The position numbers and the translations under genes were made by a program. Below are positions 1 to 64,000 of a stretch of DNA of 64,000 nt, in pieces. The notes beneath the pieces are model-generated. The model was not told the DNA's origin, made no database searches, and worked only from the letters and a program-made list of their open reading frames with translations. Location: NCBI GenBank assembly GCA_028820845.1, contig JAPPII010000013.1:62001-126000 (forward strand). Direction: 5' to 3'. Source of the stretch: Candidatus Poribacteria bacterium. GTDB lineage: Bacteria > Poribacteria > WGA-4E > WGA-3G. Numbering within the stretch: position 1 is the stretch's first letter; each line of letters starts with the position of its first letter.

Positions 1-593
1 AGCTCGAGAATCTGTGCTTGGATGGTGACATCGAGAGCTGTCGTTGGTTCGTCGGCGATGAGCAGTCCTGGGTGACAGGAGAGTGCCATAGCAATCATGA
101 CGCGTTGTTTCATGCCACCGGACATCTGGTGCGGGTATTCATCGTAACGGGCAGCGGGTTCTGGAATACCGACGAGATTAAGCATTTCGATCGCTGCAGT
201 CCGTGCAGCCGTTCCACGCAGATGCTGATGCTGTCGGATCGCTTCTGAAATCTGGTTGCCGATCGTGAAAACTGGATTCAGGCTGGTCATCGGCTCTTGG
301 AATATCATGGCGATGTCGTTGCCCTGAATTTTCCGCTTCTCGACTTCTGAGAGTTGTGTGATGTCTTGACCTTTATAGGAAATAGCACCGCCTGCGATGA
401 ACCCAGCGGGTTTCGCAACGAGTTGGATGATGGAGAGGGCAGTGACGCTTTTACCACAACCTGATTCACCGACGAGTGCGAAAATCTCGTTCGGTTTGAT
501 GTCGAAAGAGATGCCATCAACGGCACGCGCGACCCCTTCTGGCGTGCGAAAATAGGTTTTGAGATTCTGGACGCTGAGCAATGTGTCGTTCAT
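1..593 (-). CDS. Oligopeptide/dipeptide ABC transporter ATP-binding protein (partial)
   Basis: The minus-strand frame opens with ATG at 593 and runs off the left edge, so about 197 N-terminal residues are present. It starts [15 protein letters not shown] and shows Walker A GESGCGKS, a Q-loop [10 protein letters not shown], the signature [14 protein letters not shown] and Walker [13 protein letters not shown]. The [10 protein letters not shown] and [10 protein letters not shown] motifs are characteristic of the DppD/OppD family, which powers uptake of peptides or related solutes through an inner-membrane ABC importer. The missing part would carry the H-loop and the C-terminal oligopeptide-transporter extension. 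Partner permeases would lie outside the window. Substrate cannot be told from this piece. Confidence 0.93.
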
Positions 594-741
594 AATACTA
601 CTTTAGCACGGAATTTGGTAAAAGTCAAGCGGAATTTGTATCTATGATTTTCGGAGGGAGTCGCAAGGTAGAATCGGAATCGGGGATCCTGCTACAGTTG
701 TAAATCATTGCCTGACAAAATATTTTTTTTATCAAATTCTT

Positions 742-1155
742 CGGTGTCAAAACCCCCAGTCTTTAGGCGGGGGATGTAGACACCGCCAATGTTTTTCGTA
801 GTTTTTCCTAAACCTTTTTCTTTCTAAATCGTCTAAATAGTAGAGTGTTCGGCATTGGTTGTACGTTGATGCACTGGTATATTGCTTGATATTCAGACAA
901 CGACGTAAAAGCCTGCACGACTCATAAATATCTAAAATATGCTTGACAGTCGTGAGTAGGGAAAGAATTTGCTGAAAAGCACATCCCACTTGAAATATAC
1001 GACTCAAAACGTTCTTGAGGACACTTCGGTGTCGCAGTTAGGGCATTAACTGTTGCAGTAGGCTTCGTAAGACTTGCTACGCAAGCAGTGGTCGTTGATC
1101 GCACGATCTCACACAAAGTGCAGAATTCTAAGAATCTCTGTGCTTTAGCACAGAG
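742..1155 (-). mobile_element. Possible IS200/IS605-derived remnant with end hairpins
   Basis: This gap (594-1259) has no convincing gene. At 742-785 there is a nested stem: cggtgtc (742-748) pairs with gacaccg (779-785) and encloses ccccc (753-757) paired with ggggg (769-773). Read on the minus strand this resembles the CCCCCGCCTAAAG...GGGGG right-end hairpin seen next to TnpB genes. At 1136-1155 a perfect 8-bp stem, ctctgtgc/gcacagag with loop ttta, could be the other end. Between them only short broken minus-strand frames exist, none with TnpB or TnpA motifs. A palindrome-associated non-autonomous element is the best guess; unrelated hairpins remain possible. Confidence 0.35.
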
Positions 1156-1259
1156 AGTATGTCAAGAGGCAACGACTCAGCAGCAGACTTTTTCTTGGAT
1201 TTCGTCCGATCCTTGAACTTGTGCTCGATTGAATCACATTCACAAAGGAGAAAAAATTG

Positions 1260-3737
1260 ATGAAAAAAATCAGTTTTTTGAGCGTTATCTTTTTGTTTGT
1301 TCCCATGTTATTTCTGACGAGCAGTTTTGCCCAAGACACACCACAATGGCATCTACCTGCAGGTGTCAAAGCGCGCATCGGCAAAGGTCAGGTGAATGAT
1401 GTTGCATTGTCGCCTGATGGCATGCAGCTCGCCGCCGCAACAAGTATCGGGGTTTGGCTTTATGAGGCTCAGACTGGCACCGAGATTGCCCTCCTCACTG
1501 GACATACAGATCCGGTCAATTCCGTTGCATATTCACCGGATGGTAAGACGTTAGCAAGTGGGAGCGGCAAAGAGATTCGGTTATGGAATCCAAGCACCCA
1601 AGCACACAAAACAACCTTTGCGGGGCAAGAAGTCAGGTCCCTTGCATATTCTCCAGATGGCCGAACGCTGGCAGCGGGCCGATGGCAAGGCATTGATCTA
1701 TTGAACGCTCAGACGGGGGAACGTAAATTATCCCTCTCTGGGCCTGCAGGGGATGTCTCGATTCTTGTGTTTTCATCCGATGGCAAGAAATTGGTGAGTG
1801 CTATGAGTGTCCACGAGGGTCAACCGATTCGTGTGTGGAACGCCCGCACGGGTAAGCTCCTAAGGACGCTTACTGGACATACAGAGAGCGTTCACTCCCT
1901 TACATTCTCACCCGACAATAATACACTCGTAAGTGGGGGGCGAGATAGAACAATTCGCTTATGGAATCCTAACACCGGGAAAAACACAAGAACGATTGAG
2001 TACTGGAACGACTCCGTTGCATATTCTCCTGATGGCAGGCAGATAGCAGTTGCACAGGGAGGAGACATCCTTTTTTTAAACTCGAACACAGGTCAACACC
2101 AACGGACGCTTATTAGAGCTACGAATAGTGCTAGTTCCCTCCTATTTTCATCAGATGGCAGCACGTTGGTGAGTAACAGTTGGGATGGGACTATCAGTCT
2201 CTGGAGCACCAGAACTGGCTCGCGCAAGTTAACTATTGGGAGTCACTTTAATTTTAGAGGAGCCACACTCTCACCCAACGGCAAAACCGTAGCGATTACA
2301 AATGAGGAGGAGATTTTTTTCTACAACACGCTGAATGGGCGATTCAACAAGGTGCTTAATATAGAGGGACGAGGCGTTAACCTCGCGTATTCACCTAATG
2401 GTAAAACGCTGGGGATTGCCGCCACGGATAGGGATCCTGGGATTCGTTTGTTGAATACTCGCACAGATTGGTTCAAGAAGACCCTTCCTTTGGAGGGTAT
2501 AGGTGTCGGGCCTATAGTATTTTCACCTGACAGTAAAACCTTAGCGAGTGAGGGTTTGGATGGGACAATTCTTGTGTGGAACGCCAATAATGGCAAACTT
2601 CAGCGGACACTTTCTGGACATACTGAACCTATCATTACCCTCGTGTTCTCACCAGATGGTAAAACCTTAGTGAGTGGGAGTTGGGATCGAACAATTCGTT
2701 TATGGAACGCTCAGACAGGTCAACTCCAACAGACCCTTGAAGGACATACAGACGGTGTTCAGTCCCTCGCTTTCTTGCCTAATGGCAACACACTGGTGAG
2801 TGGGGACTGGGGTGAGATTCGTTTTTGGAACCCTCGGAACGGTCAACTCAAGCGAACTATTGAGAATACTTCAGGTCAAGCACTGGCGTTGTCCGCGGAT
2901 GGTCAGACGTTGGCAGCTGGCGGATGGCGCGTGATTCGCTTGTTGAACGCCCACACGGGCGAAGTCCAGCGGACACTTTTTGGTTCCTCGGCAGACACAA
3001 ATTGGTTAGCATTCACACCCGACGATACGTTGGTAAGCTTGGGATCAAGTGGAACCGTTTTGCTGTGGGATATGAACAGATTGCCCAAAGCCGTACCCGA
3101 GGATATTAATCTTGACGGTGTTGTGAATGTGGACGATCTGATAGAGATTATACGCTACTTCGGGCAATCTGTCGCTGATGACGTACATCCAAATCCAGAT
3201 GTCACTGGTGATGGTGTCGTTGATCGTCAAGACGTGCTACGAATTATTACCTTGCTTGAGGCCGCAGCAGCGGCTCCACCGGTATCTTCACAGATGTTTG
3301 GGGTACTCACAGCCGAAAGGCTTCAACACTGGATCAACAACGCTAAACAGTACGGAAGCCATACGGATGAAGCCTTCCAGAGGGGCGTTAAAGTACTGGA
3401 AGAGCTCTTGACAACGCTGACAACGGAAACCAAAGCAGTGCCAGTAGAAACTGCATTGTTGCCAAACTACCCGAATCCGTTCAACCCGGAGACGTGGATA
3501 CCCTATCAGTTAGCAAAACCAGCTGATGTGAAAATTATCATCTACGACGCGAAAGGCAACGTGGTGCGTACCTTGGTGCTCGGACATCAGTCGGAAGGTT
3601 ATTACACCGAGCAGCAGCGTGCGGCGTATTGGGACGGCAGAAATGATGTTGGTGAACGCGTCGCAAGCGGTGTCTATTTCTATCAACTCCATGCAGACAC
3701 AGTTTTATCAACGCGAAAAATGGTCATTTTGAAGTAA
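1260..3737 (+). CDS. Secreted WD40-repeat protein with dockerin-like segment and C-terminal Ig-like sorting-type domain
   Basis: The ATG at 1260 is chosen over an in-frame TTG at 1257 because GGAG lies at 1247-1250. A signal peptide (MKKISFLSVIFLFVPMLF, cleavage near SFA-QD) is followed by many WD40 blades with the recurring phrases YSPDGKTLAS and IRLWN. Residues about 613-667 hold two Asp-rich dockerin-like or EF-hand-like repeats (DINLDGVVNVDDL, DVTGDGVVDRQDV). The last about 90 residues begin NYPNPFNPETWIPYQL and end GVYFYQLHADTVLSTRKMV, a FlgD-Ig/type-IX-like C-terminal domain. It is probably an exported cell-surface scaffold; partner and ligand are unknown. The N-terminal phrase LPAGVKARIGKG recurs as LPEGVKARLDQG in the WD40 protein at 27544, so the two are paralogues. 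Confidence 0.92.
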   Translation: MKKISFLSVIFLFVPMLFLTSSFAQDTPQWHLPAGVKARIGKGQVNDVALSPDGMQLAAATSIGVWLYEAQTGTEIALLTGHTDPVNSVAYSPDGKTLASGSGKEIRLWNPSTQAHKTTFAGQEVRSLAYSPDGRTLAAGRWQGIDLLNAQTGERKLSLSGPAGDVSILVFSSDGKKLVSAMSVHEGQPIRVWNARTGKLLRTLTGHTESVHSLTFSPDNNTLVSGGRDRTIRLWNPNTGKNTRTIEYWNDSVAYSPDGRQIAVAQGGDILFLNSNTGQHQRTLIRATNSASSLLFSSDGSTLVSNSWDGTISLWSTRTGSRKLTIGSHFNFRGATLSPNGKTVAITNEEEIFFYNTLNGRFNKVLNIEGRGVNLAYSPNGKTLGIAATDRDPGIRLLNTRTDWFKKTLPLEGIGVGPIVFSPDSKTLASEGLDGTILVWNANNGKLQRTLSGHTEPIITLVFSPDGKTLVSGSWDRTIRLWNAQTGQLQQTLEGHTDGVQSLAFLPNGNTLVSGDWGEIRFWNPRNGQLKRTIENTSGQALALSADGQTLAAGGWRVIRLLNAHTGEVQRTLFGSSADTNWLAFTPDDTLVSLGSSGTVLLWDMNRLPKAVPEDINLDGVVNVDDLIEIIRYFGQSVADDVHPNPDVTGDGVVDRQDVLRIITLLEAAAAAPPVSSQMFGVLTAERLQHWINNAKQYGSHTDEAFQRGVKVLEELLTTLTTETKAVPVETALLPNYPNPFNPETWIPYQLAKPADVKIIIYDAKGNVVRTLVLGHQSEGYYTEQQRAAYWDGRNDVGERVASGVYFYQLHADTVLSTRKMVILK

Positions 3738-3817
3738 TTTGCATTGTATGCAAGGATGTTAATAGCGTCTGTTTGTAGGTGTGCTTTCCAAGCTCATCTA
3801 TAAGCAAAAACTCCGAA

Positions 3818-3851
3818 AAGCGCGGTGTATTACCGCGTTTTTCTTTTTTTA
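3818..3851 (+). terminator. Rho-independent terminator
   Basis: A 6-bp GC-rich stem, cgcggt (3821-3826) and accgcg (3832-3837), with a 5-base loop, is followed at once by a long T tract. It lies about 80 bases after the stop of the secreted WD40 gene. Confidence 0.8.
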
Positions 3852-3878
3852 CGCGGTCGGATTGTAAGAAAATAACAG

Positions 3879-3907
3879 TTGATTTTTTCTTTGATTTGCG
3901 GTATAGA
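3879..3907 (+). promoter_or_regulatory. Sigma70-like promoter for the hydrolase gene
   Basis: TTGATT (3879-3884) and TATAGA (3902-3907) are separated by 17 bases, 61 bases upstream of the start codon at 3969. The site lies just after a terminator, which makes a fresh start of transcription sensible. Confidence 0.5.
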
Positions 3908-3968
3908 TAGAGGAAAGATAAGTGATTTTCTATAACAGGAATTCATCATAGGCGAGAGGAGACAGATT

Positions 3969-4985
3969 ATGACAGCACAGCGTTTTTTGACAGCAGAACA
4001 GGGCGTTGAACAGCTTCTGAAGGCAACGCCACCCCTTCACTTCGATGGTACAACAAAAGCCGAATGGCAAACATGGCGAAGGAAATTCCGGCGTAATGTC
4101 GTTAAGGACTTAGGACCTTCACCAGAAACCGTACCATTGGAAGTTGAAACGCTTGAACGAACACAACACGATGGCTACACACGGGAGAAGATTATCTTCA
4201 ATCCAGATCCGTTCTCTTCCATTCCGGCCTACGTTTTAATCCCAGATGGCGCAAGCGCGGAGAATCCTGCACCAGCGGTCCTGTGTGCACATGGACACGG
4301 CATTGGTAAAGATGGCGCAGTCGGGATTGTAGAAGACTATCAGAAACAGTACGCCGTAGAATTGGCAAAGCGCGGCTTTGTGACACTCGCGCCGGATTGG
4401 CGATGCTTTGGTGAACGCAAAGATAGAGATGAGTGGGTGCGTCGTCCGAGTCGCGACGGGTGCAATATCGCCTATCTCGCGTTTGGATATTTCGGTTATC
4501 AACTCCTGCAGCTGAATATCGCAGACGGTCAACGGTGCTTGGACTATCTCCAGTCGCGTTCTGAAGTCGATGGTCGGCGGTTGGGCTGTATGGGATGTTC
4601 CTTTGGTGGAACGATGACGACGTACATTTCCGCCTTGGATCGGCGGATTAAGGCGGCTGTTATCGTCTGTTATCTTAGCACATTGACAGACGCGCTAAAC
4701 GACCGCGGACGCGGAAATACGTGTGGCTCGCAGTTTATGTTCGGGCTTCGGAAAGCTGGCGATATTGCTGACGTGGCGGGATTAATAGCACCGCGGGCGT
4801 GTATGGCGCAAATCGGCTCTGATGATCTCTGTTTCATTGAGACTGATGCATTAGAGGCCTTTGAACAATTGGAGAAAATCTATACAGCATCGGGGAAACC
4901 TGATCGGTTGGTGCTGGATCATTTTCAAGGTGAACATGAAATTGATTTGGAGGCAGGGATTGCGTTTTTGGAGGAACGCTTGTAG
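3969..4985 (+). CDS. Alpha/beta hydrolase (dienelactone hydrolase / acetyl xylan esterase-like)
   Basis: A 338-residue protein with no signal peptide; a GGAG ribosome site precedes the ATG. It has the oxyanion motif HGHG (108-111), the nucleophile elbow GCSFGG with Ser211, a likely acid at Asp285 or Asp286 (GSDD), and a catalytic His323 in GEHE. The order and spacing fit the abhydrolase_7/dienelactone hydrolase-like families, which cleave esters, often in sugar or xenobiotic breakdown. The substrate cannot be named. It stands alone between a terminator and the convergent lysA gene, with its own promoter-like sequence. Confidence 0.88.
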   Translation: MTAQRFLTAEQGVEQLLKATPPLHFDGTTKAEWQTWRRKFRRNVVKDLGPSPETVPLEVETLERTQHDGYTREKIIFNPDPFSSIPAYVLIPDGASAENPAPAVLCAHGHGIGKDGAVGIVEDYQKQYAVELAKRGFVTLAPDWRCFGERKDRDEWVRRPSRDGCNIAYLAFGYFGYQLLQLNIADGQRCLDYLQSRSEVDGRRLGCMGCSFGGTMTTYISALDRRIKAAVIVCYLSTLTDALNDRGRGNTCGSQFMFGLRKAGDIADVAGLIAPRACMAQIGSDDLCFIETDALEAFEQLEKIYTASGKPDRLVLDHFQGEHEIDLEAGIAFLEERL

Positions 4986-4992
4986 GGACAAC

Positions 4993-5014
4993 GGGCAGGC
5001 GCGAGCACCTGCCC
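4993..5014. terminator. Hairpin between convergent genes
   Basis: gggcagg (4993-4999) pairs with cctgccc (5008-5014) across an 8-base loop, in the 36-base gap between the convergent hydrolase and lysA stops. There is no T run on either side, so termination is plausible but not certain. Confidence 0.4.
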
Positions 5015-5021
5015 AAACAGG

Positions 5022-6272
<1,251 letters not shown>

Positions 6273-6290
6273 TTAACTCCTACTCATATT

Positions 6291-7436
6291 CTAATATTCG
6301 CGTTTGTGCCAGTCGTCTTCAAAGAGGTTGAACGAACCTTCACGATACGGATGTTCGGCGATAAGCTCCTCATTGAGTTCCATACCGAGTCCAGGTCCAT
6401 TGGGCAGACTAAAATAGCCGTCAACAACTTCCGGACATCCGGTTGCCGCTTCTTTCACCCATGCCTCAGAGAAATCGTTGAAATGTTCCTGAATCTTAAA
6501 GTTAGTCGTGCAAGCGGCAAAATGCAAGGCAGTTGCCGTAGAGACGGGACCGCCGACATTGTGCGGCGCAACGGTCATGTAGCACATGTCGCCCATCGCT
6601 GCGATCTTCTTGGTCTCCAAAAAACCGCCCGTCTGGGTAATATCCGGTTGCAATATGTCTGCTGCTTGTAGGTTAATCAGCTCACGATACTCGTATTTAT
6701 TGTGGAGTCGTTCGCCGGTGGCGACAGGTAAATTAATCTTTTCAGCGGCTTTTGCGAGTGCTGCGATATTATCGGGCGGTACAGGCTCCTCAACCCAGCT
6801 CGGTTGGTATTTTTCCAGTTCTGCGGCTATCTCAATCGCCACATAAGGACTGAACCGACCGTGCATCTCAACCAGAATTTCGACATCGGGTCCCACGGCA
6901 TCGCGCACGGCTTCAACGAGTTCAACGGATTTCAGTTTCTCTTCGTAAGAGAGTTCATAGTACCCCGCACCGAACGGGTCGAACTTGAGTGCCCGGTACC
7001 CTTTTTCAAGTACCCTTTTTGCGGCAGCGTGAAACTCTTCAGATGAGCGTTCAACACGATACCAGCCATTCGCGTACGCTTTAATCTTATCACGACAGGC
7101 ACCACCGAGCAGCCGATAAACCGGTTGGTTGAGTGCTTTGCCGATAATATCCCAGCACGCAATCTCAATAACGCTAATGCCGGTTGCGACGATTTCACCG
7201 GCGCGACCGTAATCGTCGCGGAACAGGCGTTGGTAGAGGTCTTCTGTGTTGAACGGATCGCTTCCGATAACGTGCCGTTTTTTCGCACCATCAATGTAGG
7301 CGACAAGCGCGTCTGTACGGTTATTCATCCGCACCTCACTGACACCTGTCAAGCCTTCGTCTGTTTCAACTTTGACAAACGTTAAGTTGCGCCAACTGGT
7401 ACCCATGACCAGTGTTTTGACATCTGTAATTTTCAT
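6291..7436 (-). CDS. Mandelate racemase/enolase superfamily protein, galactonate dehydratase-like
   Basis: The start at 7436 (MKITDVKTLV, 381 residues) is preferred over an upstream GTG-type start because it matches the family N-terminus; an AGGAG is present but 15 bases away. Likely Mg ligands are Glu190, Glu216 (WVEEPVPP) and Glu242 (TGERL). His192 in MHGR and His292 in APHNVGG, paired with Asp265, match the acid and base of E. coli DgoD with a constant offset of seven. That supports an acid-sugar dehydratase such as D-galactonate dehydratase. Glu190 stands where DgoD has Asp, so the exact sugar acid is open. Together with the adjacent sulfatase gene it suggests use of sulfated or oxidised sugars. 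Confidence 0.85.
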   Translation of the reverse strand: MKITDVKTLVMGTSWRNLTFVKVETDEGLTGVSEVRMNNRTDALVAYIDGAKKRHVIGSDPFNTEDLYQRLFRDDYGRAGEIVATGISVIEIACWDIIGKALNQPVYRLLGGACRDKIKAYANGWYRVERSSEEFHAAAKRVLEKGYRALKFDPFGAGYYELSYEEKLKSVELVEAVRDAVGPDVEILVEMHGRFSPYVAIEIAAELEKYQPSWVEEPVPPDNIAALAKAAEKINLPVATGERLHNKYEYRELINLQAADILQPDITQTGGFLETKKIAAMGDMCYMTVAPHNVGGPVSTATALHFAACTTNFKIQEHFNDFSEAWVKEAATGCPEVVDGYFSLPNGPGLGMELNEELIAEHPYREGSFNLFEDDWHKREY

Positions 7437-7565
7437 TTTTTTAACTATAGGCTCCTGGTCTGCGCTCCACTTCGTTTCGCGCAGGTTTCCGATTATCCTG
7501 TACAAAATTCTTAAAATAGAGCAGTTTATCTATCACGAATTCCTTACCCCAGGTTTCATGACCTA

Positions 7566-8933
7566 CTAACTTCTCGCTTCTGCTTCAGAGACACTGCGTT
7601 GTCCGCTTCTTTGTGTGGGTGCCGGTTCGATTGTCGGTCTTTCTTCACCTGCCTCCAGCATTCGCCGAAGGAGCCGTTCCCGCATTACCGCTGTTACTGG
7701 TTCATGCGATTGCAATCCGATGAGATTCCGTAACTCATACGGATCTGCTTCGAGATCATAAAGGTATTGCTCGGCATACCGGTCAGATCCGGCATCTCTG
7801 CCGCCATTTTGATGTGGCGCATCCACACCGTATTTCCAGCGTTGCGTACGGACGGCACGTCCGACTTGTGCTTCACTGATTTGGACGAATACCTCTTCTG
7901 GCCAGTCGTCTGTCTCGCCGCGAACGAGCGGTAGAATGGAACGCCCTTGCATTTCACCCGGCACCGCCAAACCTGCTGCATCGAGGAGTGTCGGTGGAAT
8001 ATCCACGAGACTCACAAGTTCTTGAAGCTGACCGCCGCCGATGAAACCGGGGCCGTGGAACGCAGTCGGCACACGAATTGAACTCTCGTGGCAGGAGCGT
8101 TTGTATTCGCCGTTACGTGTCTTGAAATGGCACCCGTGATCGGAGGTGAAGAGGATGATCGTGTTGTCAAGTAGATGGAGGCTTTTGAGCGCATCTAAAA
8201 TTCTACCCAGTGCTTCGTCTAACCTTTTTACCATACCGTAGTAACCGCCTAAGTGCTGGTGCGTCGAGCCACCGAGTGCTGCAAGGTCTGGCGGTATCCA
8301 TTTCCCAGTATACCGTTCCCGATACCCGTCCGGCGGTGGATAGTCGTCCAGATGGTTTTGATGATGCGGTTCAATGTATGACGTAAAGAGATAAAAGGGC
8401 TCGTTTTGGTGTCGGTCAACGTAGCGAATCACCGCATCGGTGAGCGCGTCCACACGGTAGCCGGGGAGATCAACGGGTTTATTGTCGTTATCGTAAAGCG
8501 TTGTCTGGTACGCGTCGGAAGTGAACTCAAGGACGTTAGACGCTAACCAATAGTCATACCCGCCGCGGTGCTCCTCTGGCACGGGGCCCGGTCCTGTACC
8601 GCCGCTATAGAGGTGCCATTTGCCGAGGTATCCCGTGGCGTAACCTGCCTCACCGAAGTGGTGTGCGAGGGTTTTGAGGTTCGGGGACAGCGGAATACCG
8701 TTTCGGAAGCATCCTGTGCGGGTTGCATATAATCCGGTTTGAAGACATGAGCGCGCAGGACCGCAGACGGGTTGGCATGTAAAGGAGCGATGGACGTGTG
8801 TGCCGCGTTGTGCCATCCGGTCGAAATTGGGGGTCAAGTCGAGCGGGTTGCCATGCAAGCCGGAGGTATCCCACCGTTGTTGGTCGGTGAAAAAAACGAT
8901 AACATTGGGTTGATTTGTATCCGTTTGTGGCAT
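7566..8933 (-). CDS. Sulfatase (arylsulfatase A family)
   Basis: A 455-residue type I sulfatase that hydrolyses sulfate esters. The FGly site is C57-G-P-A-R61 (CxPxR), so it needs a formylglycine-generating enzyme. The start NVIVFFTDQQRWD supplies the first metal-binding Asp, and TSDHG supplies the later metal site. No signal peptide is visible, as is common for the choline-sulfatase/iduronate-sulfatase-like members of these lineages. It heads a minus-strand group with the sugar-acid dehydratase. Substrate is unknown; algal or sponge sulfated glycans are plausible. Confidence 0.93.
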   Translation of the reverse strand: MPQTDTNQPNVIVFFTDQQRWDTSGLHGNPLDLTPNFDRMAQRGTHVHRSFTCQPVCGPARSCLQTGLYATRTGCFRNGIPLSPNLKTLAHHFGEAGYATGYLGKWHLYSGGTGPGPVPEEHRGGYDYWLASNVLEFTSDAYQTTLYDNDNKPVDLPGYRVDALTDAVIRYVDRHQNEPFYLFTSYIEPHHQNHLDDYPPPDGYRERYTGKWIPPDLAALGGSTHQHLGGYYGMVKRLDEALGRILDALKSLHLLDNTIILFTSDHGCHFKTRNGEYKRSCHESSIRVPTAFHGPGFIGGGQLQELVSLVDIPPTLLDAAGLAVPGEMQGRSILPLVRGETDDWPEEVFVQISEAQVGRAVRTQRWKYGVDAPHQNGGRDAGSDRYAEQYLYDLEADPYELRNLIGLQSHEPVTAVMRERLLRRMLEAGEERPTIEPAPTQRSGQRSVSEAEARS

Positions 8934-9042
8934 GTTTCTATTTTCCTCTCTATTTTGGTTTAGCTGCTTCCATTTTAGAGGGTTTTTAGATAGATGTCAA
9001 GTGTAAAATTTGAGTAACAGCAAACCAACAACTTATGCTACT

Positions 9043-9092
9043 TGCGTAAGTCCTGTGTACTATAGCCTGTTAGGCTGTGGTCCGAGAGGGTG
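9043..9092. repeat. Dispersed repeat: half-element TIR plus 31-base repeat
   Basis: tgcgtaagtcct at 9043-9054 is the terminal inverted repeat of the elements found at 12081, 13480 and (variant) 15695, here without a partner. Next to it, 9062-9092 is identical over 31 bases to 62543-62573 and contains the near-palindrome agcctgttaggct. Nothing else is recognised in this intergenic stretch. Confidence 0.65.
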
Positions 9093-9143
9093 CTCCGACT
9101 TATCAGGGGTGAAGGATTTGCAGGATTTGTTAGCAGTCAGCAA

Positions 9144-9497
9144 TCAGCGGTCATCGGTTTCACCTGTAATTGCCTTTTGCTCCGGCGGGGGCTGGTGTGC
9201 GATGGCGAGTTTCCCTAAGACTTCAACGAGTGCGTTGGCATCTGCAATATGTGTGGGCTGCTGAAGTCCTTCCAATGCGACCGTCAATCTCTCCAGAATT
9301 CCGGCGAGTTGGGGTGTAGCCATAGTTCCTTGGACAGGTTGCGCACTGGGAGATAATTTCTCCAAACTCTCTAATGTCTTAGTTTGGGATTGGGTCAACG
9401 CCTGAAAAGCTGGGGCGGCGTATTCGTTGTTATCCAATGCATGGATTCCCAATGATGCATGTTTCAATCTCGCAATCGAGATACTTTTCCTTTTCAA
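9144..9497 (-). CDS. Hypothetical protein, possibly decayed
   Basis: An open minus-strand frame of 117 codons from a TTG at 9497, or 60 codons from an internal ATG at 9323. The upstream start lies inside a CRISPR-like repeat, so the first residues are probably not native. The central part is helical with Leu/Gln-rich segments (LAGILERLTVALEGLQQ). No family is recognised and no signal or membrane segment is seen. It may be a gene remnant; the shorter start is as likely as the longer one. Confidence 0.25.
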   Translation of the reverse strand: MKRKSISIARLKHASLGIHALDNNEYAAPAFQALTQSQTKTLESLEKLSPSAQPVQGTMATPQLAGILERLTVALEGLQQPTHIADANALVEVLGKLAIAHQPPPEQKAITGETDDR

Positions 9498-9571
9498 TTC
9501 ATTCCCGACCCATAATCCTTAACCAGAAGCAGATGTTTCAATCTCGCAATCAAGATACTTTTCCTTTTCAA
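9461..9571 (-). CRISPR. Orphan two-repeat CRISPR-like locus
   Basis: Two 37-base repeats (9461-9497 and 9535-9571) differ at a single base and flank a 37-base unique spacer (9498-9534). On the minus strand each repeat ends GATTGAAAC, like the 3' handle of type I/III repeats, and contains a palindrome ATCTCG-ATTG-CGAGAT. The single difference changes one C to T in the 5' arm and keeps pairing as G-U. No cas gene is in the window. A chance duplication is possible, but size, structure and handle all fit a CRISPR. Confidence 0.6.
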
Positions 9572-9777
9572 GGCGTACCTTTCTTTGGAAGCCTTACCCT
9601 ACATACCTTGATAAACGACTTTTCTATGAGCGACGTTTATAATTGTTAAAGGCGATAAAGAGATAAACAGAGGGCTAAAAGCAGAAGACATAAGGGTTTC
9701 TACAGCACTATGAGCGACCCGATAATTCAATTCCCAACGGTTACGATGCCCCTCCTTGCGATGTGTGCAAATTGCCA

Positions 9778-10047
9778 TTATTTCAACCACGCAAAAATGA
9801 TCGCTGCGACAGCAACAACGAGGGCAACCCAAGACTTGATGTCCGCCCAGAATTCGCCCCGTCCTTCGAGTTTCCCGCGCACCCATGCCATACTTTGCTC
9901 CAGCGATGAGAGCCTGTTTTCCATAGATGACATCCGCTCATCTATCCTGTTTTCCATAGATGACATCCGCTCATCCATAGACGACATCCTGTTACCGATT
10001 TCAGAGAGTTGAGCTAACAGGAGTTCTTCAAATTTTTCTTGATTCAT
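9778..10047 (-). CDS. Small coiled-coil protein with C-terminal membrane segment
   Basis: The ATG at 10047 is chosen because GGAG lies 8 bases upstream, giving 89 residues (MNQEKFEELLLAQLS). Residues about 15-50 are a coiled coil built from near-identical heptad-like units (RMSSMDE, RMSSMEN) encoded by tandem DNA repeats around 9896-9985. A hydrophobic C-terminal helix (SWVALVVAVAAIIFAWL) should anchor it in the membrane, with the coiled coil on one face. Function is unknown. The protein at 23615 has the same length and layout, suggesting a family of membrane-tethered coiled coils. Confidence 0.7.
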   Translation of the reverse strand: MNQEKFEELLLAQLSEIGNRMSSMDERMSSMENRIDERMSSMENRLSSLEQSMAWVRGKLEGRGEFWADIKSWVALVVAVAAIIFAWLK

Positions 10048-10231
10048 TTTTTCTCCGTTTGGCTCTGTATTTTCAGTTCGCCTGCCAGCAGGACAGCGTT
10101 TGGGCTGCCCTTCATGATGCTGGCTTCGGCACGGAGTCTGTTGAAATGATACAAACACTGCGATTTTCGAGTGTCTTCGTGAATATTATCGCATATTTTC
10201 AACTTTCTGTCAAAAATTTATAGCGTTCCCT

Positions 10232-10396
10232 CAGGGCCATTCAATTGTCGGATTTTTTGCGTATTTTTGCGAGGGCATCGCGAGTTGAAAGTTTGCCGCT
10301 ACAAGAATGTGTCGGTAATCGGAGTTCCCTCCTACAGAAGAATTGAATGGCTCTGGCAGAAAAACAGAAGTCGCGTGTTTTTTCAAGCGACTTCTG
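10232..10396. repeat. Inverted repeat and stable hairpin in a gene-free stretch
   Basis: In the gap 10048-10525, cagggccattcaatt (10232-10246) is the inverse of aattgaatggctctg (10341-10355) with one mismatch, outlining a 124-base MITE-like segment. Just after it, cagaagtcgc (10365-10374) and gcgacttctg (10387-10396) form a perfect 10-bp stem. No coding frame here is convincing. Confidence 0.5.
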
Positions 10397-10525
10397 CTAT
10401 ACTTCACCTTAAAACTAACTATTTTTTGAGGCGAATCATCACCCAAACGTATCAAAAAAGACTTGTCGTGCTTAATCAAGAAGCGAGTCAAAATCACAGA
10501 CTACAAATATGGGTAACAGATCGTC

Positions 10526-10624
10526 ATGCCTAAATTAGCAAAAAGTCCGCTTCGGTACCCTGGTGGTAAATCAAGGGCATTGAAACAGATTCTGCCGCTG
10601 ATTCCGATGAACAAAAATTATTGA
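10526..10624 (+). pseudogene. Stub of a Dam-type (D12 class) adenine DNA methylase
   Basis: A 32-codon frame starting MPKLAKSPLRYPGGKSRALK shows the SPLRYPGGKS N-terminal motif I region (SAM binding) of D12-class N6-adenine methyltransferases, such as Dam or DpnM. It stops after ...PLIPMNKNY, where normal members continue for about 250 residues with a DPPY motif. No continuation is seen in any frame before the convergent MauG-like gene at 10651. It is therefore a 5' remnant of a deleted methylase gene. Confidence 0.7.
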
Positions 10625-10650
10625 AAGCGGTCGGGATTTGGAAATCCGTC

Positions 10651-11931
10651 CTATCTGGGTTTTGTAAGCAAATGTGCGGGCGGTAATTCGCCTGTCAATG
10701 TTTTTAAGAACGCAATCAAATCACTTTGTTCCTGTTCGCTGAGATGAAGGGGTTCTATCGGCACACTACCTATACCCGGAAATCCGTTGGTGAGACCGCC
10801 AGCATTCTTAAATGCGATCACCGATTCAAGTGTTGGAAATTCACCGGTATGGAAATAAGGTGCCGTTATCGCAAAGTTTCGCAACGTCGGTGTTCTGAAC
10901 GCGCCTTGATCCTCAGGTTTCGTTTCCAGAAGACGCAGCATCTCTTCAGACGATTCTCTGGAATCGCTATAGATACCCGCACTGTTGAATATATTCGCTA
11001 AGAGTTTCGGGATCCCTTGAAATCGTCCTTTGTCTTCTGTCAAACCGTCTTGTGGAATGCCGATGTTATGAAATGCATTGTCCGTAAATCTCGGTGTATT
11101 ATGACAGTCAACACAACCGCCTTTGCCGATGAATACTTTCAAGCCGCGCTTCGCCTCAGCCGAGATTGCTGTCTCATCACCTGCGATATACCGATCAAAT
11201 GGTGCATCGGGGGTAATTAAAAGGCGTTGGTATGCCTCAACTGCCTTACCGATGTTTGAGAAGATGATGTTCACAGCGATCTGATCTGCTTCTGACATGC
11301 CATCGAACGCGGGGTCTCCGGGTTTACCGTCAGTTGGAAAGCGGGTGATATCTTCGAGTTCGGGGAGCCGACCAAACACCGCTTCATATTCGGTTTTATA
11401 GTGTTCATTGATGACATGCGCGTACTGAGTGCGTGTACCAGCCATTTCACTTTCACCTTCAAGGGCAAAGAGTGCTTGTGTCCACATCGTCTCCGACCTA
11501 CCATCCCAGAGTTGCCAAGTATTATAGGCGGCATTAAGCACGGTCGGTGTATTTCTTGTACCGCGGCCGGTAGCGAATGAAGTTGATTCAATATCTGCGA
11601 ATGCGTAAAATGGCGAATGGCATGTTGAACAAGCAATCGTGCTGTGTTTTGAAAATCGGAAGTCAAAGAAAAACTTCTGACCTAAGCGTGCAGCGTTAGG
11701 ATCATCGGCGACGTAATTGGTAGGATTCGGTGGTGGTTTATCGGGTAGAGGAGATAAGCTCCTTATGACTTCCCATTCTTCTTGGCTAAAGAGGTCGGGA
11801 GTTTGTGTAGCGGATTCAATTTGAGAGAGTACTGTTCCTGGGTTTGCCTCGTCGCATCCTATAAAGAGTAGAGGCAGGCTGCATAAACAAAAGGTGAGGA
11901 CAACTAACACTCTGTTAGGATCAAACAGCAT
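10651..11931 (-). CDS. Diheme cytochrome c peroxidase (MauG/CcpA family)
   Basis: A 426-residue exported diheme protein. The N-terminus has a hydrophobic stretch ending LLFIGC26, a plausible lipoprotein site. Heme sites are C101-STCH and C273-VDCH; the first is followed by the SPFYAFAD segment and the second by NTPRFTDN, as in MauG-type diheme peroxidases. These reduce peroxide or oxidise partner proteins in the periplasm. AGGAG precedes the start. Genes of this type often work with c-type cytochromes, and the contig has many. Whether it is a peroxidase or an oxidase cannot be told. Confidence 0.9.
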   Translation of the reverse strand: MLFDPNRVLVVLTFCLCSLPLLFIGCDEANPGTVLSQIESATQTPDLFSQEEWEVIRSLSPLPDKPPPNPTNYVADDPNAARLGQKFFFDFRFSKHSTIACSTCHSPFYAFADIESTSFATGRGTRNTPTVLNAAYNTWQLWDGRSETMWTQALFALEGESEMAGTRTQYAHVINEHYKTEYEAVFGRLPELEDITRFPTDGKPGDPAFDGMSEADQIAVNIIFSNIGKAVEAYQRLLITPDAPFDRYIAGDETAISAEAKRGLKVFIGKGGCVDCHNTPRFTDNAFHNIGIPQDGLTEDKGRFQGIPKLLANIFNSAGIYSDSRESSEEMLRLLETKPEDQGAFRTPTLRNFAITAPYFHTGEFPTLESVIAFKNAGGLTNGFPGIGSVPIEPLHLSEQEQSDLIAFLKTLTGELPPAHLLTKPR

Positions 11932-12080
11932 ATTTTTCTCCTTTAATATTCATTGCTACGGAGCATAAGTCCATGCTTGCAGACAGTGTGTGCCTTGACT
12001 AGGGTGCATTATCTCACTTGTTAATCTAACTCATGTTGCTACTTTTACGCCACGCGTTGTTTAATCCGTGTTGCAATGAT

Positions 12081-12271
12081 ATAGGACTTACGCAATTTTG
12101 GCAGTCATGCATTCTGTGAGATGGAAATTCCTATACACACATAAACGTTTGGAAGACACAACCTAACAGGTTTGCGGCGTACTCGCCCCCGGGGAATGCC
12201 ATCAGGCATTCATACCGTTGATTTATGCGACGTGAATCATGCTACAAAAGAGCATCCTGCGTAAGTCCTAT
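12081..12271. mobile_element. MITE-like element A with 14-bp perfect terminal inverted repeats
   Basis: ataggacttacgca (12081-12094) is the exact inverse of tgcgtaagtcctat (12258-12271), giving a 191-base element. The sequence atgata occurs at both outer junctions (12076-12081 and 12270-12275), which could be a target duplication. An internal hairpin gaatgccatcaggcattc is present and no gene is. It occupies most of the 365-base gap between the MauG-like gene and the VWA gene. Confidence 0.65.
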
Positions 12272-12296
12272 GATAAACACAAACACTTTTTCCCTT

Positions 12297-13277
12297 TTAT
12301 CTCATTCTACTTCTGTCAACCAGCCAGAGGTCGCCTTTGCTGACGGTGGCGAGCTGCTTCAGCATCACTGCCCCCGGGAAATTAGGTGCCATTCCAGTCC
12401 CCATCGCGAAAATACGTCCATTCCCCGCAGCGTGTTGACCGACGAGCGTGAGATCGGGACCTTCGATTGTCGTGGGAATACCATCGCTAAAGAGGACAAC
12501 AATCGTGGGTGCAGTCTTTGCGATTTCTGTCAACGCCGTTAGCATATCGTGGTCGGTGCCGTCTGTATAGATATGAGATTGGATGTTAGCGAGATAGTTC
12601 GACGAGGCTGCAACCGTCTCTTCATCTACGGGAATGAAACCTTCTTGGTAGACAACCAATTCCGCACTAAATGCTACGATATTGAAACTGTCGTGAGATT
12701 CAAGGAAGGTGAGTGAATCTCGCATGAGGTCTATGACTCGCTTGAGTTTGTGCGGTGGAAGGTTTTGCATGCTCGTAGAGAGATCGATGCAGTAGACGAT
12801 ACGCTGGGGACCCTCTTGTGCCTCAATGAACCGCACTAACCTACTTTTGGGACGTTCTTGGGTCTTCGGTCGTTTCCTGGAAGGACGTTCAACAACCCTT
12901 TGCACACGTGGCGTATTGTCAAATTCAACCGTTGTTGTTGTGGGTCCAACGGGTTCCCCTAAATTATCCATATCGAACGGTTGGAAGGGTGCTGGTTCTG
13001 CAGCGGAAACGACCCCACGAGTCGTAGCAGGTTGGTTACTCGTAAGGATTTTCAGTCGCGGTTGGTTGGTATCGCGGGTCCTTTTCTGGGTCATTTGTAC
13101 GCGTTTTCGCCGTTGCACGCGCCTAACTTTCGGCTTTTCTTCCGCGATCAGCAGCGCGTTGATGCTGTCGGTGTTTCGCTGCGGGTTCGTACCGAACCAG
13201 TAGAAGAATCCAAGCACTCCAGCACCGAAGTGTAATAGAACTGAGATGAGTAAAGCTTTACTGGATTTTGATTTCAT
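12297..13277 (-). CDS. Membrane-anchored VWA-domain protein with TonB-like N-terminus
   Basis: A 326-residue protein. Residues 8-28 form a membrane anchor (LLISVLLHFGAGVLGFFYWF) in the style of TonB or energy-transduction proteins, followed by a basic, Arg/Lys-rich linker. The C-terminal half is a von Willebrand A domain with a MIDAS site DLSTS (DxSxS), the conserved TDGTDHD stretch, and FSDGIPT for the last Asp. VWA domains bind protein partners through a metal. Similar anchored VWA proteins occur in planctomycete-like bacteria. The partner is unknown. Element A begins right after its 3' end. Confidence 0.85.
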   Translation of the reverse strand: MKSKSSKALLISVLLHFGAGVLGFFYWFGTNPQRNTDSINALLIAEEKPKVRRVQRRKRVQMTQKRTRDTNQPRLKILTSNQPATTRGVVSAAEPAPFQPFDMDNLGEPVGPTTTTVEFDNTPRVQRVVERPSRKRPKTQERPKSRLVRFIEAQEGPQRIVYCIDLSTSMQNLPPHKLKRVIDLMRDSLTFLESHDSFNIVAFSAELVVYQEGFIPVDEETVAASSNYLANIQSHIYTDGTDHDMLTALTEIAKTAPTIVVLFSDGIPTTIEGPDLTLVGQHAAGNGRIFAMGTGMAPNFPGAVMLKQLATVSKGDLWLVDRSRMR

Positions 13278-13479
13278 TTTTTAATTTTTCCTTGCGGTTC
13301 GGTCAGGCGAATTGAATGAACAACGATCCTCTCCGTAGATCTGAAGAAACACCCCACGGAATGCCACACGCGCAAATGTAATACAAGGAATGGATTTGGT
13401 CTATTCCCAGACCAAATCCCGTGTTGATTCGCAAAAACCCTTCCGCTACGTTTTAGGCTACATTTTTGTTTATCTTTTC

Positions 13480-13590
13480 AGGACTTACGCACTCCCCTGG
13501 TAGGTGCGGTTTCTAACCGCACCGAACCCTGATAGAAAGTGCCTTCATCATATCAAAATGGGCGTTCTGATCCAATTTTGCGTAAGTCCT
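13480..13590. mobile_element. MITE-like element B
   Basis: aggacttacgca (13480-13491) and tgcgtaagtcct (13579-13590) are perfect 12-bp inverted repeats bounding 111 bases, with the inner hairpin ggtgcggtttctaaccgcacc. The flanks both read tctttt, a possible target duplication. It lies 14 bases from the 3' end of the HaeII-like nuclease gene. The rest of the gap 13278-13604 shows nothing recognised. Confidence 0.65.
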
Positions 13591-13604
13591 GTCTTTTAAG
13601 AAAT

Positions 13605-14666
13605 CTAAATTTGCCAAAAGTCTACAAACGCGAAATGGTGGTAACCACGCGTATTGAAAAAATCATCAAATTCTGAGGTAGTTGAAGGGAACTCAACCTT
13701 TATCTCGTTTGCGAGTTTTTGTAATATCTTACCACCAATTAACCCAGACGACTGCCCACGCAAGGCTTTTTCATACCACTCATCGAGTTCATCCTCGGTT
13801 ATTACGCTCTGAATTCGACTGGCACTGCCAAATTGTTTCAAGACAGATACGAGGATATCTTTTTCAGATTCCTTACAGACGATAATTATCCGATCGGCAG
13901 AAATCGCGCTACTTATGTCCTCCACGGTTGCCGGTGTGAGAGATATGTGTTTTATCTGAATAGCAACCCCGAAGTTTGCCCACATATCAAGGCCTCTGTC
14001 CGCCGCGTTAGTGACACCTACTCGATAAACTTTAGCTGCTTGATATATCTCCAGTGTATCTTCAGACAATCCCAGAACCTTTTCGGTGAAATCAGAGAAC
14101 TCGTTTAGAATCGTATCATTAATATTGTTAATTTGCACCCCGATTTTGACATCAAGGACTTCCAACAGCGTGGAAAATAGGGCATAAACTACAATCTCGA
14201 ATATCTTGTCAATGCTTCGTGAGAGTCCGGGATTCCGCGTAAAACTATCTATGAAGTTCCTTAGTTCAAAAGAGTCGCTATCTGCTTGTACAACAGCAGA
14301 TAAACCCGATGACATTTGGGAAAGTCGGTCTCTTAACGCTGTATAGATATAAGCCTCAACTGCCCCGTTGCTGCTTCGATTTATCTTTCCCAGTTGTACT
14401 AAAACTGATGGTGGTATAGCGTTGGGATTAAAAAGGTCGTCTTGGTACCTTGCGCTTGATGTAGAGATCCGTCCGATAAACCTACGAGAAATCGCATCTC
14501 GCCATTTTCTTGAAGGCGTTCGGTAGGTTTCTAAATCCCCGAGGTCAATGTCTTTCTCAATCCTATCTCTATGAAGTATCTCTGCAATTTGTATCGGTTT
14601 GTAAAAATGAACTCTGGCTTTTCTGATAACAGTGTCAAGATGGTCTTTGGCTGTTTTATTCTCCAT
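13605..14666 (-). CDS. Type II restriction endonuclease, HaeII-like
   Basis: A 353-residue protein that I match from memory to the HaeII family (about 350 residues), especially the N-terminal SRVHFYKPIQIAEIL-like region, seen here as ARVHFYKPIQIAEIL. A PD-(D/E)xK-type site is plausible at GLDMWANFGVAIQIKH, where the Asp and the Q-x-K supply the metal site. HaeII cuts RGCGCY. Its ATG overlaps the stop of the methyltransferase gene (TAATG), so nuclease synthesis is likely coupled to and follows methylase synthesis. The pair is intact and probably functional. The exact specificity is an inference from the family. Confidence 0.75.
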   Translation of the reverse strand: MENKTAKDHLDTVIRKARVHFYKPIQIAEILHRDRIEKDIDLGDLETYRTPSRKWRDAISRRFIGRISTSSARYQDDLFNPNAIPPSVLVQLGKINRSSNGAVEAYIYTALRDRLSQMSSGLSAVVQADSDSFELRNFIDSFTRNPGLSRSIDKIFEIVVYALFSTLLEVLDVKIGVQINNINDTILNEFSDFTEKVLGLSEDTLEIYQAAKVYRVGVTNAADRGLDMWANFGVAIQIKHISLTPATVEDISSAISADRIIIVCKESEKDILVSVLKQFGSASRIQSVITEDELDEWYEKALRGQSSGLIGGKILQKLANEIKVEFPSTTSEFDDFFNTRGYHHFAFVDFWQI

Positions 14667-15643
14667 TAAACATAAGCATTGATTCTATTTTCAAAAAGAA
14701 GCAATTGTTCCTCAGGTAGTATCATTGGTTTACGTTCTTGCAATGCCTTCAACATTTTTTCAGCAATCGCTTGAACGACAGGAATGGCGACGCTATTTCC
14801 AGTCTGTTTTCTAATTTGCATCATATTCCCTACAATCTCGAAGTCTTCAGGAAACCCTTGTAGACGCAGCAATTCCCTGCCAGAGGGTCGCCTGATGCCG
14901 TTTACCAGAAGATAGTTATAAGAGGCACCCGCTCTTAGTGCGCACGAAAAGGGTAACACCGAGATATTACCACCTTTGTTTTCGTGCCAGATAGAGGGGA
15001 AGAAGGGTGTGCCTTTACACTTCTCGCGTCGCGATCTTTGGATACGTTCTGATGCAAATAAACTCGGTTCAACGCCTTCGTCAGGTTCCAGTACCTCTGA
15101 AAGCGGTTTATACGCGCCGATAGGTTTCGGAAAATCAAATGCTATAGGTTCACGAAACCCGATGATGAAAATCCGTTCTCGCTTCTGTGGCAATCCAAAG
15201 TCAAGCGCATTCAACACCTTGTGGTAAGTAGTGTAACCTAATCGTGATAATTGTTCTTGTATAACCGCGAAGGTTTGTCCCTTGTCATGTGTGAGCAGCT
15301 GCTTAACATTTTCAAGAAGGAACGCACTCGGCTGTTTCTGCTTCAAAATCCGAACGATGTCGAAAAACAGTGTGCCACGCGTGTCTTCAAAGCCTTGTTT
15401 ATCCCCAATAATGCTGAAAGGCTGACACGGGAAACCTGCCAATAGAATATCGTGGTCTGGAATGTCAATTTCGTTGATTTTGGTAATATCACCAGCAGGT
15501 GTTTCCCCGAAATTATGCGAATAAGTCTGCTGGGCGTATTTATCCCATTCAGAACTGAACACACATGTTCCACCTAACTTCTCAAACGGAATGCGAATCC
15601 CGCCTATGCCGGCAAAGAGGTCGATGAAGTTAAAGTCGTTCAT
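14666..15643 (-). CDS. DNA (cytosine-5-)-methyltransferase, partner of the HaeII-like nuclease
   Basis: A 325-residue C5-cytosine methylase. Motifs are in canonical order: I (DLFAGIGG), IV (GFPCQPFS with nucleophile Cys73), VI (ENVK), VIII (QKRERIFIIGF), IX/X (RLQGFPEDF, then QTGNSVAIPV). It would methylate the recognition site, probably RGCGCY if the partner is truly HaeII-like, and so protect host DNA. It is the first gene of a two-gene operon with a 1-base overlap to the nuclease. Length and motif spacing are normal. Confidence 0.95.
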   Translation of the reverse strand: MNDFNFIDLFAGIGGIRIPFEKLGGTCVFSSEWDKYAQQTYSHNFGETPAGDITKINEIDIPDHDILLAGFPCQPFSIIGDKQGFEDTRGTLFFDIVRILKQKQPSAFLLENVKQLLTHDKGQTFAVIQEQLSRLGYTTYHKVLNALDFGLPQKRERIFIIGFREPIAFDFPKPIGAYKPLSEVLEPDEGVEPSLFASERIQRSRREKCKGTPFFPSIWHENKGGNISVLPFSCALRAGASYNYLLVNGIRRPSGRELLRLQGFPEDFEIVGNMMQIRKQTGNSVAIPVVQAIAEKMLKALQERKPMILPEEQLLLFENRINAYV

Positions 15644-15691
15644 TATGCATGGAGTGTAACATATCTGATTGATTGTATCAAGCCTTCTTTG

Positions 15692-15886
15692 TTACGACTT
15701 ACGCAATTCCGTGATCAGTGCGGTTAGGAAACCGCACTGCGGGCGTAATTTTGTAATTTTACGTAAGTCTTGTTTGTATTTTATTTCAACGCTGTTGTAG
15801 ATGTCACGCAAACTCAGCGTCGCCTTGCGTTCAAAGGCGAGGTATTCTTCCGGGGTCAGATAAGTTCTGGCTGCAATAGATGACAT
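15692..15886 (-). pseudogene. Internally deleted Uma2-family (DUF820) nuclease gene
   Basis: From the ATG at 15886 (GGAGG just upstream) it reads MSSIAARTYLTPEEYLAFER, the standard start of Uma2-family putative endonucleases. It then jumps straight to TLSLRDIYNSVEI, which matches the usual C-terminal end of the family. About 130 central residues that hold the PD-(D/E)xK site are missing. The last about 28 codons run into element C (15695-15771). A product, if made, would lack the catalytic core. Confidence 0.6.
15695..15771. mobile_element. MITE-like element C (short variant)
   Basis: cgacttacgca (15695-15705) and tacgtaagtct near 15760-15770 are imperfect inverted repeats related to those of elements A and B. 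The inner hairpin agtgcggttaggaaaccgcact shares the tgcggtt...aaccgca core with element B. It lies between the methyltransferase start and the Uma2 remnant, so the HaeII-like operon sits between elements B and C. Confidence 0.55.
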
Positions 15887-15899
15887 ACACGCCTCCATA

Positions 15900-18800
15900 T
15901 TACCGCATGGACATCTGTTCCTGTGTCTCTAACGTCCGGCGGAGGACGACACCCCATTGTCCAACAACCCACAACGCTTTACCATCTTTGGCACGCGTAA
16001 TAACATAGAGGTGGTTATCAATATCGGTGTGTTCCTGTTCCCACGTTTCGCCACCATCGGTCGAGCGGATAATTATACCCTCTTCACCGACCGCATAAAT
16101 TTCCTTTTCAGAGAGGGCGAGGATACCGTGGAGCGTTTTATTAATGCCAGTTGTTTTCGGCTCCCAATTGAAGCCGCCATCCGTCGTTTTTAGGACAATA
16201 CCAGCCTCACCAGCCGCCCAGCCAGTCCGTTTCGCAATAAATGAGACGGCATTGAGATCATACTTAATTTTCGTTTCGTGGAGCCGCCAGTACTCACCAC
16301 CATTGATGGTGCGTTGGGTCACCCCGGCTTGTCCGACCGACCACCCGAGCGGCGCGAATTTCATATCTACATCCGTAAGGGTGTCGTTTGCAGTTGTGCG
16401 CTGAGGTGTCCACGTCGGACCTCCGTCTTTGTTGTGGATAATGTATCCGAGTCTACCGACCGCCCACCCTTCAGAAAACTTACCGAAATCGACATCGTTC
16501 AGCGAGAATGTCCCCGGCGAATCGCCTTCCATAAATGGCGGTTGTTCGGGGGTGTCGCCTGCTGTCCACGCTGCACCGTCTGTCGTGTAGAGAACAGTTC
16601 CATCGCGTTGCATCGTCCAGCCCCATTTCGGTTCGAGACTGGCGAAGTGTATACCGATCAAGCGTTGACGCGTTCGGCTTGGAAGTGAATCCCACGTCTC
16701 TCCACCGTCTTGGGTTTCCAATAAAACGCCACCATCTCCAGCTATCCAACCGTTTTTGTCGTCGTAGAAGAGGACTTCTCGGAAGTCGTTACGTTCCGCT
16801 TCGCCGAGTTGACGTTCCCACGTCTGTCCACCATCTGTCGTGTGGAAAATACTACCGCCACTGCCGACCGCCCATGCAAGTTCTGCATCAAGGAAATACA
16901 CACTGGCGACTCGGCGACTCCCCCTTCCCCTTCTGCGGCCTTCGGGTTGCGGTGGGGGTGGCGGTTGTTGCTGTGCGGATTCCGGTGACGGTGTAGCACG
17001 TTCGGCGTTGGGTGGGAGTTCACCCTCGGGAACAAGCCGTCCCGGACGTTGCCACTGCGCCCGCAGCCGATTCTGAATTTCTTCTGGTGTCTCGTCGTAG
17101 GTTAACGTCGGTCCTTCTTCAGCCGCTTCTTCCGCTGCTTCTGTTTCCTCGAATTCTAACTCGGCTCCTTCGGGTAAAAACGGGTTGAATTCTTCCATAG
17201 CGACCATATTATCGGCTGCATTTTCTCCCGTATCAATAGGAACAGCTTTCCAAGTCAACCCCTGATCCTCAGTAACATAAGCACCGCCACCACCGAGTGC
17301 ATAAGCCTCTGTATTAGAGCGGAAGGTGATACGGCGCAAGCCGCTTGTGCTTCGAGTCGCGGTTTGCAGTCTCCACGTTTCGCCACCGTCTTCCGTCAAT
17401 AAAGAGTTACCGTTCCCCAGTACCACCCAGCCGCTGTTTTCGTCAGCAAAGTAGACAGCAACACCGGGTTGGTTTGTCTTCGCCTGAATCTTCCAATAAT
17501 CACCGCCGTCAACAGTGTGGAGGATAAACCCGCCATCTCGACGTTGCGGCGTGACTGCCCATCCAACCTGACTATTGATGAAATGAATGTCGGTGATGTT
17601 CGCCAAAGTGGTTCCCGTTTTTTGGATTTTCCACGTTTTGCCACCATCGGTTGTATGCAAGAATTGCCCAATGGTGCCACCGAGCCAGCCTTCATCGGCA
17701 TTTAGGAAGTACATTGTGCTAACGCGTGGTAAGTTCTGTTTGGTTGCTTGGAGAATCGGTTTCCACGTTTCACCGCCGTCTTGCGTCTGGAGTAGCAGGC
17801 CGTTTCCGAGGACGCGTCCATGTTTCTCATCAACAAACTCTACGTCTCGCAAATTTTCACTGACCCCACTATGTTGGGGGAGCCATGTTTTTCCGCCATC
17901 TGTGGTGTGTGCGATTGCACCGTCCGAACCGACCGCCCATCCGTTTTGGGCATCTATAAAGTGGACATCCGTAAAGTCAGTTCTCCATGTTGCCTGTCGG
18001 AGGATATTCCAATGGTAGACAATAGGTTCAATAGGGGTATCTTCTTCAGCAGTTACAATAACCTCTGTCTCTTCGGCAACTGGTGGCAATTTCGCTGGCA
18101 ATTCTGCCTCTTCAACAGAGTAACGCATCGCGATTCCACCCTTGCCGACTGCTACAACGCCATCCGGGGATAACGCTAACCCGTAGAGGTCGTTATCCGT
18201 ACCGCTCTCTTGAAGTTCCCATTTTTCGCCACCATTGACAGTCGTGAGCATCACCCCGTTATCACCGACGATTAATCCGTGCTGTGCATCGGCAAAATAG
18301 AGTTTGTTTAGGTTCTCTTGTGTCCGACTGCGTTGGAAACGCCACTTTTTGCCGCCGTTCTTTGTATGCAGAATCTCCCCGAACTGTCCAACAATCCATC
18401 CTGTATTTTCGTCTGTGAAGTAGACAGCGTAGAGTTCGTTGAAAGTACCAGTATCCTGCTGCGTCCAGCTGAGACCGCCATCCTCAGTCGCCAGACAAAC
18501 CCCCGGCCATCCGATAGCCCAGCCCTTTTTGTCGTCAAGGAAAAATACCCCCTTCAGCATAAGGGAGAGGAAATCGCCAACGGCAGTCTGCGGAAGCCAC
18601 GTTTGCCCACCGTCAATTGTGTGTAAAATGCTTCCCATGTCTCCGACAGTCCAACCGACTTGAGGGCTAATAAAGTGGACAGAACGGAGCGTGAATGCCG
18701 AATTGCTACGCTGACGTTCCCAGTTGAGACCGCCATCGTTGGTATGGACCACAAGTCCGCGTTCACCGACTGCCCAACCATGTTTGTCGGTCGCGAAATA

Positions 18801-19985
18801 GATGTTCCAAATACCATCCCAAATATCTGTCTCAATTTCGTTCCATGTCTGACCCCCATCCTCACTCACTGCCATTGTCCCGCGCCTACCGACTGCGATG
18901 GCGCGATTTGCGTTCGTGAACTGGACATTCTGTAGATCGTTGGCAGTCGTGCCGCTGGTCATCTCCCAGGTCGCACCGGCATCCGTTGTCCGAAGAATAG
19001 TCCCATACCAGCCAACTGCCCATGCCTCTGTGGGTGTAGTGAACTGGATACCTGTCAAATTATTTTCAGTACCACTGTCCATCAATTGCCAGTTGTCGCC
19101 ACCATCTTGGGTACGCGTAATAAAGCCGACATCCGCTACAGCGACCCCATAGTTTTCATCTGTGAAATGAATGCTATTGATGGTATCTCGGACGTGTCCG
19201 TTAATAAGTGGAATACGACTGTCTTGACGTTCCCAGTTTATACCACCCGTGGTTGTATGAAAGATGGAGCCATCGCTGCCGACAATCCAACCTTCATTAT
19301 CGCTCACGAAGAAGACCTGTTTGTTGTCGTTGATCATCCGATCGCGTTCACCTTCAAAGCGATTGCTCTGTTCTCGCCACGTCTCACCCCCTGTTTGGGT
19401 ATGGAAAATCCTATCATGGGTACCGACGACCCACCCTCTTGAATCATCAACGAACCAGACACCATTGAGCATAAACTCGCTGACGTACTCGTAACGTTTC
19501 CACTCTTTTCCGCCGTTTTTGGTATAAAGAACGTCCGAATCTTCTCCAACAATCCAACCTTCTTTTGAATTAGCAAAATAGACATCGAGGAGCATCGCTG
19601 AAGTGCCGCTCCGTTGTAAGGTCCAATGTTTGCCGCCATCGTCGGTTGTCGCAATTAACCCTTCATCACCGACCGCCCATCCGTAGTTTGCATTGGTAAA
19701 GTAGACCGCCTTGAAGTCTAAGGAAGCATCGGGCATGCGATATCCAACGCTTGTTGTATCAATTTCTTGTTGCTGCCACGTTTTACCGCTATCTGCGGTG
19801 TGGATGATCAGTCCTTGTTCTCCGACGATCCATCCGAGTTTATGATTGACGAAGTGCAAGTCTGTGAAGTGTGTCTCCCAATCCGCTTTCCGGGTCGCTT
19901 CCATCTTCACACAACCGTTGAACAAGATCAAGATGCCAAGCAGAAATGCTATGATAGGAAAGTTTAAATTGCGTACCAAACCCAT
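15900..19985 (-). CDS. Giant YCF48/HCF136-like beta-propeller lipoprotein
   Basis: The ATG at 19985 is preferred because GGAGG of the upstream TTG-start reading is the ribosome site; this gives 1361 residues. The N-terminus ends LLGILILFNGC25, a likely lipoprotein signal. The rest carries about 26 Asp-box/BNR-type blades of the form HTTDGGKTW, each with a G-W-(A/I)-V-G strand, as in photosystem II assembly factor YCF48. Two acidic/Pro-rich linkers interrupt the blades (about residues 650-670 and 955-1030). The blades would build several propellers on the cell envelope. Family members without photosystems are common in this kind of bacterium and their role is unknown. Confidence 0.9.
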   Translation of the reverse strand: MGLVRNLNFPIIAFLLGILILFNGCVKMEATRKADWETHFTDLHFVNHKLGWIVGEQGLIIHTADSGKTWQQQEIDTTSVGYRMPDASLDFKAVYFTNANYGWAVGDEGLIATTDDGGKHWTLQRSGTSAMLLDVYFANSKEGWIVGEDSDVLYTKNGGKEWKRYEYVSEFMLNGVWFVDDSRGWVVGTHDRIFHTQTGGETWREQSNRFEGERDRMINDNKQVFFVSDNEGWIVGSDGSIFHTTTGGINWERQDSRIPLINGHVRDTINSIHFTDENYGVAVADVGFITRTQDGGDNWQLMDSGTENNLTGIQFTTPTEAWAVGWYGTILRTTDAGATWEMTSGTTANDLQNVQFTNANRAIAVGRRGTMAVSEDGGQTWNEIETDIWDGIWNIYFATDKHGWAVGERGLVVHTNDGGLNWERQRSNSAFTLRSVHFISPQVGWTVGDMGSILHTIDGGQTWLPQTAVGDFLSLMLKGVFFLDDKKGWAIGWPGVCLATEDGGLSWTQQDTGTFNELYAVYFTDENTGWIVGQFGEILHTKNGGKKWRFQRSRTQENLNKLYFADAQHGLIVGDNGVMLTTVNGGEKWELQESGTDNDLYGLALSPDGVVAVGKGGIAMRYSVEEAELPAKLPPVAEETEVIVTAEEDTPIEPIVYHWNILRQATWRTDFTDVHFIDAQNGWAVGSDGAIAHTTDGGKTWLPQHSGVSENLRDVEFVDEKHGRVLGNGLLLQTQDGGETWKPILQATKQNLPRVSTMYFLNADEGWLGGTIGQFLHTTDGGKTWKIQKTGTTLANITDIHFINSQVGWAVTPQRRDGGFILHTVDGGDYWKIQAKTNQPGVAVYFADENSGWVVLGNGNSLLTEDGGETWRLQTATRSTSGLRRITFRSNTEAYALGGGGAYVTEDQGLTWKAVPIDTGENAADNMVAMEEFNPFLPEGAELEFEETEAAEEAAEEGPTLTYDETPEEIQNRLRAQWQRPGRLVPEGELPPNAERATPSPESAQQQPPPPPQPEGRRRGRGSRRVASVYFLDAELAWAVGSGGSIFHTTDGGQTWERQLGEAERNDFREVLFYDDKNGWIAGDGGVLLETQDGGETWDSLPSRTRQRLIGIHFASLEPKWGWTMQRDGTVLYTTDGAAWTAGDTPEQPPFMEGDSPGTFSLNDVDFGKFSEGWAVGRLGYIIHNKDGGPTWTPQRTTANDTLTDVDMKFAPLGWSVGQAGVTQRTINGGEYWRLHETKIKYDLNAVSFIAKRTGWAAGEAGIVLKTTDGGFNWEPKTTGINKTLHGILALSEKEIYAVGEEGIIIRSTDGGETWEQEHTDIDNHLYVITRAKDGKALWVVGQWGVVLRRTLETQEQMSMR

Positions 19986-20140
19986 TTTTGCCTCCAAATG
20001 TTTGTTCTTTTATTTCAACCGAGAGGGTGATCAACTCTTTATTTACAATGCAAAACGAACCGCTTCTCTCCGAAGGTGCTACGATTTACAAAATCATCCT
20101 TAAATATTTAGACAAACTGCTATGGTTGTTTGTTCGCTGA

Positions 20141-21046
20141 TTAATAACCGCTGTTGTCCCCGAAGAAACCAGAACGGATAACAGCAATACCTATAGCTAT
20201 AACGACTGGGAGGGCAACAGCTGCTATTTGGGCAAGCTTAGAACGCCACCCACCAAGTTCCCGAACTTCTTCTATCCGCCCAACTTGTGCCAACAGTGGT
20301 GAAATCACCAACAAAATAGTGCTTATTGCTGGCACTTCCGCAAAAAAGTAACCATTCATCCAGATGCCAATAAGTAGGAGGGTCACGACCGGCGAAGCAC
20401 CGCGCGGAAAAACCAACCGCTTCCTGTCCCGCTGTAGACTGAGCGTAAGGATCCAACTCGCTGCGAACAGTGCCGCCAAGATCCCGCCATGTTGTGCCAA
20501 TCGTAGGCTTCCTGAAAGTGCCAGAATCAAGGCAGTCCCTCCAGAGAGTCCAAAGTAGACAAACGGGGCGGATGCACCAGAGGGTAACGCACTAAAACTC
20601 TGTTCCACGAGATGCCAGATAATGAAAATAACGACAGCGAGGCACACCCACCAGATAATCCCTTCAATGGGGCCCCACGTATGTTTAAATGTTGCAGTTA
20701 GAAGGAGACGCGGAATAATAATAGAGATTGCTATCTGTGCTATCGGGCCCCACACGGCACGATGCCAAAACCTCCCAACAATCAAACCAATGATCGCAAG
20801 ATAGCAGAGCCAATGGGTGCCTAACTTAGGTGGAAAGGCTGGCAACCTTTCTAAGCCGAGGTACCCAACTATGTAGCCAACACCCAGTGCGGCAGCGATA
20901 AGCCAACCTGCCAATCCGTCTTGTTCTTTTTCGTATCGAGCAGTTGCATAAGCTTTAGGGGAAAGAGATCTCGCGATGACGAAAATCCCACCACCGACCA
21001 TCGCCGGTAGGAGTAGACCGAAAAAAAGTTGTTTAATTAGTAACAT
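20141..21046 (-). CDS. Polytopic membrane protein of unknown function
   Basis: A 301-residue protein with about nine hydrophobic helices from residue 4 to 290, joined by short charged loops (for example SPKAYATARYEKEQDG and LSLQRDRKRLVFP). No transporter or enzyme motif is recognised. It lies on the same strand upstream of the YCF48-like lipoprotein with a 155-base gap and downstream of yceI with a short one. It may be part of an envelope operon. Confidence 0.75.
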   Translation of the reverse strand: MLLIKQLFFGLLLPAMVGGGIFVIARSLSPKAYATARYEKEQDGLAGWLIAAALGVGYIVGYLGLERLPAFPPKLGTHWLCYLAIIGLIVGRFWHRAVWGPIAQIAISIIIPRLLLTATFKHTWGPIEGIIWWVCLAVVIFIIWHLVEQSFSALPSGASAPFVYFGLSGGTALILALSGSLRLAQHGGILAALFAASWILTLSLQRDRKRLVFPRGASPVVTLLLIGIWMNGYFFAEVPAISTILLVISPLLAQVGRIEEVRELGGWRSKLAQIAAVALPVVIAIGIAVIRSGFFGDNSGY

Positions 21047-21078
21047 CGCTGATCCCCTTTCGTTTGCTGCGTGGGAGT

Positions 21079-21099
21079 GGCGCGCGCTTTAAGCGCGCC
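21079..21099. repeat. GGCGCGC hairpin repeat, copy 1
   Basis: ggcgcgc (21079-21085) pairs with gcgcgcc (21093-21099) around a 7-base loop and is followed by aac. The same 7-bp stem, 7-base loop and aac tail occur at 50825-50845, so this is a REP-like dispersed hairpin. Confidence 0.55.
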
Positions 21100-21123
21100 A
21101 ACAGTAAATCGGGTTGTATCTGT

Positions 21124-21744
21124 CTATTTTTGCTTCGCTTCGATGGTGACAATAAGACGAATGTCGTCGCTGACAGGTCCGCCAACGCCGTAGGTCATTC
21201 CGAATTCGCTGCGGTTAATCGTAAAGACGCTTTCAAATCCGATCAGAGATTCGCCTTGTCTCCCTTTGCCTTTTCCTGTAATTGCGACATCTACTGTGAT
21301 AGATTTTTTAACACCGAGTACCTCCAAATCGCCTGTGACCTCCAGCATGTCTTCTTCGCCTTCCTTCGTATTTACCTTTGTGCTTTTGAAGGTGATAACG
21401 GGAAACTGCTTCGCACTGAAAAAGTCAGGACTTCTCAGGTGCTGGTCGCGTTTTTCGTTGGCAGTGTCAACACTCGCTGTTTTTACTTCAAATTCTACCA
21501 TGCTTTTGGATATATCGGTTTCATCCATTGTGATTTTGCCGGTGAACTCGTTAAATCTACCGTAGTTGTAAGTGATACCGTTATGTTTTGCACGGAAAAG
21601 TATCATTGAGTGTGCCGTGTCTATTTCATAAGTATCCGCTGCATCTGAAAGTTGTGTGATGCCAGTAAAACCAGTGATGAGTAAAGCTAAAACAAGACCT
21701 CTGATATAGGAAATCTGTCGGGTGCGTCCTAAGTCTGTTTTCAT
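21124..21744 (-). CDS. YceI-family periplasmic lipid-binding protein
   Basis: The ATG at 21744 is used because GGAG (21754-21757) stands 9 bases upstream; the longer frame would start inside that site. The 206-residue product has a signal peptide (YIRGLVLALLITGFTGITQ) and the YceI lipocalin-like barrel: YEIDTAHSMILFRAKH at the start, the SxDTxNxxRDxHLRSPDFF segment and FPVITFKST. YceI proteins bind isoprenoid quinones or other amphiphiles in the periplasm. This fits a contig rich in quinol-linked respiration. Confidence 0.92.
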   Translation of the reverse strand: MKTDLGRTRQISYIRGLVLALLITGFTGITQLSDAADTYEIDTAHSMILFRAKHNGITYNYGRFNEFTGKITMDETDISKSMVEFEVKTASVDTANEKRDQHLRSPDFFSAKQFPVITFKSTKVNTKEGEEDMLEVTGDLEVLGVKKSITVDVAITGKGKGRQGESLIGFESVFTINRSEFGMTYGVGGPVSDDIRLIVTIEAKQK

Positions 21745-21874
21745 TGAAAAAATCTCCTTCAATTCGTTTAGTGATTAAGTTTCATAGTAAAGTGTATTAC
21801 CTTGTATCAGGCAAAAGAAGTATAGCGCAATTCGCAAGAGATGTCAATAGGAAATATTGGGGGCAAGATTTTTC

Positions 21875-21904
21875 TTGAATTTCATTGTGAAATTGTAGTA
21901 TAAT
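21875..21904 (+). promoter_or_regulatory. Sigma70-like promoter for the PSCyt1-WD40 gene
   Basis: TTGAAT (21875-21880) and TATAAT (21899-21904) are 18 bases apart and lie about 86 bases upstream of the start codon at 21990, in the divergent gap with yceI. Confidence 0.6.
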
Positions 21905-21989
21905 TGTTGAAAAATATGTTAATTGTGGCATTTTCTTGCACAATTCGCTATAGAACGGTATTGTAACGGCTGGGAGGATTTCAGGAAAC

Positions 21990-23588
21990 ATGAAGAAATT
22001 GAAATCAGCGTTTATTATGCATTTAGCGGTCTATCTACTCTGTTTTGTCGTGTGGAGCCCTTTGGTAGCAGCGGACAATCATGGGGGCGGCTCAGCAGTC
22101 AGTTATCACTCAGAGATTGTCCCGATTCTCAAGCGGAGTTGTCAAGGCTGTCATCACCCCGGTGATCCGAACGGCGACCTGATTGTGACGACCTACGCCG
22201 ATCTCAAGCACGGTGGCATGGCAGGAGAGGCAATCATCCCAGGGAAACCTGATGAAAGTCTCCTTATTACACTTATCTCTGGCGACGAACCAGCGATGCC
22301 ACAGAACATGGAACCGCTCTCCGCTGAAGAGGTCGAACTGTTCCGCCGTTGGATTCTTGAAGGCGCACACGACGATACACCCACCGAAATTGATGCTCTC
22401 GGGGACGGAAACTATCCGACTTACACAGTACCGCCTGTGGTTTCGGCTCTTGCATATTCACCCGATGGTAGTACCCTTGCAGTATCAGGATTCCGTGAAG
22501 TTTTATTGTATGACGCAACCAACTTTGAACTTAAAGCGCGCTTGGTCGGTAAAGCACATCGCATACAATCGCTGATGTATACAGCAGATGGAAAGATATT
22601 GGGAGTTGCAGGGGGCTCTCCGGGGCAGTTTGGCGAAGTGCAATTATGGGATACCGCAACGAAGACTCTCATCAAAGCACTGCGTTCGAGTTATGATACT
22701 GTCTATGGACTCTCTTTCTCACCAGATGCCAGCCGTATCGCCTTTGGGTGCTCTGATAAAACTGTGCGTGTGTTATCTATTCCAGACGAAAAAGAACTCG
22801 TTAAATTCGACAACCACAGCGATTGGGTTTTCGGTACGGTTTTTTCCACGGATGGATCACATTTTGTGAGCTGTGGACGTGATACTGCTCTCAAATTGGT
22901 GGAGGTCGATACAGGTTCTTTTGTTGATGACATCAACTCCAGTAACAAAGGCTATGGCGAAATTAATACCATCGCACGGCATCCGACCGAAGATCAAGTT
23001 TTGAGCGGTGGCGAAGACCGAATACCACGCCTCTACAGAATTTTTCGCGAAATCCGAAGAGATGTCGGCAATACCGATTTTAACCTCATTCAAGCCTATG
23101 AAGCACAATCGGGATCCATTGAGAGTGTCGCATTTTCAGCAGACGGAAATCAGCTTGCTACTGGATGTGCCAGTGGTGAAACTCGTGTTTATAACGTAAC
23201 TGATGGGAAACGTCTCGCTACACTGCAGGGGGATGCTGTTGCTGTTTTTGCTGTTTCTTTCCATCCCGATGGTACGCAACTCGCTACAGGCGGTTTTGAT
23301 GGAAAAATCCGAGTATTTGACACAGCTTCTGGAAAATTGCTGAACGCCTTTATGTCCGTGCCGATTGAGCCAGCCGGTAGCGAAGATGTCGCTTTGGTTG
23401 TGACGGGTATGACGTGAGGGGCTTGCGTCGCAAAAGTGCAGGATGCACTTTCGCATCACCAAAACGTTATCAGTGTTGAAGTTTCTCTCCCTGACCAGGC
23501 AATCATTAAAGTCCGTAAAAATACTGTTAGTGCCGCTGACCTGGCAAATATTGTTAAAGAGACCGGATTTAGCGCGACGACTAAATAG
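21990..23588 (+). CDS. PSCyt1-WD40-HMA protein, probable selenoprotein (UGA at 23415 read as Sec)
   Basis: Conventional translation stops at UGA 23415-23417 after 475 residues. Those hold a signal peptide (LAVYLLCFVVWSPLVAA), a planctomycete-type cytochrome c domain with heme motif CQGCHHPG near residue 51, and a WD40 propeller with repeats such as YSPDGSTLAVSG. The last residues are VVTGMT. Reading through UGA continues for 56 codons as GACVAKVQDALSHHQNV... to TAG at 23586, which completes a heavy-metal-associated domain whose GMTCxxC site becomes GMTUGAC. A SECIS-like hairpin follows. Selenocysteine is the favoured reading; a nonsense mutation or sequencing error is the alternative. The first part alone is certain. 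Secretion suggests a periplasmic metal- or redox-linked role. Confidence 0.75.
23430..23454 (+). promoter_or_regulatory. SECIS-like hairpin downstream of the in-frame UGA
   Basis: aaagtgca (23433-23440) pairs with tgcacttt (23444-23451) around the loop gga; after one mismatch two more pairs (23430-23431 with 23453-23454) extend the stem. The loop begins 23 bases after the UGA and has G in its first two positions, which are features of bacterial SECIS elements bound by SelB. It lies inside the coding frame, as bacterial SECIS do. Confidence 0.65.
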
Positions 23589-23614
23589 CATGCGATGCAC
23601 ATTAAGAGTTTCTC

Positions 23615-23884
23615 ATGACAGTAGAAGAACTGAAAGAGATAATGTCTCAGCGATTCGATGCACAAGATAGGATAATGTCTCAACGGTTTGAAGCATTAGA
23701 GAACCGCCAGGACCGCCTTGAAACGCGCATGGATCGTATTGAAGTTAAACTTGATAAAATGTTAGAACTTGTCGCGATCCAACACGGGGAACGTGCGTCT
23801 ACAGCGCGCTTTTGGAAGCATGCTGCGTGGCTCACCCCAACGCTCATCGCCCTTGCTGCATTTATCAAGAGTTTCTTTCTCTAA
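23615..23884 (+). CDS. Small coiled-coil protein with C-terminal membrane segment
   Basis: An 89-residue protein (MTVEELKEIMSQRFDAQDR). Residues 5-55 form a coiled coil with internal duplication (IMSQRFDAQDR / IMSQRFEALENR), and residues 68-88 a hydrophobic helix (AAWLTPTLIALAAFIKSFF). Architecture and length equal those of the protein at 9778. It starts 26 bases after the end of the extended selenoprotein frame and precedes the sulfatase by 25 bases, so it may be co-transcribed. Function is unknown. Confidence 0.65.
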   Translation: MTVEELKEIMSQRFDAQDRIMSQRFEALENRQDRLETRMDRIEVKLDKMLELVAIQHGERASTARFWKHAAWLTPTLIALAAFIKSFFL

Positions 23885-23909
23885 TCTGCAGAAACGCAAA
23901 GGCTGATAT

Positions 23910-25358
23910 ATGGCTACTAATACCCCGAATATTCTCTGGGTTTGCACAGATCAGCAACGATACGACACAATCGGTGCATTGGGCAATCCGTATGTATCGA
24001 CTCCGCACGTTGATAGCTTAGTAGCGGATGGTGTCGCCTTCACGCATGCCTATTGTCAAAGTCCTATCTGTACACCGAGTCGAGCGAGTTTTCTCACCGG
24101 TATGTACCCGAGCGCAACACACGCCAATCGCAACGGAAACGACTTCTATCCGGGGACGTATCCACTTGTGACGCGCGCCCTTGCAGACATCGGTTACGAT
24201 TGTGGGCTTATTGGCAAACTCCACCTCGCAAGTGCTTATGGTCGTGTGGAACCGCGCACGGACGATGGCTACCGTTACTGGCAATACAGCCACGCACCCC
24301 GTGATGATTGGGAACAGGGACACGATTACGCCGATTGGGTTCGTTCAAAAGGCTATATACTCGGTGAGTTGAATCGGAATCCGGAAGGCGTACCCGCAGA
24401 ATTGCATCAGACGACCTGGTGTGCCGAGAAAACGATTGAATTCATTCGTGAGGAGCGGGAGTGTCCGTGGCTCGCGAGCGTCAACATCTACGACCCGCAC
24501 CCACCGTTCAATCCACCACAGACGCATCGCGAACGGTTTAATCCTACGGAAATGCCAAAACCGCTCTTCCGAGACAGCGATCTTGAACAACAGACCCGGT
24601 TACAAGCAGTTGATTTTCAGTCCAAAGTGCGGACACCAGACGAATTAGACATCCGTAGCCCAATTTTGCCACAGACCCCACGTCAGGAAGCGGAGGCAGT
24701 CGGCGCAAGGGATGCCAAAACCCTCAAAGCCGCTTACTATGCCATGATTCAACTGATTGATGAACAGTTGGGCAGGATTCTTGATACGTTAGAAGAGACA
24801 GGGCAGCGGGAGAACACGGTTATCATTTTCACAAGCGACCATGGCGAGACACTCGGCGACCACGGACTTATACAAAAAGGCTGCCGGTTTTATGAAGGTC
24901 TGGTTAGGGTACCACTGATTTTCGCATGGCAGGGGCAGTTTGCAAGCGGTCTCAGAAGCGACGCACTCGTTGAACTCGTTGATAAAGCACCGACCCTCTT
25001 GGAGTTAGCAGGTTTAACGGTGCCTGAAGAGATGCACGGACGTTCGCTACTACCGATACTGAGAGGCGAGGCGGCTCCGAACCACCATCGCGACTTTGTT
25101 CGATGCGAATATTACGACGCTGTTGATCTGCCCGATCACTCTCTCGCAACTATGTACCGGGATAAGCACTACAAAGTGGTGGTTTATCACGGACACGATG
25201 AAGGCGAGCTCTACGACCTGATTGATGACCCCGACGAGTTTAACAACCTCTGGCATATACCTGCGAAACAGGAGGTCAAAATGGAATTGCTAAAACGAAA
25301 TTTTGATGCATCTATGTTCGCTATGGACATAGGACCGCGGCGGGTCGGACCGATGTAA
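23910..25358 (+). CDS. Sulfatase (type I, formylglycine-dependent)
   Basis: A 482-residue sulfatase. The start NILWVCTDQQRYDT gives the metal Asp residues, C54-TPSR is the CxPxR site for formylglycine, and TSDHGETLGDHG gives the second metal-binding set. The C-terminal part has the usual sulfatase subdomain (LYDLIDDPDEFNNLW). It lacks a clear signal peptide. It differs clearly from the sulfatase at 7566, so the two probably act on different sulfated sugars or esters. Confidence 0.94.
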   Translation: MATNTPNILWVCTDQQRYDTIGALGNPYVSTPHVDSLVADGVAFTHAYCQSPICTPSRASFLTGMYPSATHANRNGNDFYPGTYPLVTRALADIGYDCGLIGKLHLASAYGRVEPRTDDGYRYWQYSHAPRDDWEQGHDYADWVRSKGYILGELNRNPEGVPAELHQTTWCAEKTIEFIREERECPWLASVNIYDPHPPFNPPQTHRERFNPTEMPKPLFRDSDLEQQTRLQAVDFQSKVRTPDELDIRSPILPQTPRQEAEAVGARDAKTLKAAYYAMIQLIDEQLGRILDTLEETGQRENTVIIFTSDHGETLGDHGLIQKGCRFYEGLVRVPLIFAWQGQFASGLRSDALVELVDKAPTLLELAGLTVPEEMHGRSLLPILRGEAAPNHHRDFVRCEYYDAVDLPDHSLATMYRDKHYKVVVYHGHDEGELYDLIDDPDEFNNLWHIPAKQEVKMELLKRNFDASMFAMDIGPRRVGPM

Positions 25359-25452
25359 AACCTTCGCAAATCGAAGGTTTCAAAAATGGTAATATAGTTC
25401 CATCAAATTAGAAGTGGTTTATGAATATGTATCAAAACTTAGGAGAAAAAAA

Positions 25453-25692
25453 ATGAAAACAGTCACACATACTCAGTTAGAGCAACTCGTAAAGAAACTC
25501 CCAAAGGCCAAGTTGCCCGTCGCCTACCATCTGTTGGTTGATTTGGTTAACAGAGAGGTAGATGAACAGTCGCCCCAAGCAGCTTTCATGTGCCTTTCGT
25601 TAGAGAAGCGCCGTCGGCTCCTAATGCAACAATCTGAACAAATGAAAGAGCATTATGAACAAATGGCTGACGAACCCCCAGCAGACTTATAG
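25453..25692 (+). CDS. Antitoxin-like small protein, C-terminus possibly frameshifted
   Basis: The ATG at 25453 follows aggaga, giving 79 residues. The helical N-terminus (LEQLVKKLPKAKLPVAYHLL) and the LEKRRRLLMQQSEQMKEHYEQ segment resemble small antitoxin-like proteins common in cyanobacteria and this group, whose usual end is a GDFIDE-type motif. Here the frame ends ADEPPADL, while the next frame across 25684-25715 reads GNFIDE. A one-base change may have removed the normal tail. No toxin gene is next to it. Assignment is tentative. Confidence 0.5.
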   Translation: MKTVTHTQLEQLVKKLPKAKLPVAYHLLVDLVNREVDEQSPQAAFMCLSLEKRRRLLMQQSEQMKEHYEQMADEPPADL

Positions 25693-25713
25693 ATTTGGAA
25701 ACTTTATTGATGA

Positions 25714-26516
25714 ATGTACGACACCATCCATTGTGGCGACACGTTTCGTCTACTCAAGGAGATAGAAGATGCCTCTGTGGATCTGATTGTCTGTGATGGA
25801 CCTTATGGCATAACGGATGAACCGGGGACAGGATTACCTCAATTCAAGAATTTAATCTCAAACTCATTGAACGCTTTACACCGAAACTTAAGGACGGTGG
25901 CGCACTTTATCTATTTGGAAAACCGGACTGCATTGACTTTATAGACTACCGTCAGTTTTTAAACCTTCGTTCAAAAATTGTGTGGTATCAACCGAGCCGG
26001 CTCGCACAAGGACGCATCAGTTACACCAATAATTATGACATCATCTGTTACTTCATCAAGGGGAAAAGACCACAGTGCTACAACCTTGATGCCATTAGGG
26101 TCGCACAACTTGTTGAATTGGAGCATCGGAATCGGTGTGAAAATGTGCCGTCTGTGACCAACGGTAGATTTAGCAAGACGAAATACAATCCGAAAGGGAA
26201 AAATCCTGGCGACGTTTGGGGAGATATAAAACAGTTAACCTATAAGTCGAAGGAATTGGTAAATCGAAAGGCACTCAACACAATCCAGAAACCCGAAAAG
26301 TTGATTGAGCGGATTGTCTTCGCGAGTTCATCACCGGGGGATTTGGTTTTAGACCCGTTTGCAGGTGTGGGTACTTGTCCTGTTGTGTGTAAACGCCATC
26401 AGCGGGATTTCATCGGATTCGAGGGTGAACCGGGTTTTGTAAAAACGGCGAATGAACGGCTTCGCAAATGCAATAGTGGCCCAGAAAACAAATCCAAAAA
26501 GGTACAGACGAAGTAG
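25714..26516 (+). pseudogene. Site-specific DNA methyltransferase interrupted by a frameshift
   Basis: The first frame reads MYDTIHCGDTFRLLKEIEDA and contains motif IV as CDGPYGIT, then drifts and stops at 25944. From about 25830 the next frame carries on with SIQEFNLKLIERF, KDGGALYLFGKPD, the target-recognition region, and motif I as LVLDPFAGVGTCPV, ending 26516. Motif IV before motif I marks a beta-class N4-cytosine/N6-adenine methylase. A single missing base near the ccgggg run (25825-25831) explains the break. It may be a true pseudogene or an assembly error. No partner nuclease is adjacent. Confidence 0.8.
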
Positions 26517-26537
26517 CTTCTGCCCAAGGAGATAACA

Positions 26538-27395
26538 ATGGCACGGACTTTTAAATGGCAAAATTTAGCGTACAAGTTTCGTCAAATCGTATTTTGTTTG
26601 ACATTTCTTCTCTTTTTTGGTATAAGTATAACTAATGCTGCAGTGGAAGTCGGGTTTATCTATCTCGGTGATGAGGGACCCTTCACCGCACCCGCATTGG
26701 AATTTGCTGAAAAAACATTCAAAACGGAGTTGCTTGGTAAAGCAGACTTGAAGAGTAATACATTCAAGCAGTTCGGGGTCATTTGGTGGCATGAGGGGGA
26801 TACCGATCCGGGTGAGTTATCTCCTGCGGAGATTGACGCATTTATGGACTATGCCGAAAGTGGTGGGGCTGTCCTCTTACCGGGATGGGCAATTCGGCAC
26901 GCGACTAACTTCGGACTTGAAAAAGCGGTGGCGCGTCAGTTCGGTCCCGTCGCAGAAGATGGTATCGCAGTCGGTATTACTGTGTTGGAGGAGACGATTA
27001 AGTTAGGGTTGACAGAGGGGCTCGAAAATATCGACGGAAAAACACCCCAAGTGGACGATAGAATTCAAGTTAATTCTACTGGCTATCCGAAGAGTGGAGA
27101 CTATTACGACAAAATTTGGACGGAATTTATTACGCTTGCCAATGCTTGGGGACCCCCTGCTAACGATTGGGCTGACCGGATTGCAGCGTTCGGCTATTGG
27201 GAGGCTGGAGACGGTAAAGTCTTCAACATGAACTGGCGACTCCCGAACTACCACAAGAATAATGAAGATATTGAGCAGTTGGAGAAGCTTACCGAAAACG
27301 TCATCAATTGGCTGGCAAGTGAATCTGAATTTGCAGATGTCGCTGCTATCGGAAAACTACCGATAGTGTGGGGACAGTTGAAAAGTCAAAAATAG
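26538..27395 (+). CDS. Secreted protein of unknown function with C-terminal WG motif
   Basis: A 285-residue protein with AGGAG before the ATG and a signal peptide (IVFCLTFLLFFGISITNA). The mature part has an alternating beta/alpha look (FGVIWWHEGDTDPGELSPAEIDAFMDYAESGG-like region), reminiscent of ThuA/GATase1-like folds, though no catalytic Cys is visible. It ends AAIGKLPIVWGQLKSQK. The same style of end, AVGKLGTIWGEIKSGRTK, closes the LamG protein at 35574, which hints at a shared C-terminal tag. Function is unknown. Confidence 0.7.
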   Translation: MARTFKWQNLAYKFRQIVFCLTFLLFFGISITNAAVEVGFIYLGDEGPFTAPALEFAEKTFKTELLGKADLKSNTFKQFGVIWWHEGDTDPGELSPAEIDAFMDYAESGGAVLLPGWAIRHATNFGLEKAVARQFGPVAEDGIAVGITVLEETIKLGLTEGLENIDGKTPQVDDRIQVNSTGYPKSGDYYDKIWTEFITLANAWGPPANDWADRIAAFGYWEAGDGKVFNMNWRLPNYHKNNEDIEQLEKLTENVINWLASESEFADVAAIGKLPIVWGQLKSQK

Positions 27396-27467
27396 CGCGA
27401 GGTATTTTCCTGATTGGTGATAGAAGTTCAACGGACGTTCCATTTCCACATATCATTTGAAATCTAT

Positions 27468-27505
27468 ACGTCACTTTGACGTTTTAAACGTCATACAAGT
27501 ATAAG
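27468..27505 (+). promoter_or_regulatory. Promoter with overlapping palindromic operator
   Basis: TTGACG (27476-27481) and TATAAG (27500-27505) are 18 bases apart. The palindrome gacgtttTaaacgtc (27478-27492) covers the -35 and spacer, and acgtcaCTTtgacgt (27468-27482) overlaps it. Repeated TGACGT half-sites in a promoter suggest a dimeric regulator. Confidence 0.5.
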
Positions 27506-27543
27506 AACATAAATAACATTAATGCAGCAAATTTTAGCTTGAA

Positions 27544-28473
27544 TTGAAAAAGGATACTATATCATTGGAAAATTTAAACGCACAATCAGATCTACCTGAA
27601 GGAGTCAAAGCACGTCTCGATCAAGGCAATCTAACTGGAGATATAGCATTTTCACCAGATGGCACACAACTTGCTGTCGCATGTGACATTGGCGTTTGGG
27701 TCTACGATGTTGAAAGCGGACTCGGACTTAACCTTCTCGTTGAACACAAGGAATACGTCAGATGTGTCGCCTATTCGCCTGATGGCAGTGCGATTGCCAG
27801 CGGGAGTATAGACAATAGGGTAGTTCTCTGGGACGCAATCAGTGGATCTCCGACAGCGACGCTTGTCGGACATACGGATGCTGTTAGGAGTGTTGCGTAT
27901 TCTGCAGATGGTGCTACCGTCGCAAGTGGGAGTCCTGACGGGACAGTGCGGTTATGGGATGCCAGCACAGGAGCGGCGAAAGATACGCTCGAAGGACACG
28001 CAGGCTCTATCAGATGTGTCGCGTATGCTCCTAACGGGAGAACCCTCGCAGCAGGAACTGGGAACGACACTGTGGTGTTGTGGGATGCCGCCACTGGAAA
28101 ACATAGAGCAACACTTGAAGGACATACCCATATTGTCGATTCAGTCGCCTATTCGCCTGATGGGGAAACCCTTGTCAGTGGTAGCATTGATGGCACGGTT
28201 CGGTTATGGAGCACAGACACAAGAGACTTAATAACGACACTCACAGGACATTCGGGTTATGTCTGGAGCGTCGCTTATTCCCCTGACGGTGCGGCTATCG
28301 CGAGCGGGGGCAACGATAATACGATCCGTTTGTGGGATGTTGAGACAGGTGCGTCTAAACGGACACTCACAGGGCATACAGGAAGTGTCAGGAGTGTTAA
28401 GTATTCGCCGGCTGGGGGTATTCTCGCCAGCGGCGGCGATGATCACACCGTACTGCTCTGGGATCTTACATAA
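27544..28473 (+). CDS. WD40-repeat protein
   Basis: An open frame of 309 codons from a TTG at 27544; a second TTG at 27565, placed after AAAGGA, is equally likely, and no ATG is available. Seven WD40 blades follow with the phrases YSPDGATVAS, TVRLWDA and LTGHTGSV, enough for one full propeller. No signal peptide is seen, unlike the paralogue at 1260 with which it shares the N-terminal LPEGVKARLDQG block. It is likely a cytoplasmic protein-interaction platform; partners are unknown. Confidence 0.85.
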   Translation: MKKDTISLENLNAQSDLPEGVKARLDQGNLTGDIAFSPDGTQLAVACDIGVWVYDVESGLGLNLLVEHKEYVRCVAYSPDGSAIASGSIDNRVVLWDAISGSPTATLVGHTDAVRSVAYSADGATVASGSPDGTVRLWDASTGAAKDTLEGHAGSIRCVAYAPNGRTLAAGTGNDTVVLWDAATGKHRATLEGHTHIVDSVAYSPDGETLVSGSIDGTVRLWSTDTRDLITTLTGHSGYVWSVAYSPDGAAIASGGNDNTIRLWDVETGASKRTLTGHTGSVRSVKYSPAGGILASGGDDHTVLLWDLT

Positions 28474-28650
28474 GACTAAATTGATACAGAATCAACGCAG
28501 ATAGTTGGGATAAATTGCTGAATGCTAACGACAATCAAGGCTTTTAATGTATGAGTCAGGTTCTTTAACTTCGCCAACGAATTAGACAGAAACCAATTTT
28601 CGACAATGGAGAAACGCTCAGCGAAAACCTAATCGCTAAAAAAGCAATTT

Positions 28651-28685
28651 AAGGAGGACGGCGTTTCCACGCCGAATTTTTGATG
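28651..28685 (+). promoter_or_regulatory. Shine-Dalgarno separated from start codon by a hairpin
   Basis: aaggagg (28651-28657) is a perfect ribosome site but lies 25 bases before the ATG at 28683. Between them cggcgt (28659-28664) pairs with acgccg (28669-28674), which would bring the site to normal distance or, with the following t run, act as a weak terminator. Confidence 0.5.
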
Positions 28686-31184
28686 AAACCCAGGTTGAAC
28701 TTTGTAACAGTGCTTTTTGTTGCATGCCTTGTCTGTTTCGCGTTCCAATTAACTGGATGGAATCCGATAGAGAAAGCAACAAGGGCAGAGGCTTCGACGG
28801 AGCAAGATTGGCTTGCAAACGTCGCTTTAACGGAGTTGAGGGTTCATCCGGAGTCATTGACATTGGAGCATGCCCGTGATGGTAGAACCGTGCTCGTGTC
28901 AGGTAAGACAAAAGATGGCAAATGGGTAGATGTAACACCGTGGGCTGTGCTGATGCCTACCAGCGCGGGTGTGAAGGTGCATGAAGATGGTTATATCTTC
29001 CCGATGACAGTTGGTACAACGAAAATTACGGTCACCGTCAAGGGTGTGACTACCGAATTGCCTGTGAATGTCAAGAGCATGGAGGCAGAACCCGTCAGTT
29101 TTGTGCGGGATGTGATGCCTATTTTGAGCCATGCTGGGTGTAATAACGGTACGTGTCACGGTGCAGCAAAAGGCAAAAACGGGTTCAAACTCTCACTTCG
29201 CGGTTACGATCCAGATTTTGATTATGAACTGCTGATTGAAGATATATCTGGTAGACGCTTCAACCGCGCGTTTCCTGAACAGAGTCTAATGCTGTTAAAA
29301 CCGACTTCCGAAGTGCCACATAAAGGCGGGCAGGTCATCGTTCCAGGGGAGCGGGATTACAGTGTCATTCATCAGTGGATAACGGAAGGTGCTATTCCAG
29401 ATGTTGAAACCACTAAGCGCGTGGAAAGGTTAGAAGTTTTACCCGATTCTGCTGAACTCGCGGTGCCGGGTATGAAGCAACAACTTATAGTCATCGCGCA
29501 CTATCCAGATGGAACCACACGAGATGTCACCCGTGAGGCGAAATTCACAAGTAGCGTCAACGAAGTGGCAAACGTCACGGACAAGGGTGTGGTAACCGCG
29601 GAACGTCGCGGTGAAACTGCTATCCTGACTCGGTATGAGGGTGCCTATAGCACAAACAATATCATCGTGATGGGCGACCGGAGGGGCTACAAGTGGGTTG
29701 AAACCCCAGAGTATAATTACATTGATACGCACGTTCACAATAAACTAAAGCGGATGAAGGTTCTACCTTCTGAACTTTGTACGGATGAGGAATTTGTGCG
29801 GCGTATCTATTTCGATTTAACAGGTATTCCGCCCACCCCGAAGCAGGTTCGGGGTTTCCTGACTGACAAAACACCATCAAAGGTAAAACGGGAGCAGCTC
29901 ATTGATGCCCTTGTTGAGACCTCAGAGTTTGTTGATCACTGGACCCATAAATGGGGCGATCTGTTACAGTCTAACCGTAAATTCCTCGGTGAACGTGGGG
30001 TCTGGCTCTTCCAACAGTGGATTCATCAAGCGATCGCCGAGAATCGTCCCTACGACGAGTTTGTGCGAGATCTGATTACCGCAACGGGTAGTACCTACAC
30101 GAATCCTGCAGCGAGTTATTTCCGTGTCTCTCGTGAATACACCGCTGCAGTGGAAAATACAACGCAGCTTTTCTTGGGTGTTCGATTCTCGTGTAACAAA
30201 TGTCACGACCATCCGTTTGAAAAATGGACGCAAAATCAATACTACGAATTCGGCGCATTCTTCGCGGATGTCAGGGTCAAACCGGGGCAGCTTCCCGGCG
30301 ATGAAGTCGTCTATGCCAATTACACCACGGAACCGGTGAAGCACCCCCGAACCTTAGCGGTCGTTGAGCCGTCAGTTCCGTTCGGGGAAGTTGCCGCAAA
30401 AACTGATGATAAACGTCAGATGCTCGCGGCGTGGCTCACCTCTGAAGACAATCCGATGTTTGCTCGCGCAGGCGCGAATCGGATCTGGAGCTACTTCATG
30501 GGACGTGGGATTATTGAACCTGTGGACGATATTCGCACAAGTAATCCACCCACTAACCCTGAGTTGCTTGATGCGTTGACGAAGGATTTCGTGGACAGCG
30601 GATTTGACATGAAGCACATCATGAAAACAATCACACGTTCTCGCACCTATCAGCAGAGCATCAAAACAAACGAGTGGAACAAGGCTGACACAATTAACTT
30701 TTCGCACGCCGTTGCCAGACGTTTGACGGCAGAGCAGCTACTTGATGCTATCGGGGTCGCAACAGGAAGCCGACCGCGGTTTGAAGAGGTACCGAAAAAC
30801 TTCCGAGCCGTACAGTTACCAGACAGCAAGGTCAAAGATGATGGATTTTTGAAGTTGTTTGGTAGACCTGAACGCGAAACTTCCTGTGAATGTGAACGCA
30901 CCACTGAGGTTAGCCTCGCACACGCAATGAATCTCATTAATGGACCAACGGTTGCGGAAGCACTCATTGATCCAGAAGGACGTATCGCACAACTTATCAA
31001 AACGAATCAAGACGACCGGGCTCTCGTTGAAGAACTTTATCTCGCAACGCTTTCTCGGTTACCAGAGAAGAACGAATATGCAGTAGCGATTGAACATCTC
31101 GCGAACGCCGAATCGAAAGAGGAAGGCGCGCAAGACCTGTTATGGGCGTTGATTAACAGTCCCGCCTTCCTATTCAATCGCTAA
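28683..31184 (+). CDS. Secreted DUF1549/DUF1553 (PSD1-type) protein with Ig-like domains
   Basis: An 833-residue protein with an N-terminal signal (FVTVLFVACLVCFAFQLTG). Two BIG2-like domains (VSGKTKDGKWVDVTPWA, and residues about 240-310) flank a cytochrome-like region with CNNGTCHGAAKG. DUF1549 follows (RRIYFDLTGIPPTP, with the heme-like CNKCHDHPFEKW), then DUF1553 (MLAAWLTSEDNPMFARA to the end). Such proteins are abundant in planctomycetes and allies and are always next to DUF1501 genes, as here. Their role in polymer breakdown is suspected, not shown. Confidence 0.92.
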   Translation: MKPRLNFVTVLFVACLVCFAFQLTGWNPIEKATRAEASTEQDWLANVALTELRVHPESLTLEHARDGRTVLVSGKTKDGKWVDVTPWAVLMPTSAGVKVHEDGYIFPMTVGTTKITVTVKGVTTELPVNVKSMEAEPVSFVRDVMPILSHAGCNNGTCHGAAKGKNGFKLSLRGYDPDFDYELLIEDISGRRFNRAFPEQSLMLLKPTSEVPHKGGQVIVPGERDYSVIHQWITEGAIPDVETTKRVERLEVLPDSAELAVPGMKQQLIVIAHYPDGTTRDVTREAKFTSSVNEVANVTDKGVVTAERRGETAILTRYEGAYSTNNIIVMGDRRGYKWVETPEYNYIDTHVHNKLKRMKVLPSELCTDEEFVRRIYFDLTGIPPTPKQVRGFLTDKTPSKVKREQLIDALVETSEFVDHWTHKWGDLLQSNRKFLGERGVWLFQQWIHQAIAENRPYDEFVRDLITATGSTYTNPAASYFRVSREYTAAVENTTQLFLGVRFSCNKCHDHPFEKWTQNQYYEFGAFFADVRVKPGQLPGDEVVYANYTTEPVKHPRTLAVVEPSVPFGEVAAKTDDKRQMLAAWLTSEDNPMFARAGANRIWSYFMGRGIIEPVDDIRTSNPPTNPELLDALTKDFVDSGFDMKHIMKTITRSRTYQQSIKTNEWNKADTINFSHAVARRLTAEQLLDAIGVATGSRPRFEEVPKNFRAVQLPDSKVKDDGFLKLFGRPERETSCECERTTEVSLAHAMNLINGPTVAEALIDPEGRIAQLIKTNQDDRALVEELYLATLSRLPEKNEYAVAIEHLANAESKEEGAQDLLWALINSPAFLFNR

Positions 31185-31185
31185 A

Positions 31186-31262
31186 TAGCCATAGCCGTTA
31201 GCCGTTGGCTGTCAGCCGGAAGATTGGCTGACCGCTGACCGCTGATTGCTGATAGCCATTAA
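31186..31262. repeat. Intergenic hairpin repeat (AGCCGTTGGCTG type)
   Basis: Short imperfect units of the form gccgttagccgttggctgtcagcc are followed by gctgaccgctgaccgctgattgctg in inverse sense, so the arms fold on each other. It ends just before the ribosome site of the DUF1501 gene. Confidence 0.55.
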
Positions 31263-31278
31263 ACGGAGGAAACAATAG

Positions 31279-32724
31279 ATGTTATCGTTACCACAACTAC
31301 CCGGACGCTTATGTGACGGGTTTTCACGGCGTGAATTTTTGCGGGTCGGTGGTGCGGCGATGCTCGGCATTAGTCTGCCACAGGTATTGTCACTCCAAGC
31401 AAAAGCCAATACGACAGTCGATCCCGCTAAGCCGCTCAACGGGTGGGGGAAAGCAAACTCGGTGATTCTTCTCTTTTTGCAAGGCGGTCCCAGCCACCTT
31501 GACATCTGGGATCCAAAACCCGAAGCACCCTCGAACATTCGCGGTGAATTCAATCCGATTCCGACCAACGTACCGGGGATTCAGTTGTCAGAGACAATGC
31601 CGCGTTTGGCGCAGCAGATGGATAAGGCTTGTCTGATCCGTTCCGTGAGTTACACACCCGCGGGACTTTTCAACCACACCGCTGCGATGTATCAGATGGT
31701 AACCGGTGAAACGCCGGATAAAGTCGCGCCTTCAGGGCAGCTCGATCCACCGTCGCCAGCCGACCATCCTAATGCTGCATCGCATATCGCTAATTACCGT
31801 CCACCCGATGAACCGATGCTCGCGGCAGTCCAACTCCCGCGTCCGATGCAGGAGAGTAATATCATCGGCAAAGGTGGAAACGCTGGATTCCTCGGTAGGG
31901 CGTACGATCCGTATTTCCTTTTTCAAGACCCGAATGAAGAAATTAATCTCGACGATTTGAGTCTACGGCCAGAGGTGCCACCCGTGCGTCTGAAACGCCG
32001 GAAAGACCTCCTTGAGACGATTAACGCAGGGATGCCCGAAATTGATAAGGTCGCTGATTCCTACGCTTTGAATGAGTATTATGAAAAGGCGTACAACCTC
32101 ATCTTGTCGCAGCGGGCACGCAATGCTTTCGATCTATCTCAAGAACCCGATGAGGTACGAGATAAGTACGGTAGACACACATTCGGACAGAGCGCACTCC
32201 TTGCACGCCGTTTGGTGGAAGCAGGCACCCGTTTCGTACAGGTGAACTGGCCCTCTGTTGCTAACGGTGATCCGAATACGACAGCCTGGGATACGCACGC
32301 AACCAACTTCGGTCCATTGAAGAACCTTCACTGTCCAAAGTTAGACAGCGCAGTATCTTCACTGCTGGAGGACCTACATCAACGCGGTATGTTAGAGGAC
32401 ACACTCGTCTTAGCGATTGGTGAGTTCGGACGTTCGCCGCGGATGGGGATTAGCACCTCCGGTAATAGCAACGCACCTGATGGACGCGACCACTGGCCCT
32501 ATTGCTACACAGGCTTGATCGCTGGCGCAGGGGTCCAAGGTGGCCAGGTTTACGGGAAATCCGATGCAACGGGTTCGACACCGCTTGAAAATCCTGTACA
32601 TCCACGCGACATCCTTGCCACAGTCTATCATACACTCGGTATCGACCCGCACACTATCGTCTATAACCATTTGGATCAGCCACGCGAGTTGGTGAAAGGC
32701 GAACCGATTGCGGGGATATTCTAA
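31279..32724 (+). CDS. DUF1501 family protein with Tat signal
   Basis: A 481-residue protein with an N-terminal twin-arginine motif SRREFLRVGG followed by a hydrophobic stretch (AAMLGISLPQVLSL), so it is likely exported folded. Family marks are VILLFLQGGPSHLDIWDPKP at the start of the mature domain, VQVNWPS and WDTHATNF in the middle, and GEFGRSPRM with GRDHWPYCYTG near the end, an alkaline-phosphatase-like metal site. DUF1501 genes pair with DUF1549/1553 genes, as with the gene 94 bases upstream. Biochemical role is unknown. Confidence 0.94.
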   Translation: MLSLPQLPGRLCDGFSRREFLRVGGAAMLGISLPQVLSLQAKANTTVDPAKPLNGWGKANSVILLFLQGGPSHLDIWDPKPEAPSNIRGEFNPIPTNVPGIQLSETMPRLAQQMDKACLIRSVSYTPAGLFNHTAAMYQMVTGETPDKVAPSGQLDPPSPADHPNAASHIANYRPPDEPMLAAVQLPRPMQESNIIGKGGNAGFLGRAYDPYFLFQDPNEEINLDDLSLRPEVPPVRLKRRKDLLETINAGMPEIDKVADSYALNEYYEKAYNLILSQRARNAFDLSQEPDEVRDKYGRHTFGQSALLARRLVEAGTRFVQVNWPSVANGDPNTTAWDTHATNFGPLKNLHCPKLDSAVSSLLEDLHQRGMLEDTLVLAIGEFGRSPRMGISTSGNSNAPDGRDHWPYCYTGLIAGAGVQGGQVYGKSDATGSTPLENPVHPRDILATVYHTLGIDPHTIVYNHLDQPRELVKGEPIAGIF

Positions 32725-32726
32725 AT

Positions 32727-32866
32727 AGTTGTCGGTTGTCAGTTATCGGTTGTCAGTTAAGAAGTTTCCGTGTAAAAATTCATCTATCTTGGGGATATTC
32801 CAAGTTAGAGAAGATTGTTACAAATCGGTTCTTGGCTGACTACTGATAACTGACAACTTTAATTTG
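32727..32866. repeat. Intergenic hairpin repeat (GTTGTCAGTTATC type)
   Basis: gttgtcggttgtcagttatcggttgtcagtta at the left is matched in inverse sense by gactactgataactgacaac at the right, about 90 bases on. Both arms lie in the 154-base gap between the DUF1501 and PPC-domain genes. Confidence 0.55.
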
Positions 32867-32878
32867 GGGTGATTGACA

Positions 32879-35464
32879 ATGTCTAACATGTTATTTCGGC
32901 AGAAGAGACGGGTTAAATCGCCGCATTCTCCGCTCCTAACGAAACGGTCTTTTCTCGTCCTATCGGTCTTCCTCCTAACGATTAGCATCGCTTATGCGCA
33001 AGTACAACCGACCTTAACGGGTGTCTTCCCGCAGGGCGGTCAACAGGGACGCAGCGTAGAAGTCACGATCACAGGCACAAATCTTGGCAAAGCAACAGCG
33101 GTGTGGTTTAGTGGTAACGGTATCACTGCGGAGATTAAAGAGAAAACAGGACAGGCTGCTGTCCTTTTCAATGGTGCTGGTGTTTCTGGACGTGTGCCTA
33201 CCGATGCGCAGTTGGTAGCATCCTTGATAATTTCCTCCGATGCCCCGTTGGGCATACAACAGATACGCGTCGTTACGCCTTATGGTGTCTCTAACGCCGG
33301 AAGCTTTGTCGTTGGAAACCTACGGGAAATCGTTGAAGAGGAATCGGGGAGTTTTTCCTTGGGTGTTTCCCCAGAAGCCTCTCCTGCGATGGAAACCAAC
33401 TGGATCGCGCTGCCGGTCACTGTAAATGGCACAATCGCGTCAATTGACGATGAAGATAGTTTTACCTTTGAAGTGAAAAAGGGGACGCGGCTGATCTGTG
33501 AGGTAACGGCACAGCGGATAGGTTCACTCTTGGATTCATACCTCGTACTTCGAGATGCTAATGGGACTAAGGTCGCCGACAGTGGACTTGGCGACGGCTT
33601 AGACTCTGTCTTGGATTATACTGTCCTTGAAACAGGGAAGTACGCGCTCCACATTCGGGATATTCGTTACAAAGGTGGAAAGGGGTATGGCTATCGACTG
33701 AGCATCGGTGAGTTACCGTATCTGGAAACAATTTTCCCGCTCGGTGGACGCCGCGGCACTGAGAATGCGATCGCCGTCACGGGCGCGAATCTTGAAATGG
33801 TCGAGTCTATACAGATCTCAATAGGTGCTGAGACGCCGGCAGGCGAACAGTCTTTGCGGGTTCAGACTCCCTCTGGATTGGCAACCAACGCCCGACCCTT
33901 TGCTATCGGAAATTGGGCGGAGTTGGTGGAGATTGAACCGAATAATTCACTCGGAAATGCGACTGCTGTTACGACCCCGATAACGCTGAATGGAAAAATT
34001 GACAAATCTGGTGATATTGATTGGTTTTCATTTGAGATTGAGAAACCGCAACTTCTCGTTTTCGAGGTAGAGGCACTGAAACTTTCATCAAAACTTGATG
34101 CACTGCTTACACTCTACGGACCTGGAAAACCCATGAATGCCTCGGAAGATATGGCATGGCGTGACGATAAAGAACAGGTCTTAATGGTGAACGATGATGC
34201 CACTACTGGTGCCGATGCCCGTATCGACTGGAATTTTGAGAAATCGGGAGAATATTCTGTTGCCATTCGAGACCTGAATAATCAAGGTGGTGAGACCTAC
34301 CCCTATCGCTTGCACATTCGTCCACTGGAACCCGACTGTGAACTCAAAGTAGTTGTGCTTGACAATCGGAACATTCCTTCTCCTATGGATAATCCGCGGG
34401 TCAATAGAGGGAGTAGTGTCACAATGCAGGTTGACGTTGTTCGCCTTGACCGATTTACGGGTCCAATCCGTCTACTTTGTCCAGATCTGCCGAAAACGTT
34501 TGATGTGAGTCCCACTATTATTGGAATGGGTCAAAACAGAGCAATGCTCACGATAACGGCTCCCTGGGATGCCTCTCTTGGGCTGATGCCGATCTCCATC
34601 GTTGGCGTTTATGCCGTGGGTAATCGCCAGATAGAACGTATTGCGACTCCGTCTCCAATCCTTCTCACCGTGATGGATGCGCCAGAGTTTACACTGACAC
34701 TCGCAGAGATCGGTTTAAGTGCCATCCACAACAAAACGGCTGAGCTCCACGTGACAGCGAACCGACGTGACGACTTCGTCGGTCCCATTACACTATCGGT
34801 ATCGGGACTTCCGAATCGTGTTTCTGTACTGCCTGATCCCGTTTCCAAAAAACCTATTACGCTTGCTGAAGGTGAAACAGAAGCAACACTTACGGTGAAA
34901 GCAGGGACTTTTGAACGAAGAGAAGAGTTTTCTGTCTTACCGAGACCCGGCACGAATTACATTTCGGTTACTGGAACAGCGACTGTTAATGGCGAGGCGG
35001 TGAAACAGTCAACACCTGCTATTCCTTTGACAATCGTGGAGGCACCGTTCATTGTAACGGTTGACCCCTTACGCTTTAGCATTGTCTTTCCGGCAAAAGC
35101 AACAGATAATACAGCAACAGTGCAAGATAGTGGAACCGTCGCCATCGCAGCGAACCTGACAGCGGATACCGAAGCGACCGAAAGTGAAATACCGCTTACA
35201 AAGGAAGCGATATTGACGTTAGCAATCGTCCGACAGGGCGGATTTACAGATGAACTCACGCTGACACCGATCGATGTCCCGGAAGGCTTCACGACGGAAG
35301 CGGCGACCATCCCATCGGACGAAACCGAAGTCAAGGTCCCGCTAAAGGCACTTAGCTCTTTGAAGGCGGATACCTATGAGTTCAAGTTCCGGGGTACTGC
35401 AACGATTAACGACAAAGCCTTTATACAGGATAGTCCAGTTCTTAAGGTGAAGATTATCCACTAA
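32879..35464 (+). CDS. Secreted PPC/IPT-domain protein
   Basis: The ATG at 32879 fits the GGGGT site 8 bases upstream better than the TTG at 32873; the product is 861 residues. A signal peptide (LVLSVFLLTISIAYA-Q) is followed by an IPT/TIG-like repeat (VFPQGGQQGRSVEVTITG), two pre-peptidase C-terminal (PPC) domains (DDEDSFTFEVKKGTRL and GDIDWFSFEIEKPQLL), and several Ig-like beta domains up to the C-terminus. It forms a likely operon with the DUF1549/1553 and DUF1501 genes. Such proteins are probable binding or scaffold parts of that exported system. Confidence 0.85.
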   Translation: MSNMLFRQKRRVKSPHSPLLTKRSFLVLSVFLLTISIAYAQVQPTLTGVFPQGGQQGRSVEVTITGTNLGKATAVWFSGNGITAEIKEKTGQAAVLFNGAGVSGRVPTDAQLVASLIISSDAPLGIQQIRVVTPYGVSNAGSFVVGNLREIVEEESGSFSLGVSPEASPAMETNWIALPVTVNGTIASIDDEDSFTFEVKKGTRLICEVTAQRIGSLLDSYLVLRDANGTKVADSGLGDGLDSVLDYTVLETGKYALHIRDIRYKGGKGYGYRLSIGELPYLETIFPLGGRRGTENAIAVTGANLEMVESIQISIGAETPAGEQSLRVQTPSGLATNARPFAIGNWAELVEIEPNNSLGNATAVTTPITLNGKIDKSGDIDWFSFEIEKPQLLVFEVEALKLSSKLDALLTLYGPGKPMNASEDMAWRDDKEQVLMVNDDATTGADARIDWNFEKSGEYSVAIRDLNNQGGETYPYRLHIRPLEPDCELKVVVLDNRNIPSPMDNPRVNRGSSVTMQVDVVRLDRFTGPIRLLCPDLPKTFDVSPTIIGMGQNRAMLTITAPWDASLGLMPISIVGVYAVGNRQIERIATPSPILLTVMDAPEFTLTLAEIGLSAIHNKTAELHVTANRRDDFVGPITLSVSGLPNRVSVLPDPVSKKPITLAEGETEATLTVKAGTFERREEFSVLPRPGTNYISVTGTATVNGEAVKQSTPAIPLTIVEAPFIVTVDPLRFSIVFPAKATDNTATVQDSGTVAIAANLTADTEATESEIPLTKEAILTLAIVRQGGFTDELTLTPIDVPEGFTTEAATIPSDETEVKVPLKALSSLKADTYEFKFRGTATINDKAFIQDSPVLKVKIIH

Positions 35465-35505
35465 TCGTTTCTTGGGCTTCGGTCTCAATCATAGTATGAA
35501 AATAA

Positions 35506-35537
35506 TATACGGACGGGTTCTTGCATCCGTCCGTATA
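35506..35537. terminator. Hairpin between convergent genes
   Basis: tatacggacgg (35506-35516) and ccgtccgtata (35527-35537) form a perfect 11-bp stem with a 10-base loop, between the convergent PPC-domain and LamG genes. The T content after it is weak on both strands, but location favours a two-way terminator. Confidence 0.6.
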
Positions 35538-35573
35538 CTTGTTAAAAACCTTTTCTTTTACCGTTGCACCTAC

Positions 35574-36356
35574 CTATTTCGTCCGTCCTGACTTAATTTC
35601 TCCCCAAATCGTTCCGAGTTTACCCACTGCTTCAACAGCAAGCGCAGCTTCTAATCCGTTTTCCATGAGTGAGAGAATGTCATCTTCTTCCAGTGCGACA
35701 TCAAAGAGTAGCATCTCGTCGAACAAACCTTCCCACTCTCTGCCGCCGCCGTCCCATGAACCGATACGTCCGGGTCCAAATTCTCCCGGCAAGGGTCCCC
35801 ATTTATCGTCCACATCGAGTTCGCCATCGAAGTAGACGCGAACCGATTCATCGTTGCTGCTGTAGGCAACTGCGAGATGGATCCATGTGTTCAAGATACC
35901 CTTGTCTGCTATGAAATCTGAACCGTCCCAACCCGGATGGCGCACAGGGTTGTTAGAGTGAATTGCCATCTCCATCTTGTTGTCTGGACGAAATTGGTAA
36001 TGGACGTATCCAGCTGTCCAACCGTTCCGGTTAAAGAAGCATCTCCATTGTCCGACGCGTCCTGTTGCATTAAACCATTTCATGAGCGTAAAGTCATCAA
36101 GCGGTCCAATCTCTGGAACCGTCACCCAAGCGTCTTTACCATTGAGTTCAATAGCGTTGCCAAATTTACCCTTTGCCCATTTAGCACCCCCGACGAGGTC
36201 GCCATCATTTTCATTGTCAGACGAATCTTTGGCGACTTTCCCACCTGTTTCATCAAACAACCACGCACCGACAATAGTCCCCGGATCGATTTCAGCGTTG
36301 CCGAAGTGCGCGAACATGAGACCTATAGTGATTAAACTGATTGTGAAGCGAACCAT
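35574..36356 (-). CDS. Secreted LamG/concanavalin-like domain protein
   Basis: A 260-residue protein with a signal peptide (MVRFTISLITIGLMFAHFGNA). The body is a LamG_3/concanavalin A-like jelly roll: GAWLFDETGGKVAKDSS, the WAKGKFGNAIELNG strand, TWIHLAVAYS, VRVYFDGE and GLFDEMLLFDVALEEDDI. Such domains bind glycans. The tail AVGKLGTIWGEIKSGRTK resembles the tail of the protein at 26538. It stands alone, convergent with the PPC-domain gene and divergent from the respiratory block. GAG-rich sequence precedes the start. Confidence 0.88.
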   Translation of the reverse strand: MVRFTISLITIGLMFAHFGNAEIDPGTIVGAWLFDETGGKVAKDSSDNENDGDLVGGAKWAKGKFGNAIELNGKDAWVTVPEIGPLDDFTLMKWFNATGRVGQWRCFFNRNGWTAGYVHYQFRPDNKMEMAIHSNNPVRHPGWDGSDFIADKGILNTWIHLAVAYSSNDESVRVYFDGELDVDDKWGPLPGEFGPGRIGSWDGGGREWEGLFDEMLLFDVALEEDDILSLMENGLEAALAVEAVGKLGTIWGEIKSGRTK

Positions 36357-36607
36357 TGTTATTCTCCTTTGTTCATCAGCATTAACTTCTCGAAACTAAA
36401 GATCTTTCGGAGGTAGATTGTAGCATAGATCTTTGAGAAATGAAATAGAATTTTAGAGCTTACGCAGTGCTATTCAATTCTCTCAAAATGCCCTAAATCA
36501 CTGAAAGGTTGTTGCTTGCCAAAATCCAGAAATCCGCGTCATCTGTGATAATCTGCGATTTAGACAACTGAAAAACTAAATGACCCTAATAAAAAATTAA
36601 AAAACGG

Positions 36608-36636
36608 TTGACAAACTTCTGAAAGCATGTTATAAT
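36608..36636 (+). promoter_or_regulatory. Consensus sigma70 promoter P1 of the respiratory block
   Basis: TTGACA (36608-36613) and TATAAT (36631-36636) are both perfect and exactly 17 bases apart. The first gene of the block starts 220 bases downstream. The surrounding gap 36357-36855 has no gene. Confidence 0.75.
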
Positions 36637-36720
36637 TATTAACGCTCAAAATGCAAGATTACTTGAAGTAGACTTTCCGCTTTTTTAATCGGACTCATCT
36701 GGAATCAGTAAATATATCTT

Positions 36721-36743
36721 GCCCGTAATCGGCGGGCTTTCAA
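36721..36743 (+). terminator. Possible attenuator hairpin between P1 and P2
   Basis: gcccg (36721-36725) pairs with cgggc (36733-36737) and is followed by ttt. It lies downstream of P1 and upstream of P2, so it could reduce transcripts from P1 only. The stem is short. Confidence 0.35.
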
Positions 36744-36759
36744 ACGCGAAAAGATTTTG

Positions 36760-36788
36760 GTGACATTTGTTCGCAGTTAGGGTATAAT
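36760..36788 (+). promoter_or_regulatory. Sigma70-like promoter P2 of the respiratory block
   Basis: GTGACA (36760-36765) and TATAAT (36783-36788), 17 bases apart, lie 68 bases before the Rieske gene. Confidence 0.65.
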
Positions 36789-36855
36789 ATAGGTAGTTTA
36801 CCTTTAATTCATAGTGTTGATGCTTAGGTATCTGTCTACAAAATCGGGGGTGTAA

Positions 36856-37344
36856 GTGGTATCTCGACGTAAATTTTTCAAATTTCTGGGTTGGGGGAAT
36901 TTCGTTGCAGCATTAGGATTAACTTTCGGACCCGGATTGGTTCGGTATCTGTATCCACGTGTGCTGTTTGAGCCGTCCTCTATTTTTAAAGCAGGATTCC
37001 CCGCGGAATATCCACCGGGCAGCGTTAGCGAAAAGTTCAAAAAAGAACCGTTCGGTGTTTGGATTGTTCGGAAACAAGACGGCGAATTTTACGCGCTTTT
37101 AACGATTTGTACACACCTTGGGTGCACACCGCGATGGCTCGCGTCTGAGGACAAATTCAAGTGTCCATGTCACGGCAGCGGTTTCGACCGAGAAGGTATT
37201 AACTATGAAGGTCCCGCACCACGGCCCCTTGAACGCGTTAAGATTACGTTGGCAGAGGACGGTCAGATTGAAATTGATAAGTCCGTGAAGTTTTTAGGTG
37301 AGAAGGAGCAGTGGACGGACCCAGGCTCCTTTTTGAAGGTCTGA
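36856..37344 (+). CDS. Rieske iron-sulfur protein of a cytochrome bc/b6f-type complex
   Basis: A 162-residue protein that starts with GTG (MVSRRKFFKFLGWGNF). The SRRKFFKF motif plus the hydrophobic stretch to residue 29 is a Tat-type membrane anchor. The 2Fe-2S cluster ligands are Cys85 and His87 in CTHLGC and Cys103 and His106 in CPCHGSGF; Cys90 and Cys105 would form the structural disulfide. The later GPAPRPLERV segment is the usual Pro loop. It takes electrons from quinol at the Qo site and passes them to a c-type cytochrome. It is first in the operon, followed by cytochrome b6 and subunit IV genes. Confidence 0.95.
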   Translation: MVSRRKFFKFLGWGNFVAALGLTFGPGLVRYLYPRVLFEPSSIFKAGFPAEYPPGSVSEKFKKEPFGVWIVRKQDGEFYALLTICTHLGCTPRWLASEDKFKCPCHGSGFDREGINYEGPAPRPLERVKITLAEDGQIEIDKSVKFLGEKEQWTDPGSFLKV

Positions 37345-37429
37345 AGAAAGGAGAGCATTCGCGCCTGGCTCCGGTTAGGCAGAAAAAGCATTTCGGCGCG
37401 TCTGAGTGCCGAGGCTTGCGATAGAAAGT

Positions 37430-38200
37430 ATGAACGAAGAACGTAAAGGGCTAAAAGAGAAGATTACCAATTCCGATATTTGGCGCTCTATATTCCGCCA
37501 CGGATATGAAGATACGGGGCGTCGTTACACCTTACAAATCCTCCAAAACGTCTGGTTGCATCTCCATCCTCCTCGGGTTTCTCGGCACGCGCTGAATTTC
37601 CGCTTTACATGGTGTATGGGCGGCATCACTTTCCTGATGTTTCTGGTGACCGCCGTCACAGGCGTACTCCTCATGTTCTACTATCGTCCGACAGCTGAAT
37701 ATGCCTTCCGCGATGTACAGTACCTCGAATTTGATATCCCCTTCGGCATGCTGCTCCGCAACATGCACCGGTGGGCAGCCCACGGAATGGTCATTTCAGT
37801 AATGCTACACATGTTCAGAGTCTTCTTAACAGGTTCCTATAAGAAACCGCGAGAATTCAATTGGGCAGTCGGGGTCATTTTATTACTCGTGACGTTCTTT
37901 CTGAGTTTCACAGGCTATCTGTTACCGTGGGATCAGTTGGCGTTTTGGGCTGTGACTGTCGGGACGAATATGGCACGCGCAACACCAGTGTTGGGACACG
38001 AAGGTCCCTTTGCGCCACAGGACATCACACAGTCAAATGATGTCCGATTTGCACTGCTGGCAGGAACAATCGTAGGCCCCTCAACGCTGTTAAGGTTCTA
38101 TATTTTGCACTGCGTTGCGGTTCCACTGTTGGCGAGCGTCTTGATGGCTTTGCATTTCTGGCGGGTGCGTAAAGATGGCGGCATTTCCGGGCCGCTGTAA
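37430..38200 (+). CDS. Cytochrome b6-like subunit
   Basis: Start is taken at ATG 37430 (MNEERKGLK, 256 residues); a GTG at 37406 in frame would add eight residues. Four membrane helices carry heme b ligands His113 and His127 on the second helix and His227 and His242 on the fourth. The 15-residue step on the fourth helix is the b6 type rather than the mitochondrial b type. The QD/GYLLPWDQLAFW region is the usual Qo-side motif. With the Rieske protein and subunit IV it forms a quinol oxidising complex in the cytoplasmic membrane. Confidence 0.94.
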   Translation: MNEERKGLKEKITNSDIWRSIFRHGYEDTGRRYTLQILQNVWLHLHPPRVSRHALNFRFTWCMGGITFLMFLVTAVTGVLLMFYYRPTAEYAFRDVQYLEFDIPFGMLLRNMHRWAAHGMVISVMLHMFRVFLTGSYKKPREFNWAVGVILLLVTFFLSFTGYLLPWDQLAFWAVTVGTNMARATPVLGHEGPFAPQDITQSNDVRFALLAGTIVGPSTLLRFYILHCVAVPLLASVLMALHFWRVRKDGGISGPL

Positions 38201-38288
38201 ACAGAGATTGTCGGAACCAATCTTTTGTGTGGGCGGAAGCAGTTTCTGTTAGCACGGGCAAGGAATCCAATCTTCAAAGGAGCAGAGT

Positions 38289-39155
38289 ATGGAGCATTTT
38301 TTAGCACTCGTGACGAAGCCGGACAATGTCCCGATTCTTGCTATTCTCTTTTTAATACCCTATTTCATGTGGCTTTCATACCGGCAGGCACGTCAGACGG
38401 ACATAGCGGGTGTCCCCTCGGATGCGGCACTTAACGATAAAGTCTACGTCTGGCCCTACCTGTGCCGAAATGAGTTTATCTGTGCGATTATCGTTATGTT
38501 AGTGTTGGGGGTCTGGTCGATTATGATTGACGCCCCCCTTGAAGAACCGAGCGATCCGACGAAAACGCCGAACCCTTCTAAAGCGCCTTGGTACTTCCTC
38601 GCACTACAGGAGATGCTCGTCTACTTCGATCCTTGGATCGCAGGTGTGGTGCTGCCCGGATTGATTATCGCCGGATTAATTGCTATTCCCTACATCGACA
38701 TTAATCCGAAAGGTAAAGGCTATTATACAATCAAAGAACGTCCGTTCGCGCTCGCGGTGTTCTGCTTCGGATTCATCGTCCTATGGATCGTCCTGATGAT
38801 CGTCGGAACCTTCCTCAGGGGTCCAGGGTGGAACTTCTTCGCACCGTGGGAGTATTGGGATCCCCACCTTGTCGTACCGCTGACGAATGTGAACCTGTCC
38901 TATCTTTTCGGTATTCGGAGTGAAACAACTGCGAATTTCTTCGGCTTTGTTGTCGTTGCTGGCTATTTCTCGATCGGTCCGATTTTCTATCTATGGAAAC
39001 GGAACAGTAGCCGTTTCTTACAAGAACTCGGACTGGTGCGATATGTCGTCGTTTCATTTCTGTTTTTAACCATGATGGCTTTGCCGATAAAGATGATCTT
39101 GCGCATATTCTTCAATGTGAAATATATCTGGGTATCCCCGTGGTTTAATATTTAG
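38289..39155 (+). CDS. Cytochrome b C-terminal domain / subunit IV-like protein
   Basis: A 288-residue membrane protein, longer than plant subunit IV (about 160), with about seven helices. The Qo motif normally PEWY is APWY here (residues 99-102, in PSKAPWYFLALQEML), as in some low-potential menaquinol complexes; the acidic residue is absent. Extra C-terminal helices (GYFSIGPIFYLWKR and on) have no counterpart in b6f. It follows the b6 gene by 88 bases. A split b with a long C-terminal part is typical for planctomycete-like and Nitrospira-like bc complexes. Confidence 0.9.
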   Translation: MEHFLALVTKPDNVPILAILFLIPYFMWLSYRQARQTDIAGVPSDAALNDKVYVWPYLCRNEFICAIIVMLVLGVWSIMIDAPLEEPSDPTKTPNPSKAPWYFLALQEMLVYFDPWIAGVVLPGLIIAGLIAIPYIDINPKGKGYYTIKERPFALAVFCFGFIVLWIVLMIVGTFLRGPGWNFFAPWEYWDPHLVVPLTNVNLSYLFGIRSETTANFFGFVVVAGYFSIGPIFYLWKRNSSRFLQELGLVRYVVVSFLFLTMMALPIKMILRIFFNVKYIWVSPWFNI

Positions 39156-39245
39156 TTAGCAGATAGCCTTTAGCAATTAGCAGTTAGCACTTAGGTGTTA
39201 GGGACTAACCGCTAACCACTAATCGCTAACAATGGCTTCGGGTTT
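39156..39245. repeat. Intergenic hairpin repeat (TTAGC/GCTAA type)
   Basis: Repeated ttagc units at the left (ttagttagcagatagcc, tttagcaattagcagttagc) are inverse to the gctaacc/ctaatcgctaac units at the right, just before the GGAGG site of the multiheme gene. Confidence 0.55.
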
Positions 39246-39290
39246 TGAAGTGAACGCCCTAATTGCTAATAAATGGAGGTAGAAAGTTTC

Positions 39291-42200
39291 GTGAGGAGCA
39301 AAAAAGAAATTCCTGCTGAGAATAAATCGTATTCTGCTTTGTTCTTTATCTTGTCCGCACTGTTAGGACTGGTAACGATTTGGGGCTTCTGGAGTGAGAT
39401 GATTACCCGCCGTCCATGGAAGCAGATCCAGCAGCAATTTTATCAATACGAATATGACAAGACCAAGGCAGAATTGGCAAACGCACTGTCGGATTTGCCC
39501 GAACTCCCCACACCTCAAGAGCCTGACCCGAGAGAATTACAAAAATTGACAAAAGAGGTGGAGAACGCACAGGTCGCACTTGACGAGGCACTGCAAGAAC
39601 GCAAGTTCCGACAGAGCGAATCGGATGCAATTAACTATAAGTATCAGCATAGCCTCCACGAATCGAAGGGTAGATACACTGAGACTGTCAAAAAGTGGCA
39701 AGAAAAATTGGCAGGTTATGAGTCCCAGATTGAAGGCACACTGACTGAAGCCGTCTTGGCAGCAGAGGCTGTCTTTGCAAACGCAAACAAAACGTTAGCA
39801 CAGTTCTATGAAAACAATAGCGATCCCCAGCGCGCGCTCAGCACCTACCTCATCGCACAGAAATATAACACTACGGATACAGAAATTGCTGAAGGTATTG
39901 CCACAGCGCAAGCTGCCCTTGAGTTTCTGAGAACCGACAAGGCAAAGTATGACGAAGTCGCACGTCTTGAGGAAAAACTACATTCAGTCGGTGGTATCAA
40001 ACGGACCTTCCTTGGAAGCCTCTTAGAAAATCCATTCCGTGAGACCCGAACCATTGTTCAACACTATCTTGAGGATTTTGATTATACCGCGGACAGATGT
40101 GCTACATGCCACTTCTCTGCTGATAGAAGCGGCTATGAACAGTCCGCACAAGAGATGTTTGAGGTGGAAGGGGATGGCGAAAATCCTGTTGTTCATTATC
40201 TCAAGCACGCAAGTGTTAAACTCGGCAGTGAGTCAATTATAATTGATGGGTTTGATGCCGAACCCGACGAGTATACATTGGAAGATAACGGCACCCTTAC
40301 CTTTACTGATGTAGATGTCTTTGGGGACGTAGAGATTTCTTATGAGACCGGCTACCAGTCCGTCCTCCAAACGCACCCTGAGCGAGATGTGCTTCTCGGC
40401 AAACACCCTATTGATAGATTCGGCTGTACACCGTGCCACGGTGGACAAGGGCAGGCACTTACAGCCAAAGCCGCCCACGCCTTGACGCATGCGGAGTATT
40501 GGCTCACCCCTGTACTCGGAATGGATGAGCATACCGATAGAACCTCTGAAGAGACAAAAGGATATATGGAATCTAACTGCCGCCGCTGCCACGATGGCGT
40601 AATGATGTTAGATTATGACGTGGATCCTGAAACAGATCAGCCCAAAGACTATGCGCCAAATCTCACAAAGGGATTGGCACTCTTTGAAGACCTCGGCTGC
40701 CACGGCTGCCATGCCGTAGAAGGTTATAGTGCTATTGAAAATATCGCCAAAGTTGGTCCATCACTTGCGAAAGTCGGCAGTAAAATAAAAGATACTGCTT
40801 GGCTTGAGAGTTGGATTAAGAAACCTGAAGCGTATCTACCGAACGCGACGATGCCTAACTTCTTCCCCGTCGAGGGCATGACGCAGGTCGTCTACCTTAA
40901 GAATGGTGGAAAACGGACAGGAGTTGTTACCAAAACCGCAAACGGTATTGTTATTAAAACCGATGACGGCACGGAATATCCGTATCCCGATAGTTACGTC
41001 CTTCGCATTGTTGATGAGGTGAAGTCTATCGCGGCTTACCTTGCACAGATGAGCGATGCGAATCTCGATGAATCCAGTGCAACCTATTCCGAATCTCAGC
41101 GCGCTATTGACGCGGGTGAGGAGACTGTTAAAACCGTTGGCTGTCTCACATGTCATGCGGTTGATGGTTTAGGCAGCGATTTTGGCCCTGCACTTGACAG
41201 TGTCGGCACAAAGGTTACGCCAAACTACCTACGCCAGTGGATTCGTGATCCGAAAGCCTACGATCCAGACACGAGTATGCCGAGTTTGCGATTAAGCAAT
41301 ACCGAAGTTGGTAACGTTGTTGCGTATCTGATGAGCTTACAGCAGGCGACCCCAAATGCAACTACCGAATCCATCGGCGAGGTTGACGTGGCGGAGGGTG
41401 AGGCACTCGTCAGAACCTACGGATGTTTCGGTTGTCATGAAATCCCAGGTTTTGAAAATGAGTCGAAAGTCGGGGCTGACCTCGGCGAATTTGGGGCAAA
41501 GATGGTTGATGAGCTTGATTTCGGGGACACGGTTGACATTGAACACAGCTGGACGGGGTGGACGCTTGGGAAAGTGACCGACCCGCGGCGTTATCAAACC
41601 CGACGTATTGTCTCTCGTATGCCTGTTTTTCAGGTTAACGATGAAGATGCAAAAGCACTTGCTGTCCTTTTGAAGAGTTTTCAGCCGGAGCAGTACCCGC
41701 TCAGTTATATCCATAACCGATCTGAGAAACTCAACCGCATTGATGCGGGTAGACGGCTCGTGAAAAAATATAACTGCACCGGATGCCATGTGATTGAAGG
41801 CGCGGGTGGCGATTATGTTGATGTTATCGTCGCACACGAGGGATTGAATGAAACAAACGCTAAGCAGTTCGCACCGCCACCCTTGAAGGCGCAAGGTGCC
41901 AGAACCTATCCAGATTGGTTGTTCGCGTTCCTTAAAGTGCCATCGGAGGTCCGTTACGGACTGAAAGTCAAAATGCCGACATTTGAGCTCTCGGATGATG
42001 AAGCGACAACGCTCGTTAAATATTTCTCTGCGCTTGATGATGAACCGTTCCCATACGAGACGCTTGAAGTGCCGACGCCAACAACTGCTGAATTGCGGGT
42101 CGGTAAACAGATTTTTGACGCACTCCAGTGTATCTCCTGTCACCCTTCACAGGGCGAAGTTATTCCTGAAGGGAGCGATAAGGCAGGACGACCGGATCTC

Positions 42201-42404
42201 GCCTTGGCGAAGGAACGACTCAAAGCGGACTGGCTTATTGACTGGATGAAGGATCCCCAATCGTTCCAACCGGGAACAGCAATGCCGCAGGCGTGGCCCC
42301 TCGTCGGTGGCCAGTATATGCCGCTTGATGGTTATGCTGGCAATGACGCTGAAGAACAGATTCGACTCGTGCGTGAGTACCTCATATCCTTGGGTAGCGA
42401 TTAG
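39291..42404 (+). CDS. Membrane-anchored octaheme cytochrome c
   Basis: The GTG at 39291 is chosen because the GGAGG at 39275-39279 overlaps the ATG at 39273; this gives 1037 residues. One N-terminal helix (ALFFILSALLGLVTIWGFW) anchors it, then a charged, coiled-coil-prone segment (about residues 45-140) precedes eight CxxCH sites starting at about Cys270, 379, 430, 470, 618, 712, 829 and 947. Several are followed by the cyt c Met segment (for example LPNATMPNFFP, PDTSMPSLRLS). It looks like fused class I cytochrome domains, perhaps a c-heme arm of the bc-type complex. No enzyme motif is seen. Confidence 0.9.
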   Translation: MRSKKEIPAENKSYSALFFILSALLGLVTIWGFWSEMITRRPWKQIQQQFYQYEYDKTKAELANALSDLPELPTPQEPDPRELQKLTKEVENAQVALDEALQERKFRQSESDAINYKYQHSLHESKGRYTETVKKWQEKLAGYESQIEGTLTEAVLAAEAVFANANKTLAQFYENNSDPQRALSTYLIAQKYNTTDTEIAEGIATAQAALEFLRTDKAKYDEVARLEEKLHSVGGIKRTFLGSLLENPFRETRTIVQHYLEDFDYTADRCATCHFSADRSGYEQSAQEMFEVEGDGENPVVHYLKHASVKLGSESIIIDGFDAEPDEYTLEDNGTLTFTDVDVFGDVEISYETGYQSVLQTHPERDVLLGKHPIDRFGCTPCHGGQGQALTAKAAHALTHAEYWLTPVLGMDEHTDRTSEETKGYMESNCRRCHDGVMMLDYDVDPETDQPKDYAPNLTKGLALFEDLGCHGCHAVEGYSAIENIAKVGPSLAKVGSKIKDTAWLESWIKKPEAYLPNATMPNFFPVEGMTQVVYLKNGGKRTGVVTKTANGIVIKTDDGTEYPYPDSYVLRIVDEVKSIAAYLAQMSDANLDESSATYSESQRAIDAGEETVKTVGCLTCHAVDGLGSDFGPALDSVGTKVTPNYLRQWIRDPKAYDPDTSMPSLRLSNTEVGNVVAYLMSLQQATPNATTESIGEVDVAEGEALVRTYGCFGCHEIPGFENESKVGADLGEFGAKMVDELDFGDTVDIEHSWTGWTLGKVTDPRRYQTRRIVSRMPVFQVNDEDAKALAVLLKSFQPEQYPLSYIHNRSEKLNRIDAGRRLVKKYNCTGCHVIEGAGGDYVDVIVAHEGLNETNAKQFAPPPLKAQGARTYPDWLFAFLKVPSEVRYGLKVKMPTFELSDDEATTLVKYFSALDDEPFPYETLEVPTPTTAELRVGKQIFDALQCISCHPSQGEVIPEGSDKAGRPDLALAKERLKADWLIDWMKDPQSFQPGTAMPQAWPLVGGQYMPLDGYAGNDAEEQIRLVREYLISLGSD

Positions 42405-42460
42405 CGGTTCGCGGTTCGCAATTAGCAAGACATAAGAGCAGATAGCCAGTAACAAACCGC
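42405..42460. repeat. Short intergenic repeat (GCGGTTCGC type)
   Basis: gcggttcgcggttcgcaattagc, then gcagatagccagtaac, lies just before the small cytochrome gene. It matches the style of the other intergenic repeats but pairs poorly. Confidence 0.35.
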
Positions 42461-42469
42461 TATAAAAAA

Positions 42470-42826
42470 ATGAAACATCTTGCCGTTGTTATCGTCATGA
42501 TTGCTATCTGGCTCAACGGGTTAATTTGGTTGGGCAATCAGATCGATCCGAGTACGAAGTATCAATCGGCGGTCGAATACAAATACGCCCGATACTGTGC
42601 GGGCTGCCACGGAAACAATGGACAAGGTAGTGGCCGTATTGGTCGTTTCAAAAAGTTGGATCCGGCAGACCTAACTGATAACAGTCTCTGGGAAATGCAC
42701 GACGATGAGCAACTGCTAGAGAGTATCAACGCAGGAAAGGACGATATGCCAGCGTTCTACTACTACCTCAGTGATGAAGAGCAACGGGAAATCCTTGACT
42801 ATATCAAGGAGACATTTCGTCCTTAA
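42470..42826 (+). CDS. Small membrane-anchored monoheme cytochrome c
   Basis: A 118-residue protein: one N-terminal helix (LAVVIVMIAIWLNGLIWL) and one class I cytochrome c domain with heme site C43-AGCH and distal Met in the DMPAFYYYLS segment. It is a natural electron shuttle between the bc-type complex and an oxidase. It is in line with the octaheme gene, 65 bases upstream. Confidence 0.9.
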   Translation: MKHLAVVIVMIAIWLNGLIWLGNQIDPSTKYQSAVEYKYARYCAGCHGNNGQGSGRIGRFKKLDPADLTDNSLWEMHDDEQLLESINAGKDDMPAFYYYLSDEEQREILDYIKETFRP

Positions 42827-42971
42827 TTAACTTACAAACGTCTGCTTTTTGACGCGCCCATAAGCCAAAACTTGCTCTGGAAAAGTTTATGTCTTTTTAG
42901 TTGAAATCTGAAATTCTGTAATGTTAATATATTGCAGGACAAATTTAAACCTTATAAGGAGAAGCCAAATT

Positions 42972-43721
42972 ATGAAAGTTTTAGTGAGCCTGGTTTTGTG
43001 CGCAATGCTTGCAAGTACTGCATTCGCCGGTACTATCACGGGGACCGTTATGTATGATGGCGATGCCCCCGCACGTCCCGCTTTAACGGCGACTAAGGAC
43101 CAGCATTGCATTGACGCTGTAACAGGCACAAAATCCGAAGCACTCGTTGTCTCAAAGGGCAAAGGTATCAAGAACGTCGTCCTTTATGCACGCGTCCGTG
43201 GCGCAAAAGTTACCATTCCGGAGAAGAATCCCGTGATGGACCAAAAGGGATGCGCTTATTACCCGCACGTTCTGGCGGTTGTTGCAGGTTCTACTGTTGA
43301 CCTGACATCCAGCGATCCGATCGCACACAACGTCCATTCCCATGCGACAAAGAATGAAGCTATAAACTATCAGATTCCGCAGCCCGGCAAAATCATTCCG
43401 CACAAAATCGAGAAAGCTGAAGAGATTAAATTCACTTGCGATATTCATGCTTGGATGACAGGTTATATTGTTGCTGTCCCAAGCAACTTTTTCACGGTCA
43501 CAGGTTACAAAAATGCTGACGGTGCTTGGATGAGTTCGGATGACTATGAGAAATCCGCAGATACCGGTAATTATTCGATCGCTGATGTTCCCGCCGGTCG
43601 GGTCCGTGTCATTGCATGGCATGAAGAACTCGGTTCAGCAAACAAGACGATTGAAGTCCCAGCGAGTGGTGATATTGCTGTAAACTTTACAAGTGCTGAT
43701 TTTAAGAAACGCGCAAGATAA
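42972..43721 (+). CDS. Plastocyanin-like cupredoxin protein 1
   Basis: The ATG at 42972 follows AAGGAG; the 249-residue product has a signal peptide (LVSLVLCAMLASTAFA). Blue-copper ligands are His119 (AHNVH) and Cys156-His159-Met162 in FTCDIHAWMTG. The C-terminal part (NYSIADVPAGRVRVIAWHE) is a carboxypeptidase regulatory-like beta domain. It is a probable periplasmic electron carrier. A paralogue with the same layout is at 50010. Confidence 0.88.
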   Translation: MKVLVSLVLCAMLASTAFAGTITGTVMYDGDAPARPALTATKDQHCIDAVTGTKSEALVVSKGKGIKNVVLYARVRGAKVTIPEKNPVMDQKGCAYYPHVLAVVAGSTVDLTSSDPIAHNVHSHATKNEAINYQIPQPGKIIPHKIEKAEEIKFTCDIHAWMTGYIVAVPSNFFTVTGYKNADGAWMSSDDYEKSADTGNYSIADVPAGRVRVIAWHEELGSANKTIEVPASGDIAVNFTSADFKKRAR

Positions 43722-43832
43722 TTGGCTATTGGCTATTGGCAGTTGGCTGTTAGCAAAGAGACTCTCGGGTTATCAGACACCTCCTTTCTTTACTATTTGC
43801 CATTCGCTATTAGCCATGAGCCATAAGCCATA
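43722..43832. repeat. Intergenic hairpin repeat (TTGGCTATTGGC type)
   Basis: ggctattggctattggcagttggctgtta at the left is inverse to gccattcgctattagccatgagccataagcc at the right, with about 45 bases between, directly before the CydA-like gene. Confidence 0.6.
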
Positions 43833-43836
43833 AAAA

Positions 43837-45738
43837 ATGAAAGTATCAAAAAAGAACCTCTATCTCATACTTGGCTGCGTCCTCGTTGTTTATGTCTTCT
43901 TGGCGATTGCACCCGTGTTTGCCCAAGACGCAACCGAGGCAGAATATCGTCCCTTCCCAAAAATTGGCAGCCGGAATGCGGCATGGATCGCTGCGCAGCT
44001 CCACCTCTTATTCGGATCCTTTATTCTCGGTGTCCCAATGTTTGCCGTTATCATTGAATTTATCGGCTGGAAGACGAAGGACATGCGATACGACCGGATG
44101 GCACAAGAGTTTATTAAACTCTGTATGGGCGCGTTTTCGACAACTGCCTTACTCGGTGGTGTACTCGTCTTCATACTGATATGGTGTTATCCGAAGGTGA
44201 TGTCGAAACTCAGTGGTATATTTGGACCGACGATGATCTTTTATGTCGTTCTGTTCTTCGGCGAAACTTTTACGCTTTACCTCTACTCCTACGGATGGGA
44301 TAAGATGCAGGGACGGCATAAAGGGTGGCATCTTTTCCTCGGTGTACTTCTCAATGTTTTCGGCACTGCGATTATGTTTGTCTCTAACGCATGGCTGAGT
44401 TACCAAACCAGCCCGGCAACCCAATACGGCGTACTCTCTGAAGGACGAAGGAAGTCTTGGATAGAAGAGCGGTTGGCTGCTGACCCAGCACTAACACCTG
44501 AAAGTGCCATGGAGGGTGTTACAAGCCATACAATGGTACCCCTCCATAACGAGACAACAGGGGAGTTCATGGGAACCGTTTGGGATGCCGTCAACAACTT
44601 TACGTGGATGCCCATCAACATCCATCGACTCGTTGGGAACATTGCCTTCGGCGGTTCTATTGTCGCTGCTTATGCGGCGTTCCGATTCCTCGTCGCGAAG
44701 ACCAAAGAGGACAAAGCGCATTACGATTGGATGGGATATACCGGCAACTTTATCGCACTTTGTGGACTCATACCGCTGCCTTTCCTCGGCTATTGGCTCG
44801 GTCGGGAAATCTACATGTTCAATAACACGATGGGCATTAACATGATGGGAAGCCTATTTTCGTGGTTATTTATCATTCAGGCAGTGATGATTGGTGTGCT
44901 TTTCATTGGCGCGAATTACTATCTCTGGTCAGGCATGGGAAGGATTGATGGTGCGGAAATCTATGCGCGCTATCGTCCGTACATGATTACGATTATTGTC
45001 ATCTGTGTCGCAATCTGGATGACACCCCGCACACTCTCTAAAATCTCAACTGCCAGTGAACTGAGCGCAATGGGCGGGGCAAACCATCCACACCTCGGAC
45101 TCTTTGGGTTGATGACCGCCAAAAATACGGCTGTTAATATCATTATCCTTACGACTTTCTTGAGTTTCCTGTTTTATCGCCGTTCCGGAAAGACACCAAC
45201 AGCGAGTTGGGGAAAAGTTGGGAATATCGCTATCTCTTCGATCTTCTTCCTCGCGACTGTCTCAATTGTCGTTATCGGTATCGTCGGATTTACCGTTCCA
45301 ACGGACTTGCGCGTCAACGTACTAACACCCTATCAGGTTCTGGTTGCCCTTGCCGTTATGGCGGTTGTTACTGTCGTTGACATCTTCATGTACCGCAAAG
45401 CAACCACATCCGGCACCATTCAGTGGGGAGAGATGACAGACCGTTCACAATACGTCTTGATCCTCCTCGCAATTACATTTACATCGCTTATGGGACTCAT
45501 GGGTTATGCCCGATCGGGTCTGCGAGAAGCGTGGCATATCTTTGGAGTTATGCAAGATACATCCGCTGACGCGTTTACGCCGCTCCTCAGTGAAGCGGTG
45601 AATATCGTAGCGATTATCATGGTCGCTTTCTTTGCCCTCGTCGGATTTATCTTCTGGCTCGGTTTGTGGGGCGAAAAGAAGAAGGAAGAAAAGGCAGCTA
45701 TCGCTGAAGCGGTTGTTGCTGCTGAAAGTGATGATTAG
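43837..45738 (+). CDS. CydA-like (cytochrome bd subunit I-related) membrane protein
   Basis: A 633-residue protein with an N-terminal signal-like helix (YLILGCVLVVYVFLAIAPVFA) and about twelve more helices. Family marks are the LHLLFGSFILGVPMFAVI helix with His56, the candidate heme ligand, MPINIHRLVGN, and the GREIYMFNNTMG turn. The usual GWxxxExGRQPW quinol loop is not seen and no cydB follows. It therefore resembles the bd-like proteins of Nitrospira and planctomycetes rather than a complete bd oxidase. A role within the quinol/cytochrome c block is inferred. Confidence 0.8.
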   Translation: MKVSKKNLYLILGCVLVVYVFLAIAPVFAQDATEAEYRPFPKIGSRNAAWIAAQLHLLFGSFILGVPMFAVIIEFIGWKTKDMRYDRMAQEFIKLCMGAFSTTALLGGVLVFILIWCYPKVMSKLSGIFGPTMIFYVVLFFGETFTLYLYSYGWDKMQGRHKGWHLFLGVLLNVFGTAIMFVSNAWLSYQTSPATQYGVLSEGRRKSWIEERLAADPALTPESAMEGVTSHTMVPLHNETTGEFMGTVWDAVNNFTWMPINIHRLVGNIAFGGSIVAAYAAFRFLVAKTKEDKAHYDWMGYTGNFIALCGLIPLPFLGYWLGREIYMFNNTMGINMMGSLFSWLFIIQAVMIGVLFIGANYYLWSGMGRIDGAEIYARYRPYMITIIVICVAIWMTPRTLSKISTASELSAMGGANHPHLGLFGLMTAKNTAVNIIILTTFLSFLFYRRSGKTPTASWGKVGNIAISSIFFLATVSIVVIGIVGFTVPTDLRVNVLTPYQVLVALAVMAVVTVVDIFMYRKATTSGTIQWGEMTDRSQYVLILLAITFTSLMGLMGYARSGLREAWHIFGVMQDTSADAFTPLLSEAVNIVAIIMVAFFALVGFIFWLGLWGEKKKEEKAAIAEAVVAAESDD

Positions 45739-45786
45739 CGTGAAACAATAAAGTGGAACAGTGCCATAGAGGTAATAGTTTAAAAA

Positions 45787-47295
45787 ATGTCAAAGAACAC
45801 GCTCATAAAAATCGCGAGTCTAATCTTAATGGTGGTGAGTTTCATCGCCTATATTGCTGGAGCATCTGCGTTTCCAATTGCCTCGGAGAATTTGCTCCCT
45901 TGGTCAGCGTGGTTCCTCATCTCGGTGGTTCTAAACATCGTCTTGTGGTCCAACGTCATGAAATTATTGACGTTCTCGCTTGCTGTAATATGGTTTTATG
46001 CTTTTGTGGCAAGCCTTGTGCCAGAAAGTTCCACAGCAGTGAGCCTGACTGAATTGGATTGGAGCGACCCCGATGCAGTTGCTGAACAGGGTGCCTTAGT
46101 CTTTAACGGCAAAGGGCAGTGTGCTGCCTGTCATACCGTTGATCCCTCCGCACCACCTGGGAGATGTCCGGATCTCACGGACATCGGTATTACCGCAGCA
46201 AACCGCGTCCCCGGCATGGCAGCAAAAGACTATCTCATCGAGTCGCTTTATGAACCCGAAAAATATCTCGTCACCGGATACGGCAAGATTATGCCGCCGG
46301 TTTGGAAAGCGCCGATTGCGCTCTCTAAATTAGAGATTGAAGCCGTTATTGCCTACCTTCAGAGTCAAGGTGGCGAAATTGATCCGACGCCATTTGAGGA
46401 GCCTATAGATAGGGCGGACACCGCAGTAGCCGCCGCCGCACTTCCGCCATTGCTTACAGGCGACCCCGAACTCGGCAAAAAAGTTTTTGTGAGTGCAGCG
46501 TGTATCTCGTGTCATGCGGTTCAAGGTATAGAAAGTCCGGCAGCGGGTGAAACAACGACCGACTTTGAAGTTGTCACTGCCCCGGACCTCTCCGAAATTG
46601 CTGCTTTTAACGATATGCGGTATCTTGAGGAGTCAGTCTTACTGCCGGCCGCACAAATTGTGAGTGGTTACGGTGCGGTCACCGTCCGCGCCAACGGAAT
46701 AACCTACCAAGGCACGCTCGTCTCGCAAGATACCGAACAGATCGTCGTTCGAACGAAAACTGCCGATGGCGTGGAAGAAGAACACACGATTTTACTGAGC
46801 GATCTTGATGAGGAGCCAATTGAAGAACTCAGCAATCTACAAGCGAAAGGGTATTTGACCTTGACGCTAACACCCGCGGATGCGGAGGCGCCGGTAACAG
46901 GGGAAATCGTTTCTGAAACTGACGAGACGGTGACTCTTAAAGTAAACGACGAAGATAAAACGTTTTCTAAAACGGATGTCAAAAGTATGATGACCGTTGT
47001 CACTTTTGATGGTGACGAAATTGTTGGTGAGCACGTTTCTGGCACAATGGACGATGACGAAATCGTCCTAATCGTTGATGGAAGTGAAGAGATATTCGAT
47101 ACGTTTGATCTTGAGGAAGTTACCTTTACCCGCGCCTCTGGGAAAAAATTACTGATTACTTCACCGATGCCTGAGAACTTCCCGCTCCTGCTATCTGTAT
47201 CGGATATGACCAATTTGCTCTCTTTCTTAAGCACACTCACTGGTGCCACAGCGGAAGAAGCACCAGCAGAGACAGATGACGCTTCCGCCGAATAA
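45787..47295 (+). CDS. Membrane-bound diheme cytochrome c
   Basis: A 502-residue protein with three N-terminal helices in residues 7-77, then two heme sites, C112-AACH and C239-ISCH, with a Met segment KIMPPVW between. The acidic C-terminal half (about residues 290-470) carries beta-type repeats with phrases such as ANGITYQGTLVSQDTEQIVV and no heme. It ends in an acidic Ala/Glu/Asp tail. It lies 48 bases after the CydA-like gene and may form a complex with it. Confidence 0.85.
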   Translation: MSKNTLIKIASLILMVVSFIAYIAGASAFPIASENLLPWSAWFLISVVLNIVLWSNVMKLLTFSLAVIWFYAFVASLVPESSTAVSLTELDWSDPDAVAEQGALVFNGKGQCAACHTVDPSAPPGRCPDLTDIGITAANRVPGMAAKDYLIESLYEPEKYLVTGYGKIMPPVWKAPIALSKLEIEAVIAYLQSQGGEIDPTPFEEPIDRADTAVAAAALPPLLTGDPELGKKVFVSAACISCHAVQGIESPAAGETTTDFEVVTAPDLSEIAAFNDMRYLEESVLLPAAQIVSGYGAVTVRANGITYQGTLVSQDTEQIVVRTKTADGVEEEHTILLSDLDEEPIEELSNLQAKGYLTLTLTPADAEAPVTGEIVSETDETVTLKVNDEDKTFSKTDVKSMMTVVTFDGDEIVGEHVSGTMDDDEIVLIVDGSEEIFDTFDLEEVTFTRASGKKLLITSPMPENFPLLLSVSDMTNLLSFLSTLTGATAEEAPAETDDASAE

Positions 47296-47334
47296 TTTAT
47301 TTTTACACTAAACAAATAGTTAAAAATTAAAAAA

Positions 47335-48111
47335 ATGAAAAGATTGTCGCTCTTTACAATATGTCTCATAATTCTGGTCGCTTCTTGGGTCTTTCTGGAA
47401 TTTGTCGTTGGGGGTCTCATATCCGTACCGATACCGGGTAGCGTGGTTGCGATGTATATGGGGTTGGTTATCATCGCGATCTTGGTGCATATCTCCGTTG
47501 AAGACTCGCTCTTTCGGGAGTTCTTGCGGCCAATCCATGAAACCCTGGTCGATGACAGACGGCGGCTCCGCCGACGCGTTATCGCTGTGTTAATCCCGCT
47601 GTTCCTGCTCGGCTATACCTACTCGATTATCGCCCAGCGCGCGAATCCGCCTGGAAGCCCGCGGGACGCACATCCATCGCCGCCCCTTGAATTAACGTAC
47701 AAAGATGAAGTCATTGGCACGATGCAAGATGTCGTGAACCCCTTCCGGCACTATGAAAAGGACGATCCGGAGGCGTTCAAGGCACACGTCGAGAATGGAA
47801 GACGCGTCTATCATCAGAATTGTTTCCCCTGCCACGGAGATCATCTCGATGGGCAAGGACATTTTGCCTCGTATCTCCAGCCGCTACCCGCTAATTTCCA
47901 AGACCCGGGCATTATTCCTAACTTCCAAGAATCTTTCTTCTTTTGGCGAATTGCCAAAGGTGGACCCGGGCTACCCGCAGCTGGAACGCCTTGGGATTCC
48001 GCAATGCCTATTTGGGAAGACCACTTGACGAAGGAGGAAATTTGGGATGTTATCCTCTTTCTGTCTGACTACACCGGTTATCAATTCCGTACCTTTGGGG
48101 AGGCACACTAA
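47335..48111 (+). CDS. Membrane-bound monoheme cytochrome c
   Basis: A 258-residue protein: three helices (residues about 4-25, 33-57, 80-97) and a C-terminal cytochrome c domain with C163-FPCH and a distal Met in DSAMPIWEDHL. The helical part resembles small quinol-interacting subunits of bc-like complexes. The downstream gene starts 2 bases after its stop, so the two are translationally linked. Confidence 0.85.
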   Translation: MKRLSLFTICLIILVASWVFLEFVVGGLISVPIPGSVVAMYMGLVIIAILVHISVEDSLFREFLRPIHETLVDDRRRLRRRVIAVLIPLFLLGYTYSIIAQRANPPGSPRDAHPSPPLELTYKDEVIGTMQDVVNPFRHYEKDDPEAFKAHVENGRRVYHQNCFPCHGDHLDGQGHFASYLQPLPANFQDPGIIPNFQESFFFWRIAKGGPGLPAAGTPWDSAMPIWEDHLTKEEIWDVILFLSDYTGYQFRTFGEAH

Positions 48112-48113
48112 AA

Positions 48114-49898
48114 ATGATCTTTTGTCTGACGCAAAGCGTTAAATCACACGGTTGGTTAGACAACGTTCTTTACTTCAGATCCGCAAACCTCCGTTGTCGG
48201 TTTGCTGCGGTTGTGTTGTTTCTGATTTTAGGAGTGTTCTCCATACTTACGGTGGTGGACGCGCAGAACGCGCCGGAGGCTTCCGAGAAAGGAAAAGAAG
48301 TCTATGAGCAAAGCTGCGCACACTGCCACGGCACGGAAGGTCGAGGCGACGGTGCCGCTGCTGAAAATTTGCTCCCGCAACCCAGAGATTTCACACGTGG
48401 CTTGTATAAAATCCGTTCTACAGAAAGCGGGGAACTTCCGACTGACCAGGATCTCTTCGATATTATTACCGAAGGGATGCCGGGTTCGTCAATGCCCGGA
48501 TGGGAAACTGCTCTAAGTGCTAATGATCGCTGGGAAGTCGTCGCTTATATTAAAACATTTCACGGTGGATTTAAAGAACGTGAGGCACCGCCCCGAGAAA
48601 TTAGCTTGGAAGGGAAAATACCCTATTCTCAAGAAAGTGTTGAGATTGGAAAAGGACTTTACACAGAACTCGGTTGTGTGGAATGCCACGGTAACATCGG
48701 ACGTGGGGATGGCACATCTGCGCCTACACTGACAGATGCTTGGAATTTCCAAACCTGGCCCGCAAATCTTACGCAAGGTTGGACTTATCGGGGTGGTTCT
48801 GATGCCGAAGACATCTTCAAACGGTTCATCGGCGGGATCGCCGGTTCACCAATGCCTGCCTTTGAAGGCGATAGTTTCCTGAATTTCGGACTAACGGGAG
48901 GTGAGTCTGACCGCCTCATTGAATTAGAGAACAAAGATGAAATGACTGAGGCGGAGGAGGAGGAATCCGGGCAGCTTTATGAAAAGATGGATGAGGCTGT
49001 TAACGTCGCTCTCACTCGAGCCGAAGGCACAGAGTTGACCGCAGCGGAACAGCAGATGTATGACAACGCAATGAAGGTCGTTTATGAAAAGAGTTGGCAT
49101 CTGGCGAACTATGTGAAGTCGCTTATGCCTGAAGAACGTCCGGAATCTGCGATTGGCAATAACGTACTCCGATCGCAATATGTTCAAGGTGAATTGCCTA
49201 CAATTGATGATACCGTTTGGGAAACGTCCGAAGCCAGCTATTTTCCACTCGTTGGGCAAATCATCGTTGAACCTCGGCAGTTTAACCCGACAATTGATGC
49301 CATAAACGTCAAATCGTTTTATAACGATACAGAGGTTGCCTTCCTCTTTATATGGGACGACCGAACATATACGACTGACGAAATAGACGAGGAAACAGGT
49401 GAGACCCTTGAAGACGCGCTGGCAATCCAATTTCCTGTTAAAGTGCCACAAGGACCGACCGCACCGAAACCTTATTTCTTAGGGGGCGGTAGACTCCCTG
49501 TCTATCTCTGGCACTGGAAAGCCTCCGCACCTGAGCAGGTAACGGAGCTGACAGCTAAGGGGATCAGCAGTGCTGAGGTCCAGGAAGTCCAAGCCGACCT
49601 GCAGGTGAAAAGTGCTTACACGGACGGTCAATATAAATTGTGGGTGAAACGTGCTTTGAAGACCGAAGACAAGAAAGACTTACAACTTGATCCCGGTGTT
49701 TTTGTCCCGATCGCCTTTTCTGCTTGGGATGGTTCAAACGGGGACGTTGACACAAAGCGGACGATAACGAGTTGGTATACTTTCGTTCTTGAACCCGTCC
49801 CCTCTTCAAGGCGATTCGTTTATCCGCCTTTGATCGCAATTCTTTCTTTCGGATTGCTTCTTGGTTTACGCGCAGCCGTGCAGCGGCGAAATTCGTAA
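48114..49898 (+). CDS. Diheme cytochrome c with ethylbenzene-dehydrogenase-type heme b domain
   Basis: A 594-residue protein; GGGGAGG lies 9 bases before the ATG. A signal or anchor helix (FAAVVLFLILGVFSILTVV) is followed by C68-AHCH and C188-VECH heme sites and, from about residue 375, an EB_dh-type domain (the GQIIVEPRQFNPTIDAINVK start and the VYLWHWKA segment). In ethylbenzene dehydrogenase, DMSO-type enzymes and nitrite oxidoreductase this domain binds heme b in the gamma subunit. One C-terminal helix (LIAILSFGLLLGLRAAV) anchors it. No molybdopterin partner is in the window. Confidence 0.85.
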   Translation: MIFCLTQSVKSHGWLDNVLYFRSANLRCRFAAVVLFLILGVFSILTVVDAQNAPEASEKGKEVYEQSCAHCHGTEGRGDGAAAENLLPQPRDFTRGLYKIRSTESGELPTDQDLFDIITEGMPGSSMPGWETALSANDRWEVVAYIKTFHGGFKEREAPPREISLEGKIPYSQESVEIGKGLYTELGCVECHGNIGRGDGTSAPTLTDAWNFQTWPANLTQGWTYRGGSDAEDIFKRFIGGIAGSPMPAFEGDSFLNFGLTGGESDRLIELENKDEMTEAEEEESGQLYEKMDEAVNVALTRAEGTELTAAEQQMYDNAMKVVYEKSWHLANYVKSLMPEERPESAIGNNVLRSQYVQGELPTIDDTVWETSEASYFPLVGQIIVEPRQFNPTIDAINVKSFYNDTEVAFLFIWDDRTYTTDEIDEETGETLEDALAIQFPVKVPQGPTAPKPYFLGGGRLPVYLWHWKASAPEQVTELTAKGISSAEVQEVQADLQVKSAYTDGQYKLWVKRALKTEDKKDLQLDPGVFVPIAFSAWDGSNGDVDTKRTITSWYTFVLEPVPSSRRFVYPPLIAILSFGLLLGLRAAVQRRNS

Positions 49899-49914
49899 GT
49901 GAAAATAGATAACA

Positions 49915-49995
49915 AATAGTCAATTCTCAGTTATCAGTGTTCAAGACGAAAAGGGCTTTACCTAACAACTGGTAACTGACAACTGATAACTACAA
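49915..49995. repeat. Intergenic hairpin repeat (CAGTTATCAGT type)
   Basis: tcaattctcagttatcagtg at the left is inverse to the aactggtaactgacaactgataact part at the right, directly before the AAAGGAG of the next gene. Confidence 0.6.
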
Positions 49996-50009
49996 ATAAA
50001 GGAGAAAAA

Positions 50010-50789
50010 ATGAAAACCTATCTGTTAGCAAGTCTCGCGATACTTCTCGTGTGCTGTTATGTCGGTACTGCTTTTGCGGCTGATGGCGATGCGGAAGTGG
50101 AAATGTTAGTATTTCCAGATGCCTATACCGCTTCGAGCGTCAGCAATGGCGGCACAATTAGCGGCGTCGTGAAGTTTGAGGGAGACGTACCTGAAATGAA
50201 AATGCTCGAAATCACCAAGGACCAAGAGGTCTGTGCCGCCACCGAAAAGTACGATGAATCTCTGGTTGTCGGTGAAGGCAACGTTCTAAAAAATACCGTC
50301 GTTTATCTTATGGATATTTCGCAAGGTAAAGATTTCGACAAGGCTACCAAACTGGAAATGGACCAAAAGGGTTGTAAATTCACGCCGCATGTCCAGATTG
50401 TTCCGCTCGGTGTACGGTTAACGATGCTCAACAACGATAGAGTTAATCACAACGTCCATATCTTCAGTAGCGTCAACAAACCGGTTAACAAACAGCAGAC
50501 GAAAAACCGTCGGAGAATGCCTCTCGCCGCAGTAAAGAAAGCGGAAGGTCCTGTGTCGGTAAAATGCGACATTCACGGTTGGATGTCCGCTTGGATTGCC
50601 TACGTACCGCATCCGTATTTCGCTGTGACGAACGAAAAGGGTGAGTTCACGCTTGAAGATGTTCCCGCAGGCACCTATAAACTCGGTTATTGGCATGAGG
50701 CTTGTGGCACGAATAGCGCAGCACCTGTTTCTGTTACTGTAGAGGCGGGTGGCACTGTCACGCAAGATTTCGCACTCAAATTAAAATAA
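50010..50789 (+). CDS. Plastocyanin-like cupredoxin protein 2
   Basis: A 259-residue secreted protein (signal LASLAILLVCCYVGTAFA). Copper ligands are His147 (NHNVH) and Cys186-His189-Met192 in VKCDIHGWMSAW. The C-terminal regulatory-like beta domain (EFTLEDVPAGTYKLGYWHE) follows. Sequence and order match the paralogue at 42972, but a basic insert (KQQTKNRRRMPL) precedes the Cys ligand. It may serve a different partner, such as the oxidase encoded downstream. Confidence 0.88.
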   Translation: MKTYLLASLAILLVCCYVGTAFAADGDAEVEMLVFPDAYTASSVSNGGTISGVVKFEGDVPEMKMLEITKDQEVCAATEKYDESLVVGEGNVLKNTVVYLMDISQGKDFDKATKLEMDQKGCKFTPHVQIVPLGVRLTMLNNDRVNHNVHIFSSVNKPVNKQQTKNRRRMPLAAVKKAEGPVSVKCDIHGWMSAWIAYVPHPYFAVTNEKGEFTLEDVPAGTYKLGYWHEACGTNSAAPVSVTVEAGGTVTQDFALKLK

Positions 50790-50824
50790 ATTTGCACACA
50801 TCACGCTGTTGTGAATTATTCTTA

Positions 50825-50845
50825 GGCGCGCTTACAAAGCGCGCC
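50825..50845. repeat. GGCGCGC hairpin repeat, copy 2
   Basis: ggcgcgc (50825-50831) pairs with gcgcgcc (50839-50845) around 7 bases and is followed by aac, as at 21079. It lies 10 bases before the ABC ATPase start, so it could sequester that region. Confidence 0.55.
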
Positions 50846-50855
50846 AACTTCAGAA

Positions 50856-51773
50856 GTGAAAAACAGACTTGAGGTCGAAAATCTTTCGCATACCTATCAG
50901 ACACGACGCGCACTTAATAATGTGAGTTTTAGTGTGTCTGCTGGCGAAATTTTTGGACTCCTCGGACCAAACGGAAGTGGGAAAACAACCCTTTTTAGGA
51001 TCCTTTCCACACTCATACCGGTAACATCCGGCACCGTTCGGATTCTCGGATATGATTTAAGCACCGAAGTAAAGGCAATTCGCCACCTCTTAGGTGTTGT
51101 TTTTCAGCATCCGGGATTAGATGTCAAACTCACTGTCACTGAGAATTTACGGCATCACGGGCATCTCTATGGACGCTCGGGTAAAACCCTGAACTGTCGG
51201 ATTGTTGAACTCCTTGAAAGGGTCAATGTCTCCGACAGGGCAGCAGACCGCGTTGAAGTCCTATCTGGCGGTTTGCAAAGGCGGGTCGAAATTGCAAAAG
51301 CCATGCTCCATTCCCCACGTGTACTGCTCCTTGACGAGCCGACCAGTGGATTGGATGTAACTGTCCGTAGGCAGCTCAACGACGATCTCCGCGCGCTTGC
51401 AGATACGGAAGATATCCTCGTTCTCCTCACAACGCATCTGTTGGATGATGCGGAGGCTTGCAACCGGGTCGGTATCTTGAATAACGGCAGCTTGGTCGCT
51501 ATCGGAGCACCTGATGAACTCAAGGCGCAAGTCGGTGGTGATGTTATTCTCATAGAGAGTGAATCTAACGAAACTCTCTCCACCGCAATTGCCCAAAAGT
51601 TCGGCGTTTCACCGGTGTTAACGGGCGACCACCTCCGTGTGGAATGTGAACGAGGACATGAATTCGTTCGAGATGTCGTTGCCGCATTTCCAAATGAGAT
51701 TCGGACAGTGCGATTCGGAAAACCGACATTGGAGGACGTATTCATAAAGTTGACCGGAAACCCATTCGTATAG
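50856..51773 (+). CDS. ABC-2 type transporter ATP-binding protein
   Basis: A 305-residue ATPase starting with GTG (MKNRLEVENLSHTYQ). Walker A is GPNGSGKTT, signature LSGGLQRRVEIAKA, Walker B VLLLDEPTSGLD and H-loop LLTTHLLDD. The C-terminal extension is typical of the DrrA/NosF-type exporters. It pairs with the permease at 51870. Its place between cupredoxin and cox genes suggests a part in oxidase or copper-protein assembly, as with NosFY, but that is inferred. Confidence 0.92.
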   Translation: MKNRLEVENLSHTYQTRRALNNVSFSVSAGEIFGLLGPNGSGKTTLFRILSTLIPVTSGTVRILGYDLSTEVKAIRHLLGVVFQHPGLDVKLTVTENLRHHGHLYGRSGKTLNCRIVELLERVNVSDRAADRVEVLSGGLQRRVEIAKAMLHSPRVLLLDEPTSGLDVTVRRQLNDDLRALADTEDILVLLTTHLLDDAEACNRVGILNNGSLVAIGAPDELKAQVGGDVILIESESNETLSTAIAQKFGVSPVLTGDHLRVECERGHEFVRDVVAAFPNEIRTVRFGKPTLEDVFIKLTGNPFV

Positions 51774-51775
51774 AG

Positions 51776-51868
51776 GAATGGCTATCGGCTATCAGCCATC
51801 AGTTGAAAGACGGATCTTCAACACTAAATGCCGCTTTGCTGACCGCTGACTGCTGACTGCTGACTGCT
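51776..51868. repeat. Intergenic hairpin repeat (GGCTATCGGCTATCAGCC type)
   Basis: ggctatcggctatcagccatcag at the left and gctgaccgctgactgctgactgctgactgct at the right, the latter a tandem of 7-base units; the arms are partly inverse. It ends at the ATG of the permease, so the ribosome site is within or replaced by the repeat. Confidence 0.6.
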
Positions 51869-51869
51869 A

Positions 51870-52643
51870 ATGAGACCGATTGCAACGATATGGTGGCGCG
51901 AAATCATCAGGTTTTATCGACAACGGAGTCGGCTCTTCAGTGCTATCGCACAACCCTTGGTGTTTTGGATTCTCATCGGTAGCGGCTTGAGCGCTTCTTT
52001 TCAACCTTCTGGTGTCGTGAGTGGACCCGGTTATATCGAATACTTTTATCCGGGTATCGTCGTTTTAGTCTTGCTTTTTACGTCCATTTTCGCTACAATT
52101 TCTGTCGTAAATGATCGACGTGAAGGCTTCTTGCAAGGTGTACTCGTCGCTCCTGTCCCAAGGTGGCGGATTGTCCTTGCCCAAGCGTTAGGGGGGACAA
52201 CGTTAGCCCTCTTACAAGGCGTGCTGCTCCTAATACTCGCACCCATAACAGGCATTCGATTCGGTGTGGCATCGCTCTTTATCACCCTCGGCGTGATGAC
52301 GCTTTTAGCGTTTGGCTTGACAAACTTGGGACTGCTTATCGCGTGGCGGATGGACTCGACGCAAGGGTTCCATGCAATTATGAATCTCCTGCTAATTCCG
52401 ATATGGCTCCTTTCCGGCGCGTTTTTTCCGAGTACGGGTGTCCCCGGTTGGTTAGCATGGACAATGAAATTCAATCCACTAACGTATGGGCTCGCAGCCT
52501 TTCGGCACAGCCTCTACCTTGACACCACTGTAAAAGCATTTGGAGACGGACCATCTTGGATACTCTCTATGCTGATTACCAGTCTATTTTGTATTTTGAC
52601 GTACGTAGGAGCAACGCTTATCGCGTCTACACAAACGAATTAA
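51870..52643 (+). CDS. ABC-2 type transporter permease
   Basis: A 257-residue protein with six helices. The start MRPIATIWWREIIRFYRQR and the central EGFLQGVLVAPVPRW and LIAWRMDSTQGFHAIMN motifs are typical of ABC-2 (DrrB/NosY-like) permeases. It forms the exporter with the ATPase 96 bases upstream. Cargo is unknown. Confidence 0.92.
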   Translation: MRPIATIWWREIIRFYRQRSRLFSAIAQPLVFWILIGSGLSASFQPSGVVSGPGYIEYFYPGIVVLVLLFTSIFATISVVNDRREGFLQGVLVAPVPRWRIVLAQALGGTTLALLQGVLLLILAPITGIRFGVASLFITLGVMTLLAFGLTNLGLLIAWRMDSTQGFHAIMNLLLIPIWLLSGAFFPSTGVPGWLAWTMKFNPLTYGLAAFRHSLYLDTTVKAFGDGPSWILSMLITSLFCILTYVGATLIASTQTN

Positions 52644-52644
52644 A

Positions 52645-52738
52645 TAGCAGTCAGCCGTCAGTAAAGAGGACTCCGGTTTATCAGGAACCTCTTTACTGGA
52701 AGCCGAAAGCGCAGCGACCTGATTGCCGATAGCCATTA
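52645..52738. repeat. Intergenic hairpin repeat (AGTAAAGAGG...CCTCTTTACT type)
   Basis: agtaaagagg and cctctttact form a long stem around tttatcagg in the middle, with gcagtcagccgtcag and gattgccgatagcc outside. It lies just before the AGGAGG of the cox2 gene. Confidence 0.6.
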
Positions 52739-52751
52739 AAAGGAGGACTGA

Positions 52752-53417
52752 ATGCTTCGATGGCTCCCTGATAACGTATCAACGTTCGGGCAAGGCGTTG
52801 ATAACCTCTTTTACGCAATTTATTACATTACGCTCGTTACACTAATCCTTGTGATTGGAACCCTTATTGTTTTCCTGATTAAATATCGCCATCGGGAAGG
52901 TCATAAGGCGGAATACATCGAAGGCAGCACAACGCTTGAAATCACTTGGACAGCTGCTACGACTGTGATTGTCTTTGGGCTTGCAATGTTCAGTTACCCA
53001 CAGTGGAATAATATTAAGTCGCCCACACAATTTCCTGAGAATCCAGATGTTGTCGTTCAAGTTAGCGGAAAACAGTTCAACTGGGATATGACGTACCCTG
53101 GACCCGATAACGAATTTGGTACGGATGATGACTTGACATTGGAAAATGAGCTGCATGTACCTGTCAACGCGGTCGTGCATATCCGGTTAACCGCTGTGGA
53201 TGTCATTCACAGTTTTTTTGTGCCGGAATTAAGGCTCAAACAAGACGCATTGCCCGGTCGGTTTATTGATGTCTGGTTTGAGGCGATAAAGGCAGGACGC
53301 TATGAAATTCCATGTGCTGAACTCTGTGGATTCGGACATTCTGGAATGCTGGGATACCTCAATGTGCATGCGCAAACGGACTACGATGCCTGGCTACAAG
53401 AAAGATGGCCTCAGTAG
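52752..53417 (+). CDS. coxB: Cytochrome c oxidase subunit II
   Basis: A 221-residue subunit with two N-terminal helices and a CuA cupredoxin domain. CuA ligands are His153 (IHSFFVPEL), Cys188 and Cys192 with His196 and Met199 in CAELCGFGHSGM. The FVPELRLKQDALPGR loop is canonical. There is no fused cytochrome c domain, so it relies on a separate donor, of which the window offers several. AGGAGG precedes the ATG. It opens the oxidase operon. Confidence 0.96.
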   Translation: MLRWLPDNVSTFGQGVDNLFYAIYYITLVTLILVIGTLIVFLIKYRHREGHKAEYIEGSTTLEITWTAATTVIVFGLAMFSYPQWNNIKSPTQFPENPDVVVQVSGKQFNWDMTYPGPDNEFGTDDDLTLENELHVPVNAVVHIRLTAVDVIHSFFVPELRLKQDALPGRFIDVWFEAIKAGRYEIPCAELCGFGHSGMLGYLNVHAQTDYDAWLQERWPQ

Positions 53418-53437
53418 GCGCAAGGAGAACAATAAAT

Positions 53438-55261
53438 ATGCACGATAATGAACATACTTCACACCATCACGAAGAAAGTTTTATTCGCAAATACATTTTT
53501 TCACTCGACCACAAGACGATCGGTAAACAGTTCCTTATCTATGGACTGATTATGTTCTTCCTCGGTGGCGGGTTGGCACTCCTCTTTAGATGGCAGCTCG
53601 CCTATCCCGAAAGACCGCTCCCGATTATCGGGGCTTCCACACAATACATGGAGGAAGGTGAAATCGTCACAGGTGCCGACAGGATGTGGGAGCGCATCTA
53701 TGAGTCCGAGAAAGAGGAATGGCTTGAAGTCAATATGCCCAACGGTGTTATCGAACCCGCATTTTACAATATGCTGTTCACGATGCACGCCACTATTATG
53801 GTATTTTTCGTCGTTGTCCCAATTTTAGTGGGTGCCTTCGGAAACTTCCTAATCCCCTTGATGATTGGAACGCGCGACATGGCGTTTCCGATCCTCAACA
53901 TGCTCTCTTTTTGGTTTGCAGTCCTCGCCGCAGTCCTCATGACAATTGGATTCTTTGTACCGGGTGGACACGCCGCAGCGGGATGGACAGGCTATGCACC
54001 GCTCTCTTCTGATGCGCAGTGGACGGGGGTGGAATGGGGACAAATCCTCTGGGGGTTGAGTCTGTTTGTTCAGGGGCTTTCTTCGCTCGTCGGATCTATT
54101 AATTATATCACCACGATTATCAATATGCGCGCACCGGGAATGACATTTTTCCGGATGCCTTTGGTGATTTGGTCGCTTTTCATCGTTGCAATCTTGTTGC
54201 TACTCGCTTTCCCCGTACTCTCGTCCGCAATTGTGCTGCTCGTCTTTGATAGGCTTGCAGGGACAACGTTTTTTACGCCTACGGCGGAAGGTGGCGGCGA
54301 CCCGCTCCTGTGGCAGCACCTTTTCTGGTTCTTCGGACACCCTGAGGTCTATATCCTCATCTTACCGGGTATGGGTATCGCTTCTGAGCTAATTGCTGTC
54401 TTTTCACGGAAACCGATCTTCGGATACCGTTCGATGGTCTACGCTATGATTGCCATCGCCTTTTTGGGATGGATCGTCTGGGGACACCACATGTTCCAGA
54501 GCGGCATGCGACCCGGACTCGGCTCTATCTTCATGACAACAACGATGCTTATTGCTGTGCCATCGGCTATCAAAACATTTAACTGGCTCGGCACGATGTT
54601 CAAAGGCTCCATCCGGTTCACAACCCCGATGCTCCACGGTATCGCTTTCGTCTCTATGTTTGTGATTGGTGGCTTGAGCGGTATCTACATGGCAAACACG
54701 CCAGTTGACATCTTCATCCACGATACCTACTACATTGTGGCGCATATTCACTACGTTGTGTTCGGCGGAAGCCTGTTCGCTATTTTCGGCGGTATCATCT
54801 TCTGGTTCCCGAAAATGTACGGGCGGTACATGAACGATGTGCTATCCAAAATTCACTTCTGGTTGACTTTTGTCGCGTTCAACTGCACATTCTTCCCGAT
54901 GCATATTCTCGGTGTAGGTGGGCACATGCGACGCATCTCCAACCCGATGCAGTACGAGTTCCTCCAAGGCTTTGAGGGCATGAACATCTTTATCACGATG
55001 AGTGCGTTCACGCTCGGTTTCGCACAATTGATACTCGTCTTTAACTTCTTCTGGAGCATGTACAAAGGAAAAGTCGCCGAACAGAATCCGTGGCACGTCA
55101 ATACACTGGAGTGGGAAGCACCGACACCCGTACCACACGGCAACTTCGGGCAAATTCCGACTGTCTACCGCGGTCCCTATGAATATAGCGTCCCGGATGA
55201 AGAAGATGATTGGATTCCACAAGCACGACCTGAACATGCACCCGCAACAGGCGGAGACTAA
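53438..55261 (+). CDS. coxA: Cytochrome c oxidase subunit I (A1-type heme-copper oxidase)
   Basis: Start at ATG 53438 after AAGGAG (607 residues). Twelve or more helices. Low-spin heme ligands are His117 and His438, high-spin heme a3 ligand His436 (VAHIHYVV); CuB ligands are His301, His350 and His351, and Tyr305 in GHPEVY is the cross-linked Tyr. The HPEVY Glu marks the A1 subtype with D and K proton paths. It reduces O2 to water and pumps protons. It follows cox2 by 20 bases. Confidence 0.97.
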   Translation: MHDNEHTSHHHEESFIRKYIFSLDHKTIGKQFLIYGLIMFFLGGGLALLFRWQLAYPERPLPIIGASTQYMEEGEIVTGADRMWERIYESEKEEWLEVNMPNGVIEPAFYNMLFTMHATIMVFFVVVPILVGAFGNFLIPLMIGTRDMAFPILNMLSFWFAVLAAVLMTIGFFVPGGHAAAGWTGYAPLSSDAQWTGVEWGQILWGLSLFVQGLSSLVGSINYITTIINMRAPGMTFFRMPLVIWSLFIVAILLLLAFPVLSSAIVLLVFDRLAGTTFFTPTAEGGGDPLLWQHLFWFFGHPEVYILILPGMGIASELIAVFSRKPIFGYRSMVYAMIAIAFLGWIVWGHHMFQSGMRPGLGSIFMTTTMLIAVPSAIKTFNWLGTMFKGSIRFTTPMLHGIAFVSMFVIGGLSGIYMANTPVDIFIHDTYYIVAHIHYVVFGGSLFAIFGGIIFWFPKMYGRYMNDVLSKIHFWLTFVAFNCTFFPMHILGVGGHMRRISNPMQYEFLQGFEGMNIFITMSAFTLGFAQLILVFNFFWSMYKGKVAEQNPWHVNTLEWEAPTPVPHGNFGQIPTVYRGPYEYSVPDEEDDWIPQARPEHAPATGGD

Positions 55262-55274
55262 GAGAAGATATCAA

Positions 55275-55323
55275 GGAAGAATGGAAGAATGGAAGAATGG
55301 GCATACCAACCTCCCATTCTTCC
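55275..55323. repeat. Tandem GGAAGAAT units ending in a hairpin
   Basis: Three ggaagaat units (from 55275) run into ggaagaatggg (55291-55301), which pairs perfectly with cccattcttcc (55313-55323) over an 11-base loop, in the gap between coxA and ctaA. Confidence 0.6.
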
Positions 55324-55371
55324 GACCTTCCAACCAAGAATCTTCCATTTTTTGTTTTCTGGGAATATGGC

Positions 55372-56307
55372 ATGGAGCAACACGTGAGCTATAGTCCGTG
55401 GCTACACAGATTGGCACGCCTCACCGCAGGCGCGACGTTCTTACTGATTGTTATCGGCGGGATCGTTACAAGCACCGACTCTGGATTGGCTGTACCCGAT
55501 TGGCCAACAACCTTCGGGTACAATATGTTCCTCTATCCGTTGTCGGAAATGGTAGGCGGCATTCTGTATGAACATAGCCATCGCCTCATGGGATCCCTCG
55601 TTGGGATATTAACTGTTGGGTTGTTAGTCTTCATATTGGCAAGAGATTCCCGTAAGTGGCTGAAATGGCTCGGACTCATTGCACTCATCGCCGTCGTTGT
55701 ACAAGGCGTTCTCGGTGGACTTCGAGTCACGCAGATTAATCGCAACTTCGCAATCGTACACGCCTGTCTCGCACAAGCGTTTTTCGCGCTCCTCTGTGGG
55801 ATTGCGTGGTTCACTTCTCGCGACTGGTGGCAAGAGAAGCCTGCAGCCCCAATCGTTGCAGCACAGAAATTGAGACGGTTAAGCCTGATTACGACATGCC
55901 TCATCTATGTGCAACTCATCTTTGGAGCGGTTTTACGACATACCGGAAGCAGACTTGATATGCATCTACTTTTTGCCTTCTTGGTCACACTACATATCTT
56001 CTTGTTGGCGAGGCGTATCCTTGGCACAAATGATGAGACACAGAAGAGTGCTGCATCAATGGTATTCGGACTACTCGGACTGCTGGCGGTCCAGTTGATG
56101 CTCGGCACTGGGGCGTTCTTCGCGAAACTTACGGCTTTGGGAGAAACGTTCGCAACTGGGCTCACGGTGACAATCACGACCGCGCACGTCGCAGTCGGTG
56201 CCCTTATGTTAGTGAGTAGTTTTGTCTTGACCCTGAAGATTTACAGATTCACCGAGGCCTCAGTAGCTGTCAGGGCACCCGCGAGTAATGCACTGCTTAC
56301 AGAGTAA
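55372..56307 (+). CDS. ctaA: Heme A synthase (COX15/CtaA family)
   Basis: Start at ATG 55372 (MEQHVSYSPWLHR, 311 residues); an upstream ATG at 55297 lies within the repeat and is unlikely. Eight helices, with the conserved GGIVTSTDSGLAVPDWP motif and the heme-ligand His pairs in EHSHRLMGS and IVHAC, repeated in the second half (MHLLFAF, TTAHVAVG). It oxidises heme O to heme A for the oxidase. Located directly after coxA. Confidence 0.94.
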   Translation: MEQHVSYSPWLHRLARLTAGATFLLIVIGGIVTSTDSGLAVPDWPTTFGYNMFLYPLSEMVGGILYEHSHRLMGSLVGILTVGLLVFILARDSRKWLKWLGLIALIAVVVQGVLGGLRVTQINRNFAIVHACLAQAFFALLCGIAWFTSRDWWQEKPAAPIVAAQKLRRLSLITTCLIYVQLIFGAVLRHTGSRLDMHLLFAFLVTLHIFLLARRILGTNDETQKSAASMVFGLLGLLAVQLMLGTGAFFAKLTALGETFATGLTVTITTAHVAVGALMLVSSFVLTLKIYRFTEASVAVRAPASNALLTE

Positions 56308-56315
56308 GTCTGTTT

Positions 56316-56378
56316 GTAGTAGTGCGATTCATCGCACGTTCTGAAGGGCATACAAGGGGCAATCAATTGCCCCACTAC
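56316..56378. repeat. Compound hairpin repeat
   Basis: gtgcgattcatcgcac (56322-56337) and ggggcaatcaattgcccc (56356-56373) are two perfect hairpins; gtagtg (56319-56324) is inverse to cactac (56373-56378), so the whole can fold as one branched unit between ctaA and ctaB. Confidence 0.55.
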
Positions 56379-56446
56379 GAACCAATGAATTTGAAATATG
56401 GGAAACTGAATAGCCCTAATAGTGACCAGATTTAATAGTTTAAAAC

Positions 56447-57370
56447 ATGCGTTCAACAACAGCGACATTACCAGAGAGTAGTAATACAGCAAATCCATCG
56501 TCCAAGCATGCAACTTTTGTGCAGCGCATCGCCGATGTGATTGAACTCAGCAAACCGCGACTGGTCGTGATGATACTCATTACCACCGCTGCAGGTTTCT
56601 ATCTCGGTGCACGGACTTTCGAGTGGCTTCGGTGCTTGCATACGCTGATCGGTGCAGGATTAACAGCAGCGGGGGTCTTAGGGCTTAACCAATACCTTGA
56701 ACGCGATGCGGACGCACTGATGGAACGGACACAGGAAAGACCAATCCCTGATGGTAGGATGGGTCCGTTGACAGCACTGCTTATTGGGGCTGTTTTTACG
56801 GGTAGCGGGATGCTTTATCTGACGTTTATTGTCAACGTCCTGAGCGGCTTTGTTATCTCGCTGATAGTTGTGAGTTACCTGTTTCTCTATACGCCGCTTA
56901 AACGGAAGACCTCGTTGTGTACGCTCATTGGTGCAGTGCCGGGCGCGCTTCCGCCTGTGGTCGGTTGGGTCGCGGCACGTGGTTCGTTGACAGGTGAAGC
57001 GTGGGTGCTCTTTACGATACTCTTTTTGTGGCAACTACCACACTCGCTCGCAATCGCTTATATCTATCGTGAGGATTACGCAAAAGCCGGATTCCGTCTA
57101 TTACCGGTCATTCATCCCGATGGCGCGAGTACGTGTCGTCAAATTGTGGTGAATTGCGTCGCACTCCTCGGCATAGGTTTATTACCGACGTCGTACGGTG
57201 TTGCTGGTAGCATCTATTTCTTTACGGCACTGGTATCTGGATTGGCGTTTCTGGGAGTTGGTATCTATTTGTCGCGTACACGCTCGGTGAAAGCCGCACG
57301 TTATGTGTTGTACGCCTCACTGCTCTATCTGCCGGTGGTATTTATCACGATGGCATTGGATAAAATTTAG
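56447..57370 (+). CDS. ctaB: Protoheme IX farnesyltransferase (heme O synthase)
   Basis: A 307-residue UbiA-family prenyltransferase with nine helices. The first Asp-rich motif is NQYLERDADALMERTQERP, followed by RPIP; the second is the YIYREDYAKAGFRLLPV region. It adds farnesyl to heme B to give heme O, the substrate of CtaA. It forms part of the oxidase operon between ctaA and coxC. Confidence 0.96.
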   Translation: MRSTTATLPESSNTANPSSKHATFVQRIADVIELSKPRLVVMILITTAAGFYLGARTFEWLRCLHTLIGAGLTAAGVLGLNQYLERDADALMERTQERPIPDGRMGPLTALLIGAVFTGSGMLYLTFIVNVLSGFVISLIVVSYLFLYTPLKRKTSLCTLIGAVPGALPPVVGWVAARGSLTGEAWVLFTILFLWQLPHSLAIAYIYREDYAKAGFRLLPVIHPDGASTCRQIVVNCVALLGIGLLPTSYGVAGSIYFFTALVSGLAFLGVGIYLSRTRSVKAARYVLYASLLYLPVVFITMALDKI

Positions 57371-57383
57371 GAATTGACATAAA

Positions 57384-57638
57384 ATGAACGCGCCAGAGCA
57401 TCGCAAACGAAATCGTCGCCTTGGTATTATTTTATCTCTGCTATTTGTTGCGCTATTTATCATCGCAACGCGGGTAATGATTACGGGTAGCAAAGTACCG
57501 CCTACTGTTGAAGGCGCGATGGAAAGCATTAAAACGCCAGTTCTGGGGATCATTGGGGCGTTTCTTGTTCTCGTGGCGGTCATTGAAATTGTCCTTCGGA
57601 TTGTAAAGAGACGGGTACGTGAAAATGGCGCAGAATAA
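57384..57638 (+). CDS. Small two-helix membrane protein
   Basis: An 84-residue protein with helices at about 12-30 and 50-70 (LGIILSLLFVALFIIA and VLGIIGAFLVLVAVIEIVL). Its last 14 bases overlap the start of the first coxC-like gene. It may be an assembly or structural oxidase subunit. No named family is recognised. Confidence 0.75.
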   Translation: MNAPEHRKRNRRLGIILSLLFVALFIIATRVMITGSKVPPTVEGAMESIKTPVLGIIGAFLVLVAVIEIVLRIVKRRVRENGAE

Positions 57639-58215
57639 CGTTGAAGTTCGTGAACATCCACCCCTAAGCAACGCACGATTAGCCGTTTTAGTCCTACTCG
57701 GTGCAGAGACGATGTTGTTCTCGGGACTCATCGGGGCATTTCTCGTGTTTCGGGTCGGAAATGTTACCTGGCCCCCGCCGTCGCATATCGGGATTGAGCT
57801 CCCACGCGTCATAACCGGCATCAATACTGCATTGCTGCTATTGAGTGCTTACACAATGTTCCAAGCGCATCGTGCGATTCAGCGGGATCAGGTGAAGCAG
57901 CTTCGGCGTTGGCTTCTCATCACAGGTGTGTTGGGAGTCCTATTTCTCGGTGTACAGGGCAGTGAATGGGTGCAACTCATTCGGAATGGGCTTACGCTCC
58001 AATCGGGTGTATACGGCGGTATTTTTTATGTACTCATTGGATGCCATGCACTTCATGTGCTAACGGCTGTTATATGGCTACTGGTCGTTTACGGTATGGC
58101 GGTCGCAGGGCGTTTCTCTGCCGAACGTTACGTCGGCGTTGATACCTGCACCATCTATTGGATTTTTGTTGTCGCGCTCTGGCCGATTCTTTACGTGTTA
58201 GTATATCTCTTATAG
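57625..58215 (+). CDS. Cytochrome c oxidase subunit III-like protein 1
   Basis: Starts at ATG 57625 (196 residues) inside the end of the previous gene. Five helices with subunit III marks: LLGAETMLFSGLIGAFLVFR, FLGVQGSEWVQL and GCHALHVL, then the closing TIYWIFVVALWPILYVLVYLL. It is short like the five-helix bacterial form. A second coxC-like gene lies 345 bases downstream, so the oxidase may have alternative or duplicate subunit III. Confidence 0.9.
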   Translation: MAQNNVEVREHPPLSNARLAVLVLLGAETMLFSGLIGAFLVFRVGNVTWPPPSHIGIELPRVITGINTALLLLSAYTMFQAHRAIQRDQVKQLRRWLLITGVLGVLFLGVQGSEWVQLIRNGLTLQSGVYGGIFYVLIGCHALHVLTAVIWLLVVYGMAVAGRFSAERYVGVDTCTIYWIFVVALWPILYVLVYLL

Positions 58216-58238
58216 AGGTCGTGAAAGGAAGACTAAAA

Positions 58239-58508
58239 ATGAAAAGGTTTTTTCTATGGACTTCCATCTTGATACTCGTCATGCTCATAGTCCCGACATA
58301 TCTTGAGGCATGTCCGGGCTGTAAAAATCTTGACGATCCTATTAATAAAGGTTTTAATTGGAGCATTCTTTTCATGATGGCGATGCCGTTTACGGTTTTC
58401 GGGCTCGTCGGCGGCACGATTTTCTTACATTGGAATGGTTATAAGTTATCGGTCATCGGTAGTGGGTTAAAGAAAAGTATGCTACGCATCAGAAATCTCC
58501 TTAACTAA
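58239..58508 (+). CDS. Small exported or membrane protein with CPGC motif
   Basis: Start at ATG 58239 (89 residues) after gaaag. A signal-like helix (FFLWTSILILVMLIVPTYL) is followed by ACPGCKN and a second helix (ILFMMAMPFTVFGLVGGTIFL). The CPGC pair could bind copper or act in redox. It lies between the two coxC-like genes; a role in oxidase assembly is a guess from position. Confidence 0.7.
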   Translation: MKRFFLWTSILILVMLIVPTYLEACPGCKNLDDPINKGFNWSILFMMAMPFTVFGLVGGTIFLHWNGYKLSVIGSGLKKSMLRIRNLLN

Positions 58509-58545
58509 CAACTAACAACCGACAACTGACAACTAATAATGAATA
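58509..58545. repeat. Short intergenic repeat (CAACTAACAACC type)
   Basis: Tandem aactaacaactaacaaccgacaactgacaacta units, one arm of the repeat family seen at other gaps, just before the AAAGGAG of the next gene. Confidence 0.45.
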
Positions 58546-58560
58546 AAGGAGTTAAATATA

Positions 58561-59211
58561 GTGGAACACGCTACCACTTTAGATCACACTGAAGACATAT
58601 ACGAACCTTCGCTTACGCCGGACAGTCTTGGCAAACTCGGCATGTGGGTCTTCCTCGTCGGGGATACCATGTCCTTTGGTGCCTTGCTGGCGGCTTATGC
58701 GGCGGTTCGGGCAGGTGCCGGTATCGTCGGTTGGGTCCCACCCGACGAGATCCTCGGCATTAACCTGACCGCGTTTATGACATTCCTGCTGATATGCAGC
58801 AGTGTCACTATGGTGAAGGCATTGGAGTCTATTCAGAACGGCAATGTTGGAAGGATGTGCGATTTTCTGGGGTTGACAATTTTAGGTGGATTCATCTTTC
58901 TCGGACTACAGGCTTATGAATGGTACCATCTGATTCACCATGGGTTGACGCTTACCGGTATTCCTGACCACGGGTTGTCAGGTGCAGCGATTAGCGGCTC
59001 AACGCTGTTTGGTCCAACTTTCTACGCCATCACGGGATTCCACGGATTGCACGTAACAGGCGGGGTCATTTATCTGATCGTTATATTGAGAAATGGGTGG
59101 TCAGGTCGGTATACGGCTGAGTTTAACCATGAAGTGGAAATTGTCGGGCTTTATTGGCACTTCGTCGATCTTATCTGGATTATGGTCTTCACCTTCATCT
59201 ATCTATTGTAA
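58561..59211 (+). CDS. coxC: Cytochrome c oxidase subunit III
   Basis: A 216-residue protein from GTG (MEHATTLDHTEDIYEP). Five to seven helices with KLGMWVFLVGDTMSFGALLAAY, FIFLGLQAYEWYHLIHHGLT, the TFYAITGFHGLHVTGGVIYL motif and the closing YWHFVDLIWIMVFTFIYLL. These are standard coxC motifs. It is more canonical than the copy at 57625. It is followed by a subunit IV gene 14 bases later. Confidence 0.94.
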   Translation: MEHATTLDHTEDIYEPSLTPDSLGKLGMWVFLVGDTMSFGALLAAYAAVRAGAGIVGWVPPDEILGINLTAFMTFLLICSSVTMVKALESIQNGNVGRMCDFLGLTILGGFIFLGLQAYEWYHLIHHGLTLTGIPDHGLSGAAISGSTLFGPTFYAITGFHGLHVTGGVIYLIVILRNGWSGRYTAEFNHEVEIVGLYWHFVDLIWIMVFTFIYLL

Positions 59212-59225
59212 GAGGAGGAATAAAA

Positions 59226-59561
59226 ATGGCACAGAATGGACACAAAGAGCATCCAAAATACTTTAAAATTTTCTGGTGGCTTCTTGCACTCACCATTATT
59301 GAGGTGGCTGTGGCGATACCGGAATACTCGATTGTGCTGAAGGCTATTCTGCTCATCGGGTTGGCGAGTTCTAAAGCCGCTTTGGTCGCTATCTATTTCA
59401 TGCATCTGAAGTTTGAGCGGAAAACTTTGGCAGCTATCGTGATAACGCCGTTCCTTATTTGCGTTTTTCTTGTCATCATGCTGATGCCTGACCTTACCGC
59501 AGGGGACAGGCTCGACGGAATAGAAATACCCACAGAAGTCGTTGATACATCAGCGCACTAA
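59226..59561 (+). CDS. Cytochrome c oxidase subunit IV (COX4_pro family)
   Basis: The ATG at 59226 follows AGGAGG; 111 residues. Three helices with the KAILLIGLASSKAALVAIYFMHL motif of bacterial subunit IV. It closes the set of core oxidase subunits. No active-site residues are expected. Confidence 0.9.
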   Translation: MAQNGHKEHPKYFKIFWWLLALTIIEVAVAIPEYSIVLKAILLIGLASSKAALVAIYFMHLKFERKTLAAIVITPFLICVFLVIMLMPDLTAGDRLDGIEIPTEVVDTSAH

Positions 59562-59582
59562 CAGACTGGTTGGGCTCCGAAT

Positions 59583-60224
59583 ATGGAAACACAAACCGGT
59601 AATGCCAGTAGAATTGAACGCCGACTCGACAAAAGCACCTTAATATGGGTAGCGTTGGGTGTTATCATTCTCGGTATTGCAGGTGCCACTCTGTGGTCAG
59701 CCTATGACACCAAACCGGAGACGACGACGGTAGCGAAAGAGACTGCTGTCAGTGTTCCTGACTTTAGTTTAACCAATCAGCAGGGAAAGCCGTTAGCGTT
59801 ATCGGATATGGTGGGCAAAATTTGGGTGGCAGACTTTATCTTCACTAACTGTCCAACGATTTGCCCCGCAATGACCTCGGAAATGGCGCGCCTCCAATCC
59901 GAATTCGTCGCAGACCCGGTCTATTTCGTTTCCTTCTCCGTCGATCCTGAACGGGATACCTCAGAAGTTCTCTCTCGCTATGCGAAAGAATACGGTGCGG
60001 ATGACAGACGCTGGTACTTTCTCACTGGCAAGAAGGAAGGTATTTACGAATTAGCGAAAGACGGTTTTAGTTTAGCCGCCGGACACAAAGGAAGTGAAAT
60101 CCTTCATAGTACACGGTTTGTTCTTGTAGCATCGGACGGGCAGATCTATGATCACTATGACAGTCGGAGTAAACCGGCGATGTTACGCCTCCGGCGCGAC
60201 ATTAAAACACTCCTACAGAAGTGA
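59583..60224 (+). CDS. SCO1/SenC family copper chaperone
   Basis: A 213-residue protein with one N-terminal helix (LIWVALGVIILGIAGATLWS) and a thioredoxin-like domain. Copper ligands are Cys90 and Cys94 in TNCPTICPAM and His175 in ILHSTRF. It delivers copper to the CuA site of subunit II. It overlaps the next gene by 4 bases (ATGA). Confidence 0.94.
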   Translation: METQTGNASRIERRLDKSTLIWVALGVIILGIAGATLWSAYDTKPETTTVAKETAVSVPDFSLTNQQGKPLALSDMVGKIWVADFIFTNCPTICPAMTSEMARLQSEFVADPVYFVSFSVDPERDTSEVLSRYAKEYGADDRRWYFLTGKKEGIYELAKDGFSLAAGHKGSEILHSTRFVLVASDGQIYDHYDSRSKPAMLRLRRDIKTLLQK

Positions 60225-60493
60225 TGGATGTGAACCTCTTAATCTCTGTTGCCGCTTTTCTTGTTCACTTTCCGTTCGGATTTTTTCGCGTCCGTTTTAA
60301 GAGATTAAGCCGTCCTTGGAGTCGGTGTCTTTACATTCCGATCGTCATTAACATCGTCGCCCGCCGTTTTGTCCTCGATTGGGAGTGGCAGACGGCAATG
60401 GTTTATTTATGGCCCGCAACACTGATTGCTCATATACTTGGTGGTTTTCTGGGGACCCGCTACAAACCGCGTGAACAGAGCGAGGCAGATTGA
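60221..60493 (+). CDS. Small membrane protein
   Basis: A 90-residue protein overlapping sco by ATGA, so translation is coupled. It has two or three hydrophobic segments (LLISVAAFLVHFPFGFFRVRF, IPIVINIVARR, LWPATLIAHILGGFLG) and a basic loop. No family is recognised. Linkage suggests oxidase assembly. Confidence 0.7.
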   Translation: MMDVNLLISVAAFLVHFPFGFFRVRFKRLSRPWSRCLYIPIVINIVARRFVLDWEWQTAMVYLWPATLIAHILGGFLGTRYKPREQSEAD

Positions 60494-60530
60494 GTTCCTT
60501 TCTTCTAAAAAATAAAAAATGAGGAAAAAC

Positions 60531-62441
60531 ATGATAAAAAAAATCTACGTACCCGTTGACAATTCGGACTACTCGGATGCCAGTATCGCCTTAGCGGTAG
60601 CGTTCGCGAAGAAGTTCGGATCTCAATTGGTGGGGTCGCATGTCTACGCCGCAAAGATGCACGATGTCCGCTTTAAACAGATGGAGTACACCCTTCCAGA
60701 GGAGTACCAAGACGAAGTTGAACTCGAAAAACAACGCCGAATTCACGATACGCTCATTACCATGGGGTTACAACTCATCTCCGATTCCTATCTGGAGGTT
60801 ATGAAGCAGAAGTGCATCGAACTTGACATCCCATTTGAAGCGAAAATGCCCGAAGGCAAGCACTACATCAAACTCGTTGAGGACATCAAGGCGAGCGACT
60901 ACGATCTCGTAATTATGGGCGCGCTCGGTATGGGTGCCGTCAAGGATAGTCTCATCGGCGGGGTCTGTGAGCGCGTTGTCCGCCGTATTAATACCGACAC
61001 ACTCGTTGTTCGAGACCTTGACCCCATTGAAGCACATGAGGGAAATATCCTCGTCGGTATTGATGGAAGTCCGGAGTCTTTCTCAGGCTTGAAAACCGCT
61101 ATCCAACTCGGACAGAAATTCAACAAACAGGTCGAAGCCGTTGGGGTCTACGATCCCTATCTTCACTATATCGTTTTCAATTCCGTCGTCAATGTGCTAA
61201 CAGAACGTGCCGCACGGACTTTCAGATTTAAGGAACAGGAGCAGCTTCACGAAGAGGTTATTGATACCGGATTGGCAAAAATCTATCAGTCGCATCTTGA
61301 GGTTGCTCGCTCTATCGCAAAAGAAGAACACGGCTACAATCTAAAAATTACGCTGCTCGATGGGAAAGGCTACGAAAAGATTTTACAATACACCCGAAAG
61401 ACAAATCCGTGGCTTCTGGTTTTAGGCAGAATCGGAGTTCACTGTGAAGAGGATGCGGACATCGGTAGCACCGCTGAGAACCTCTTACGCCTGGCACCTT
61501 GTAATGTGCTTTTAGTCAGTCAACGTTATTTCCCACAGATTGATGTGAAAGCAGAGGAAATACTCGTCTGGACGCAGGAAGCGTTGGATAGAATGGAGAA
61601 AGCCCCGCCTCTCGTGCGAGGTATCGCGAAGACCGCTGTTCATCGGTTTGCCATCGAACGCGGGCATTCGGTCATCACCGAAAGCGTCATTGACAAGGCG
61701 ATGGAGGCAATTATGCCACAGCGTGCCTCTGAGAGACTGACACGCGTCGCAAAGGAAATCGCCGAGCAGAAAGTCTTGGAATCCGAGGCCGTGCAGACGT
61801 ACATTTGTGGCGAATGCGGCTACGCTGCCCACAACCAACAACCCGTCCAGTGTCCCGTCTGTAGTGCTGCGCCAGAACGGTTCCAGATGGTGGATAAAGG
61901 TTCACTCCAAAATATCGCTGTGGATGAAGGTGGTGCTGCGGAAGAGGAAACATTTGATGGTGTGCGGCTCCAGTGGTCAGAACAAGCGAAAAAAGCACTT
62001 CGTCGTGTACCCCGCGGCTATATGCGCCGAAACGTCAAAGCGCGAATCGAGAAGTCGGCACGTTCCCAAAAGATTGGGACGATTACCAACGCCTTTGCAA
62101 CCGAGATCATTAACGACAGTATGGGTGAAGCCGCAGCTGTGCGTGAGGATGCCCCTGAACTCAGGGCCGTGCAGTCACAGACAGCAGACTCCCAGAACGC
62201 TGCTGAGGTCGGACAAAGTTTTAAGAGTCCAGTGCAATGGACTCAAGAAGCCATTGAACGTTTGAACTTAGTACCTGCTGGATTCATGCGGAATATCACC
62301 CAGACGCGCATTGAACAGCGAGCACAAGAGAACAATGTCACCGAAGTTACGCTTGATTTCGCCGCTCACGTCATTGAGGACGGCAGAAGTCTGGCAAATG
62401 AAGTCCTTGGGCAGTACTATCAGCAATCAAATCAGGATTGA
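60531..62441 (+). CDS. Tandem UspA protein fused to rubredoxin-like and three PCP_red-like domains
   Basis: Start at ATG 60531 (MIKKIYVPVDNSDYSD, 636 residues); GAGG 6 bases upstream supports it over 60519. Two universal stress domains (about 1-165 and 170-335) each have the nucleotide-binding GxxG-type loop (GALGMGAVKDSLIGG; GRIGVHCEEDADIGS). Then a PCP_red-like helical domain (LVWTQEALDRMEKAPP, from about 343), a rubredoxin-like knuckle pair (CGECGYAA and CPVCSAAP, about 425-445), and two more PCP_red-like units (QWSEQAKKALRRVPRG at 480; QWTQEAIERLNLVPAG at 568). PCP_red is the small C-terminal domain of protochlorophyllide-reductase-type proteins. The fusion at the end of the oxidase operon suggests stress or redox sensing. 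Confidence 0.85.
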   Translation: MIKKIYVPVDNSDYSDASIALAVAFAKKFGSQLVGSHVYAAKMHDVRFKQMEYTLPEEYQDEVELEKQRRIHDTLITMGLQLISDSYLEVMKQKCIELDIPFEAKMPEGKHYIKLVEDIKASDYDLVIMGALGMGAVKDSLIGGVCERVVRRINTDTLVVRDLDPIEAHEGNILVGIDGSPESFSGLKTAIQLGQKFNKQVEAVGVYDPYLHYIVFNSVVNVLTERAARTFRFKEQEQLHEEVIDTGLAKIYQSHLEVARSIAKEEHGYNLKITLLDGKGYEKILQYTRKTNPWLLVLGRIGVHCEEDADIGSTAENLLRLAPCNVLLVSQRYFPQIDVKAEEILVWTQEALDRMEKAPPLVRGIAKTAVHRFAIERGHSVITESVIDKAMEAIMPQRASERLTRVAKEIAEQKVLESEAVQTYICGECGYAAHNQQPVQCPVCSAAPERFQMVDKGSLQNIAVDEGGAAEEETFDGVRLQWSEQAKKALRRVPRGYMRRNVKARIEKSARSQKIGTITNAFATEIINDSMGEAAAVREDAPELRAVQSQTADSQNAAEVGQSFKSPVQWTQEAIERLNLVPAGFMRNITQTRIEQRAQENNVTEVTLDFAAHVIEDGRSLANEVLGQYYQQSNQD

Positions 62442-62542
62442 TATCCTCTAAATCATTTGTTAGTCTATATTGAATACTAAACTTTGGACAATTTTTGCAG
62501 ATGTCCCAGATTGTTTGTTAAACAGATCATCTCTTTTGTACC

Positions 62543-62660
62543 ATAGCCTGTTAGGCTGTGGTCCGAGAGGGTGTCCTTGGGTTCTTTTCTTACGGGTTTG
62601 ATTTTTGCGAACAACCTTGCGAAAAAATCAGGAACACGGATGCACAGCCTAATAGGCTAT
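62543..62660. mobile_element. Inverted-repeat element in a gene-free gap
   Basis: atagcctgttaggctgtg (62543-62560) is the inverse of cacagcctaataggctat (62643-62660) with one mismatch, bounding 118 bases. The left 31 bases also occur at 9062. The rest of the gap 62442-62886 shows only short repeats and no gene. Confidence 0.6.
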
Positions 62661-62886
62661 GCTACAAGTGTCCAAACTTTAGTAAATAACGCAGGTTGCC
62701 ACTCTGTAGCATAATCTTCATAGATTGTGCATCTCAGGGCGCAAACTAAAAGTTTACGCTACAAAATGCTTGGATCCTCGGCAGTTTTCAGTGAAAAACG
62801 AAGTGTGCCTGTCTAAATTCTTGTAAGTAGCAACTTGGGTTATAAGTAGTTTTTGTCGATTGATACATCTTTTTTAGGAGATTTAC

Positions 62887-63873
62887 ATGGGATCCCAAGA
62901 TTCTCGTAGTAAGACAGCTGACTTTACGACGGATGTCTTCTTAAATGAACCCCGTCAGATTACAGTTTCAGACACATATCACGCGGATGTGGATGTTGTC
63001 CTCTTTGATGGGGATTGTAACGACCTCCTCAAAAATATTCCATCAAGTTCAGTGGATCTCGTCATCACATCCCCGCCATACAACATAGGAAAAAAATACG
63101 AAAAAAGAACGTCCTTAGCGTTATATCTAAAAGATATGGAACCTATAATTGCGGAAATAGAGCGGGTACTTGCCCTTACTGGAAGTCTCTGTTGGCAAGT
63201 TGGCAATTACGTCCAAAAAGGTGAGGTTTTTCCGCTTGATATTTATTTTTATGAAATTTTTAAACACTTTGACTTAAAATTGCGGAATCGAATTATTTGG
63301 CGATTTAATCACGGTTTACACTGCAAAAAGCGGTTCTCGGGTCGCTATGAGGTCATCTTATGGTTTACCAAAACTGACGAATACATCTTTAATCTTGATC
63401 CAGTGCGAATTCCCGCGAAATACCCCGGCAAACGACACTTCAAAGGTCCAAAACGCGGTCAGCTTTCGGGAAACCCACTTGGGAAGAACCCTTCTGATAT
63501 TTGGGATGTGGTCAAACAGGATTGGGAAGATGAAGTTTGGGATATTCCAAACGTAAAGGCGAACCACCCAGAGAAAACTGAACATCCATGCCAGTTCCCG
63601 GTTGAATTAGTCCAGCGGTGTGTTTTAGCACTTACACAGCCAAAAGGTGTTGTTTTAGATCCGTATTGTGGTGTCGGATCGACGGTCATCGGAGCCTTAC
63701 AACATAACAGAAGGGCGATTGCTGCTGAACAGGATTCGACCTATGTGGCTATTACTCGTGAGAGAATACAAAAGTTTACCCAAGGCACATTACCGCTCCG
63801 TCCGTTAGGAAAGCCCATTCACCAGCCAACAGGAAAAGAACGTGTCGCACAGTTGCCTTTAGATTGGAAATAG
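62887..63873 (+). CDS. Beta-class site-specific DNA methyltransferase (N4-cytosine or N6-adenine)
   Basis: A 328-residue methylase; AGGAG precedes the ATG. Motif IV is VITSPPYNIG and motif I, later in the chain, VLDPYCGVGSTVIGAL, which is the beta-class order. The TSPPYN form is most common in N4-cytosine enzymes, with N6-adenine also possible. A small ORF begins 14 bases after its stop and resembles the start of BglII/BstYI-type nucleases, so the two may be a type II system recognising a GATC-centred site. That specificity is a guess from the partner. Confidence 0.92.
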   Translation: MGSQDSRSKTADFTTDVFLNEPRQITVSDTYHADVDVVLFDGDCNDLLKNIPSSSVDLVITSPPYNIGKKYEKRTSLALYLKDMEPIIAEIERVLALTGSLCWQVGNYVQKGEVFPLDIYFYEIFKHFDLKLRNRIIWRFNHGLHCKKRFSGRYEVILWFTKTDEYIFNLDPVRIPAKYPGKRHFKGPKRGQLSGNPLGKNPSDIWDVVKQDWEDEVWDIPNVKANHPEKTEHPCQFPVELVQRCVLALTQPKGVVLDPYCGVGSTVIGALQHNRRAIAAEQDSTYVAITRERIQKFTQGTLPLRPLGKPIHQPTGKERVAQLPLDWK

Positions 63874-63887
63874 ATAGCAAGGGCGGA

Positions 63888-64000
63888 ATGATCGTGATTA
63901 TTGCTGCTGAATATTCATTCAATGATGGAGATTCCATCCAACGGACGCACCCTTACCTGTTACAAGAGGTTGAGGATATTATTGCTTCTGTTGATGCTGC
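63888..64000 (+). CDS. Probable type II restriction endonuclease (N-terminal part only)
   Basis: Thirty-seven codons are inside the window: MIVIIAAEYSFNDGDSIQRT and on to EVEDIIASVDA. The pattern (hydrophobic strand, EYSxNxG, IQ, P-x-L, E-V/I, II-x-S-V/I-D-A) resembles my memory of the BstYI N-terminus. It lies 14 bases after the methylase gene on the same strand, as a cognate nuclease would. Too short for certainty. Confidence 0.5.
   Translation, partial: MIVIIAAEYSFNDGDSIQRTHPYLLQEVEDIIASVDA

What the first reader, a model, noticed from the sequence alone, without database searches (positions are those of the whole stretch)
9461..9571. Two-repeat CRISPR with a structure-preserving repeat change
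37-base repeats, 37-base spacer, ATTGAAAC handle and a 6-bp stem whose only variant keeps pairing as G-U. That suggests selection on RNA structure. No cas genes nearby, so it may use a distant system or be a fossil.
Basis: partly seen in the sequence, partly recalled or inferred. Interest (0 to 1): 0.5.

Follow-up and report, generated by a model that had tools for sequence, protein, structure and literature searches.

The report
Orphan one-spacer type I CRISPR array
This is a tiny stand-alone CRISPR memory array (one spacer between two repeats, with its leader still recognisable) in a Poribacteria-type bacterium whose genome holds a matching complete CRISPR-Cas system elsewhere; it is real but of a known, ordinary kind.

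Summary
In detail: two 37-nt repeats (36/37 identical) flank a 37-nt spacer. The crRNA strand is minus. So it is a true orphan array.

No cas gene was found in the window. On another contig the genome has a complete type I-D operon with a 24-repeat array of the same repeat/leader family. In congeners that family accompanies a Cas6/Cas4-Cas1 module with either I-D or I-B-like effectors, so the mini-array's own subtype is not certain. It is not a recent copy of the host's array. It sits in a variable gap beside a gene fragment and a truncated methylase, and is unchanged in the one other assembly of the species. No spacer target was found.

The 'structure-preserving' change is one mutation that weakens the stem; it is not evidence of selection. 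Best reading: a relict array, frozen for spacer uptake, that at most supplies one crRNA to the distant system. Against this, the leader is well conserved. Known kind, low interest.

The parts
9461..9497 (-). CRISPR repeat, leader-distal copy (crRNA strand is minus)
9498..9534 (-). the only spacer, 37 nt; no target found
9535..9571 (-). CRISPR repeat, leader-proximal copy, carries the C-G to U-G stem change
9578..9718 (-). CRISPR leader of the family found beside Cas4-Cas1 fusions in congeners and on host contig C32
9154..9440 (-). 3' fragment, 92% identical to part of a 306-aa gene on host contig C26; ends 20 bp before the array
9778..10047 (-). small open frame (89 aa) of coiled-coil look with a hydrophobic end; neighbour, not part of the array. 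Match to its stretch is present in many congeners
   Evidence: coiled-coil and hydrophobic end are my reading of the sequence
10526..10624 (+). truncated DNA adenine methylase, 32 codons; 277-278 aa in congeners

Best explanation
An orphan type I CRISPR array (leader, two repeats, one spacer, no cas genes) of the repeat/leader family that serves the Cas6/Cas4-Cas1 modules of this genus. It is probably a relict of an older array lineage, left in a variable intergenic gap. It appears frozen for spacer uptake. If it is transcribed from its leader on the minus strand, the host's Cas6 on contig C32 could cut both repeats 8 nt before the spacer and the type I-D effector could carry the single crRNA. 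Shown: repeats, leader, family, complete distant I-D operon, unchanged state in the other assembly, fragments on either side. Inferred: relict status, loss of uptake, processing in trans. Not shown: transcription, target, subtype of the mini-array itself.
For: Leave-one-out HMM finds the leader at E 8.6e-12; alignment scores 71-77 to three related leaders against shuffle maxima 30-34, 0 of 500 each. Host C32 locus has Cas3', Cas10d/Csc3, Csc2, Csc1, Cas6, Cas4-Cas1, Cas2, each over an NCBIfam cut-off, and 24 related repeats. Mini-array identical in L022, 0 differences in 9386-9819, while the same assembly's fragments of the C32 and C92 arrays show other spacers. Gene fragment on one side, truncated methylase on the other. 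No target.
Against: The leader is not visibly decayed: it departs at 3 of 39 columns that are at least 90% conserved in 20 other leaders, against 0-8 of 28-33 for the others tested one by one. Handle and stem are kept in both repeats. The two assemblies are nearly identical (16 mismatches and one gap in 3.87 kb), so an unchanged array is weak evidence, and the spacer differences in the other arrays sit at a contig edge or could be assembly collapse.
Confidence: 0.65

Rival explanations
1. A working satellite array: transcribed, processed and still updated in trans by the C32 type I-D machinery, only short.
For: Conserved leader, intact handle and stem, complete Cas set in the genome. The last 22 nt of the repeat on the crRNA strand differ from C32's main repeat at two positions (inspection).
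Against: Whole repeat has 9 ungapped mismatches of 37 to C32's main repeat; leader only 58% identical to C32's; one spacer against some twenty in the host's array; same spacer in both assemblies.
Confidence: 0.22
2. A mini-array brought in by a virus or other mobile element, as in archaeal viruses that carry leader plus one or two spacers.
For: Same anatomy as virus-borne mini-arrays with leaders (PMC6858448, passages). The gap is variable between congeners, and the leader is not a copy of the host's.
Against: No viral contig in IMG/VR holds the repeat pattern tried. Of five window proteins and two C26 proteins scanned against PHROGs, one has a strong match (E 4.8e-34, a family of unknown function), 5.7 kb away, and Pfam reads that protein as WD40 repeats; the others have weak or no matches. 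Neighbours are metabolic genes.
Confidence: 0.08
3. A regulatory guide of the CreR kind (name and mechanism recalled) that pairs partly with a nearby promoter.
For: An 11-nt match to the seed end of the spacer lies 1.7 kb away at 11284.
Against: It lies inside a di-haem peroxidase gene (10651-11931) and is preceded by CTG, not the type I-D motif GTN (motif from PMC10212523, passages). GTN plus the 12-nt seed has no exact match in the genome and 5 with one mismatch, against 2 for the reversed control.
Confidence: 0.02
4. A new array made by off-target spacer integration at a repeat-like site, or a chance repeat.
For: Only two repeats, no cas genes.
Against: The leader homology over about 140 bp and the family repeat are not expected from either.
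Confidence: 0.02

Closest known systems
CRISPR arrays of the same genus beside Cas4-Cas1 fusions, e.g. G006:C82 (with Csc3/Csc1/Cas3d), host C32 (type I-D), G003:C81 and G004:C57 (no Csc3 in those genomes; G004 has a Cas7b-type protein)
   Same: 37-nt repeat with GTTTCAATCTCG start and the same stem; homologous leader
   Different: Those have 24 to 131 repeats matched in the stretches read and cas genes; the window repeat has one inserted base and one substitution against the G003/G006 form (inspection)
Isolated or orphan CRISPR arrays (PMC5294841, PMC12814883; passages read)
   Same: No cas genes near; arrays far from cas tend to be short; no spacer turnover noted for one orphan array in Streptococcus pyogenes
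   Different: Here the leader is recognisable, and the related system is intact in the genome
Virus-borne mini-CRISPR arrays with leader (PMC6858448; passages read)
   Same: One spacer, leader, no cas genes
   Different: Surroundings here are not viral as far as scanned, and no viral target was found

Membership tests
CRISPR array | Near-identical repeats with a unique spacer of regular size | tested here: met
   spacer 37 nt, against 35-46 nt in the host C32 array apart from one 268-nt gap
CRISPR array | Leader homologous to that of known arrays | tested here: met
   no similarity to the order-level leader of G057 (114 of 500 shuffles as good)
CRISPR array | Spacer matches a foreign element | tested here: not met
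   not required of a true array, many spacers have no known target
Type I-D array | Repeat and leader of the host's I-D locus family | tested here: inconclusive
   Same family as host C32 (I-D), but congeners G003 and G004 with the family have no Csc3 in their genomes, and G004 has a Cas7b-type protein
Type I-D array | I-D cas genes beside it | tested here: not met
   they are on contig C32
Type I-D array | Processing by Cas6d and loading of the crRNA | not testable with these tools
   needs RNA data or enzyme assay
Virus-borne mini-array | Lies in a virus or provirus | tested here: inconclusive
   only seven proteins scanned against PHROGs
CreR-like guide | Partial spacer match with a PAM at a nearby promoter | tested here: not met

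The most novel reading that the evidence does not exclude
The one-spacer array is kept by selection as a dedicated guide locus: an older repeat/leader lineage, separate from the host's updating array, that feeds one fixed crRNA to the distant type I-D effector for a standing job, such as a recurrent symbiont virus or a host locus paired by less than full complementarity.
Probability: 0.06. Interest if true: 0.5.

Novelty: new member of a known kind. Interest (0 to 1): 0.18.

Why it matters
Mostly annotation: it adds a leader-bearing, cas-less array in a Poribacteria-type genome. It gives a natural test of whether a distant type I-D system still uses an array whose repeat has drifted by an inserted base. 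It also shows that a leader search, rather than two repeats alone, separates real mini-arrays from look-alikes.

Tried and rejected
Selection on repeat structure from the G-U variant: rejected as evidence (one event).

Recent copy of the host's C32 array: not supported. Leader identity is 58% to C32 and at best 64% (G006) to others; C32's own best is 70%. The leader tree groups the mini-array with two family-level leaders, but it is a short alignment and I give it no weight.

Calling the whole leader family 'type I-D': held at first, dropped on checking. G003 and G004 have no Csc3 match, their Cas3 scores under the I-D model's cut-off, and a G004 protein matches a Cas7b model.

Spacer target: three pieces in IMG/VR gave no match for the two 20-mers and two matches for the 18-mer, which extend to 22 and 25 of 37 bases. 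Phage records: 7 with partial matches, none over 80% of the spacer, best E 0.1. Plasmids: none. 97 genomes: only itself. 360 stretches between repeats of six arrays (five of this family and C92): longest match 10 nt.

Rfam: nothing in 9000-10000 at E up to 10.

Solitary leaders elsewhere: two weak hits, G025:C77 and G052:C112, show no repeat arrays.

Loss of a -10 box in the leader: dropped, because that hexamer also varies in the other leaders.

One search found 27 stretches in the genome collection; only L022 has two matches 74 bases apart. The 26 single matches were not examined: the script did not find the files, and I did not repeat it.

Papers: PMC10212523, PMC12814883, PMC6858448 and PMC5294841 seen as passages. 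PMC10651486 (solitary repeats as RNA anti-CRISPRs) seen only in a search listing. 'Poribacteria' with 'type I-D' gave 0 papers and 'type I-D' with 'orphan array' 1 paper, not opened; one open-access library only.

Full report
Observation. In the host genome (125 contigs) the repeat, with up to 3 mismatches, occurs only at these two places, and in no other of 97 genomes of the relatives panel. A contig titled Candidatus Poribacteria SB0670_bin_34 (L022) carries the same array. One search lists a same-species genome with the leader at the same contig position (G098:C34), most likely the same assembly.

Strand and structure. On the minus strand the repeat is TTGAAAAGGAAAAGTATCTCGATTGCGAGATTGAAAC. 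I compared 26 distinct repeats that begin GTTTCAATCTC, taken from the loci held. That search pattern fixes the 3' arm of stem pairs 1-5, so only the 5' arm and pair 6 are free. The fifth base of the 5' arm is C in 25 and U only in the leader-proximal window repeat. Pair 6 is G-C in 21 and A-U in 5, a genuine two-sided change. Predicted energies of the two window repeats are -6.1 and -4.0 kcal/mol. One change that leaves a wobble pair is no evidence of selection.

Leader. Beyond the second repeat the window resembles the leaders of related arrays. Local alignment scores against the leaders of C32, G004 and G006 are 73, 71 and 77, with shuffle maxima 30, 34 and 33 (0 of 500 each). Against G003 the score is 35 (2 of 500 as good), and against G057 21 (114 of 500). 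An HMM from four leaders without the window finds 9718-9579, minus strand, 40.4 bits, E 8.6e-12, and nothing else in the window. Model R1 includes the window leader, so its own score there is inflated; it was used to find leaders elsewhere. It gives 24 places in 21 of 58 genomes, with strict filters that lose weak matches. Set against, 20 of the 24 lie within 1 kb of a Cas1 match on the same contig. The other four are the mini-array in G000 and in G098 (G098 was not) and two weak hits without arrays. The leader is not decayed: it departs at 3 of 39 conserved columns, the others at 0-8 of 28-33.

The distant system. Contig C32 carries Cas3' (688 aa), Cas10d/Csc3, Csc2, Csc1, Cas6, a Cas4-Cas1 fusion and Cas2, each over an NCBIfam cut-off. 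The fusion's best model is Cas4g/Cas1g of type I-G, while the I-D Cas1 model stays below its cut-off (374.4 against 385). The array has 24 matched repeats, the outermost set apart by 268 nt. Its main repeat has 9 ungapped mismatches of 37 to the window's, its two leader-distal repeats 5 and 7. The G003/G006 repeat is nearer: one inserted base and one substitution (by inspection).

Subtype. The repeat/leader family is not tied to one effector. G006:C82 has Cas3d, Csc1 and a Csc3 match 6-9 kb from its Cas1. G003 and G004 have no Csc3 match in genomes 89% and 81% complete. G004:C57 has a Cas7b-type protein, and its Cas6 and Cas4-Cas1 pass their cut-offs. So the mini-array belongs to this family, but whether it once served I-D or I-B-like effectors is open. 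The system of this family found in the host today is I-D.

Surroundings. 9154-9440 is 92% identical to the 3' part of a 306-aa gene on contig C26, and the match ends 20 bp before the array. That protein has no Pfam or PHROGs match at E 0.01. I fetched 11 congener loci. In 6 of 11 both the sulfatase and the methylase are found; the gaps between the matched stretches are 152, 292, 356, 1158, 1158 and 1808 bp, against 1430 bp here. In the other five only one of the two genes is found in the stretch fetched. The three long gaps hold other open frames, and no leader is found in these loci. The methylase (Pfam MethyltransfD12 in L195) is 277-278 aa in 7 of 7 loci that show it and 32 aa in the window.

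Turnover. Window and L022 differ at 16 positions and one gap; none lies in 9386-9819. In that assembly (G097) the C32-type array shares its oldest units but has a different unit next to them, at a contig edge. The C92-type array shows one spacer absent from the stretch of the host's C92 held. This hints at turnover there and none here, but contig edges and collapse make it weak.

Target. No convincing protospacer was found, and no exact seed-plus-GTN site in the genome. From PMC10212523 (passages): I-D spacers most often 35 nt, an 8-nt handle left by Cas6d, PAM GTN.

Conclusion. A genuine orphan array with its leader, most likely a relict that at most gives one crRNA to the distant I-D system. 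Orphan arrays and mini-arrays are known (passages), so this is a new member of a known kind.

Noticed in passing
window 9243-9385 against L022 and L122: 12 of the 16 differences between the window and the near-identical contig L022 lie in this 143-bp stretch of the gene fragment, and L022 there reads like the copy on contig C26 over the stretch I compared: looks like gene conversion between paralogues (or an assembly chimera).
   Followed up: partly
L120 (G000:C32), L124 (G004:C57), L123 (G003:C81), L125 (G006:C82): Related leaders, repeats, Cas6 and Cas4-Cas1 fusions stand beside different effector sets (Csc-type I-D in C32 and G006, Cas7b-type in G004): the effector appears to have been swapped around one adaptation and processing module.
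   Followed up: partly
L120 6722-8359: A Cas4-Cas1 fusion whose best NCBIfam model is Cas4g/Cas1g (type I-G) sits in a type I-D operon.
   Followed up: no
L121 6974-9837 (G000:C92): A reverse transcriptase of group II intron type lies directly before Cas1 beside the second array; the rest of this system was not typed.
   Followed up: no
L120 8877-8901 (G000:C32 leader): A degenerate repeat-like stretch lies inside the C32 leader.
   Followed up: no
window 9497-9498 and 9571-9572: Both window repeats carry one inserted base against the G003/G006 form, yet the copied unit is 37 nt; the base that ends the family repeat is kept only on the leader side. This could be a 37-bp ruler acting on a 38-bp repeat, or one mutation.
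   Followed up: no
window 10232-10442: Two short stretches (10232-10355, 10357-10442) recur in many copies in congener genomes, probably small repeated elements.
   Followed up: no
L187 about 1500-1620 (G025:C77): A weak leader-model match (E 8.2e-6) with no repeat array and no Cas1 on that contig; perhaps a bare fossil leader.
   Followed up: partly
window 9913-9975: A perfect 33-bp tandem repeat inside the small coiled-coil-like frame.
   Followed up: no

What the first reader, a model, noticed from the sequence alone, without database searches (positions are those of the whole stretch)
60531..62441. UspA-UspA-PCP_red-rubredoxin-PCP_red-PCP_red fusion next to a terminal oxidase
Tandem universal stress domains are fused to a CxxC-x(n)-CxxC knuckle and three copies of a helical unit with the W(S/T)(E/Q)(E/Q)A...P pattern of PCP_red domains. 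PCP_red normally sits in chlorophyll-biosynthesis reductases, absent here. A nucleotide sensor, an Fe/Zn centre and repeated PCP_red units in one chain, at the end of the oxidase block, point to an undescribed redox or energy sensor.
Basis: partly seen in the sequence, partly recalled or inferred. Interest (0 to 1): 0.7.

Follow-up and report, generated by a model that had tools for sequence, protein, structure and literature searches.

The report
Shared-domain respiratory module with stress protein
The gene makes an ATP-binding-type stress protein fused to repeats of a small domain known from a chlorophyll enzyme; the same fusion recurs in about ten bacterial phyla beside respiratory genes and partners resembling heme-making enzymes, so it probably belongs to an undescribed system that matures respiratory cofactors, though its function is untested.

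Summary
The protein is not a curiosity of this genome. It is full-length and 76-97% identical in 66 of 85 genomes of its phylum and always lies near COX1 when contigs allow (57/57). A scan of bacterial and archaeal genomes found 249 relatives. The best 80 span about ten phyla, and nearly all intact ones are fused to 1-5 PCP_red copies. Its recurrent neighbours are a radical SAM/SPASM protein of the AhbD/NirJ group that also ends in PCP_red, an Mrp-type Fe-S ATPase, a zinc-ribbon protein ending in PCP_red, and in Alphaproteobacteria a protoporphyrinogen oxidase. The cluster sits beside varied respiratory enzymes (oxidases, bd-like cytochromes, Nar, iodate-reductase-like). I read it as the ATP-binding scaffold of an undescribed cofactor (probably tetrapyrrole) maturation module; confidence 0.45. 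A sensor role is not excluded. Evidence against: Chloroflexi keep the fusion without the radical SAM enzyme, and the genomes have other heme enzymes. No published description was found in the library searched.

The parts
60531..61016 (+). Usp domain 1 (aa 1-162), with an inserted helical segment HDVRFKQMEYTLPEEYQDE...QRRIHDTLITMGLQLISDSYL; ATP-type motif GALGMGAVKDSLIGG with G for S/T at the end
   Evidence: Pfam Usp two stretches; Foldseek to tandem USPs 3cis, 3ab8, UspE; conservation; motif scan of relatives
61044..61517 (+). Usp domain 2 (aa 172-329), ATP-type motif GRIGVHCEEDADIGS intact
   Evidence: Pfam Usp 172-329; alignments
61569..61700 (+). PCP_red copy 1 (aa 347-390)
   Evidence: Pfam PF08369; 48.1 bits, over cut-off
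61800..61883 (+). rubredoxin-like knuckle CGECG...CPVC (aa 424-451, C426 C429 C441 C444)
   Evidence: RUBY_RBDX E 1.1e-4, below cut-off here; matched in 32 of 53 relatives; Cys invariant in 40
61974..62096 (+). PCP_red copy 2
   Evidence: 35.9 bits, over cut-off (C13:123974-124096)
62238..62360 (+). PCP_red copy 3
   Evidence: 36.4 bits, over cut-off (C13:124238-124360)
52752..60224 (+). adjacent oxidase block: coxB 52752, coxA 53405, ctaA 55297, ctaB 56447, coxC-like 57619, coxC 58561, coxD-like 59154, sco 59583
   Evidence: translations; COX1 search finds C13:115519-117009; SCO1 PF02630; order kept in relatives
60221..60493 (+). 90-aa membrane-protein-like gene between sco and the fusion, conserved in the order, no family
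43837..45738 (+). bd-like cytochrome subunit (PF01654), a frequent partner in other phyla (24 of 80 loci)
48114..49898 (+). cytochrome c plus EB_dh heme-b domain protein, a frequent partner in other phyla

Best explanation
The protein is the nucleotide-binding scaffold of a conserved multi-gene module whose members are marked by a shared C-terminal docking domain, PCP_red. The other members are a radical SAM/SPASM enzyme related to heme b synthase AhbD and heme d1 enzyme NirJ, an Mrp/NUBPL-type Fe-S carrier ATPase, and a zinc-ribbon PCP_red protein. The module most likely makes, repairs or delivers a cofactor, probably a tetrapyrrole, for the respiratory enzymes encoded beside it. Proposed working: ATP binding by the Usp pair sets the state of the scaffold; its PCP_red copies hold the tetrapyrrole intermediate or gather the PCP_red-tailed enzyme and carrier around it; Mrp supplies Fe-S clusters to the radical SAM enzyme; in Alphaproteobacteria a dedicated protoporphyrinogen oxidase feeds the same route. 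Shown: the domains, the shared PCP_red, the gene linkage across phyla, the ATP-type motifs, the porphyrin-family nature of the neighbours. Inferred: ATP binding, docking, substrate and product.
For: Three independent gene types of this genome carry PCP_red and cluster in relatives. In 18 non-phototroph genomes of other phyla the PCP_red genes that I could inspect are these types plus a few stand-alone repeats; no BchB was among them. Radical SAM/PCP_red lies within 6 kb in 32 of 48 loci with enough flank, often 1-50 nt away or overlapping. Where it is not adjacent, in Nitrospirota, an acidobacterium and other non-Chloroflexi genomes, it is elsewhere in the genome in 11 of 14, nine of them strong full-length matches. 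Its best families are AhbD (316.9 bits) and NirJ2 (306.7 bits). Fifteen of 18 loci of the alphaproteobacterial group, including all nine with at least 3 kb on both sides, carry a protoporphyrinogen oxidase close by; the one scanned scores 242 bits on TIGR00562 against a cut-off of 97.85. Mrp matches the NUBPL Fe-S carrier family. PCP_red is otherwise known from the protochlorophyllide enzyme BchB. USP and radical SAM distances correlate at r 0.91 over 47 loci against 0.53 for the bd-like subunit. In the radical SAM model PCP_red is a folded three-helix domain on a floppy linker.
Against: All 11 Chloroflexi-type genomes tested keep Usp/PCP_red but have no radical SAM partner. The radical SAM protein is below the AhbD and NirJ cut-offs (500 bits), and its fold also matches peptide maturases PqqE, SkfB, SuiB. 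The siroheme decarboxylase family is absent from 19 of 20 module genomes, so it is not the Ahb or d1 pathway as known. HemN-type, ferrochelatase and HemQ-like genes are present in the order, so heme does not obviously depend on the module. Family f4 has COX1 without the module. PCP_red has no conserved metal-ligand residue. The mirror-distance permutation does not remove shared ancestry; coxA (0.88) and the plastocyanin-like gene (0.82) also correlate highly.
Confidence: 0.45

Rival explanations
1. Redox or energy sensor: the Usp pair reads ATP/ADP, the knuckle reads redox or metal state, and PCP_red units pass the signal to respiratory gene expression or enzyme activity.
For: ATP-type motifs; Usp proteins are often nucleotide-responsive; respiratory neighbourhood; very high conservation; works for Chloroflexi, which lack the radical SAM partner.
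Against: No output domain; the knuckle is absent from 23 of 80 relatives, including all 18 of the alphaproteobacterial group (a few of the others are cut by contig ends); biosynthetic neighbours; the same tail domain sits on an enzyme.
Confidence: 0.2
2. Protein- or peptide-modifying module: the radical SAM enzyme modifies a protein (perhaps a respiratory subunit or the Usp protein itself), PCP_red being the recognition tag.
For: The SPASM group is mostly peptide maturases; best fold matches PqqE, SkfB, SuiB, anSME; a domain shared by enzyme and other proteins is typical of recognition elements.
Against: Sequence families place it nearest the tetrapyrrole enzymes AhbD and NirJ2; protoporphyrinogen oxidase beside it; no small precursor peptide family recurs in the loci (searched from 70 aa up only).
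Confidence: 0.15
3. General assembly factor without chemistry: Usp/PCP_red is a chaperone or storage/hibernation scaffold for respiratory complexes, and neighbours are merely co-regulated.
For: Chloroflexi keep it with Rieske/cytb/bd-like genes but without the radical SAM gene; variable copy number of PCP_red, 0 to 5.
Against: PCP_red is shared with an enzyme and with the protein beside Mrp; tight, often overlapping gene pairs.
Confidence: 0.15

Closest known systems
Tandem-type universal stress proteins (Rv2623, TTHA0350, UspE)
   Same: Two Usp folds in one chain, ATP-type motifs; best structure matches
   Different: Long conserved insertions with invariant His/Asp/Glu, and a C-terminal PCP_red/knuckle array; recurrent linkage to respiratory and radical SAM genes
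BchB/ChlB of dark-operative protochlorophyllide reductase
   Same: Carries one PCP_red domain at its extreme C-terminus
   Different: No nitrogenase-type Oxidored_nitro domain here; no BchB among the PCP_red hits of the genomes inspected
AhbD heme b synthase and NirJ/NirJ2 (TIGR04545, TIGR04051, TIGR04055)
   Same: Nearest families of the radical SAM/SPASM partner
   Different: All 30 members below the cut-offs; extra PCP_red tail; no siroheme decarboxylase genes in 19 of 20 genomes
Mrp/NUBPL/ApbC Fe-S carriers
   Same: Neighbour is a clear member (PF10609)
   Different: Paired with a zinc-ribbon protein ending in PCP_red
Rubrerythrin rubredoxin-like domain (RUBY_RBDX)
   Same: CxxCG...CPVC knuckle
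   Different: No diiron domain; knuckle not universal in the family

Membership tests
Universal stress protein (PF00582) | Usp fold over the curated cut-off | tested here: met
   123.3 bits against 24; fold match
Universal stress protein, ATP-binding type | G-2x-G-9x-G-S/T motif | tested here: met
   Domain 2 met; domain 1 has G in the last place in this species, S/T in most relatives
Universal stress protein, ATP-binding type | binds ATP | not testable with these tools
   needs purified protein
PCP_red (PF08369) | profile match over cut-off | tested here: met
   99.7 bits, three stretches; each copy over cut-off
Dark-operative protochlorophyllide reductase (BchB) | Oxidored_nitro domain with PCP_red tail | tested here: not met
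   no such domain; BchB models match only their C-terminal tail
Rubrerythrin-type rubredoxin domain | RUBY_RBDX over cut-off with two CxxC | tested here: inconclusive
   22 bits against 26.5 in this protein; four Cys invariant
AhbD heme b synthase (partner gene) | TIGR04545 over 500 bits | tested here: not met
   316.9 bits; best E of 30 members 1.3e-98, far from what 500 bits would give
NirJ2 (partner gene) | TIGR04055 over 500 bits | tested here: not met
   306.7 bits; best E of 30 members 1.8e-107
Siroheme-dependent heme or heme d1 pathway | siroheme decarboxylase (PF17805) in the genome | tested here: not met
   absent in 19 of 20
Redox or energy sensor | signal-dependent change and an output | not testable with these tools
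   no output domain found

The most novel reading that the evidence does not exclude
A previously undescribed cofactor-maturation system, spread over about ten phyla of respiring bacteria, in which PCP_red is a universal docking or tetrapyrrole-holding tag that joins an ATP-binding Usp scaffold, an AhbD/NirJ-like radical SAM enzyme and an Fe-S carrier; the PCP_red tail of the chlorophyll enzyme BchB would be a borrowed part of this non-photosynthetic system.
Probability: 0.3. Interest if true: 0.88.

Novelty: new variant of a known kind. Interest (0 to 1): 0.66.

Why it matters
PCP_red is known mainly as the unexplained tail of a chlorophyll-biosynthesis enzyme. Its main home in the non-phototrophs inspected here appears to be a conserved respiratory gene cluster that joins a stress-protein scaffold to a heme-family radical SAM enzyme. 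That makes the role of PCP_red directly testable in a simple setting, and would give a function to a highly conserved gene in Nitrospirota, Methylomirabilota, Rokubacteria, marine Alphaproteobacteria with iodate-reductase-like genes, and Poribacteria.

Tried and rejected
(1) Chance or weak domain calls: rejected by E-values and a profile search. (2) Siroheme-dependent heme or d1 pathway: rejected, PF17805 absent in 19 of 20 genomes. (3) The module as a substitute for HemQ or ferrochelatase: not supported, the order has ferrochelatase and HemQ-like genes with or without the module; the HemQ-like match is partial, so weak evidence either way. (4) Obligate partner of cytochrome oxidase: rejected, family f4 has COX1 without it and other phyla have it beside other enzymes. 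(5) FNR-type boxes upstream of the gene: only 2 of 80, no use. (6) Plasmid-borne annotated copies: none. (7) Literature: searches for PCP_red, for Usp with protochlorophyllide or radical SAM terms, and for radical SAM with iodate reductase found no description of the module; two idr papers do not mention it in their main text. Only an open-licence library was searched.

Full report
What is there. The reading frame 60531-62441 encodes a 636-residue protein. Pfam gives two Usp domains (E 1.5e-35) and three PCP_red domains (E 8.8e-29), with a rubrerythrin-type rubredoxin knuckle between the first and second PCP_red (E 1.1e-4, below cut-off). Each PCP_red copy passes the family cut-off on its own. 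A profile made from these copies and from copies in partner proteins finds the C-terminal domain of the solved protochlorophyllide reductase B chains and the stand-alone Asr4154 domain. An AlphaFold model (mean pLDDT 71.6) matches tandem universal stress proteins such as Rv2623 and ATP-bound TTHA0350; the C-terminal half is modelled with lower confidence.

How widespread it is. In the phylum, 66 of 85 genomes have the full-length protein at 76-97% identity, in three families of one order (f1-f3); family f4 and the other classes lack it, apart from one genome (G007) with a Usp pair without PCP_red. In 57 of 57 genomes where it shares a contig with COX1, the two matches start 6.9-17.7 kb apart. 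A scan of about 85,000 genomes found 249 relatives. The 80 kept lie in Methylomirabilota, Nitrospirota, Chloroflexi, Dormibacterota, Rokubacteria, Alphaproteobacteria, Rhodothermales and other Bacteroidota, Calditrichota, Marinimicrobia, Acidobacteria, deltaproteobacteria and Poribacteria. Pfam scanning of 53 of these and related proteins gives Usp in 53, PCP_red in 50 and the rubredoxin knuckle in 32. PCP_red copies number 0 to 5.

Conservation. Over 53 proteins the Usp pair keeps unusual invariant residues in inserted helices (H37, H44, R47, F48, M51, E52, H72 in domain 1; D208, H212, Q236, H240, D245, Y252 in domain 2). H44/H212 and H72/H240 look equivalent by position, which may mark a ligand or metal site (inference). 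The ATP-type motif is present in domain 1 of all 80 (the last residue is G in most Poribacteria of the window's order). A motif allowing one extra residue matches domain 2 in 61 of 80.

The module. The genome has further PCP_red genes: a zinc-ribbon protein of 176 aa directly after an Mrp/NUBPL-type Fe-S ATPase at C13:128.4-129.8 kb, and on contig C110 a radical SAM/SPASM protein of 454 aa with a PCP_red tail plus a weaker 137-aa PCP_red protein. In many relatives these lie in one cluster: ABC transporter, coxBA, ctaA, ctaB, coxC, sco, Usp/PCP_red, PQQ-type propeller, Mrp, zinc-ribbon/PCP_red, CopD/HemJ-like membrane protein, radical SAM/PCP_red. In other phyla the same set recurs next to bd-like cytochromes and EB_dh cytochromes c, cox genes, Rieske/cytochrome b genes, Nar-type genes or iodate-reductase-like genes (arsenite-oxidase-type large and small subunits plus MauG-like peroxidases). 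Of 48 loci with at least 3 kb on both sides, 32 have the radical SAM/PCP_red gene within 6 kb, 26 have Mrp and 41 have respiratory genes. In Nitrospirota, an acidobacterium and several others the radical SAM/PCP_red gene is elsewhere in the genome (11 of 14 genomes, 9 strongly), but it is missing from all 11 Chloroflexi-type genomes. In 18 non-phototroph genomes the inspected PCP_red genes are only of these types and stand-alone repeats. These respiratory-gene counts have no formal background rate; they rest on recurrence across phyla.

What the partners suggest. The radical SAM protein is nearest to heme b synthase AhbD (316.9 bits) and NirJ2 (306.7 bits), but all members are below the 500-bit cut-offs, so it is a separate sister group. 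Its model is confident (pLDDT 86), with PCP_red as a folded domain on a floppy linker; the fold itself is shared with peptide maturases. In Alphaproteobacteria the gene next to it is a protoporphyrinogen oxidase, over its family cut-off in the copy scanned. AhbD and NirJ act on tetrapyrrole propionate side chains (PMC7242693). Siroheme decarboxylases are absent in 19 of 20 module genomes, HemN-type genes are present in 18 of 20, and ferrochelatase and HemQ-like genes are present in the order. So the module would be an accessory route, not the only one.

Mechanism. I commit to a cofactor-maturation scaffold: Usp pair as nucleotide-gated base, PCP_red as docking or porphyrin-holding unit, radical SAM enzyme and Mrp as the chemistry and Fe-S supply. 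Shown: domains, linkage, shared tail, partner families. Inferred: ATP binding, docking, substrate, product. The Chloroflexi without the radical SAM enzyme and the fold ambiguity are the main reasons for holding confidence at 0.45. A sensor remains possible (0.2), as do a peptide-modifying module and a plain assembly factor (0.15 each).

Novelty. Each domain is known, and automatic annotation will already list these chains. In the library available I found no description of the fusion or the module, and two papers on iodate reduction do not mention it in their main text. I file it as a new variant of known kinds (tandem Usp; AhbD/NirJ-group radical SAM) and leave the stronger claim, a new system, as the novel case.

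Noticed in passing
window 62887-63873 and L007:2865-3458: A BglII-type restriction-modification pair (N6_N4 methylase and BglII endonuclease family) sits between this gene and the Mrp/PCP_red part; it is present in G000 and G082 but absent from the same place in several relatives.
   Followed up: partly
window 62477-62682: Element of about 206 nt shortly after the stop codon with terminal inverted repeats CTAAACTTTGGACA/CTAAAGTTTGGACA and inner 25-nt arms; MITE-like. No second copy in L007.
   Followed up: partly
L093, L101, L114, L127, L132, L138, L151, L152, L167: In marine Alphaproteobacteria the trio Usp/PCP_red, radical SAM/PCP_red and protoporphyrinogen oxidase follows an iodate-reductase-like cluster (arsenite-oxidase-type subunits, MauG-like peroxidases), often with a HEAT-repeat protein.
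   Followed up: partly
L007:6289-6819 and L189-L201, L206, L207, L211: Small zinc-ribbon protein family (MKFLCxxCdxPMK...TNPxETQ...GVKIGG...CPF...PCP_red), usually directly after Mrp; no Pfam family covers its N-terminal half.
   Followed up: partly
L055/L089, L109, L140: Usp pairs of the same family without PCP_red tail; in L055/L089 and L109 directly followed by radical SAM/PCP_red in respiratory clusters, which suggests the tail was added to the Usp pair or lost.
   Followed up: partly
L147:9998-12658 and Chloroflexi loci (L099, L105, L110, L125, L139): Versions with five PCP_red copies, up to 886 aa; Chloroflexi carry them beside an ABC transporter ATPase and Rieske/cytochrome b/bd-like genes with no radical SAM partner.
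   Followed up: partly
window 60221-60493 and L007:3492-3923: Two conserved orphan genes of the cluster (90 aa, 143 aa) with no Pfam family.
   Followed up: no
G006-G009, G011 against the order of the window: f7 genomes have strong HemQ matches but no ferrochelatase match, whereas the window's order has ferrochelatase and only a partial HemQ-like match of 55-68 bits.
   Followed up: no
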